Shown here in pieces: positions 1 through 41,940 of a stretch of 41,940 nt of DNA. Under the pieces are notes generated by a model that did no database searches, had not been told where the DNA came from, and was given only the letters and a program-made list of their open reading frames with translations. A program made the position numbers and the translations under genes. Position 1 is the stretch's first letter; every line of letters starts with the position of its first letter. The stretch comes from Candidatus Kuenenia stuttgartensis (GTDB taxonomy: Bacteria; Planctomycetota; Planctomycetia; Planctomycetales; Planctomycetaceae). The stretch is from assembly GCA_945861865.1 (NCBI GenBank), contig CAMAWN010000028.1, forward strand, positions 1 to 41,940, read 5' to 3'.

Positions 1-116
1 CGGACGTTGAACACGCCTGCGGCATCACCGACCTGCAAACCAGACTTCAGCTCTGCAGCCATCAGGCTCGCCGTTGCGATGAGCAACGCGAGCACAGGGG
101 CGCAGAATCGTCTCAT
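1..116 (-). CDS. N-terminal part of a small exported protein (cut by window edge)
   Basis: Only the first 38 codons are present; the gene runs off the left edge. The ATG at 116 is preceded by AAGGAG at normal spacing (RNA from about 131 to 126). The N-terminus is a clear signal peptide: MRRF, then a hydrophobic stretch ending in MAAEL. The mature start reads KSGLQVGDAAGVFNV. A '-xGxQVGD-' start of this kind recalls exported thioredoxin-fold proteins of planctomycetes, and the upstream neighbour is a peroxiredoxin with the same polarity 85 nt away, so a shared redox operon is plausible. The family assignment is inference from about 15 mature residues. The signal peptide and start are seen directly. 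Confidence 0.7.
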   Translation of the reverse strand, partial: MRRFCAPVLALLIATASLMAAELKSGLQVGDAAGVFNV

Positions 117-201
117 CTGAGCAGTCTCCTTCTTTCGAGAAACAAACAAAACTCCGACCGCACGCACGGCCGGATGGCACTTCATTCAACCAACACGGAC
201 T

Positions 202-741
202 CTACTTCTTCTCGGCCTTCTCGATCTTCAGTTCCACCAACTTTTTGACGATCGCGTCGGCGTGAGCGGCCGCCTTCACCTCTTTGTCGACGAACGCCAC
301 CTTCCCGTCCTTGTCGACGTACACGGTCCAGCGTTTCGGAAAGCCTTTGTCGTCCGCGACCAGGCCGTACTCTTTGGCGGTCTTGCGAGACGGATCGCTC
401 AGCAGCGGGAAGTCGAGATTCAACTCGTCTGCGAACTCTTTGTTGTATTCCGGCGTGTCGCAACTGGCTCCGAAATAGGCCACGTTGAATTCACGCAGGG
501 CTTTGCCGCTCTCACGGAGCGACTTGCATTCGGCCGTTCAGCCACCGGTCTTGGCTTTGGGATACCAAGCCACCACGACCGCTTTCTTGCCTTTGAATTC
601 CGACAGCTTGTACGTCTTGCCGTCGGTCCCCTTCAGCTCCCAATTGGGAGCTTCGTCCCCGACCTTCGGCTCGGCCGCACCGGCGACCATTGTCACCGCC
701 GCCAGGCCGAGGCTCAGGCACACTGTCTGAAACCACTTCAT
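202..741 (-). CDS. Exported peroxiredoxin, probable selenoprotein (UGA at the catalytic position)
   Basis: Read through the TGA at 538-540, this is a 179-residue AhpC/TSA-Bcp-type peroxiredoxin, which would reduce peroxides outside the cytoplasm using a thiol or selenol. A signal peptide covers about residues 1-22 (ending VAGAAE), then a thioredoxin fold with GDEAPNWEL, VVVAWYPKA, the active-site segment TGG-U68-TAEC72, and downstream FGASCDTPEYN and PLLSDPSRKTAKEYG. Residue 68 is the position of the peroxidatic Cys in the 'TPGCT' motif of Bcp proteins; C72 could be the resolving Cys. Both halves are in the same frame and neither is a complete domain alone. The start at 741 has a strong AAGGAG. 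A SECIS-like hairpin follows the UGA. The alternative is a nonsense mutation or sequencing error, but a stop falling exactly on the catalytic residue makes selenocysteine the better explanation. Confidence 0.88.
505..540 (-). promoter_or_regulatory. Candidate bacterial SECIS element with its UGA codon
   Basis: In the minus-strand RNA the UGA (540-538) is followed by 14 nt, then a 7-bp stem GUCGCUC/GAGCGGC (one U-G pair) closing a 5-nt loop CGUGA (516-512). The UGA-to-loop distance is 21 nt and the second loop base is G followed by U. This fits the known bacterial pattern of a hairpin 16-37 nt downstream with an early loop G. The element lies wholly inside the coding sequence, as expected for bacteria. 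The structure is seen by eye and no folding energy was calculated. Confidence 0.7.
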
Positions 742-898
742 CGTTGTGACTCCTTGAAATGCCAGATGCGTTTCGCCCGCCGTTGCGAGCCACCGTCACG
801 ATACCAAGCCCAACCCAAGTTCAGCCAGTCCGGCCGAAAGCCGACGGGAGGCAGGATCGGGCGCGCGGCTCACGGCGGCCGTCCGGAACAACGAGTTA

Positions 899-3800
899 TT
901 ACCGCGGAATCTTGTGGAGTGTGAAAAAACCATACGCCGGGAAGAACGGCTTGTTGGGATCTGCGACGTCACGACACGAGATGTCATAAACGTAGTTTGG
1001 CGTCTTTCGCGAATCGACTTTCAACTTCGCTGTCCGGCCATCGTCGCTCAGTTCGACCGCCAGCACCGGGCAGCGATGCCGATCCGAATCGGGAGTCGCA
1101 TACGCTCCACCCCAGACACGCGTGTAGCCAGAGATCGAATAGTTTTCGCCGTTCGTCGCGCGAGCCCGATCAATCGGCGAAAAGAAGTCGATGTCGAAGC
1201 CGTCGCGAGTCGCTCGAATCTCGCGGATACCGTTGGGACGTTGGCCGTTCCCCTTGAGCTTCACGATGCTGCCGGTGTTCTGCCCGCCGGCCCAGCCGCT
1301 GTCGGCGATGCTGCCGATGTAGATTTCCCCCTTCGGACTGACGCCGCAGCAGAGCGGTCCTTCAAAGTTCGGCACGGTTCGCTGTCGCGGCGCGGCCGGT
1401 TTCCCGCCGCTGACTTCGATGGCATTCGTCGCTCCAAGCGGCGGGCCGGCTTTGTCGATTCCACGAACCAACTCGTCATCGGTCATCGAGAATGGATAGA
1501 CCGCTCCCTGCATCACATCGCCGACACGCTGCGTCGTGAAGCGTATCAGGAACCGCCCGTTGTACTCGCACCCGATGCCGTGCCCTTTCAGATCGGGATA
1601 GCCCTCTTTGCCCGTGAGGAAACACAGCCCATTCACGCTGCGAGTCCAGGGATGCGGAATCTGAATCGCCGCCTTCGTCTCCGGCGCGTCCTTGTCTTCC
1701 TCATGAGTCGCCGGCACCCCGTAATGCGCCCCCTCGACGAGATAGTTGATCTCGTTGAAGCAGTTCTGCACCCCCTGCTGATCCGAGACAAACACTTCGT
1801 CCCGCTCGTTGATCGCGAGGCCAGTCGGATAGCGGAAGGAGTGGCCGACGGGACTGATTGAGGTCTTGAAAAACGGACTGACCATCAACACTTTGCCGCG
1901 CCAGATCGCTTTGTTGGCAGGACGATTTTTGTCGGTGTAGTCGCTCGCAAGTCCCACAAAAAGTTGGCGTCGTGACGGCTCGAAGACGGGACTGGTCGTC
2001 CATTCGTGATAGTCGTCGGTGAATCCCCAGCCGCTCGCAAGCACCATCCGATGGTCGGCTCGCCCATCACCGTCCCGGTCGCGGAGCGAAACCAATTCGG
2101 GCTTGTGTGCGACGATCCATTGCAATGGGTAATTCGGACCACCTCCCGCGCCGACCAGTCCGTAGGGTGCGGTCAGACCCTCTTCGACCAAATGCAAACG
2201 ATCTTCGATTCCATCGGCATCAGCATCGGTCAGAGTGAAGACATGACCTTTGAGCGATGTCATCGCCATTTGGTCGAATTGCCACGCGAATCCGGTTGGC
2301 ATGATCGAGCTGTCGATCGGCAACTGGGTTCCTTCGAATCCGGGAACGCTGACGACATTCAACTTAGCGGCAACGGTGAGCGGGCGGGCGGGGGTCGCCA
2401 GCAGCGTTCGTTCGAGTGCCACTGAGTATCGAATCGTGAGGCGTTCGAGGGCGAACTTGGGTGACAGTGTTTCTTGTTCCAAGCGTAGCGGGCCGTGAGT
2501 GATCGTCGCATTGCCGATGCTCGGACTTCCCACTTGATCGTCGATCCAAATCTCGAATTCCTCTGCCGCCTGACGCGACGGCCAAATCAACTGCATCTGC
2601 CGCTCAATCCCCGAACGTTGTTGCCCCTCGATTGATTCCGAGAGACTTTGAAACTGGTCCCAAACGGTGATGGTCAGCGGAGTCCCATCGGCTCCCTTCC
2701 CGTCACTGCCGGGGAAGTGCAAGACATAGTTCAGCTTCAAAACTTTGTCCTGCGATTCATACAGCACCAGCTTCTGCAATTCACCATAAACCTTGGGTGA
2801 GGGTGAAGTGCGGTCGCGACGTCGGAGTTGGACTTGGGTTGAAGTGAGTTGGCTGACCACATTTACGCCAGCCATTTCCCAGACCCAACGCTTGCCGACC
2901 GTTTGTTGGCGTGCGAAGTCGCCGAAAGTCCATTGGCGGATCGAGGCGGTGTCGAGGTCGAACAAGAACGAGTGGCCGTTGTCGAAGCCAACCGCGAACG
3001 AACGCGGCACATTGCCGCCGCCGAGTTCCTTCGGCAGCGAAAACACATCGCGGACGATGCGTGGCTGCTCGCCGGGGTTGACCACCCAAAGTTGTTCGAC
3101 GTTGGCGGGGTTCGTCGGCGGTTGGAAGTTCGGGTCGTTGAGCGCTTGCCACAGCGCGGCGTGTTGCTTTGCGAGATCGCCGTCGAGCACTCCTGCGACC
3201 GGGCGGTTGTATTGCGGCATCTCGACGCCGGGGATGACTCGCAGCGGTGAGGCGATCCAGCGGAAAAAGAACTCCGGCCGGAGGTGTTTGCCGAGCATCT
3301 TCAAATCCGACCCGCGAGCGCCGAGCGCGACTTGCTTCGGCTCGTAGTCGCCGATCTTGTGACACGCGATGCAGCTCCAGCCGCGAACGCCGGTGAGCGC
3401 TTGGCCGGCAAGGTGCGTTTGACGAGTTTCGTCTGCTTTTTTCCTCGCCGCCTCGCCGTCTCGCCGCCTCTCCTCGCGAAGCGGAATTCGATCATGCTCC
3501 ACAAAGTACTGCGTCAGCATCGCCAACTCGTCCGGCGAGTGCTTGAACTTCGGCATCCGCACTTTGAGCCACGGCATTCGGATCGGCTGGCGTTCGCCGC
3601 GTACGGCGATGCCTAAGGCTTCGTCGAGCAGTTTGTCGCCGACGGCATTCAGCGACGGCGGGACGAGCGACGGAGCTTGGCCGTTCAAGTTCTTGTCGAG
3701 CTTCGCGACTTGGGCCGCCATCTTGCCGAAGCCGCCGAGGCCGTGGCGCGAGTGACACGCCAAGCAACCTTTGTGTTCGAGCAATCGCTGGCCGCGCGCG

Positions 3801-5248
3801 AACGAACTGAGCGGCGATACCTTCACGTTCCAGCGCGAGGTGAGATACGCCTTGATCGCTTCGCGATTCAGGTTCGTTCCGAAATACGGGCGAGGGCGTT
3901 CGACAAAGTCACGCTCGGCGAGACAGCTCTTCGACCAATCGGCCACCGGCTGTGACAAGTCGGACGCCGGCTTCTTGAAGCGCACAGTCTTGTCATCGGC
4001 GAAGCGATGACAGGCGGCGCAGCGACGCTCGACAACGACTTTGCGACCACGTTCGACCCACGCTTTGTAGTGCGTCTGGTCTTTGTTCGACTTGAAGTTG
4101 TTCATGGTCTTCCAATGAGCCGTGAGTGCCGCTGGCGTCAGCGGCGGCGGGTCTTTGGTGTCGGGCTCCGACCTGAGATTCCACAACGCGAGCGCCAGTT
4201 GATTTCGCTCCGCGTCTGACAAATTGAAGACCGGCATCCGGTGCTCGGCGTTCAATCGCTCCGGCTTCGCGAGCCACGTCACGAGCCATGGCAACGTCCG
4301 TCGCTCGCCAACATCGCTAAGGTTCGGCCCCGCCAACGGCGACGGACTGCTGCCACCCAACTCGCCGACTCGATGACACGCGAGACAGCCGGTCGAACGG
4401 AGCAAGACTTCCCCCTTGCGCCGTTCGGTTTCGAGATCGGCCTCTTTCACCGACTTTGGCTTATCAAGCTCCACCGGCTGCGATTGGTCGAACAGAAACG
4501 CCACGACCGCGTCATGTGACGGATCGTGCAGCCCGAACCTCGCGAACGATCGGTCTGAGTCCAACGGGCCCAGCCCAAAATGATTCGTCACGAGATCATC
4601 GGGAAAGCTGGCCGTCGCGAAGTGTTTCAGCGACGGCCCCGGCGGCGGTGCATCGGCTCCTTCGCGTTGATGGCAGCGTCCGCAGCGGAACGCTTCAAAT
4701 TGCTTGCGGCCGAGTTCGATGAGGGCGAGGTCGTCGCGCGGCTGGTCGTGAAACAACAACTCTGGCGGCAGCGGTTCGAGGCTGAAGGCATCGGACGACC
4801 AGAAGAGTTTCAGTTGCGCGGCCGGTTCCGTTTTGCGGAACGTCACGACGAGCGGCCGCTCGCCGAAGCCCGGCGAAAACTCGTCGCCGCTGATCCACTG
4901 CGGCTGTTTCGCTGAGCCATGCAGCACGCGCCGGCCATCGAGTTCGACCGTGACATCCCCTTGCACGAAGGCGTGCAGCCGATGCTGGGCCTCCTGCCGC
5001 ACGAGCAAAAACCCGCGCCACGTCGCCTCAAACCGCTCGGCCGAAAGCCGCGCATCCGGAGCCGCCTCGTCCCAAGCAAACGCCACGTCCGGGTCGATCC
5101 GCGTGACCGCCCGCGCGCCCACGCGATATTCGGCGACCAGTCCCGGCCGGAATTCTTCGTCGTCATCGTCCGGCGGGGCGGCGAACAACAGGCTCGTGAG
5201 AAACTGCGGAACGAGGAGAGCCGACAGCAACCATCGAGCAGTGGTCAT
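899..5248 (-). CDS. Large exported PA14 / pentahaem cytochrome c / propeller protein
   Basis: A 1449-residue protein with a signal peptide (residues about 1-24), a PA14-like beta domain (about 33-165) and five CxxCH haem c motifs at about C189, C288, C410, C495 and C626. The C-terminal half resembles the propeller of planctomycete glucose/sorbosone-dehydrogenase-like proteins (segments with ADADGIED, RDGDGRADH, YPTGLAINERDEVFVSDQQG). Such multidomain proteins are typical of Planctomycetes and are presumed periplasmic electron-transfer enzymes acting on carbohydrate; the substrate cannot be read from sequence. A start at 5248 is chosen because it begins a good signal peptide, has GGAG upstream and avoids overlap with purQ, which ends 16 nt before; a longer frame to 5317 exists. 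Residues about 590-607 (REERRRDGEAARKK) are a low-complexity insert from a GCGGCGAG-rich repeat at about 3430-3480. Confidence 0.9.
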   Translation of the reverse strand: MTTARWLLSALLVPQFLTSLLFAAPPDDDDEEFRPGLVAEYRVGARAVTRIDPDVAFAWDEAAPDARLSAERFEATWRGFLLVRQEAQHRLHAFVQGDVTVELDGRRVLHGSAKQPQWISGDEFSPGFGERPLVVTFRKTEPAAQLKLFWSSDAFSLEPLPPELLFHDQPRDDLALIELGRKQFEAFRCGRCHQREGADAPPPGPSLKHFATASFPDDLVTNHFGLGPLDSDRSFARFGLHDPSHDAVVAFLFDQSQPVELDKPKSVKEADLETERRKGEVLLRSTGCLACHRVGELGGSSPSPLAGPNLSDVGERRTLPWLVTWLAKPERLNAEHRMPVFNLSDAERNQLALALWNLRSEPDTKDPPPLTPAALTAHWKTMNNFKSNKDQTHYKAWVERGRKVVVERRCAACHRFADDKTVRFKKPASDLSQPVADWSKSCLAERDFVERPRPYFGTNLNREAIKAYLTSRWNVKVSPLSSFARGQRLLEHKGCLACHSRHGLGGFGKMAAQVAKLDKNLNGQAPSLVPPSLNAVGDKLLDEALGIAVRGERQPIRMPWLKVRMPKFKHSPDELAMLTQYFVEHDRIPLREERRRDGEAARKKADETRQTHLAGQALTGVRGWSCIACHKIGDYEPKQVALGARGSDLKMLGKHLRPEFFFRWIASPLRVIPGVEMPQYNRPVAGVLDGDLAKQHAALWQALNDPNFQPPTNPANVEQLWVVNPGEQPRIVRDVFSLPKELGGGNVPRSFAVGFDNGHSFLFDLDTASIRQWTFGDFARQQTVGKRWVWEMAGVNVVSQLTSTQVQLRRRDRTSPSPKVYGELQKLVLYESQDKVLKLNYVLHFPGSDGKGADGTPLTITVWDQFQSLSESIEGQQRSGIERQMQLIWPSRQAAEEFEIWIDDQVGSPSIGNATITHGPLRLEQETLSPKFALERLTIRYSVALERTLLATPARPLTVAAKLNVVSVPGFEGTQLPIDSSIMPTGFAWQFDQMAMTSLKGHVFTLTDADADGIEDRLHLVEEGLTAPYGLVGAGGGPNYPLQWIVAHKPELVSLRDRDGDGRADHRMVLASGWGFTDDYHEWTTSPVFEPSRRQLFVGLASDYTDKNRPANKAIWRGKVLMVSPFFKTSISPVGHSFRYPTGLAINERDEVFVSDQQGVQNCFNEINYLVEGAHYGVPATHEEDKDAPETKAAIQIPHPWTRSVNGLCFLTGKEGYPDLKGHGIGCEYNGRFLIRFTTQRVGDVMQGAVYPFSMTDDELVRGIDKAGPPLGATNAIEVSGGKPAAPRQRTVPNFEGPLCCGVSPKGEIYIGSIADSGWAGGQNTGSIVKLKGNGQRPNGIREIRATRDGFDIDFFSPIDRARATNGENYSISGYTRVWGGAYATPDSDRHRCPVLAVELSDDGRTAKLKVDSRKTPNYVYDISCRDVADPNKPFFPAYGFFTLHKIPR

Positions 5249-5264
5249 GACCGCACTCCAGGGT

Positions 5265-6140
5265 CTACCCAAAGTATTCGACGGCGTTGCGGAAGAGACG
5301 CATGCCGGCCCCTTCACCGCGCAGGCCGAGGCGGGTCCAGTGTGGATGTTGCGTGGCGAACAGAAAGCGTTCGGGGTGCGGCATCAGGCCGAGCACTCGG
5401 CCGCTGGGATCGCTCAGCCCCGCGAGATTCGCCATCGAACCGTTCGGATTGATTGGGTACGGCAGCAGTTCGGTCTCCCCACTAGCACGACGCGCCAGCG
5501 AGTGGTTGCCCTCGCCGTTACCGCCCGACCCCTCGCTGGCGCGTCGGGCTGGTGTCCCCGGATGCTCAACGTACGTCAGCGCGCATTGGCCGTTCTGTTG
5601 CCAGCGGTCGAGCGTGGCGGGATCGCGGACGACCAGCTTGCCTTCGCCGTGCGCGATCGGGACGTCGAGTTCGTCGATGCCTCGCAGAAAGACGTTCTTC
5701 GTGCTGCCAACTTTCAGACGCACCCACAGCGCGGTGTATTTGCCGTTGTCGTTCCAGGTGAGCGTCGCGTCGGCGGGCACGTCAGGCTGCGGCGGCCAAG
5801 TCGTCGCTCCGCCGGGCAGGATGCCGGCCTTCAGCAGCACTTGGAATCCGTTGCAGATGCCGAGCATCAACGTGTCGCGTTGCAAGAACTCGCCGAGCGT
5901 CTCGGCCAGATGGCTGCGGAGGTGGCTGGCGAAGATGACTCCGGAGCCGATGTCGTCACCGTAGCTGAACCCACCGGGAACGCACAGCATTTGATAGTCG
6001 GCCAGCGACTTCGGGTTCTCCAGCAGTTGGAACAGATGCACGCGGTCGGCGGTCGCACCGCAGGTCTCGAAGGCGTAGGCCGTCTCGACGTCGCAGTTCG
6101 TTCCCGGGGCACGCAGCACACACACGCGAGGAGCAACCAT
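5265..6140 (-). CDS. purQ: Phosphoribosylformylglycinamidine synthase, glutaminase subunit PurQ
   Basis: PurQ is the class I glutamine amidotransferase that supplies ammonia for the FGAR to FGAM step of purine synthesis. It is recognised by RAPGTNCD near the N-terminus, PGGFSYGDDIGSG, the nucleophile loop MLGICNGFQ (Cys about residue 96) and the C-terminal MPHPERF with the catalytic His/Glu. A start at ATG 6140 is preferred (GGTGA about 8 nt upstream); a GTG four codons earlier at 6152 is possible. At 291 residues it is longer than the roughly 230-residue Bacillus type. Part of the excess is about 26 residues (196-221, PARRASEG...SLARRAS) encoded by a palindromic repeat inserted in frame. It lies between recA and the PA14-cytochrome gene on the same strand; no other pur gene is nearby. 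Confidence 0.95.
   Translation of the reverse strand: MVAPRVCVLRAPGTNCDVETAYAFETCGATADRVHLFQLLENPKSLADYQMLCVPGGFSYGDDIGSGVIFASHLRSHLAETLGEFLQRDTLMLGICNGFQVLLKAGILPGGATTWPPQPDVPADATLTWNDNGKYTALWVRLKVGSTKNVFLRGIDELDVPIAHGEGKLVVRDPATLDRWQQNGQCALTYVEHPGTPARRASEGSGGNGEGNHSLARRASGETELLPYPINPNGSMANLAGLSDPSGRVLGLMPHPERFLFATQHPHWTRLGLRGEGAGMRLFRNAVEYFG
5480..5554. repeat. Palindromic repeat (family A) translated inside purQ
   Basis: Imperfect inverted repeat: a left arm at about 5480-5506 and right arm at about 5528-5554 pair over roughly 27 bp with about four mismatches; the shared core is CGCGCCAGCGAG. A second copy lies at 32742-32809 inside the BatA-like gene. It encodes PARRASEG and SLARRAS in the purQ frame with no stop. 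Two copies in unrelated genes show that it is a dispersed element rather than part of PurQ. Confidence 0.85.
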
Positions 6141-6219
6141 GAGGCGATTCACCGTTGAACGAATCGTACGTCAGCCTTCTGAGGCGGACTGATTTGGGAA
6201 CAAGCTTTCTTCGACGTTC

Positions 6220-6242
6220 GGATCAGCCGTCAAAGGCTGACC
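6220..6242 (-). terminator. Hairpin 4 nt after recA stop
   Basis: Just downstream of recA the RNA can form GGTCAGCC/GGCTGA(T)CC around a TTTGAC loop, with one bulge. No T-tract follows, so this may be a weak or factor-assisted terminator, a stabilising hairpin, or a short member of the genome's palindromic repeats. The rest of the 106-nt recA-purQ gap shows a second poor hairpin near 6173-6192. Confidence 0.4.
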
Positions 6243-6246
6243 GACT

Positions 6247-7311
<1,065 letters not shown>

Positions 7312-7349
7312 CGTCAGCTCCTTCGGAAAACGCATTTCAAGGGGCTGAG

Positions 7350-7377
7350 AGAATAGCGGTTTGCACCTTCAAAACAA
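7350..7377 (-). promoter_or_regulatory. Possible sigma-70-type promoter for recA
   Basis: On the minus strand TTGTTT (7377-7372) and TATTCT (7355-7350) are separated by 16 nt, about 40 nt upstream of the recA start. Match to consensus is moderate and planctomycete promoters are poorly defined, so this is only a candidate. Confidence 0.25.
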
Positions 7378-7547
7378 TGCCCGTGCAGAGGCTCGCAGCG
7401 GTGTCAGGTTTCGCGAACATTGATAAATTTCCGGAGTTGCTGAGGTCTTCCACGGAACACCGGTGGAATGCTTCACCGTCGGGTGGCCTCGGCCGTTGGT
7501 CCAGGTGCCGACTTCTCGTACGCCGCCCCTCACTCCCGGAGTTTGTC

Positions 7548-8774
7548 ATGATTCGATTCCCGTTGTGGCTCGGAATGTTCAGCCTGTTCGCCGTCTGCGG
7601 GTCGGGTTGCGAACGGAAGCCCGCGTCACCGCCGGCTCAACCGCCCACCGAGATCTCCGTTCCCATTCCCGCATCCAATTCTTCCAGCAAAGAAGCCGAC
7701 ATGAACAAGACCGCCGCTGTGACTCGTGAAAAACTCAACGCCGAAGTCGACGGCAAGTCGCTCGAACAATTCGTGCTCACGAACAAGAACGGCTTGCGAG
7801 CCGTCGTGCTCAACTGGGGCGGCACGCTCGCATCGGTCGAGACGCCGGATCGAACTGGCAAGCTCGACAACATCGTCTGCGGCTTCTCGCCCGACAACGC
7901 GAAGTTCCTGACGAACCCGCCGTACTTCGGAGTCACCTGCGGCCGCTACGGCAACCGGATCGCCAAAGGAAAATTCACACTCGACGGGACCGAGTACACG
8001 CTCGCGACGAACAACGGCGCGAACCATCTGCACGGCGGCAAGAAGGCGTTCGACAAATACATCTGGGACGCCGAGCCGGTTCAAGGCGAAGGTTGGGCCG
8101 GTGTGAAGCTGACGCTCGTCAGTCCCGACGGCGACGAAGGTTTTCCCGGCACATTGACCTCGGTCGTGACCTACAAGCTGACCGACAAAAACGAACTCCG
8201 CATCGAGTACTCCGCGACGACCGACAAAGCCACGCCGCTGAATCTCACGAACCACGGCTACTGGAATCTCAAAGGTGCGAGACCAGAAAACGGCACGGTG
8301 CTCGATCACGTCATGCACCTGAACTGCGACAGTTACATCGCCGTCGATGACGAATCGATCCCGACCGGCAAACTGACCGCCGTTAAAGACGACAGCCCGA
8401 TGGACTTCATGAAAGCCAAGCCGATCGGCCAAGACTTCGGCAAGCTGACGAACGACCCGCAAGGCTACGACCACTGCTGGGTCATCAACGGCGGCGGCGA
8501 CTCGACCAAAGCTCCGGTGCTCGCCGCCGAGGTCCGCGAACCTTCGACCGGCCGCGTGATGCGAGTCCTCACCACCGAGCCCGGCGTGCAGTTCTACACC
8601 GGCAACTATCTGCCCGGCACGCCCGACGTGAACGGCTTCGCCAAGCACGGCGGCTTCTGCCTGGAAACCCAAAAGTTCCCGGACTCCCCCAACCAACCGT
8701 CGTTCCCCTCCTGTATCCTCAAGCCCGGCGAAACCTATCGCCAGGTGACCGTGCATGAGTTCGCGGTGGAGTGA
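7548..8774 (+). CDS. Lipoprotein aldose 1-epimerase (galactose mutarotase)
   Basis: A 408-residue protein interconverting alpha and beta anomers of aldoses. The N-terminus is a lipoprotein signal (MIRFPLWLGMFSLFAV, lipobox-like CGSGC), then a Pro/Ser-rich linker to about residue 60, so it should be envelope-anchored rather than cytoplasmic. The catalytic domain shows GRYGNRIAKGKF, NHLHGGKKAFDK (catalytic His), NLTNHGYWNL (second His) and LETQKFPDSPNQ (catalytic Glu), all GalM landmarks. The start at 7548 gives the lipoprotein signal; the frame is open further upstream to 7206 but overlaps recA antisense. A second ATG at the end of the linker (MNKTAAV) could yield a cytoplasmic form. It is followed 27 nt later by a DUF1549/DUF1553 gene. 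Confidence 0.94.
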   Translation: MIRFPLWLGMFSLFAVCGSGCERKPASPPAQPPTEISVPIPASNSSSKEADMNKTAAVTREKLNAEVDGKSLEQFVLTNKNGLRAVVLNWGGTLASVETPDRTGKLDNIVCGFSPDNAKFLTNPPYFGVTCGRYGNRIAKGKFTLDGTEYTLATNNGANHLHGGKKAFDKYIWDAEPVQGEGWAGVKLTLVSPDGDEGFPGTLTSVVTYKLTDKNELRIEYSATTDKATPLNLTNHGYWNLKGARPENGTVLDHVMHLNCDSYIAVDDESIPTGKLTAVKDDSPMDFMKAKPIGQDFGKLTNDPQGYDHCWVINGGGDSTKAPVLAAEVREPSTGRVMRVLTTEPGVQFYTGNYLPGTPDVNGFAKHGGFCLETQKFPDSPNQPSFPSCILKPGETYRQVTVHEFAVE

Positions 8775-8801
8775 GACAGTCTTGAACTGCGGGAGTGAGT
8801 G

Positions 8802-10664
8802 ATGCGTGCATTGTCGATCGTTCTGCTGATCGTGATTGCTGCGGTCGCTGCGGCGGACGAGTTGCTCACCGAGCCGCCGATCACGGAATCGGATCGTGGC
8901 CATTGGGCGTTTCAGCCGCTCAGCCGACCGAATCCGCCAGCGGTACAAAACACGAACTGGTGTCGCACGGCGATTGATCGGTTCATTCTGACTCGGCTGG
9001 AAAAAGAAAAACTGTCTCCGGTGGGCGAGGCGGATCGAGCGACCCTGCTGCGGCGGGTCTGCTTTGATCTGACGGGGCTGCCGCCGAGTTTGGAGCTTCA
9101 GGACGAAGCCTTCGCCGACGAGTCGCCCGATTGGTACGAGCGGTTGGTGGATCGGCTGCTCGCGTCGCCGAGTTACGGGGAGCGGTGGGCTCAGCACTGG
9201 CTGGATGTCGCTCGCTTCGCGGAGACGGATGGGTTCGAGCACGATCATGTGCGGCCGAACGCCTGGCGGTTTCGCGATTGGGTGATCGACGCTCACAACC
9301 GCGACGTGCCGCTCAACGAGTTCATCGGCTGGCAGCTTGCCGGCGACGAACTGCGGCCCGGCGACGAGTCCGCATTGATCGCGACCGGCTTCCTCTTCTG
9401 CGGGCCGGACATGCCGGACATCAACCTGCAAGACGAGCGGCGGCACACGTTCCTCAACGACATGACCGGGACCGTCGGCTCGGTGTTCCTCGGCTTGCAG
9501 ATGGGCTGCGCGGCGTGCCACGACCACAAGTACGACCCGATCAGCCAAGCCGACTTTTATCGGCTGCGATCTTTCTTCGATGTTGAACCGCTGTTCGACA
9601 CGCATCCGCAACTCGGCCAAGTGATGCGCGAGAAATCGGCCAAGACACCGACCAGCCGCCTGTTCGAACGCGGCGACTTCCGCCGCCCCGGCCCAATCTT
9701 GCAGGCCGCCTTTCCGCGCATCGCGAACGTGTCGGGCGATGCCATTGCGTCTCCGGCTGATGATGCGAAAACGAGCGGACGGCGCACATCGCTCGCAAAC
9801 TGGCTGACTCGTTCCGACAACCCGTTGGCGACACGAGTGCTCGTCAATCGCCTCTGGCAAGGCCACTTCGGGACCGGCTTGGTCGCATCGTCGAGCGACT
9901 TCGGAGTGATGGGAAACTCGCCCACGCATCCCGAGTTGCTCGACTGGCTGGCCACCGAATTGCCGCGACTCGATTGGAGCCGCAAGCGGCTGCATCGGCT
10001 GATCGTGACATCGAGCGTTTATCGGCAAGCGAGCGAGAGGGGGAGAGTGGGTGAGGAGGAGAGTGGGCGAAACGCAGATTCGTCTCCCCCTCTCCCGGTC
10101 TCCTCCTCTTCCCCTCTTCTTCAATCCTTTCCGAGACGACGACTTGATGGCGAAGCGATTCGCGATGCACTGCTCGCAACCAGCGGAGAACTCAATCGTC
10201 AATCGGGCGGGCCTGGCTTCCGACCGCCACTGCCCGACGAACTCGTGCGGACGTTGCTCAAAAGCCAATGGCCGGTCACGCCGGAAGTCGAGCAGCATCG
10301 GCGCCGCAGCGTGTACTTGTTTGCTCGCCGCAATCTGCGATACCCGCTCTTCGAGGCGTTCGACAAGCCGGATAGCAATGCGAGTTGTCCGCGCCGCAAT
10401 GTCTCGACGATCGCTCCGCAGGCGTTGTTGCTGCTCAACGCGGACGACTCGGTCGTGGCCGCTCGACGACTGGCCGAGTGGATCGCGAAACAAACTGGTT
10501 CCGACCGTCGCGCCGCGATTGAGTTGGCCTATCGGCAGATTCTCAATCGCCAGCCAACTGCCGACGATGTTCGCGACGCCGAACAGTTTCTAACCTCCGA
10601 CTCCGCGCTGGCCGACCTCTGCCTCGCGCTGTTCAATCTCAACGAGTTCGTGTACCTCGATTAG
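8802..10664 (+). CDS. DUF1549/DUF1553 (PSCyt2/PSD1) exported protein
   Basis: A 620-residue planctomycete-type protein with a signal peptide (MRALSIVLLIVIAAVAAADE). An N-terminal PSCyt2/DUF1549 region (about 40-260) has WAFQPL, TAIDRFIL, RRVCFDLTGLPP, SPSYGERWAQHWLDVARFAETDG and one haem motif CAACHDH (C236, C239, H240). A C-terminal DUF1553 region has NWLTRSDNPLATRVLVNRLW, FGVMGNSPTHPELLDWL and LLLLNADDSVVAARRL. Function is not established; families of this kind are linked to periplasmic c-type electron transfer and carbohydrate use. A GGGAG lies 6 nt before ATG 8802; GTG at 8799 adds one residue. At about residues 412-437 a Glu/Ser-rich stretch comes from a purine-rich repeat. Such genes are usually next to a DUF1501 gene; here the only one is 27 kb away, and pyrE follows after 13 nt. 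Confidence 0.92.
   Translation: MRALSIVLLIVIAAVAAADELLTEPPITESDRGHWAFQPLSRPNPPAVQNTNWCRTAIDRFILTRLEKEKLSPVGEADRATLLRRVCFDLTGLPPSLELQDEAFADESPDWYERLVDRLLASPSYGERWAQHWLDVARFAETDGFEHDHVRPNAWRFRDWVIDAHNRDVPLNEFIGWQLAGDELRPGDESALIATGFLFCGPDMPDINLQDERRHTFLNDMTGTVGSVFLGLQMGCAACHDHKYDPISQADFYRLRSFFDVEPLFDTHPQLGQVMREKSAKTPTSRLFERGDFRRPGPILQAAFPRIANVSGDAIASPADDAKTSGRRTSLANWLTRSDNPLATRVLVNRLWQGHFGTGLVASSSDFGVMGNSPTHPELLDWLATELPRLDWSRKRLHRLIVTSSVYRQASERGRVGEEESGRNADSSPPLPVSSSSPLLQSFPRRRLDGEAIRDALLATSGELNRQSGGPGFRPPLPDELVRTLLKSQWPVTPEVEQHRRRSVYLFARRNLRYPLFEAFDKPDSNASCPRRNVSTIAPQALLLLNADDSVVAARRLAEWIAKQTGSDRRAAIELAYRQILNRQPTADDVRDAEQFLTSDSALADLCLALFNLNEFVYLD
10031..10116. repeat. Purine/pyrimidine-rich imperfect inverted repeat inside the DUF1553 gene
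   Basis: A G/A-rich left arm (about 10031-10064) faces a C/T-rich right arm (about 10083-10116); GAGAGGGGGAGA at 10034 is exactly complementary to TCTCCCCCTCTC at 10083. The segment keeps the frame open and encodes a Glu/Gly-rich then Ser/Pro-rich stretch that interrupts the DUF1553 region just after SSVYRQAS. It looks like an inserted repeat rather than native domain sequence. Confidence 0.65.
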
Positions 10665-10677
10665 TCCGAAGGATGCC

Positions 10678-11222
10678 ATGTACGACCGCCCGCAATTGAT
10701 TGACCTGTTTCACCAGCGTGCCCTCAAGTTCGGCGACTTCACGCTCGCCAGCGGCAAGAAATCGAGCTACTACCTCGACGGCAAGCAGATCACGCTGCAC
10801 TCGGCGGGGCTGCGACTGGTCAGCGAAGGGCTGCTCGATCTGCTGGCCGATGTCTCGTTCGACGCGATCGGCGGCATGTCGATCGGAGCCGACCCGATCA
10901 TCGGTGGAGTGCTCGTTGCAGCGGCGGCTCGCGGGCGCGACATGTGCGGCTTTCTGGTCCGCAAAGAGTCGAAAGGTCACGGCACGAACAAGTACGTCGA
11001 AGGCCCGGTCGTCCCCGGCATGAAGGTGGTCATCATCGACGACGTCGTCACGACCGGCGGCAGCGCGTTGCAATCCGTCGATCGCATCGTCGAGTTCGGC
11101 TGCAAGGTCGTTCAAGTCGTCGGCATCGTCGATCGCATGGAGGGGGGGGCGAAGAATTTCGCGGAACGTCAGTTGCCATTCCGCTCGCTGTTGTCGATCA
11201 CCGACTTTGGGATCGCGCCACC

Positions 11223-11229
<7 letters not shown>
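10678..11229 (+). CDS. pyrE: Orotate phosphoribosyltransferase
   Basis: PyrE joins orotate to PRPP to give OMP in pyrimidine synthesis. The 183-residue protein has the N-terminal FGDFTLASGKKSSYYLDGK motif, GMSIGADPIIGG, RKESKGHGTNKYVEG (flexible loop with catalytic Lys) and the PRPP-binding VVIIDDVVTTGGSA. It starts 13 nt after the DUF1553 gene with GAAGGA just upstream, so the two may be co-transcribed. Its stop lies in one arm of a palindrome shared with convergent pgi. Confidence 0.96.
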
Positions 11230-12972
<1,743 letters not shown>

Positions 12973-12991
12973 TCAGTCATCGCCGACATTT

Positions 12992-13816
12992 TCACGCCGA
13001 GGTTGGTGCGGTCGCACGCAGCACACGCTCAAGCGCATCCGGTTCGCCTGGCACGAAGCAAAGATAAACGATGCCCCGTTCCGACCAGCCGGCGACGCTA
13101 ACTGGTTTGCCGTCGCGCTGTGTGTATTTGAACCAACTCGGCCGGGCGATCAATGCGCCGGGCGGGTCGCTGACATTGGCTTGTCGAGTCGCCAACAGGA
13201 CGCCATGAATCACCGAGTTCTTGCCTGTCCGTAGTTCAAATGCGAACCAGCCAACCGGCTCAATCGCAGTCAGTGGCTTGAACCACCAAGCTGGACCGGT
13301 TCGCAAGGCTTTGACTTGCGACCAAGTGGCTGGCAGTGGTGGCAACATCGAGCGTTCTTTTTCAGGTGCCGACAGCCCGGCCGAGGTCAGGGGTGTTTGA
13401 TCGCACAACAACTGCATCGAGACCGGATGCGGCATCAAGGTCTGCCACAACCAAGAACCTCCCGCGAAGCTGACCAGCAACATTGCCGCGACCGAAATCC
13501 ACCACGCGCGGCGATGGAGCTTGCGATCGTGGCTGACCCGCCGTGGCGGGCTAGCAGCGTCCAAATCGGTTTGCGCCAGCAACTGCTCGCGCAAGCCGGT
13601 CGGGACAGGAACCGACTGCATGACTTCGGCAATGCGCTGCTCGGCAGCACGTCGCTTTTCCCACTTCGCCCAGCAGGCGGAGCATTCCTGCAAGTGCTCG
13701 CGCGCAGCGAGCAAGTCGGCATCGAGCGACTCTTCGGACAGCGGGTCAAGCCATGCGGTGTCCAGCCGTTCGAGAGCGGTTTCGCAGGTCAGCGGTTCGG
13801 GTTGGGAAGAGGTCAT
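12992..13816 (-). CDS. Membrane anti-sigma factor with zinc-binding (ZAS-like) N-terminus
   Basis: 274 residues. The cytoplasmic N-terminal part carries HLQECSACW, the H-x3-C-x2-C signature of zinc-binding anti-sigma domains, which hold an ECF sigma factor inactive. One membrane segment follows (about 107-127, WWISVAAMLLVSFAGGSWLW), then an external domain of about 145 residues that resembles nothing I recognise. Its start overlaps the sigma-factor stop by 4 nt (ATGA), the usual layout for translationally coupled sigma/anti-sigma pairs. The segment SPPRRVSH at about 89-96 is encoded by a small palindrome. Confidence 0.88.
   Translation of the reverse strand: MTSSQPEPLTCETALERLDTAWLDPLSEESLDADLLAAREHLQECSACWAKWEKRRAAEQRIAEVMQSVPVPTGLREQLLAQTDLDAASPPRRVSHDRKLHRRAWWISVAAMLLVSFAGGSWLWQTLMPHPVSMQLLCDQTPLTSAGLSAPEKERSMLPPLPATWSQVKALRTGPAWWFKPLTAIEPVGWFAFELRTGKNSVIHGVLLATRQANVSDPPGALIARPSWFKYTQRDGKPVSVAGWSERGIVYLCFVPGEPDALERVLRATAPTSA
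13532..13555. repeat. Short GC-rich palindrome inside the anti-sigma gene
   Basis: Arms GCTGACCCGCC and GGCGGGCTAGC pair with two mismatches around GT; the core CCCGCC/GGCGGG is perfect. It encodes part of the linker just before the membrane segment and resembles the other in-gene palindromes of this window. A chance origin is possible given its size. Confidence 0.5.
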
Positions 13817-14349
13817 GGCAATTGGTGGGCCAGCGGTTGAGGCGGTTTCGTTTCGTCGGCGTCACGGCACAGACGGCGACGAAGATGTTCTTTGCCACGC
13901 GAGAGGCGGCTCATTACCGTCCCCAGCGGAATCGACAGTTCGGCGGCGATCTCCTGGTAGCTCAGTTCGTGGAAGTAAAAGAGGACCAGCGGAACGCGAA
14001 ACTCGTCTGGCAGATCGTTGAGCGCGAGTTGCAACTCCTCCGAATCGAAGCCGTCCGGCGGATGCGTCGAGCAACTCGGTTCGGGGAGCGAATCCAACCG
14101 CACCGATTGCCTGGCCGCTCGGCTTCGATTTCGGAAGAAGTGGTGCCGCAGGATCGCCAGCAGCCACGACTTCGCGCTCTCGGTCTGCCGAAGCTGTTCC
14201 AGCTTCTGCTGCGCCGTCAGGAACGTCTGCTGAGTCAGGTCTTCCGCGTCGGCGACCGAGCCGGTCAAACGAAACGAAACTCGGTACAGCAACTCGTAAT
14301 GCTGTCCGATCAACTCGGCCACACGCTGTTGACGCTCAAAAGAGTCCAT
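13813..14349 (-). CDS. ECF-type RNA polymerase sigma factor
   Basis: A 178-residue sigma-70 family protein of the extracytoplasmic-function class. Region 2 is seen as [20 protein letters not shown] and [17 protein letters not shown]. Region 4 is [20 protein letters not shown] followed by [20 protein letters not shown], a helix-turn-helix for -35 recognition. The start at ATG 14349 is chosen over an upstream frame to 14412. The downstream overlapping gene is its likely anti-sigma factor, so the pair would sense an envelope signal; the target promoter is unknown. A GC hairpin (GCCGGG/CCCGGC, 14377-14394) lies about 30 nt upstream of the start. Confidence 0.95.
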
Positions 14350-14596
14350 GACGGTGCCGGAGAAAGAGTCCTGGTCGCCGGGCTTATTCCCGGCCGAGTC
14401 GAGAATTCTCAAGAAAGTAACAAAGCCGGTGCGGGAATACCTGGAGGCGGGAGAGGCCCTGCCGTTCGCTAACGGTCAGGAAAGGGCACCGTTATCATCC
14501 CGCCCCCTCGCACCGGAGGATAGGCACTCTTGTCCGTCCCGGTCGGGCAATCCGCCGAAAGCGGACCAACCTCCGACTGAGTTCAAAGGCAGACCG
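14350..14596. other. Divergent intergenic region between the ECF sigma gene and sucC
   Basis: Holds the promoters of both divergent genes, though none is clear enough to mark. It contains a perfect 6-bp hairpin at 14377-14394 and a quasi-palindrome around GGATAGGCACTCTTGTCC (about 14518-14535). The sucC frame is open through this stretch but the encoded peptide does not look like native SucC sequence. Confidence 0.5.
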
Positions 14597-15784
<1,188 letters not shown>

Positions 15785-15835
15785 CTTTTCGCCTTCCCGA
15801 ACCCCCGACCCCTAACCCCTGAACCCTACTCAACC

Positions 15836-16720
<885 letters not shown>

Positions 16721-16754
16721 CGACCTTGCTTGGGATGGTCGGCTCGCGGTGTCG

Positions 16755-16904
16755 TTATTGAACGGTGCAAAGCCCGTCTATCATCCGATCGTCGAGATCG
16801 TCGCCCCACATCAGCGGCTGCGTGTTCGGCAGTTGAGCGGGCGCGTCCACGGCCATCACGAACGATGAGCACCAACACAAACTGACCAGCAACAGACGGC
16901 GCAT
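16755..16904 (-). CDS. Short secreted peptide, probably a truncated gene remnant
   Basis: A 49-residue frame with ATG 16904, a good AAGGA upstream (in GAAGGAACC) and a clear signal peptide ([21 protein letters not shown]). The mature part, [21 protein letters not shown] and a few residues more, reads like the N-terminus of a longer exported planctomycete enzyme and then stops abruptly after IDGLCTVQ. It lies between sucD and thrS on the opposite strand. I read it as the surviving 5' end of a deleted gene; a genuine small secreted peptide cannot be excluded. The frame extends 12 codons upstream to 16940 but without the signal features. Confidence 0.45.
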
Positions 16905-17035
16905 GTCAGGTTCCTTCAGCGAGTGGTCGTCATCGTTCACAAACGGCCGAAGAACCGCGAGTGTCCCGGGCCAATCAGGCTGACACCGTTTCCGGTGGCC
17001 GACTACACTCCCGCCGAATTGCCGAGGCGGTTCGC

Positions 17036-17101
17036 CCTTCGTACCGGCGGCCGAGGCAAACGTGGCTCAGGCGTCTCGCCTGACGCATTCGCAACGAAGG
17101 A
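17036..17101. repeat. Nested palindrome in the thrS leader
   Basis: Outer arms CCTTCGT (about 17037) and ACGAAGG (about 17094) enclose an inner perfect hairpin TCAGGCG-TCT-CGCCTGA (about 17069-17085). The right outer arm contains the GAAGGA that is the only Shine-Dalgarno-like site before thrS, so folding could hide it. It may equally be a dispersed repeat. Confidence 0.5.
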
Positions 17102-17113
17102 CCGACGAAACCC

Positions 17114-19330
17114 ATGCTTCAAATCCAGCTTCCCGATGGCAGTGTGAAGGAGTACCCGGAAAACTACACTGCGATTGATGTCGCCAAGACGATTGGCGAA
17201 CGGCTCGCCGCGGCGACGCTCGCGGCAGAGATCAACGGCACGGTCGTCGATGCGACGCGGCCCGTGGAACAGGTTTCCAACCTGCCACCCGGATCACCGA
17301 TCCCACTCAAACTCATCACCAACAAAGACCCGAAAGCGTTGGCCGTGATGCGGCACTCCGCCGCACACGTCATGGCGCGAGCGGTCATGCGGCTGTATCC
17401 GGGTGTCGGTCTCGCGTTCGGACCGACGACTGGCCACGGCTTTTATTACGACTTCGATCTCGACACGAAGATCAGCGAGGACGACTTCCCACGCATCGAA
17501 GAAGAGATGAAAAAGATCATCGCCGATGCGGAACCGTTCGAGCGGTTCGCTGCGACTCGTGACGAGGCGCTCAAGCTCTGCGGCGATCTCAATCAGAAGC
17601 TGAAGTGCGAGCACATTCAAACCGGCCTCGCCGATCACGACTCGCTCAGCTTCTATCGGCAAGGGAACTTCCTGGACCTCTGTCGCGGGCCGCATGTGCC
17701 GGACGCTGGGCGGATTACGGCAATCAAGTTGATCTCGATTGCCGGCTCGTACTGGAAAGGAGACGCGAACAACAAGCAGCTTCAGCGCCTGTACGGCACC
17801 GCGTGGTTCAGCCAGAAAGATCTCGACGAGTACATCAAGCAAGTGGACGAAGCCAAGAAGCGCGATCATCGCGTGCTCGGCAAGCAACTCGGCTTATTCA
17901 GCATTTCACAGGACGTCGGGCCGGGGCTGTGCCTGTGGCTGCCGAAAGGCTCGACCATCCGTGCCACGCTCGAAGACTTCATCAAGAAAGAACTACTGAA
18001 GCGCGGCTACACGCCGGTGTACTCGCCACACATCGGCCGAGTGGAAATGTACGAGACCAGCGGCCACTTCCCGTACTACCGCGACGCTCAGTTCTCGCCG
18101 ATCTTCGGCCACGATGCCGGAGCACTCGTCGATTTCTGGATTCGCAAACTTCGCGAACACAAAGAGGGAACCGCAGTCTTCTCGCTCGATGACGAAAAGA
18201 AGCTGCTCGAATCGGCTAAGGTCATGGGCGCGGCGTTGACCGAATACCCGCTCAGCGGCAGCGTCGATGCCAAGATCGACACGCTTCGCGTCTGGGAGAA
18301 AAACCAAGAGCGGTATCTGCTCAAGCCGATGAACTGTCCGCATCACGTCCAGATGTACGCCAGCCAACAGCGCAGCTATCGCGACCTACCCGTGAAGCTG
18401 GCTGAGTTTGGCACGGTCTATCGCCACGAGAAGACCGGCGAACTCAACGGCATGTTGCGAGTCCGGGGCCTCACGCAAGACGACGCGCACCTGTTCTGCA
18501 CGCCGGACCAAGTCGAAGAGGAATTCAAATCGACTCTGGAGCTGGTCAAGTTCGTGCTCGGCAGCGTCGGTCTCGATGACTACCGCGTGCAGTTGTCGCT
18601 GCGAGATCCCAAGAACAAGACGAAGTACGTCGGCAGCGACGAGAACTGGGACCGCGCCGAAGCGACACTGCGAAAAGTGCTCACTGAAATGGGTCTGTCG
18701 TTCACCTCGTGTGAAGGGGAGGCCGCGTTCTACGGTCCGAAGACCGACTTCATGGTCCGCGATTGCATCGGCCGCGAATGGCAGCTCGGCACCGTGCAAC
18801 TCGACTTCAACCTGCCCGAACGCTTCAAGCTGGAATACATCGGCGCAGACAACAAGGCGCATCGCCCGGTGATGATTCACCGCGCCCCATTCGGCTCGAT
18901 GGAACGCTTCACCGGCATGTTGATCGAACACTTCGCCGGAGCCTTTCCGCTGTGGCTGGCTCCCGAACAAGTCCGCGTGCTACCGATCAGTGAGAAGGCT
19001 TACGACTACGCGGCCTCGGTCGAACGCCGCTTCCGCGAAGCCGGCTTCCGAACGACGACCGACTACAGCAGCAATCGAGTTAATGCGAAGGTCCGCGAAG
19101 CGCAGTTGCAACTCATCCCGTACATGCTGGTCGTCGGCGAGAAGGAAGCGGCGGAAGACACCGTCGATGTCCGCGACCGGCTGCTCGGCGACGCACAACG
19201 CGAGAAGCTCACCGTCGTCGCCGCAATCGCGAAGTTGCAAGAGGAATTGACCGCTCGCCGAGTCCGCCAAGTCGTGAAATCCAGCTTCCGTTCGTTCGAG
19301 GAATCGAGCGAAGAAGAGAACGAATACTGA
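17114..19330 (+). CDS. thrS: Threonyl-tRNA synthetase
   Basis: Charges tRNA-Thr and edits mis-charged Ser. The 738-residue order is standard: TGS domain (about 1-65), editing SAD domain with HSAAHVMA and [10 protein letters not shown], class II catalytic core, and C-terminal anticodon-binding domain. Zinc ligands are C408 (MNCPHH), H438 ([12 protein letters not shown]) and H589 ([12 protein letters not shown]). It is about 95 residues longer than E. coli ThrS, mainly from an insertion at about 330-395 between the motif 2-proximal DAQFSPIF and the YLLKPMNCP zinc site, plus an acidic tail ([10 protein letters not shown]). A 15-bp palindrome CAGGTT-TCC-AACCTG at 17270-17284 sits in the TGS coding region. 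The nearest Shine-Dalgarno-like GAAGGA is 13 nt from the ATG. Confidence 0.97.
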
Positions 19331-19360
19331 TCGCGGCTGTGTCGGTCATGAATCTCCGGC

Positions 19361-19381
19361 GGGACCGTAGCTCAATGGTTA
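19361..19381 (+). pseudogene. 5' fragment of a tRNA gene (acceptor and D-arm only)
   Basis: GGGACCG-TA-GCTC-AATGGTTA matches the start of a tRNA: a 7-nt acceptor strand, T8 and A9, the D-stem 5' strand and a D-loop with the invariant A14, GG and A21. The expected D-stem 3' strand (GAGC) is missing and the sequence switches to TACCCCGCG. No anticodon or T-arm follows within the next several hundred bases. The identity of the tRNA cannot be read because the anticodon is lost. Confidence 0.6.
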
Positions 19382-19484
19382 TACCCCGCGCGGTTCCCAA
19401 TGAGATATTTTCCGGAAGTCCAGTATTTGAGAGATTGCGTTGTCGGTCAGGATGACCGTGGAGATTTTCGCAAGGAGGCGGATC

Positions 19485-19983
19485 ATGGGATGGTTGCGGA
19501 TCGAGTTGACGGAGGCGGAGCAGGGGATCGTTCAAAGTGAGCGTGAGACGCACGCGGACGTTGTCGTGCGGAGACGCTTGTGGGTCTTGTGGCGGCGGCA
19601 TTGTGGATTGAAGCGGGAACAGGCGGCGAAGGTCGTGGGGTTGGCGGTGTCGAGCGTGCAGCGCGACGTCAGCCTGTCTCGCGACGGCGGCTTGGCCGCT
19701 CTGCGAACGTCGGAACGGGAGTCCCCGCCGACGAGCGAACTGGCGGAGCATCGGGAACAAATTCGGCAGTCGTTGGAGCAACGTTCGGCGCGGACGATCG
19801 CGGAAGCCTGCCAGCGGATCAAAGACCTGACCGGGATCGAGAGGGCCAACTCCCGTTCGGCGGTTCTTGAAGAACCTGGGACTGAAGTGGCCAATGGTCC
19901 GTGCGGTCCCGGTGCCTCCGAAAAACACCGTCGTCAACACCGCGAAGCGGTTCGTTATTCTTCGGCATGTCGTGTTCCTGTGA
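19485..19983 (+). pseudogene. Frameshifted, truncated IS630-type transposase (N-terminal part)
   Basis: ATG 19485 has a strong AAGGAGG 6-7 nt upstream. The product begins MGWLRIELTEAEQG and contains an HTH of the IS630 N-terminal type (LKREQAAKVVGLAVSSVQRD) and a second DNA-binding segment ending RIKDLTGIER. After about codon 120 the frame breaks: the family continuation (TPVRRFLKNLGLKW, then MVRAVPVPPKNTVV) is found in another frame from about 19845 to the stop at 19981. The DDE catalytic domain is absent. It is therefore a dead remnant of an IS630/Tc1-like element. It starts about 100 nt after the tRNA fragment, and these elements target TA, which is where the tRNA homology ends. The 79 nt after it hold nothing recognisable. 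Confidence 0.75.
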
Positions 19984-20067
19984 ATTGATGTTCCGTGCCG
20001 TTGGGCGAGCCGGCATCGGCATTAGGACACTACCAATGTCTGGTCGATCGGACGAGGGGCGTGCGTT

Positions 20068-22872
20068 CTACTTCGGCATCGGCTTGGCCGCATCGCCATC
20101 CGTCAGCACGCTGCGCAGCGCATCGCGCAATTGACCAGCGAGTTTGGGGCCGCCACCGACGAACAGACGCGCGACTTTTCCTTCGCGGTCGATGATGACC
20201 GTTTGTGGTATCGCGGTCGCTTGGTACTTCGTCGCGGCGACGCCGTCTTGGTCGAGGGCCACTGTGACGTTCATTTTGTGTCGTTCCAGAGTCGCGGTGA
20301 TGGTCTTGGCCGGTTCTTCCAAATTGACAGCGATCAGTTGCACGCCCTGGCCGTCGAACTCGTGAACCACTTTTTCGACCAGCGGCATCGTTTGCAGGCA
20401 CGGGCCACACCACGTCGCCCAAAAGTCGAGGACCACAACTTTGCCCTTCTGATCGGCCAATTGAAATTTCTTACCGCCGCTGCCCAGTAACTCCAATTGA
20501 AAATCAGGAGCCGCCTTGCCGACCAGCGGCGAATCAATGCCCGGCGAGCGGCCGTTGGGGTTCGAGCCATCGACATCCTGCGCGATCTTCGGTTCGACCG
20601 CGTGGTGCAACTTCCAACGATGATAGGCCAAGTCTGCCGCCGATTTTTCGATTTCGGCACCGATCAGCAGTTGATCGATTTGATCCACTTCCGCTCGGCA
20701 ATTGCCGAGCACGTCGCTCTTGCCAATCAAGGCCTTGTCGGAAAATTGCTCGGGGAAGAACGTCAGCCGGATGCCGTCGCTGCGCAACGCCTGCACGCGA
20801 GTCGGCCCCGTGTTCTTGGCGAGCGGGGTGGCGTCAGCCCCTGGACTGCTCGGATTTGTCGGCGACGAATTCACCGGGAGGCTGACTCCGCCACGTTCGC
20901 CAGAGGAGTCAATCAGTTCGTCGGGATGAAACCAGATGATCTGCGAGATGCGGTCGCGCGGGATCTTCTTCGTCTCGATGCGGACTTCGAGGCGGAGTTC
21001 CTGATCGTCCATGTCGATCACTCGGCCGCGCAGAAAGTCTCCGCTCTTGGAGCGGATCAATTGCGTTGGCGGAGAATCTCGTTGCAGGCGGGGCAGTGTC
21101 AGCAGTCTCTCGCGCTTCGTCTTGTTGAGCTTGGGCGGCCCGTCCACGACCGACAGTTCCACTGCTTTGACCTTGTCGTGCGAGACGAACGTCGCGTCGG
21201 ACAGAGTTGTTTGGAAGTTAATTCCCTCCTCGGTGATCTTGGTCACTTCGCACGGGATCGTATCGCCGCTGCGCAGGTGCATCGTGCGTTTGCCGGCCGT
21301 TGTTGGTGCGGCAGCATTCGGGCCGCCGGCGAGTGCTTTCAAAAAAGCATCCGCGAACCCGACAGGTTGCGGTTGTTGCTGCTGTTGCTGAACGACCTTG
21401 GGCTTCGGCGGCGGTGGATCGCGATAGACGACGCGCCCGGAAACTCCGGCGTGCAACGGGCTGGCGGTTGTGCTGAAGTCGGGATGCCACACGAGGCAAC
21501 TCGCGTCCGGCTGTTCGCGGCCGTTCGTCAGTCGGCCGTGCAGACGCAGACCATCCAACTCCAATCGCCCCGCTCGACCTTCTGCGGTTGATGTTGCTGG
21601 TGCGTCCTCGCGTTTCAGAACCGCGAACGAGCGGAGTTCCGACAGCGGCAGACGTAGCGGCTCTTGGATCGCAGGATTCGTCAGCCGCAGGTGATCCTCG
21701 GCGATGCTGGTCAGGTCGCCGCTCAGCCGTGTGCCGTCAAGATAAACGACTCGGAACGCCCGCGCGATTTCGTTGTCCGGCGGCGAGAGAAACACGCTGG
21801 AGATCTGATCGGCCGCGACCTTTGTTTCGTCGTTGCCGTCACGGACAGTGAATTGCTTCGCATCGGGATCGAACGCGGAGAGTTGGCCGTAGACAATCGA
21901 GCCGTCCGTGCGGTGCAGTCGCGACTTGTTCGCTTGCACTTCGCGCGGCGGGACTCCGTTCCAACGACTGATTCGTAATCGCTCCAGCCGCACATCACCG
22001 CGCTTGTTCGTCAGTCTCAGGCCCGAAAGCACCTGCGGTTTGCGCGGCGTGACATTGATTTGCCCGCGCGGCATACCGTTGGGCGAATACACCAACAGCC
22101 GGCCTTTTTCTTGATCCAGATACGCCAGGAAGTGTGCTCGCCCCGCACCGACGGACGTTTCCTGAACGGAGTCCACGTCTGCTTCGCGGCCGAGTTCGCA
22201 GCGCACGACCAATTCGTTGTCCCAGACCTCGAAGCGAAACGCGCGTTTGAAAACGGACTCGTCGTCGGAGTCGTTGACTCCCAACGCGAACACGAAGTCC
22301 GGTTTGCTCTTCCATGCGAGTTCAAACTCGATGATCGCCTGAGCCGGCAAGCCGAAGTCGCCGCGAATGTTCGCCCCTTCTTGATCCGTCAGTGGCTGCC
22401 CGCCTTCTTCTCGCCAGTGCTTCGTGGTCGAGGTTTCTTTCCATTCGGTCAATCCGTTGGGTCCGAGATAGATCAGATCCGCGCCGCTGCTCCAGCGATA
22501 CAGCCGCCGGATTTGATCACGTTTGACGTGCAGCCGTCCGAAACGCGCGACCTCAACTTCCGCCACGTCATCGGTCAGGCCCAGCAATTCACAGAAGAGC
22601 ACATCCCCGGCGGCAAGTTCCAGACAATACTCGCCCGCCGGCTTCGGCAACTTGGACGGGATGGTGTATTGCACTGCGGCCACGCTACCCAACGAGAACT
22701 CAAACGGCTGCGTGAACCGCGTCGATTGCCAACGCAAGACGGTTGGCTGCTCGGAGTTTTTCAACTCACCGGGCACGAAGCTGCCGTTGGTCAAATGCAG
22801 CACGGCCTCGTCAGCGCCGAAGACCGGCACGCACGTCAACAGAATCACGGTGAGCAGGGCGAGTGATCTCAT
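20068..22872 (-). CDS. Large exported protein with C-terminal TlpA/ResA-type thioredoxin domain
   Basis: 934 residues with a signal peptide (MRSLALLTVILLTCVPVFGAD). The first about 770 residues are beta-rich with repeated 'LxxGDxL/VxGxL' segments (for example HLTNGSFVPGEL, HRTDGSIVYGQL, MHLRSGDTIPCEV) and a LamG-like stretch near 150-310; no family is certain. The C-terminal about 150 residues are a TlpA-like thioredoxin domain: GKAAPDFQLELLGSGG, VVVLDFWATWCGPC (C822, C825) and the cis-Pro segment ATAIPQTVIIDREGKV. This suggests a periplasmic thiol-disulfide role. It is last in the eleven-gene cluster, 10 nt after the toroid gene. A poly-Gln run (QQQQQQPQP) links two parts near 500. Confidence 0.88.
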   Translation of the reverse strand: MRSLALLTVILLTCVPVFGADEAVLHLTNGSFVPGELKNSEQPTVLRWQSTRFTQPFEFSLGSVAAVQYTIPSKLPKPAGEYCLELAAGDVLFCELLGLTDDVAEVEVARFGRLHVKRDQIRRLYRWSSGADLIYLGPNGLTEWKETSTTKHWREEGGQPLTDQEGANIRGDFGLPAQAIIEFELAWKSKPDFVFALGVNDSDDESVFKRAFRFEVWDNELVVRCELGREADVDSVQETSVGAGRAHFLAYLDQEKGRLLVYSPNGMPRGQINVTPRKPQVLSGLRLTNKRGDVRLERLRISRWNGVPPREVQANKSRLHRTDGSIVYGQLSAFDPDAKQFTVRDGNDETKVAADQISSVFLSPPDNEIARAFRVVYLDGTRLSGDLTSIAEDHLRLTNPAIQEPLRLPLSELRSFAVLKREDAPATSTAEGRAGRLELDGLRLHGRLTNGREQPDASCLVWHPDFSTTASPLHAGVSGRVVYRDPPPPKPKVVQQQQQQPQPVGFADAFLKALAGGPNAAAPTTAGKRTMHLRSGDTIPCEVTKITEEGINFQTTLSDATFVSHDKVKAVELSVVDGPPKLNKTKRERLLTLPRLQRDSPPTQLIRSKSGDFLRGRVIDMDDQELRLEVRIETKKIPRDRISQIIWFHPDELIDSSGERGGVSLPVNSSPTNPSSPGADATPLAKNTGPTRVQALRSDGIRLTFFPEQFSDKALIGKSDVLGNCRAEVDQIDQLLIGAEIEKSAADLAYHRWKLHHAVEPKIAQDVDGSNPNGRSPGIDSPLVGKAAPDFQLELLGSGGKKFQLADQKGKVVVLDFWATWCGPCLQTMPLVEKVVHEFDGQGVQLIAVNLEEPAKTITATLERHKMNVTVALDQDGVAATKYQATAIPQTVIIDREGKVARLFVGGGPKLAGQLRDALRSVLTDGDAAKPMPK

Positions 22873-22882
22873 GCTGAGAGTT

Positions 22883-23965
22883 CTATCGTTCGTAGATCGG
22901 CAAGAATCGGTAATTCAGCGCCAGCGCCAACAATGACAGCGAGGTGGAAGTCGCCGGGCCGAATTGGCCTTTGAAGCTGCCGTCGGGGAGTTGCTGAGCT
23001 TTGAATTGGCGGATCAGCAGCTTGTTCCATTTCTCCCAAGTCTCGACATCGCCTTGGAACAATGCCTGAGCCTGGTAGTAGCGCTGGTACTCCATCCAAC
23101 CGAAGCCGGACGGGCCGGTGAATTCCCACTTGTTGACGAGATAGCCGAGCGTCGCTTTGAATTGCGGCAGATCCTTCCGCCGGGCGATCGCATACACGAG
23201 CGTCGCGATCGAGATGCGGGCCAGTGATTCATCGAACCCGCCAATGCCGCCGGAGTATGCGACCTGTCCCGACGCGGCAGTCATTTTCGTGTAGTACGAG
23301 ATCGCTTTGTCGATGACTTCGTCAGGCACTTCGATGCCGGCGTTGCGAGACGCCAATAAACCGACGAGTACCGCTCCACTGACCGAGGTGTCACCGTCAG
23401 TTGCATCGGGAGAGTAACGCCACGCTCCCAACGGATTTTTCTTCTGTGACGTGATTGCCGCACGAACGGCTAACTCCAATGCGACTCCGACCGAACGCTG
23501 ATCCTTCCCTTTCCCTTCTGGCCACAGACTTCGGTCATCAACCGCGCCGTAGGCCTCGGCCAAGCCCAACATGCCAAAGCCGTGGTGATACATGCTGTTG
23601 CCCAAGTAGCCGGTGCTCGCGTTCTGCTGCGTGATGATATTGCGGCAGGCCTTCCGCACATGATTGCTGTACAGCCCGAAGTTCGGATCTTCTCCCGATG
23701 CGAGAAACACCATCACTCCCAACCCAGTGACGCCCGGTCCCGGCTGTTCGCCGCCACCCGACCAGTCGCCATTTTCAGACTGAGTCAAGGCGAGGTACTG
23801 CAAGCCCCGGTCGTACATCTCACGCACGTCGCGCGGGACGACTTCACCGATTCTCGCGTTGGGCGGTTGGGCCGCTGCGACGGCGATAAATCCAAAAAAA
23901 CAAATCCCGAGGAACACGATTTTCGGAATTTGAGAGGTGAGATTTGAAATCTGAATTTTGCTCAT
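22883..23965 (-). CDS. Exported prenyltransferase/squalene-cyclase-like alpha-toroid protein
   Basis: 360 residues. An N-terminal hydrophobic segment (IPKIVFLGICFFGFIAVAAA) acts as signal peptide or anchor. The rest shows the repeated helices and QW-like motifs of alpha/alpha toroids: QSENGDWSGGG, GVTGLGVMVFLASG, LGAWRYSPDATDGDTSVSGA and QLPDGSFKGQFGPATSTSLS. In planctomycetes such exported toroids are common and have no assigned reaction; cyclase active-site Asp motifs are not seen, so enzyme activity is unlikely. ATG 23965 overlaps the stop of the preceding gene by 4 nt (ATGA), which decides the start; the frame extends to 24058. Confidence 0.85.
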   Translation of the reverse strand: MSKIQISNLTSQIPKIVFLGICFFGFIAVAAAQPPNARIGEVVPRDVREMYDRGLQYLALTQSENGDWSGGGEQPGPGVTGLGVMVFLASGEDPNFGLYSNHVRKACRNIITQQNASTGYLGNSMYHHGFGMLGLAEAYGAVDDRSLWPEGKGKDQRSVGVALELAVRAAITSQKKNPLGAWRYSPDATDGDTSVSGAVLVGLLASRNAGIEVPDEVIDKAISYYTKMTAASGQVAYSGGIGGFDESLARISIATLVYAIARRKDLPQFKATLGYLVNKWEFTGPSGFGWMEYQRYYQAQALFQGDVETWEKWNKLLIRQFKAQQLPDGSFKGQFGPATSTSLSLLALALNYRFLPIYER

Positions 23966-24843
23966 TCCTCCACCTCGTCCTTCGCCAGCGCTCCACTCTG
24001 TTTCAACCACTGCTCCAACCCGCGCACCTGAGCGAACTGTTGATTCAGAACTTTCCATTCCGTGTCAGCGAACAGCGGTTTGAGCGTCTGTTCCGGAATC
24101 TTGGAGATGTTCCACATCACGATGTAGTAATCCTGCTGGCCGACGAAGCTGCGGGGCGGTTTGGATTGTTCGACAATCAGATTGATGAACTTCTGCCGCT
24201 GTTCATCGCGCATCGGCAAAGCGTTTTCGAGCATCGCCACGACCAACTCGACCTTTGCCAGGTACTGAAACTTTCTGCGTTCGCCATCGACCAGCGAGAA
24301 CTTCGAGAGTTGCTCCCCCTTGAGCATGTTTCGCAGAGTCTTGCGATAGAACGAGTCATCACCAAACAGTCCGCTCTGAAAGCGGACCTGGAGTGGCGAG
24401 ATGTCCTGCCAAATCTCGTTGAACTTCTGCTGGTCCCTGCGCACCAACAGGAATTTTTTGCGGACGACCTCGACCTGCTCGAAGAACAGCAGCATGTCGC
24501 CGCGACCGGCCAACTGCAACTTCTTCCGCTGCGACTCCGACAACTGACACGCTCGATCGACGTCGTCCATTTGCAGTGACAGCATCTGATCCAATTTCTT
24601 GCGTGCTGCCGCGACTGTCTGCAAGTTCTGAAAGACCCACGAGTCGAACTGATTCTCTTGAATCTCAAAGTTTGCGACCTGAGCTTGCGGCACTGCCGGC
24701 AGATCGTCGTCCTCGTCCTGAGCCCAACCCGTCGCGCTGCGACTAAGCATCCCTGCCAAGGCGATGTATGCGGGCCACCAGGCGCGACAAACTTGCGTCG
24801 CATCGCGTCGAGCAGTCATCAGTAAGTCCGGGCACTTGCGCAT
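23962..24843 (-). CDS. Exported helical protein of unknown function
   Basis: 293 residues. The N-terminus has a plausible signal or anchor (WWPAYIALAGMLSRSATGWAQ), then an acidic patch (DEDDD) and a long, charged, mainly helical region rich in Gln, Lys and Arg (AARKKLDQML, LSESQRKKLQL, LVRRDQQKFNEIW). LSESQRKKL resembles the 'LTxxQrxkL' motifs of other planctomycete exported helical proteins and recurs in the neighbour at 25053. I do not recognise a family. It lies 6 nt after the small membrane gene and overlaps the toroid gene by 4 nt, so it is clearly part of the operon. The ATG at 24843 or 24819 are both possible. Confidence 0.8.
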   Translation of the reverse strand: MRKCPDLLMTARRDATQVCRAWWPAYIALAGMLSRSATGWAQDEDDDLPAVPQAQVANFEIQENQFDSWVFQNLQTVAAARKKLDQMLSLQMDDVDRACQLSESQRKKLQLAGRGDMLLFFEQVEVVRKKFLLVRRDQQKFNEIWQDISPLQVRFQSGLFGDDSFYRKTLRNMLKGEQLSKFSLVDGERRKFQYLAKVELVVAMLENALPMRDEQRQKFINLIVEQSKPPRSFVGQQDYYIVMWNISKIPEQTLKPLFADTEWKVLNQQFAQVRGLEQWLKQSGALAKDEVEE

Positions 24844-24849
24844 CGTCGA

Positions 24850-25056
24850 TTATTTCTTGGTTGCTGGCTCTGCTGGCTCGTCGGCAACCTCATCGTCATT
24901 ATCCGCAAGACCAAGCGACAGCGCTGAACTGCCGACAAGCAGGCTCATTGCGATGATCACGGGCACTCGCCAACACGAGTCCGGATAACGTCGGCCGCGA
25001 GGCGCGGAAACGTCATCCGCCTGCATCGTGTGAAACACGGCAAGTCGATTGCTCAC
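24850..25056 (-). CDS. Small single-span membrane protein
   Basis: 68 residues from a GTG start at 25056 that overlaps the previous stop as GTGA, with AAGGAC about 8 nt upstream. One hydrophobic segment (about 32-50, VPVIIAMSLLVGSSALSLGL) is followed by a short acidic tail (DNDDEVADEPAEP). An alternative ATG at 25026 would still include the segment. No family recognised. Tight spacing on both sides (GTGA overlap and 6 nt) supports a real gene in the cluster. Confidence 0.65.
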   Translation of the reverse strand: MSNRLAVFHTMQADDVSAPRGRRYPDSCWRVPVIIAMSLLVGSSALSLGLADNDDEVADEPAEPATKK

Positions 25057-25970
25057 GGCTTTTCGTCCTTCTTCTCACCCACCTTCTCGACTTTATCCGC
25101 ATTGACCGCTTCGACCGCGATGGCGTCCTCGATCTCGACCGCCTGCACGAAGCCGCCGCCGGCCCAGCCCCAGATCTGGTTGTGTTGTTTGGGGATGCCA
25201 TTCCAAATCTGCTTTTGTTTCTCGGTCAGAATCGGCAGGACTTGAGCGTCGGGCAGGACTGGCATGTAGGTGTCGCCGTACATGAAGACTTCCAGTTGCT
25301 GAGCCCAAGAGTCTTTCCAATTTGAGTTCAGCGCTTCGGTCAATTGGCCGCGTTGGTCGGCGGTCAGGACCAAATCCTTATCGAGCTTGGCGACCAGATT
25401 GAGCAATGCGGCACGCTTGCGGGCGGCGGATCGTTTCTCCAGTTCCGCTTCGTAGCGTTTCGCTTGTTCGGTCGAGATCGTTTCCTTGACCGACTTGAGC
25501 AACACGTCGGACATCAACTTTCGCGGGTCGGGCCATTCCGGCTCTTGTCCCGCGCGGACGCCTTGCTGCATCTTCTTTTGAACCTCGGCGAACTTCTTGA
25601 CGGCGACTTTCAGGCCGGCATCGCCAGCGGCTTTGATTTTCTTGTACTGTTCGGCGTTTGGCTGACAGACCGTGCGGACAAAGTTCACTTCGGACTTTGA
25701 CAGTTGGCGAAACTGCTGGAGGAATTGCTGTTCGAGCGGGTCAGCGCCAACCACTTCCGCGCCGACCGCTCCGGCAAACACATCGGCCACCACTCCGAAC
25801 GCTTCGAAGACTTCCAGAATTTGTTTGGCCTCGACGGCGGGAGCCACAGCGGCTTTGGCCGCCGCTTTCTTCTCGACGGCCGGCTTGTCTTCGGCGGGCT
25901 TCGCGTCGTCGGCAATGACGATCAACGGTACAAACAGAATTCCGATCAGCACGACCGCGAATGACTTCAT
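25053..25970 (-). CDS. Exported helical protein with LTxxQ-type repeats, function unknown
   Basis: 305 residues from ATG 25970, which begins a signal peptide (MKSFAVVLIGILFVPLIVIAD); a GTG at 25994 overlapping the preceding stop (GTGA) is an alternative that adds eight residues. The mature protein starts with a Lys/Ala/Glu-rich stretch, then helical sequence with repeated short motifs such as LSKSEVNFVRTV, LTADQRGQLTEAL and LTEKQKQIWNGI, which resemble the LTxxQ motifs of Spy/CpxP-like periplasmic proteins. That likeness is weak and no function is proposed. It belongs to the same series as the 293-residue neighbour. Confidence 0.82.
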   Translation of the reverse strand: MKSFAVVLIGILFVPLIVIADDAKPAEDKPAVEKKAAAKAAVAPAVEAKQILEVFEAFGVVADVFAGAVGAEVVGADPLEQQFLQQFRQLSKSEVNFVRTVCQPNAEQYKKIKAAGDAGLKVAVKKFAEVQKKMQQGVRAGQEPEWPDPRKLMSDVLLKSVKETISTEQAKRYEAELEKRSAARKRAALLNLVAKLDKDLVLTADQRGQLTEALNSNWKDSWAQQLEVFMYGDTYMPVLPDAQVLPILTEKQKQIWNGIPKQHNQIWGWAGGGFVQAVEIEDAIAVEAVNADKVEKVGEKKDEKP

Positions 25971-25990
25971 GGTGTTCGTCGCTCCAAAGG

Positions 25991-28900
25991 TCACTTCTTG
26001 CCGCTCTTTTCCAAACGGTTGAAGTATTCATCCAAGCCGGTTCGGAACTCTTCGGGCAGCTTCGGTCCCGAATCGCCCGTGGCTTGCGAGACACCGTGAT
26101 CTTCGCGGTTTTCCTTTTCATTGACACCGTTGCCGATGAGCGACAAGGCCGAGTCGTTGGTCGTGCCACCACCACCGCCGCCGGGGTTCGCGCCCCCACC
26201 GCCACCACCTTTGGGATTGATGCGCTTCGATTGCAGCAGCAACTCGATGGCTTCCGTCTCGGCGGCGATCGCGGGCAAGCCGGTGTCCGAGCGAGCGAGG
26301 ATCGTCTTCGCATCGAGCATGACTTCGGCCACTTGTCTCAGCAGAGCGATCTCCTTGCCGAACTCTTTCTCGCCATTGTCGAGCGCCCGAATGCGATCGA
26401 CGACGTTGTCGATACGCTCGCCCAACTTGTGCTGTGTGCCAGCGAGTTGCTCGGCTTGCTGCGTGTGCTCTTCGACCTTGATCGCCGGCTTGGCTTGTTC
26501 GGCGACGCGGGTTTCTTCTCGCAGATTCACTTCGCCTTCGAGGATTTGCAGAACTTCCAGAACGATGGATGGCGGCAAACTGCCGCGCGATTTGCCGCCG
26601 GGTCAGGTGCCCCCCTTGGCCGGATCGACCAAGTCCTCCGCCCAGCGATCCATCGCGTCGGACCAAAACTCACACTGCGCCATCGACAGGCCGTTCTCCT
26701 TCTTGAGGTCATCACCGAGCTGTCGCAGACCACCGATGACATCCTGCGATCGCATGTCGTCGAGCACGGCTTTGAACGACATCATCCGCCGCCGCTCGAA
26801 GTACGCTTGCAGATCGTCCATGATGTTCGAGACGGTTTGGCTGCTCTTGGCTTCCTGAGTCACCAGTTCGGTAAAGAGCTTCGTGGTTGATTCTTTGGCA
26901 GCATTCGGTGGCAAGCCGAAGGCGTCGCCGACTTGATCGCCGATGCGGCCACCGATTTTGTACTGCAACCGCGACTCGGCCTTGAGCCGCTTGACCAGCG
27001 TACTCCCTTCGAGATTCGCCAGCACCTTGTTGAGTTCGTCGGTGATCTTCTCGAACTCGGCCAGCAAGTCTTGTTGCTCTTTGACGGCCTCTTCGACTTT
27101 CTGATCGGCCGGGCACTGGTCATCTCCCTTGCCCGGTGGGCCGATGAGCGTCGTGGTTGGCAGTGTCAGGCGGGGCGATCCCGATTTGCTCGGAGCCGCC
27201 GGCGAGTTCTTGTCGTCTTTCTTCGCGAAACCGTGCGACGACTCGACATCGTTGATCGACGGGACTTTGGTTGGCGGTTTTTTGTCATTGTCGTTCGGAT
27301 CAGGATCGCTCGGCTGCCCGGCGGCGGAGGCTCTCGTTTCGCCCGCTTTCGGAGCATTGTTGCTCGGCGAGTTCGCGGCGGTCTTCGGAGCCTGCGCCGC
27401 TTGCTTGAGCAAATCGGCCACCGACGGCATTCGATTACCGGAGATGTCCTTCAGGATGTTGAGCATCTCGGCCCACTTCTCCAAATGACCCACGCCAATC
27501 TCCGGATTGCGCATCGCCTGCTTGACCAAGTCTTCGCCGTTCAATGCAAGGCTCGACAGCCGGCGACCATTCGTTCGTTCAGCGGCGGCTTGCGATTCAA
27601 TCCGTTTGCGATTCTCCGGTTGATCCAACTCACTCGGCGAGAGTTCTCGCAGCGTCTTGTTGGTTTCATGCAGCGCCATTTCTTTGTCGCGGACTTCCAG
27701 TGACTGCCGATGCCATTTGCTGAGCATCTCCGTGACCCAGATCGCGTGTTGCTCCGCGTTGAGCACGTAGAACAAATACGTCGGCGAATAACCCCGTTCG
27801 CGACCGGGGAAATAATCCTCGACGAACAGCCGCACCTGGATCGGCTGTGGTTCGATGCCCAGCGACGAGGCGGAAAACGTGCCGGCTAACTCGAACATTT
27901 CTTTGTCCGTGCCCCCTGCCGCAAGAATTCTTTCGCCCTTCGCCGGGTCTTTGAAATTGGTCGTGTCGATTCCCTGCCAGTCGATGCCGACTTGTTTGAC
28001 TCCGAAATCATCCTGAGCGCGGACCTTGAAATTGAGGGCTTCCGAATCGAGCACGACGCGCTGCCTCGGCAAGTCTTCGCACGAGATTGACGGCGCTTCG
28101 TCATCGCGGCTGTTGATCGTCAACGTGAACGGCTCTTTGCCCACGAGGTTGTGCTCGTCGCGCCAAGTGAATTCGACTTTGCGAGATTGCTCAATGCTGA
28201 TCGCAGGGCTGACGGTTTGTTTGCAATCGACGGCCAGCGGTTGCCCATCGAGCTCCGCGCCGGCAAGCTCGCGACTGGTGGTCACCGTAAATGTCGCGCT
28301 GCTCCCCTTCACCAACGAGATCGTGCCGCCACGCACGTCTTTGTGCTGTGGCTGCGTGCGTCCGAGATACTTTGGCAGCGTGATGTCAGCACCGATTGAA
28401 GCCAGCTCCGGCCGCAACACTGGCTGCACGCGGACCCGTTGCGAGAGATCGCCGATGCGAACATTCAACCATCCCTCATCGATCTGGCCGGGAAGTTCAA
28501 ATCCATAGCGATCTCCTTTGAACCGTCTCGCCGAGACTGGGTGCTGTCCACCGAGTTGCACTTGGCCGTGCGACGGATGCCACACAGTGTTGCTCGCAAG
28601 AGTAATCTCGACGGTGAGCGGCTCACCGTGAGCAACCACCAAATGATTTGGAATCGGCTCAATCTTAGTGAATGTGTACCTCGGCGTGTCGCCCCACGGC
28701 ATCAGGAACCGAGCCCACGCATTCGCCGCCGCCGCCGGGACAATCGCCAAAAGCGAGACCGCAATCGTCACGGCGACGCCCGCCGCGATGCCTCGGCCGC
28801 GATGCTTAGGGTTCGGCACCGAATCGCTGAAGTCCCGCTTCGTCGCAACCTCGGCGACTTGTTTCACCGCCGCCTCGCACAACGTCAGCGACCGAGCCTG

Positions 28901-29260
28901 CTCGCTCTCACTGTGAACCAACTCGATGATGCCCAGCAACTGATCGCCAACGCTCGGATGTTTACGGCTGAGCAGCCGCGCGAGTTGCTCCAGCTTCCGC
29001 TGCTGCCAAATCCAACGATGCAGTGCGAGCGGAATCAAACCGCAGCCGACCATCGCGGCCACGAAGATTCCCAACCGGACTTCCCACGGCGTGTCGAACA
29101 CTCGGTCCGACGCAAATGTCGCCAGGAACGCGATCAAGATGCCGATGACCGCTCCGCAAACGGCCTCGATCAACTTGACCGTCCACACACGCCGCCGAAA
29201 GTCCAGCAACTGCGTCTGCAACGATTCCGGCAACGCCAACCGATGGTGAGCAAGACTCAT
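25991..29260 (-). CDS. DUF4175-like membrane protein interrupted by one in-frame UGA (candidate recoding)
   Basis: From ATG 29260 the first 885 codons encode an N-terminal domain with three membrane segments (near VCGAVIGILIAFLATF, IFVAAMVGCGLIPLALH and VAVTIAVSLLAIVPAAA), a long beta/helical external region and a coiled-coil-rich part, ending DAMDRWAEDLVDPAKGGT. A TGA at 26603-26605 follows, and the same frame continues for 203 codons: PGGKSRGSLPPSIVLEVLQI, then LREETRVAEQAKPA, two runs of six Gly, and a stop at 25991. The second part starts in mid-helix, has no AUG and no Shine-Dalgarno; its only start would be a TTG at 26578 inside a hairpin. Read-through therefore explains the layout best, with Sec, Cys or Trp at residue 886, but a nonsense mutation remains possible. 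It sits between the VWA/GATase-like gene (50-nt gap) and the exported helical gene. Function unknown; the moxR neighbourhood suggests an envelope complex. Confidence 0.75.
26571..26605 (-). promoter_or_regulatory. Strong hairpin directly after the internal UGA (possible recoding element)
   Basis: In the RNA, UGA is followed by CCC and then a perfect 9-bp stem GGCGGCAAA/UUUGCCGCC with an 11-nt loop (UCGCGCGGCAG). The distance from UGA to loop is 12 nt, shorter than the usual 16-37 nt of bacterial SECIS elements, and G is third in the loop unless the U-G pair closes. The stem also covers the only start codon available to the downstream frame. It could promote recoding or read-through, or block re-initiation. 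Confidence 0.5.
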
Positions 29261-29310
29261 GACTTCATTCTCCGCCCAGTGGTCACGGGCACCCGTCAGA
29301 CGGGGGAGGA

Positions 29311-31518
29311 TCATATCAGCCCAATCATCTTTCGACCCACCCAAAATACGCTCAGCAGCAGTACCAAAAATCCGGCGTAAATCGGGTGGCTCCAGAGTTG
29401 GACGCGGCGGATGGACGGCAATGGTTCCGGAAGATTGGCCAAGGATTGCACGATTTCTCCAAGTTTCGCCGGCTCCAGTACCTTCCCGCGCGTCACGCGA
29501 GCGATCTCTTCGAGGACTTCCGGACGAGCCGGTTTGCCGACTCGTTCGGCGGCGACGCCTTGCACGAAGAACGACGTTTCCAGTGTCGAGTTCGTTTGTT
29601 TGCAGAGCAGCCTGACTTCGTGCTTGCCCGGTTCCTCGGCGGTGAAGCGGCTGTGGAAGACGCCCCACTCGTCATCGGCAGAAAGGAACCGCACGGTCTC
29701 GGCTTTGCCGGACGGAGCCACGATGCGCGCGGTGACGTCACCTTTCGCGAGCGGCTCGCCGCTCCGTTCCATCACGTTCGCGTGCAGGGCAAGTGTCTGA
29801 CGCATCTGCGGTTGATCGGGCGAGTAATACAGCCGCATGGTTTCGCCCTTGGCCATGTTTCGTTGATACGCCATCCAGCGGACGACCTGGCCCCAGAAGC
29901 GATAGTGATATTTGTCTTCGACTCCTTTGCGCCAGCGCCAGGCACCGTCGGTCCCCATGAACAAGACTTTGCCAGCGCCAAACGTGCGAGTCACCAGCAA
30001 CGGCAAGCGGCCATGCTCGTTGGTGATGTCCTTGTGAACGGCGAGCACTTCGCTGCCGGCCTTCGCGCGGACGACCGGTGCGTACCACTGGAATCCGGGA
30101 AGGTCTTCCCAGACTTCCATGTTGTCATCCGTCGTATCGGCCAGCTTCGTGAGCAAGCTGCGGCGTCCGAGTTCCGTCAGCTCAAAGTGCCCCGGCGTGC
30201 GCGAACCCCAACCGCTCGGCTGGCCCTCGTCCAGCATCACCGGATTGAGATCCTCCAACTCGGTGTCGAGCAAACTGAACTGCCGGCCTTGCATGCCCGG
30301 CATGAAGACGAGTCCGCTCGCCTGATGCTCGACCAACCCTTTGAGCAAACGGCATTGCTCTTCCGTGAGTTGTCCCCCTTCGAGGCCAACGTCTCCCAAG
30401 AAGACGACGTCGAACTTCGACAGCTCATCGAGGCCCGACGGGAATTGCTTGATGTAATCCTTGTTGCCGCCGCCGACTTTGCTCAGCCCCGGATGAAACA
30501 GCAGGCACGAGACTTCGACTCCCGGATCGCGCGACAGCGCGTTGCGGAGGTAGCGGTACTCCCAGCGCGGGTACGATTCGACGACCAGCACTTTCAGTTT
30601 CTCTTCGCGGATCACGATCGGAGCGGTCAGCTTGTTGTTGTCGATCAACGTCTCGTCGCTGTGCTTCGGCACGTCGAGGCTCAGCGTGAAGTCGCCGGTC
30701 GTCTTCGGCTTCCAGAGAACCCATTCGCTGGTCCGTCCCATCGCGGCGATGCGAACCTCTTTCGTTACCTCCTCGCCGTCGGACGTCTTGAGCGACACCG
30801 TCATCGTCGTCTCGCGCGGCAGCGAGCTTTCAATTGCGAACGGAATCCGCACTGACTTTCCCGCGATGCCGAACGTGGGCGCGTCGAGGCTGAGCAATTC
30901 CAAATCCGGCAGCCGATTCGGACTCCCGACGGGTACCGCGAACACCGGGACTCCCTTCAATCTCAATCGCGAGGCGGCCTGTACTGGCGGCGGACCTTCA
31001 TTCCAGTCTCCGTCCGAAATCAGCACGACACCCAGCAAGTTCTTGAACTTCTCTGGAGCCTGAGCGAGCGGGTCATGCAGGTCAGTCCCATGTCCCGGCT
31101 GCGGCGATGCGAATGGTTGAATGACAACGTTCATCCGCTCGGAAAGCTTCGCCCACGCCGATGGGTCGATCATCCCGGCAATCGCTTCTTTGCGAGCGAT
31201 CAATGTCGAGTTCGGCGTGCCCGGCGAACTGCTCGGCGAGACATCCTTCGTCCCCATGCTCGTCGAGTCATCCCACAACACCGCGATCGACGGTTTTTCG
31301 TCAGGCCGAAATTCCTCAACCCATTCCGGCTGATTGAACATCACCGCCGCCAGCGCGACGATTGCCAACCGCAAGACTTCGAGCATCCCAAACGACGGCC
31401 GATAACTGGATCGTCGCCACGCTGCCCAACAGAATCCCGCCGCGACCAACACCGCGATCACCGACACGGCCAGCGAACCGGGAGTCCATAAGAACGTGAG
31501 TGAGCGGGTGGAATTCAT
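29311..31518 (-). CDS. Membrane protein with VWA-like and GATase1-like regions
   Basis: 735 residues. Two N-terminal membrane segments (SLAVSVIAVLVAAGFCWAAW and LRLAIVALAAVMF) are followed by a von Willebrand A-like part with VLWDDSTSMG and VVLISDGDWNEG. A GATase1-like fold comes next (KVLVVESYPRWEYRYLRNAL, FDVVFLGDV, GLVEHQASGLVFMPGMQG), and a C-terminal membrane segment (YAGFLVLLLSVFWVG). The layout matches the large membrane protein that follows BatA-type genes in planctomycete moxR clusters; the glutaminase triad is not evident, so it is probably not an amidotransferase. It lies 57 nt after the BatA-like gene. ATG 31518 is chosen over a TTG three codons earlier. Confidence 0.88.
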   Translation of the reverse strand: MNSTRSLTFLWTPGSLAVSVIAVLVAAGFCWAAWRRSSYRPSFGMLEVLRLAIVALAAVMFNQPEWVEEFRPDEKPSIAVLWDDSTSMGTKDVSPSSSPGTPNSTLIARKEAIAGMIDPSAWAKLSERMNVVIQPFASPQPGHGTDLHDPLAQAPEKFKNLLGVVLISDGDWNEGPPPVQAASRLRLKGVPVFAVPVGSPNRLPDLELLSLDAPTFGIAGKSVRIPFAIESSLPRETTMTVSLKTSDGEEVTKEVRIAAMGRTSEWVLWKPKTTGDFTLSLDVPKHSDETLIDNNKLTAPIVIREEKLKVLVVESYPRWEYRYLRNALSRDPGVEVSCLLFHPGLSKVGGGNKDYIKQFPSGLDELSKFDVVFLGDVGLEGGQLTEEQCRLLKGLVEHQASGLVFMPGMQGRQFSLLDTELEDLNPVMLDEGQPSGWGSRTPGHFELTELGRRSLLTKLADTTDDNMEVWEDLPGFQWYAPVVRAKAGSEVLAVHKDITNEHGRLPLLVTRTFGAGKVLFMGTDGAWRWRKGVEDKYHYRFWGQVVRWMAYQRNMAKGETMRLYYSPDQPQMRQTLALHANVMERSGEPLAKGDVTARIVAPSGKAETVRFLSADDEWGVFHSRFTAEEPGKHEVRLLCKQTNSTLETSFFVQGVAAERVGKPARPEVLEEIARVTRGKVLEPAKLGEIVQSLANLPEPLPSIRRVQLWSHPIYAGFLVLLLSVFWVGRKMIGLI

Positions 31519-31526
31519 CGCAACCA

Positions 31527-31562
31527 AAAAGGGATAACGGCCATCGGCATTCGGCGGATCGT
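31527..31562. repeat. Half-copy of intercistronic repeat (family B)
   Basis: The forward strand reads AAAAAGGGATAACGGC followed by CATCGGCATTCGGCGGATCG. It resembles AAAAAAGGATTACGGC and CATTCGGCGATCGGCC at 36540-36570, the full palindromic copy between moxR and the EF-hand gene. Both sit in gaps of the same operon. Confidence 0.6.
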
Positions 31563-31575
31563 CGTGATACCGTTT

Positions 31576-33609
31576 TTAAGCGGACACAACCTGAGTCACG
31601 TTCTTCGGCAAACACAACGCCGCCTCGACGATCAACGCAATGATCATCGCGACGAGAAACAGACGCCAAATCTCCTGAATCAGCGCGGCGAGGTTGCCGG
31701 CCTTGTCATCGACGCGAGCAAAATCCAGCCCTTGAAACAACTCGGCGACTCGCCCGTCGGCCAGCACCGCCGCTTGATCTTCGGCGCTCCCCCGGTTGAG
31801 CGCCAGCAACCGTTCGCCCGCCGAATAGACTCCGCCATGAAACGCGAACTCCGTCGAGAGCGCTTCCGGCGGGCCGGCGACTTGTTGCCACGCGGTCGGT
31901 TGCTCGCCGGAGACATCTCCCGAGACCAGTTGCCGAGTGTTGCCGAGCACCGCCGCTCCCAGCGCGAGCGCACGTTGCACAAGCACATACAAGACAACGC
32001 CGTTCTCGGCCAACGACGAATCGCTCATTGCCGGAGTTGTCGTGCAGAAATAGACGCCGCCGCGATTCGTCGTCACTCGCGCGAGCAACGGTGTTCCACC
32101 CTTCAACGTCGCGAGCGGAATGTGCTCGCCGGTCAGGCCGCAATGTTTGCGAACCTGCAATTGCCCGACCGGCAACGCTGCTCCGCTTTGCGTGTGCGCC
32201 AGTAAATCTTGATCGCCACGCCACGTTTCGATCGTGATGCCGTCAGGCGATTCAATCCACGACTGCCACGACACACCGACGAACACCGTGCTGGTCAGGC
32301 CCTGAGTCGGAAAAAAGACGATCTGCCCGCCGCGATCCACGAACGCTTGGATCGCGTCCGCGGCTGGACCATCCGGCAACGGAGCTTGCCATAACACGAG
32401 CGAGACTTGATCCCACTCGACGGTCGAGAGTTGATCGGCCGTGAGCACTTCCGCCGCGAGTTTTAGTGCCGGGTCGGGTGAGATCGCCGCCGACAGTTGC
32501 AACGGCCGAGCAGCGTTCGCGTCGTCGGCCACGATGATCGTCTGCCGCACGGCGGGCTGATCGAACACGAAATAGAAATCGTTGTCCGCCGAGTTCGCAT
32601 CCGCTGGGATCGAGACCTTTCCCCAGCCACGATCCTTCTGCCGCTCGATCGGGATGCGATGATCCTTCAACTCGAACTGCGCGCCGGACATTTCGACCGT
32701 GACTTCCGAGCGTGCTCCTTCGATCTCAAACGAAATCGGCACACTAGCCCGAAGCGCCAGCGAGGGGTCGTCGGTGGAGTCAACCCCTCGCTGGCGCGTC
32801 GGGCTAGTTTGGCCTCCGTCTTCGCGCGTCAATTTGAGCGACACGAGCAACTCGGCACCGTCGCTGCCTTGTTGCCGGCGCACGTTTGTGACGCGCAGCG
32901 ACATGTTCCCGGAAGCCGCTTGCGGGTACGCCAGCAAGTGAAACCGCACGCTCTGTGTCAGTTCGAGAAACGCATCCCGCAGCGTTGCCCAGCGACCGCT
33001 CTCGGCGCTCCAGTCGTTCGCGCGGATGTCCGAGCAAATCCAAACTTCCGTGCGCCCCGACTTGTTCGCCTGGATGTAATCGCGAGCCGCTTGCAGCATC
33101 GCCGGCAGATCGGCCGACGAACTGGCCGGTTCGGTCGCGGGCAGGTTCAGCAACACATCGGGCGATTCGATTTCGCGAGGCGTGTTGGTCGTGCTCTCGA
33201 TCAACACCCATTTGGCGGAGCCAAGCAGACTCAGCGACCGAGCCAATTGATGCCGGCCCGTGTCGAGCTTCGTGCCGACTTGCCCCTCGCCCTGTTGCCT
33301 CATGCTCGGCGAGCGGTCCAACAGAATGATCGTCGTATCGGGTCGGCCTCCAGCGGTGAGTCCCAGCCAGCCGCTCGCCAACGGCCGAGCGACGCCGACG
33401 ATCAAGCCCGCAATCGCCAACGTGCGAAACAACAGGATCAGCCATTGCCGCAGCTTCGCGTATCCGCGCGACATGCGATTCGCGGTGAGCAGAAACATCA
33501 TCGCTCCCCAGCGGATCGTCTGAAACCGACGCTGGTTGATGAGGTGAATCAGAATCGGCAGCGCGATGAGCGGCAGCGCAGCCAGCAACAGCGGTTGGAG
33601 GAAGCTCAT
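31576..33609 (-). CDS. BatA-like membrane protein with VWA-like domain
   Basis: 677 residues. It opens with the BatA N-terminal double membrane segment (FLQPLLLAALPLIALPILIH, then LINQRRF and IRWGAMMFLL) and a second span (WLILLFRTLAIAGLIVGVAR). A VWA-like domain with a MIDAS-type start IILLDRSPSM follows, then a beta-rich external region, a GATase/ThuA-like stretch near 500, and a C-terminal span (FLVAMIIALIVEAALCL). BatA proteins act with MoxR AAA+ ATPases in envelope complexes. Its start overlaps the DUF58 stop by 4 nt (ATGA). Residues about 267-290 (TSPTRQRGVDS...PSLALRASV) are encoded by a palindromic repeat inserted in frame and are not part of the fold. Confidence 0.92.
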   Translation of the reverse strand: MSFLQPLLLAALPLIALPILIHLINQRRFQTIRWGAMMFLLTANRMSRGYAKLRQWLILLFRTLAIAGLIVGVARPLASGWLGLTAGGRPDTTIILLDRSPSMRQQGEGQVGTKLDTGRHQLARSLSLLGSAKWVLIESTTNTPREIESPDVLLNLPATEPASSSADLPAMLQAARDYIQANKSGRTEVWICSDIRANDWSAESGRWATLRDAFLELTQSVRFHLLAYPQAASGNMSLRVTNVRRQQGSDGAELLVSLKLTREDGGQTSPTRQRGVDSTDDPSLALRASVPISFEIEGARSEVTVEMSGAQFELKDHRIPIERQKDRGWGKVSIPADANSADNDFYFVFDQPAVRQTIIVADDANAARPLQLSAAISPDPALKLAAEVLTADQLSTVEWDQVSLVLWQAPLPDGPAADAIQAFVDRGGQIVFFPTQGLTSTVFVGVSWQSWIESPDGITIETWRGDQDLLAHTQSGAALPVGQLQVRKHCGLTGEHIPLATLKGGTPLLARVTTNRGGVYFCTTTPAMSDSSLAENGVVLYVLVQRALALGAAVLGNTRQLVSGDVSGEQPTAWQQVAGPPEALSTEFAFHGGVYSAGERLLALNRGSAEDQAAVLADGRVAELFQGLDFARVDDKAGNLAALIQEIWRLFLVAMIIALIVEAALCLPKNVTQVVSA
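32742..32809. repeat. Palindromic repeat (family A) translated inside the BatA-like gene
   Basis: Arms of about 26 bp, ACTAGCCCGAAGCGCCAGCG + AGGGGT at the left and its complement at 32783-32808, differ at one position around a 14-nt spacer. It is the better-preserved copy of the element in purQ at 5480-5554. In the BatA frame it reads TSPTRQRG...PSLALRAS without a stop. Confidence 0.9.
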
Positions 33610-34517
33610 CGCACTCCCTTCGTTCGCGTGCGTCCGACGAGGAATCGCATCAAGACCTGCTCGAAGCTTTCGTCGAGCGTCACCGGATGAAAATCAACCG
33701 CGGATTCCAACACCACCGCCAGCAATTCGTCAGCGTATTTCTGCAATGCTCTTTGGTAGCGGTCGGCGATTTCGTTCGGCTCGGCGAAGATCGCGGGGCC
33801 ACCTTCCATGTCGATGAATCGCATCGGGCGGCGGAAGTTGAAGTTCAACTCCAGCGGGTCGAGCAACTGCAACATCGAGACGTCGTGCTTGCGGAATCGC
33901 AGATGTTGCAGACAGCCGCGCAGCAATTCCGGTTCGACGAAGAAGTCGGACAGAATCACGATCAACGCGCGCTGCCGAATCGTCTCGGCCAGTTCGTGCA
34001 GCACCGGGACAAGCTGTGTTTCGCCGCTCGGCTGCGTCTGTTCGAGGATGTCGAAGACGTTCATCAAGTGTGCCGGTCCTCGTTTCGGCGGGATGTTGCG
34101 GACGATCCCGTTCGCAACGCACGACAGCCCAACAGCGTCTCCCTGTTGCGAAGCCAAGTACGCCAACGAGCCGGCCAGCTTGCGGGCGTACTCGATCTTC
34201 GTGACGCCGGTTGATCCGAACTCCATCGAGCCGCTCGTATCGAGCACCACGCACAGCCGCAGGTTCGTGTCCGCCTCGAACTCTTTGACGTAGAAGCGAT
34301 CCGAACGTCCGTACGCTCGCCAATCGAGCCGCCGCAAATCATCGCCGGGGACGTATTTTCGGTACTCGGCGAACTCCACGCTGGCTCCGCGATGCGGACT
34401 GGTGTGTCGCCCCGACACGTTCCCCTGCATCGGCCGCCGAGCACACAGCGGCACCGCCGCCAGTCGCGACAACGCGCCGGTGTCCAAGAAGCTGCGAGGC
34501 TGACGATCGGCGAACAT
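33606..34517 (-). CDS. DUF58 domain protein
   Basis: 303 residues. It has the DUF58 core: HRGASVEFAEYRKYVPGDDL followed by RRLDWRAYGRSDRFYVKEFE, then a VWA-type metal-binding motif VVLDTSGSMEFG. No membrane segment is visible, so it is cytoplasmic. DUF58 proteins occur with MoxR ATPases and BatA-type proteins and are thought to recruit or regulate the AAA+ partner. ATG 34517 overlaps the preceding stop as TGATG, which decides the start (the frame extends to 34568); its own stop overlaps the BatA start. Confidence 0.95.
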   Translation of the reverse strand: MFADRQPRSFLDTGALSRLAAVPLCARRPMQGNVSGRHTSPHRGASVEFAEYRKYVPGDDLRRLDWRAYGRSDRFYVKEFEADTNLRLCVVLDTSGSMEFGSTGVTKIEYARKLAGSLAYLASQQGDAVGLSCVANGIVRNIPPKRGPAHLMNVFDILEQTQPSGETQLVPVLHELAETIRQRALIVILSDFFVEPELLRGCLQHLRFRKHDVSMLQLLDPLELNFNFRRPMRFIDMEGGPAIFAEPNEIADRYQRALQKYADELLAVVLESAVDFHPVTLDESFEQVLMRFLVGRTRTKGVR

Positions 34518-36460
34518 CAGTAATTCCCTATGACCACGATGATCTGTTTGCCGTCCGCAGTCCAACACGCGGCGCGGACTTCGGCGGAGAGAGGTTGTCC
34601 CTTCACCAGTGTCGGAGCCTTGTCGCCATTCGGATTCAGCTCGAACAATTGCAAAAGTTTTTGTTCCTGATTCCGCATCGGGAATACCAAGCGGTCTCCG
34701 TCGCGATGCCAGGAGATCGAGCCTTCGATAGTCCGGTTTGTGAAAAGCAGCTTCGGTTGCGGAGGCTGCTCATCAACCGAGACTTTCATCAGTTCTTCCG
34801 TCCCATCGGGCTTGTGACCGACGAACGCGAGTTGCTTGCCGTCCGGCGACCACGCCAGTTTGAAGTAGATGCGGTCGTAGGCTCGGTCTTGAACCTCGCA
34901 CAGCCGCGTGGTCTTCTCGGTCGCGAGATCGAAGACTTGCAGAGCCGCAGGATCGGAGAACGCGATGCGTTTCCCATCGGGAGACCACTGCGGGCCGCGA
35001 CCGGTTGCCAACTTCCGTTCCTCGGTTCCGTCGGCCAGCATCACGGCGATTGCTTCTTGCGCTCCTTTTGGACTGCGAGTCGCCGCTAGCTTTTGGCCGT
35101 CGGGCGACCAACCGGGATGTTTACCTCGGCCGAGATTGTGGAGTTCGCTGCCGTCGAGTTTCGCGGTCAACAGGACGTCGTCGTTGAAAGTTTGCCCTTC
35201 GCGATGCGCGTCGAACGCGAGTCGCTCACCGTCGGGCGACACGGCCATCGAGGTGATCGACGGATAATCGCGCAACTGAAACAGCTTCCGCCAAGCGCCG
35301 GTCTCGACATTCAAAGCGAAGACACCGCACCGCGCGCGGTGCTTGAACGAGTACTCGCGGTCGTCCAGGACACCGTCGCGATTCGTGTCGAGCCGCTGAA
35401 AAATGACGAACCTCAGCAACGGCACGTCGGTGCCGGGATTGAACTCGCTAAACGACAGGCGATCGTCACCATCATGATCCTGAAAAGCGTCGTGCCATTT
35501 GGCGACCGGATTCGCGAGCGTTGTCAGCCGGTATTCGTTCAGCGTCAGTTGGCCGTCGCGGTCGAAATCAAAGCCGGGAAACACGAACTGAGCCGTCTCT
35601 TGCTGATGCTTCGGAGTCCCCTGCAAAATCTCTTCGCGGTTCACTCGGCCATCCAAGTTGGTGTCGAGCTTGAGAAAGTCGGTGATCGGATCCGTCACAC
35701 GATTCAGCGTGTCGCACCATTCGTCCCACGAAATCCCGCCGTCGCGATCAACGTCACCCTTCTGGAAGAGTACGGAGAGGTCACCTGGGATAAAGGTTCC
35801 CTCGACAAATTCCTGGCGAATGAGCCGTCCGTCCTGATCGACGTCTGCCGATTGAAACCTCTGATGCTGTCGGACCCGGCCATTGGGTTCGCGCAAGAGT
35901 CGTCCATCCTCCCGCAGCACTCCGAAATGAATCTCGATGAAACGACGTGCTTCCTCGCGAGTGACTCCATTCCGATTCGGGTCGACTTCTTCATCGGTGA
36001 AATGTTCGGGATCAAACTTGATGGTCGCGGCAACTTCCCATTTGAAGGTGTTGGCCGGCACTTGTCGTTCGGGATTCTGATCCCAATCGTCGAAGTGCTT
36101 GTCGAGCGTCGCGATGAATGTTCGCAGCACTCCGATCACCGGGTCTGGCAGCGGCCCGCGAGTGCTCGTCTTGCTGACCGATGACGGGATCGACCAGTAC
36201 TCGTCCGCCGTTAGGTTCCCGTCCGCGTCGAGATCAAACAGCTTGAAGTCTCGCCGAGCAGCCGCTTCGCGATCTTTCGAAACGCTGGTACGGTATTCCT
36301 CCCAAGTCAGCCGCCTGTCACTGTCGCGGTCCAGCTTCGCGAACTTCGCTTTGACCTCATCCGGCATCAGCACCACGATGATTTCGTCTTCGGCCTGAAT
36401 GGACGACAACCCGAACCATCCGACCCAAAACAGTCCGACAATCAAGGCTCGCTGAATCAT
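34517..36460 (-). CDS. Exported EF-hand protein with C-terminal TolB/PD40-like propeller
   Basis: 647 residues with a signal peptide (IQRALIVGLFWVGWFGLSSIQAED). The N-terminal about 370 residues hold roughly nine EF-hand-like Ca-binding loops (for example DRDSDRRLTWEE, DLDADGNLTADE, DVDQDGRLIRQE, DTNLDGRVNREE, DTNRDGVLDDRE). The C-terminal about 260 residues hold six PD40/TolB-type blades (MAVSPDGERLAF, GWSPDGQKLAA, QWSPDGKRIAF, AWSPDGKQLAF, SWHRDGDRLVF, CWTADGKQIIV). The likely role is calcium-dependent binding in the periplasm; the ligand is unknown. ATG 36460 has AGGTGG 8 nt upstream, preferred over a start four codons earlier. An EF-hand/propeller gene between moxR and DUF58 is not the classic arrangement. 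Confidence 0.9.
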   Translation of the reverse strand: MIQRALIVGLFWVGWFGLSSIQAEDEIIVVLMPDEVKAKFAKLDRDSDRRLTWEEYRTSVSKDREAAARRDFKLFDLDADGNLTADEYWSIPSSVSKTSTRGPLPDPVIGVLRTFIATLDKHFDDWDQNPERQVPANTFKWEVAATIKFDPEHFTDEEVDPNRNGVTREEARRFIEIHFGVLREDGRLLREPNGRVRQHQRFQSADVDQDGRLIRQEFVEGTFIPGDLSVLFQKGDVDRDGGISWDEWCDTLNRVTDPITDFLKLDTNLDGRVNREEILQGTPKHQQETAQFVFPGFDFDRDGQLTLNEYRLTTLANPVAKWHDAFQDHDGDDRLSFSEFNPGTDVPLLRFVIFQRLDTNRDGVLDDREYSFKHRARCGVFALNVETGAWRKLFQLRDYPSITSMAVSPDGERLAFDAHREGQTFNDDVLLTAKLDGSELHNLGRGKHPGWSPDGQKLAATRSPKGAQEAIAVMLADGTEERKLATGRGPQWSPDGKRIAFSDPAALQVFDLATEKTTRLCEVQDRAYDRIYFKLAWSPDGKQLAFVGHKPDGTEELMKVSVDEQPPQPKLLFTNRTIEGSISWHRDGDRLVFPMRNQEQKLLQLFELNPNGDKAPTLVKGQPLSAEVRAACWTADGKQIIVVIGNY

Positions 36461-36483
36461 GTTGCAATCCACCTGTTGAGTCT

Positions 36484-36570
36484 GGCCGAACGCCGTTCGC
36501 CGTGAGCCGATGGCCGTGATTCATTTTTTCAAGCGAACGAAAAAAGGATTACGGCATTCGGCGATCGGCC
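36484..36570. repeat. Long intercistronic palindrome between moxR and the EF-hand gene (family B)
   Basis: In the minus-strand RNA a GGCCGATCGCC...CCGTAATCC-UUUUUU arm faces AAAAAA-UGAAUCACGG...GGCGUUCGGCC around a 10-nt loop (CGUUCGCUUG). The arms are about 30-45 nt with mismatches. The U-run next to a stem gives it some terminator character. It could attenuate or process the transcript downstream of moxR. A related half-copy lies at 31527-31562. Confidence 0.65.
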
Positions 36571-36589
36571 TGGCGATGTCGTCGCCTCG

Positions 36590-37618
36590 TCACGTCTCGG
36601 CGTTCGTCTCTTCGATCAATCGCCGCACGATCTTCTTGGCGTCGATCCCTTCAGCCTGAGCGGCGAAGGTCGTGATGATGCGATGTGTCAGCACTGGCGA
36701 GGCGACTTCTTGGATGTCTTCCAACCGGACCATGTAGCTCCCCATCAACGCCGCGCGAGCTTTCGCACCGAGGATCAAGTTCTGCACCGCTCGCGGCCCG
36801 GCCCCCCAGGCGACCAGCGGCTTGAGCCATCCCGGCGCGGTCTCACCATTCGGCCGAGTCTTCCGCACTAGCCGCGCCGCGAATTGATAAATGTGATCCG
36901 GCACCGGCACACGCCGCACGAGTTGTTGATGCCGAATGATGTCTTCCGCGTGCAGCAGATGACTCAACTCCGGCAAGTCGTCCCCTGTCGTTGTGCGAGC
37001 GATCCGCACTTCTTCGTCTTCGGACGGATAGTCGAGTTCAATCAGGAACATGAATCGGTCGAGTTGTGCTTCGGGCAACGGATACGTCCCTTCCTGCTCG
37101 ACGGGATTCTGCGTGGCCAGCACGAGAAACGGCGCGTCCAGTTTGAACGGCTTGCCGATGACGGTGACCTTGTGCTCCTGCATCGCTTCGAGCATCGCGG
37201 CCTGCGTCTTCGGTGGAGCACGATTGATCTCATCGGCCAGGACGATGTTCGCGAAGATCGGCCCGTGGACGAATTCGAAATCTCGCTTGCCTCCCGCCGT
37301 GTCTTGCAGAATATCGGTGCCAGTGATGTCCATCGGCATCAAATCGGGAGTGAACTGGATGCGGCTGAACTTCAGCGACATCGTCTCGGCCAGCTTGCTG
37401 ACCAGCAGCGTCTTGGCGAGTCCCGGCACACCCATCAGCAAGCCGTGGCCGCGAGCGAACAAGCAGATCGCCAATCGCTCGATCGTGTCCTGTTGGCCGA
37501 CGATCACTCGGCCGAGTTCTTTCTTCAGCCGAGCATAAACCTCCCGCAGTTGATCAATTGCCTGGACATCGTTGTCCGAAAGTCGCTCCGCAGAGGTCGT
37601 CGCCATCGGCTGTGACAT
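36590..37618 (-). CDS. MoxR-family AAA+ ATPase
   Basis: 342 residues with Walker A GVPGLAKT, the MoxR-type Walker B and following helix (VLADEINRAPPKTQAAMLEA), sensor/arginine-finger region ATQNPVEQEGTYPLPEAQLD and RFMFLIELDYPSEDEE. The C-terminal lid has GPRAVQNLILGAKARAAL. MoxR proteins are chaperone-like ATPases that act with VWA proteins to mature or assemble envelope or metalloprotein complexes. GAGGAA precedes ATG 37618. It is first in the eleven-gene minus-strand cluster and is separated from the EF-hand gene by 129 nt containing a long palindrome. Confidence 0.96.
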   Translation of the reverse strand: MSQPMATTSAERLSDNDVQAIDQLREVYARLKKELGRVIVGQQDTIERLAICLFARGHGLLMGVPGLAKTLLVSKLAETMSLKFSRIQFTPDLMPMDITGTDILQDTAGGKRDFEFVHGPIFANIVLADEINRAPPKTQAAMLEAMQEHKVTVIGKPFKLDAPFLVLATQNPVEQEGTYPLPEAQLDRFMFLIELDYPSEDEEVRIARTTTGDDLPELSHLLHAEDIIRHQQLVRRVPVPDHIYQFAARLVRKTRPNGETAPGWLKPLVAWGAGPRAVQNLILGAKARAALMGSYMVRLEDIQEVASPVLTHRIITTFAAQAEGIDAKKIVRRLIEETNAET

Positions 37619-37763
37619 GAATGCGTTCCTCAGTGGTTGAAATCAGAGGTGTCCCTCGAATCGGACGCCGAAACGGCCTGGAAGTGACGGACCGGTTCGC
37701 GGCGGATTATTTCGAGTCGGTGAGCGAATATCCAATCCGTTCCCGTTGGCCCCAACGATCGTG

Positions 37764-37784
37764 TCGCACGCGACTGGCGTGCGA
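37764..37784. repeat. Perfect 8-bp inverted repeat TCGCACGC-GACTG-GCGTGCGA
   Basis: Perfect arms with a 5-nt spacer; the pairing continues outward imperfectly to about 37756-37789. It lies about 150 nt upstream of the moxR start, so it could be an operator or a repeat element. Confidence 0.6.
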
Positions 37785-38033
37785 TGATCGGAACGCTCGG
37801 CCGTCACGGAGATCGTCGCGACGCCGTCCATTCGTCCCGGCGTTGGCATTTGCGAGACCGATTCTCGGAGGCCACTTCCTGCTTGCCGCTTGGCGGTCAT
37901 CACGCAGACGGCGAGCCATCGGGTTTCGCGTCGCCGCCGCCGAATTATTTCCTCGAAGGCCAGCGGCGGCTGAAGTCACTGATGCTCTGGGCCTACGGCC
38001 GAGTGACCAAAGAACGACCAAGCGTGCCGGAAA

Positions 38034-38086
38034 GTAGACGAGTCACTCCGTGACTCGAATTCCGGTCACGGAGCGACCGGTCTACC
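38034..38086. repeat. 53-bp REP-like palindrome upstream of the DUF1501 gene
   Basis: The left arm GTAGACGAGTCACTCCGTGA and right arm TCACGGAGCGACCGGTCTAC pair along their length with a few mismatches around a CTCGAATTCCGG centre. It ends 61 nt before the DUF1501 start. The shape fits the dispersed palindromic repeats of this genome. Confidence 0.75.
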
Positions 38087-38147
38087 TTGCGGACGACCTT
38101 GCGGAGAGTTCGCTCGTGATTAAGGTAGTCGTGTCGGGAGAACGTCG

Positions 38148-39533
38148 ATGCGTCGTCGCGAGTGGCTGAACATGACCAGCGGTGCCGGCCTCGCCTTTTT
38201 GGGCGAGGTCTTGCGTCAGCGGTCTGCTCCGGCAGATGAAGGCTCGCGAGGAGCCGGGTTCGGTCGTGCGAAATCGGTTTTAGTCGTCCTCGCCAGCGGC
38301 GGGCAGAGCCAGCTCGAAACGTTCGATCCACGACCCGATGCGCCGTTGGAAGTGCGGGGCCAATTCGGTGCGATCGAATCGTCTGTCCCCGGCACGTTTC
38401 TGTGCGAGCACCTGCCTCGGCTGGCGAAGCTCGCGCAGCGGTATGCGATTGTGAAGTCGATGTCGCACGACGACCTCGATCATGGTTCGGCGCTGTATCT
38501 GACACTGACAGGCCAGTATCACCAGCGGCTGTCGTCGAACCCACCGCCGCGTGAGACCGATCATCCGTTCTTCGGGTCAGTGCTCGAACAAGTGCGGCCG
38601 AGATCGAAGTTTCTGCGGACTTCGGTGCTCGTGAATGGTCCGGCGCTCGTTCCGTTTGAGCCAGGGCCGGGACAATTCGCGGGACTGCTGGGCCGGCGAT
38701 TTGATTCGCTTGTCATCGGCGACATGACTGCCGATCAGCCGGCGGTGCCGGGATTGGAGCGGCTGGACGAAGTGACTTCACAGCGGCAAGCGATCCGTCG
38801 GCAACTGCTCAGCGAACTGGAGCCGACGAAGGCACAAGCCGCACAGCCGACGATCGACATGCAGACGCTCTACCAGCAAGCCTACGAAATGCTCGACCGG
38901 CCGGCCGCGCGGCAAGCTCTCGATCTGGACGCGGAACCTGCCGCGCTCCGCGACCGCTACGGCCGGCACCGACCGGGGCAGGCGTGCCTGCTCGCGCGGC
39001 GGCTGATCGAGGCCGAGGTGCCGCTGGTCACAGTCGTTTGGAATCACTCGAACCGCGGCCAGGACAAGTACCCCGACGACGCCGAGCAATTCGGCTGGGA
39101 CACTCACAATGACATCTTCGAAGTGATGGGTGGCAGCTTGCTCCCGCGATTCGATCAAAGTTTTTCGGCGCTGCTGGAAGATCTCGATCAGCGCGGACTG
39201 TTGGAGACGACGCTCGTCGTCTGCCTCGGTGAGTTCGGCCGCGCGCCGCTGGTCGCGGTCGAATCGAAGTTCAAGGGAGCTTCCGCCGGCCGTAAACATT
39301 GGGCGGCGGCGTACTCGATCGTCATGGCCGGAGCGGGCGTGCGCGGCGGAACCACGGTCGGTGCGACCGACCGCCAGGCCGCGTATCCGATCAGCACCAA
39401 ATACGGCCCGTGGGATGTCACGGCCACAATCTTCCACGCTCTGGGAATCGACCCGGCCGGCCACTTTTACGACAGCTCAAATCGCCCGTATCCGATCAGC
39501 AGCGGCCAACACATCGCGGCTCTGTATTCGTGA
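38148..39533 (+). CDS. DUF1501 protein (sulfatase-like fold)
   Basis: 461 residues. The N-terminus has MRRREWLNMTSGAGLAFLGE, a twin-arginine-type signal usual for DUF1501 proteins, so it is exported folded. The body shows the family's KSVLVVLASGGQSQLETFDP, KSMSHDDLDHGSALYLTLTG, GWDTHNDIFE, TLVVCLGEFGRAP and GRKHWAAAYSIVMAGAG segments, related to alkaline-phosphatase/sulfatase folds. Activity is unproven. The ATG at 38148 has GGGAG 8 nt upstream. DUF1501 genes normally follow a DUF1549/DUF1553 gene; here it stands alone, divergent from moxR. Confidence 0.92.
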   Translation: MRRREWLNMTSGAGLAFLGEVLRQRSAPADEGSRGAGFGRAKSVLVVLASGGQSQLETFDPRPDAPLEVRGQFGAIESSVPGTFLCEHLPRLAKLAQRYAIVKSMSHDDLDHGSALYLTLTGQYHQRLSSNPPPRETDHPFFGSVLEQVRPRSKFLRTSVLVNGPALVPFEPGPGQFAGLLGRRFDSLVIGDMTADQPAVPGLERLDEVTSQRQAIRRQLLSELEPTKAQAAQPTIDMQTLYQQAYEMLDRPAARQALDLDAEPAALRDRYGRHRPGQACLLARRLIEAEVPLVTVVWNHSNRGQDKYPDDAEQFGWDTHNDIFEVMGGSLLPRFDQSFSALLEDLDQRGLLETTLVVCLGEFGRAPLVAVESKFKGASAGRKHWAAAYSIVMAGAGVRGGTTVGATDRQAAYPISTKYGPWDVTATIFHALGIDPAGHFYDSSNRPYPISSGQHIAALYS

Positions 39534-39677
39534 TCGGGCACGGCAGGTCGCCAATACTTTCTTGGCTTGCACGTCAAAGCAAAACAGCAGTTCCTGATCG
39601 CGCAGGAACAATCGGGCCGCAGAGATTGGTTCTGGCAGGAGAAATCCAAACACGAGCAACCCGCATAGAGTTCGCAT
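39477..39677 (-). CDS. Small predicted secreted protein, C-terminus antisense to the DUF1501 gene
   Basis: 66 residues from ATG 39677, with AAAGGTGG at good spacing and a clear signal peptide (MRTLCGLLVFGFLLPEPISAA). The mature part, RLFLRDQELLFCFDVQAKKV and the rest, resembles nothing I recognise. The last 57 nt overlap the 3' end of the DUF1501 gene on the other strand, so the original C-terminus may have been lost. It starts 19 nt after the 290-residue gene and is probably co-transcribed with it. Too short to be certain. Confidence 0.45.
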   Translation of the reverse strand: MRTLCGLLVFGFLLPEPISAARLFLRDQELLFCFDVQAKKVLATCRARSRIQSRDVLAAADRIRAI

Positions 39678-39696
39678 GACGCACCACCTTTCGTTG

Positions 39697-40569
39697 CTAC
39701 TTCGCTTCATTTTTCGCTCGATCCGTCCACTCCTTCTGTGAGCCTTCGATGCGCAAGGGGCCGGCGATTTCTTTGCCGTCACGGAGGATGACGTAGGCGT
39801 CGGCACCCGGAACGCTGTCCCAGCGGAGCTGCGCGAGGCCTCTGGCTTTCGTGGCTCGCGAGGCGGCCGTGCGACGACCTTGGACGCCGATGGCCATGAT
39901 CGCGTAGTGATGCTCACCTGAGCCGTCGTCCTTCAAGATGACCGGAGCTGTCGGGGTGGGAATCTCTGCCTGACGCAATTCGCCTCCCCAGAGTTGCAGA
40001 ACCTCGCTGGGATACGGCAGCCCGCCTCCGCCATAGCCGCCTCCGCCGAGCGACATCATGCCTTGGCCGATGACTGCATCGGTCAGCGGTTCGCCGTGGC
40101 CAGGTCGGAACGATTGAAAGCGGATTCGGCCGGGATGAGTCAGTCCCGACCATTCCTTTTGCGGGACCTCGGAAAGTTCCAGTCCCTCGCCCTGGATGAT
40201 TGCCATTTGCCGCCAGGCTCCGTCCAGCCACACGTTCCAAGAAATGTGTCCGGGTGAACCGCGTCGGCTGCCGTCTTTTTCGAGAGCGTGAAATCGGTCG
40301 TCAAAGGGATCGTCGATCTCCCCTTTGATCAGTCGGCTGCGAACCCACAGTCCGCCCGGCCCGTCCCCTAGCGAACGGGCGTAAATGCCGCGCGGGATTT
40401 GATGAGCTTCAAAGCCGGCCTCCCACGGCTGGCCGGTGTCAGACACGATCAATTCCTTGCGGACGATCAGCCGATCCACTTCGAGTTGCTTCGGCCGGTC
40501 TGCGCCGACCTGCATCACTCCCAACGTCGTGGCAACCGACAGGATGACGGTGACGAGGTGTTCCTTCAT
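39697..40569 (-). CDS. Exported protein of unknown function with a possible C-terminal Fn3-like domain
   Basis: 290 residues. The start MKEHLVTVILSVATTLGVMQ looks like a signal or anchor; GGAG lies upstream. The middle part has a beta-rich pattern (QLEVDRLIVRKELIVSDTGQ; GGLWVRSRLIKGEIDDPF) and a Gly-rich stretch (SLGGGGYGGGGLPYP). The C-terminal about 80 residues, with AQLRWDSVPGADAYVILRDG, look like a fibronectin type III-like module. The first half resembles planctomycete proteins starting with 'LEVDRLIVRKELIVSD', possibly of a trimeric-fibre type, but I cannot assign a family. No partner is evident. Confidence 0.8.
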   Translation of the reverse strand: MKEHLVTVILSVATTLGVMQVGADRPKQLEVDRLIVRKELIVSDTGQPWEAGFEAHQIPRGIYARSLGDGPGGLWVRSRLIKGEIDDPFDDRFHALEKDGSRRGSPGHISWNVWLDGAWRQMAIIQGEGLELSEVPQKEWSGLTHPGRIRFQSFRPGHGEPLTDAVIGQGMMSLGGGGYGGGGLPYPSEVLQLWGGELRQAEIPTPTAPVILKDDGSGEHHYAIMAIGVQGRRTAASRATKARGLAQLRWDSVPGADAYVILRDGKEIAGPLRIEGSQKEWTDRAKNEAK

Positions 40570-41235
40570 GACGAGTTCTCCGTTTGTTGAAAGGTGGTTT
40601 CAAAACGAGTGGTTGGACAATTGAGTTTTGATCGGTTCAATGACGGGGAGAGTCATTTGAGCTTGATGCGTGCGTCGGTGGTGGTGAATTGCCCGTGGTC
40701 TTTGGCTTCGGCAGTGGTGCGAAAATTTTCCTAGGCGTTGACTTCGGTTGGCAAGGAGGGGGAGGCCGGGATGCGTCGAGCGGGGCTTTGCCGCTGGACG
40801 ACTCCCAGTTCGATGCAGCGCGGTGAAGCGTTACCGTCCCACCCGCTGCCAACGAGCGTGTTTTCTCCCGATCTGGGCCGAAAACGCGGCAAACGGGAGT
40901 TTTTGGGCCCGGTCTGGGACAAAATCGAGGCCCACAAGCGTTGTGCGGCCTGATTTTGGACAAAACCAAGGCAAACAAGCCTTGCGCGACCCGATTTTGG
41001 ACAAAACCGAGACAAAAAAGTGTTGCGCGGCCTGGTTTTGGACAAAATCGAAGCAAAAAAGCGTTGCGCGGCCTGATTTTGGACAAAATCGCGACGGACA
41101 AGCTGTTGCTGCTTCGAGTTACGGCATTGGCCCCAGTTTCAGCCTCCCAAGGGACGTCTGGGGCGGCACGCGGCAACTGACAACGAGAGACGATTGAGCG
41201 AACCGTGCCGCGACCGTTAGGGAGCAGTTTGGTTA
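40570..41235. other. Gene-poor region with tandem repeats
   Basis: 666 nt without a credible gene. The middle is taken up by 41-bp tandem repeats. Frames of 100-200 codons on the minus strand exist only because they read through the repeats. Nothing else was recognised. Confidence 0.6.
40917..41110. repeat. Tandem array of 41-bp repeats (four full copies plus a partial)
   Basis: Units begin GGACAAAA and end CTGATTTT; full copies are 40917-40957, 40958-40998, 40999-41039 and 41040-41080, and a partial copy starts at 41081. A degenerate copy may precede 40917. Each unit carries (A/G)GCGTTGCGCGGCCTGATTTT or close variants. Since 41 is not a multiple of 3, the three frames cycle, giving repeated peptides such as LSKIRPRNAF and RFCPKPGRA that are not evidence of a protein. 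Confidence 0.92.
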
Positions 41236-41940
41236 TCACGATCTCTCTGCTTCACGGCGTTGGCGGTGATACTTCCAACCTGGCACGAAGAAGCTCAAGC
41301 CAGAGACCACTCCAAACAGCGCGAGCCGCAAATCGGGAATCGGCCACAGTGGTATCAGAGACATCACGACGCCCGTCAGAAACATCGCAACTGCCTGGAT
41401 GTAGAACCGGCCCGACAGAATCGAGGCTTTGACCAGGAAGACCATCCCGCTGATGAGGCCCAGCACCGGTGAGAGCGACAGCACTTTCAAGTCCAACGCC
41501 CACTCGACGACGTACAGGCCGGTACTGGCGATCATGCTGCCGGCCCAGGTGTGAGCGATTTGGCGTTCGACAAAGGTGATCGGGCCGGCTCGGCGGCGCA
41601 AGCTCCAGAAACACGCGGCCCAGATGCCCAGAAGCACGACCCACAAGCCGGGATACACCCACCGCGATTTCACATCGCAGAGCAGCAGCACGTTGGTCAG
41701 TACGCTCATCGCGAACACGACGGCGGCGTGCCACATCCAGAGCAGGCCCCAGTTCTGCAAGACGACTGCGTGATGCGTCTCGCGAAACGCACGGCTGAGG
41801 ATTTGCGAGAAGTGCCCCGACCGCGCGGAGATCCGCTCGTGAGCCAAGAACGCTTGCAGGTCATCGGCGAGTGCATCGGCCGTCGGATAACGGAGATCGC
41901 TTGGCTTTTGCAGACACTTCAGCGAGATGAGTTCGAGGTC
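41236..41940 (-). CDS. Ser/Thr protein kinase, C-terminal part (5' end beyond window)
   Basis: The frame is open to the right edge, so the N-terminal kinase lobes are missing. The edge begins with DLELISLKCLQKPSDLRYPT followed by ADALADDLQAFLAHERI, the typical last helices of PknB-type kinase domains in planctomycetes. After it come about five to six membrane segments (for example LWMWHAAVVFAMSVLTNVLL, YPGLWVVLLGIWAACFWSL, VLGLISGMVFLVKA), ending in a short basic tail (KYHRQRREAERS). Such kinases with a polytopic C-terminus are widespread in Planctomycetes and presumably transduce membrane signals; no target is known. The ATG-like start seen at 41847 is a TTG inside the frame and not the true start. 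Confidence 0.85.
   Translation of the reverse strand, partial: DLELISLKCLQKPSDLRYPTADALADDLQAFLAHERISARSGHFSQILSRAFRETHHAVVLQNWGLLWMWHAAVVFAMSVLTNVLLLCDVKSRWVYPGLWVVLLGIWAACFWSLRRRAGPITFVERQIAHTWAGSMIASTGLYVVEWALDLKVLSLSPVLGLISGMVFLVKASILSGRFYIQAVAMFLTGVVMSLIPLWPIPDLRLALFGVVSGLSFFVPGWKYHRQRREAERS

Follow-up and report, generated by a model that had tools for sequence, protein, structure and literature searches.

A probable exported Sec-peroxiredoxin with a candidate SECIS hairpin and a neighboring putative selenoprotein gene in Candidatus Kuenenia stuttgartensis

The peroxiredoxin gene and its family

The window, i.e., the whole 41,940-nt stretch of DNA analyzed here, carries near its first base a minus-strand gene for a peroxiredoxin of the AhpC/TSA family, followed by the beginning of a second gene (Table 1). 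We found that the peroxiredoxin frame is open throughout once a single TGA (538–540) is read through. The original prediction for this DNA had described a frame continuous across that one TGA, a UGA at the Bcp active-site position (TGG-U-TAEC) with a cysteine four residues on, and a 7-bp stem with loop CGUGA beginning 14 nt after the UGA, all of which we recovered. The interval that it had assigned (505–741) covers the gene from its start to the hairpin, but the gene itself continues to position 202. A gene caller that ends at the UGA would shorten the product to 67 residues.

Table 1. Features at the peroxiredoxin locus (window coordinates)
Feature	Position	Strand	Remarks and basis
Putative Sec-peroxiredoxin gene (AhpC/TSA family)	741..202	minus	179 residues + TAA, Sec at 68; read-through translation
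TAA stop of the Sec-peroxiredoxin gene	204–202	minus	
In-frame UGA, codon 68, peroxidatic position	540–538	minus	translation and aligned orthologue codons
Codon of C72, likely resolving cysteine (U-x-x-x-C)	526..528	minus	invariant in alignment A1
Codon of R137, likely catalytic arginine	331..333	minus	invariant in alignment A1
Signal-peptide-like N-terminus, residues 1–22, AGA end before AEPK	676..741	minus	by eye
AAGGAG, ribosome-binding-site-like, upstream of the ATG	750..755	minus	by eye
Candidate bacterial SECIS hairpin, stem GUCGCUC/GAGCGGC of 7 bp, loop CGUGA	523–505	minus	folding and comparison
Downstream gene, first 38 codons, interrupted by the contig end at base 1	116..3	minus	42 bases identical to L018

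The active-site stretch of the predicted protein reads P61-K-A-K-T65-G-G-U68-T-A-E-C72. In alignment A1, which holds 27 sequences chosen from the 44 orthologues described below, with Sec and Cys forms together, P61, T65, position 68 (Sec or Cys), C72 and R137 are all invariant. We take C72 to be the resolving cysteine and R137 to be the catalytic arginine, both roles being carried over from the family. Signal-peptide-like N-termini, judged by eye, occur in the orthologues as well as in the window protein, and the peroxiredoxin with Sec68 is therefore probably exported. Upstream of it, on the same strand, lies a large ORF (899–5317, 1,472 aa) with several CxxCH-like heme motifs seen by eye; cytochrome-c-containing proteins of this type are common in planctomycetes.

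As for family membership, the window protein matches PF00578 (AhpC-TSA) with 115.2 bits against a cut-off of 26 (E = 2.4e-33) and PF08534 with 79.9 bits (E = 2.1e-22). Its best match in the PDB is 3drn (E = 1.4e-19), which is named a Bcp homologue, while the second, 2ywn, is named only peroxiredoxin-like and the third, 3hjp, is Bcp-4. The best NCBIfam matches were to NF006960/PRK09437 (Bcp) and NF053650 (PrxQ), at 89.4 bits (equivalog cut-off, 140) and 72 bits (cut-off, 260), respectively, and the PrxU equivalog NF040737, which we take to stand for the Eubacterium acidaminophilum enzyme, was matched at 38.1 bits, far under its cut-off of 270. Because the protein scores under the NCBIfam cut-offs for Bcp, PrxQ and PrxU alike, it is, from its sequence, best regarded as belonging to a separate Bcp-like group. 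The Bcp naming of the original prediction thus holds in the sense of Bcp-like, but the protein stays below the threshold of the Bcp family proper. In a tree, five Bcp/PrxQ rows were split from the family of the window peroxiredoxin at a branch with a support of 100. The motifs differ too: the window family has U/CTxEC and the PrxQ rows C/UTxEAC, each with close variants. In Bcp/PrxQ enzymes the second cysteine lies five residues on, whereas C72 here lies four residues after U68.

Sec-peroxiredoxin (Prx, COG1225 Bcp, TxxU) is an established kind of selenoprotein, with the enzyme of Eubacterium acidaminophilum cited as the characterized case; the available text of PMC13188914 gives the motif PxxxTxxU for Sec-peroxiredoxins and counts the PF00578, TxxU family as experimentally verified. 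Residues P61, T65 and U68 of the window protein fit this motif. With this kind (Prx; COG1225 Bcp or PF00578) the window protein shares the AhpC/TSA domain, a predicted peroxidatic Sec, PxxxTxxU and the existence of Cys homologues; it differs in its signal-peptide-like N-terminus and in having a cysteine four residues on. On these grounds, the window gene is a new predicted Sec-peroxiredoxin within an already known kind. A second Sec-peroxiredoxin appeared in a single genome (G019): this gene (L064) is of the PrxQ type, has the motif TPGUTTEAC with TGA at the equivalent codon and, unlike the window family, sits on another branch, grouped with Cys PrxQ rows.

Planctomycetes P1 and P2 from Porphyra, for which PMC4807772 reports selenoprotein candidates, resemble the host in having a full set of Sec-insertion genes, according to the available part of that paper. 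The terms peroxiredoxin, Bcp, AhpC and redoxin are absent from its main text, to which the comparison was confined, table S9 with the candidates lying outside it. Neither of the word stems planctomycet and verrucomicrob turns up in the available text of PMC13188914 and PMC9312934. Likewise, neither the peroxiredoxin group nor the neighboring gene was described in any title or abstract beginning among the papers listed on selenoproteins of Planctomycetes/Verrucomicrobia, PrxQ and new bacterial families, a scope that takes in titles and the first part of abstracts.

Codon 68 and the hairpin in homologues

The host genome (6.24 Mb in 351 contigs, 90% complete) contains selA (523.7 vs. a cut-off of 268), selB (336.9 vs. 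242), selD (302 vs. 125) and tRNA-Sec (72.7 bits vs. an Rfam cut-off of 47), the last also being found by ARAGORN with anticodon tca. The four components that the organism had been expected to possess, i.e., selA, selB, selC (here tRNA-Sec) and selD, are thus all represented over their cut-offs. Among 14 well-known control genomes, matches over cut-off numbered two for selB, one for selA, two for selD and five for tRNA-Sec (three under stricter filters). The host selD (L069:316–2541) is part of a 741-residue reading frame, the N-terminal half of which resembles, by eye, an FAD/NAD oxidoreductase. Apart from codon 68, TGA serves as an ordinary stop, closing 17 of the 28 long non-overlapping ORFs of the window, some of which may not be genes.

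We searched 150 genomes of the order, sampled evenly out of a larger group, and 44 of them contain a close orthologue (at least 166 bits; next match, 95 bits). Codon 68 is TGA in 27 of these and a Cys codon (TGC or TGT) in the other 17; contig ends truncate two of the TGA orthologues (L021 and L022) on their upstream side. The TGA is shared with 26 genomes besides the host, down to ~50% protein identity. In a wider collection of contigs, the best 80 of 309 confirmed loci comprised 53 with TGA and 27 with Cys at this codon. Their labels, which come from MAG records and are in some cases rough, name Planctomycetota, Verrucomicrobiota, two Acidobacteriota and one only “bacterium”, and some of the records are the same genomes as in the order sample. 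Among named relatives, planctomycete MAG records come nearest, at 97% identity (labeled Candidatus Kuenenia) and 94% identity (labeled Planctomyces). Reading position 68 in homologues, a check proposed along with the original prediction, thus returned only Sec or Cys, both in the 44 loci of the order and in the best 80 of 309. A well-supported group of predicted Sec-peroxiredoxins is thereby added in Planctomycetota and Verrucomicrobiota, together with the two Acidobacteriota records.

A selA match is present in every one of the 27 TGA genomes, compared with 35 of the 123 others (Fisher p = 6e-13, a value that ignores kinship), and selA was also matched in 13 of the 17 Cys-form genomes. At the thresholds used, selB was matched in 26 of the 27 TGA genomes (all but G084) and tRNA-Sec in 23 (all but G146, G061, G096 and G112), the five genomes that lack one or the other match being drafts of 170 to 610 contigs. 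Beyond the TGA, most differences between the window gene and five same-genus relatives fall on third codon positions (11/13, 25/35, 33/60, 29/44 and 32/58), with synonymous codon changes being barely more numerous than the others in two of the five (25 vs. 21 and 24 vs. 18).

The hairpin starts 14 nt and its loop 21 nt past the UGA, and it folds with −9.6 kcal/mol alone and −11.1 kcal/mol in a 39-nt context. In the available text of PMC13188914, the model of the bacterial SECIS has a loop of 3–9 nt, a stem of 4–16 bp, 16–37 nt from UGA to loop, a minimum free energy of at most −7.5 kcal/mol and a G at loop position 1 or 2 with G or U as the next base. The window hairpin lies within this model throughout, with a 5-nt loop, a 7-bp stem, a G in second place followed by U, a distance of 21 nt and −11.1 kcal/mol. 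Compared with shuffled sequences, the bare 19-nt hairpin is fairly stable (z = −2.62; 5 of 200 shuffles fold as well), but the 39-nt stretch from the UGA is not exceptional (z = −0.89; 42 of 200), and folding energy alone was therefore dropped as evidence for a SECIS. Mean energies over the 54 nt after the codon were similar, at −12.9 in 28 Sec genes and −12.2 in 21 Cys genes folded (PrxQ rows included).

It is comparison, rather than folding, that decides the case for a Sec reading. We pooled the 44 loci of the order with the best 80 of the wider collection, giving 124 loci that encode 90 different proteins, 58 of the Sec and 32 of the Cys form. An unbroken inner stem of six pairs is present in 56 of the 58 distinct Sec genes (the exceptions being L080 and L144) but in just 3 of the 32 distinct Cys genes. 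Within the order, 95.7% of stem cells pair in the 27 Sec sequences (20 distinct; alignment A3) compared with 33.6 to 60.7% in slid versions of the stem, whereas the 52.1% found for the 17 Cys sequences (alignment A4) falls inside the range of their slid versions (35.3 to 65.5%). The stem covaries in A3: none of 500 shuffles attained its 15 cells changed on both sides or its covariation score of 0.290. On two measures out of the five applied, A3 did not go beyond shuffles (pairs changed on both sides, 53/500; further pair types, 410/500).

The loop tells the same story at the level of a single codon. Among the 58 distinct Sec genes, the loop codon is CGT in 53, GGT (Gly) in three and CGG in two, so that CGT accounts for 53 of the 55 that carry Arg, compared with 7 of 25 Arg-bearing distinct Cys genes; a further seven distinct Cys genes have Lys there. 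Counted within the order, CGT is present in 25 of 27 Sec genes (GGT in the other two) vs. 3 of 14 Arg-bearing Cys genes. Because CGT is nearly fixed in the loop of Sec genes but is used in only 7 of 25 Arg-bearing Cys genes and makes up just 9 of the 70 Arg codons located farther downstream in Sec genes of the order, the constraint on the loop is, by this comparison, one that acts on the RNA and not only on the residue.

Three distinct Cys genes keep the whole inner stem, namely L087 (TGC), L091 (TGT) and L135 (TGT), as expected after a single change of TGA to TGC or TGT. Their genomes all have a selB match over cut-off; the selB search was run in 10 genomes, with a match in each and with nine over cut-off. 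We also built a quick tree from 94 rows (89 of the family plus five Bcp/PrxQ rows as outgroup), from which identical proteins and the upstream-shortened rows L021, L022, L074 and L075 were omitted. It calls for 17 Sec/Cys changes among the family rows; its resolution is poor, with 40 of 91 inner branches open, and the starred branches force just three changes. The Sec label is more clustered on it than in 500 of 500 shuffles. Repeated Sec/Cys exchange in this peroxiredoxin family is thus likely. With 58 distinct Sec forms, 32 distinct Cys forms and three stem-keeping Cys genes, the family is naturally suited to the question of why Sec persists or disappears.

Sec insertion and alternative readings

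Taken together, these data make us strongly confident that the window gene encodes an exported AhpC/TSA (Bcp-like) peroxiredoxin whose peroxidatic Sec68 is inserted by means of the UGA and the SECIS hairpin. The original prediction of a real selenoprotein is supported by the 27 TGA orthologues out of 44, the Sec machinery and the SECIS comparison. In the mechanism that we propose, SelA, SelD and tRNA-Sec of the host would make Sec-tRNA-Sec, which would be loaded on SelB; the hairpin 14 nt past the UGA would recruit SelB, and Sec would enter at residue 68 in place of termination. The peroxiredoxin would then be exported after synthesis. Presumably acting as a peroxidase, Sec68 would be activated by Thr65 and Arg137 and reduce peroxide, Cys72 would resolve the selenenic acid to a selenenylsulfide, and an extracytoplasmic thiol or selenol partner would reduce the latter.

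We weighed this reading against several others. Were the TGA a true stop, the gene would be a pseudogene or a 67-residue fragment with the later frame as a relic, and the fact that TGA is the commonest stop of the long window ORFs (17/28) would suit this; it is nevertheless extremely unlikely, given that 27 of 44 orthologues have TGA at the same codon, that differences after the TGA are biased to third positions and that the host has the Sec machinery. A sequencing or assembly error hiding a true TGT or TGC is scarcely credible. The window is indeed one contig of a 351-contig, 90% complete draft, but the TGA recurs at codon 68 in 26 other genomes, down to ~50% protein identity, and the SECIS stem goes with it (56/58 Sec vs. 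3/32 Cys). We give next to no credence to a genome-wide reassignment of UGA to an ordinary amino acid such as Trp or Gly, for which we found no support in the data: TGA ends 17 of the 28 long non-overlapping ORFs, each of the 17 orthologues of the order without TGA at codon 68 has a Cys codon there, and tRNA-Sec is present in the host. Pseudogene, sequencing error and code change were accordingly rejected on the shared TGA, the third-position bias, the retention of the stem and the TGA stops.

Two further readings accept Sec at codon 68 and differ on what surrounds it. The hairpin might be a by-product of the coding sequence (S-L/F-R-x-S/N-G), with Sec inserted through another element. The residues it encodes are partly conserved in Cys homologues and the fold of the 39-nt stretch is unexceptional, as this would have it, but the retention of the inner stem in 56 of 58 distinct Sec genes as against 3 of 32 distinct Cys genes, and a loop codon nearly fixed as CGT in Sec genes only, make it very unlikely. 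Alternatively, the product could be a real selenoprotein but no peroxidase, serving as a thiol-disulfide oxidoreductase or a redox relay on the peroxiredoxin fold. The available text of PMC13188914 does hold a separate Sec family of “Prx-like thiol:disulfide oxidoreductase” (PF00578, UxxC or UxxU). This second alternative seems to us unlikely, as PxxxTxxU and the invariant Arg fit peroxiredoxins and the spacing in the window protein is UxxxC, not UxxC.

The downstream gene and its family

For the host copy of the interrupted gene that comes after the peroxiredoxin, the UGA-bearing part was sought in the assembly and not found. The last 42 bases of this copy within the window are identical to L018 (L018:2126–2671), whose product has 182 residues, a signal-peptide-like start and U54, with the sequence around the in-frame TGA reading ...DITGPNKDKTLCYRURYG.... 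Other adjacent copies of the same genus read CYRU in eight of nine cases (L018, L019, L020, L021, L022, L026, L027 and L032) and CYRC in L025. We infer Sec in the host's own downstream copy because of the identity of the 42 bases with L018 and the CYRU reading in eight of the nine same-genus adjacent copies. The host also has a non-adjacent paralogue (L173), which reads CYRC.

Matches to the family of this downstream gene occur in 137 of the 150 genomes of the order (E up to 1e-6). Among the 43 distinct family proteins read, the second Cys position of the LCYRC motif is TGA in 23 and Cys in 20, and one of these 20 Cys forms (L188, in genome G044) has TGA at the first Cys instead (UYRC). Judging from these sequences, either cysteine of the motif can be replaced by Sec, with CYRU in 23 distinct proteins and UYRC in one.

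Searches with 35 aligned family members gave a best Pfam E-value of 0.0018 (14 families with E ≤ 0.1, none in more than five members) and a best NCBIfam E-value of 0.0041 (12 families, again none in more than five members). The comparison with the 119 prokaryotic families of PMC13188914, in its available text, covered those with Pfam or NCBIfam models and not those under cd or PTHR identifiers. Matches to listed families were AhpC-TSA in one member (E = 0.0071) and deiodinase_rel in two members, at 12.6 bits vs. 250 for member 1. Since no Pfam or NCBIfam match was better than 0.0018 or 0.0041, respectively, and none extended to more than five members, the downstream family would therefore fall outside those selenoprotein families of table 1 in PMC13188914 that have a Pfam or NCBIfam model. 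The best PDB sequence match for the family is chance-like (E = 0.51). In a comparison aimed at a thioredoxin-like fold, hhalign against a Prx profile gave a probability of 82%, but over a span of 67 columns with the signal peptide among them. The downstream gene in close relatives is apparently a second exported selenoprotein of an undescribed family.

A SECIS in the downstream gene is hinted at by codon use: the conserved Arg position is CGT in 20 of 23 Sec proteins vs. 8 of 20 Cys proteins (p = 0.003, ignoring kinship). RNAalifold on 17 distinct Sec sequences returned only a 3-bp consensus with near-zero energy.

In 15 of the 44 loci, not counting the interrupted copy of the window, a co-oriented copy of the downstream gene comes after the peroxiredoxin. 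A first motif search of the flanks, with a pattern that barred Sec at the second Cys, had found the neighbor at two loci only and was replaced. Among the 39 loci with at least 700 nt downstream, 14 have an adjacent copy and no adjacent copy was found in 25, making an obligate pair less likely. All four combinations of Sec and Cys in peroxiredoxin and neighbor occur, Sec-peroxiredoxin with a Cys neighbor being seen once (L037), so each gene switches between Sec and Cys on its own. We lean, with moderate confidence, towards an exported redox pair of two selenoproteins, in which the neighbor family would be new with respect to the 119 families of PMC13188914 (in its available text) and may serve the Sec-peroxiredoxin as its reductant or partner outside the cytoplasm. 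More speculatively, the LCYRU product could be a reducing partner or a member of the same pathway. The neighboring gene points in any event to an undescribed selenoprotein family.
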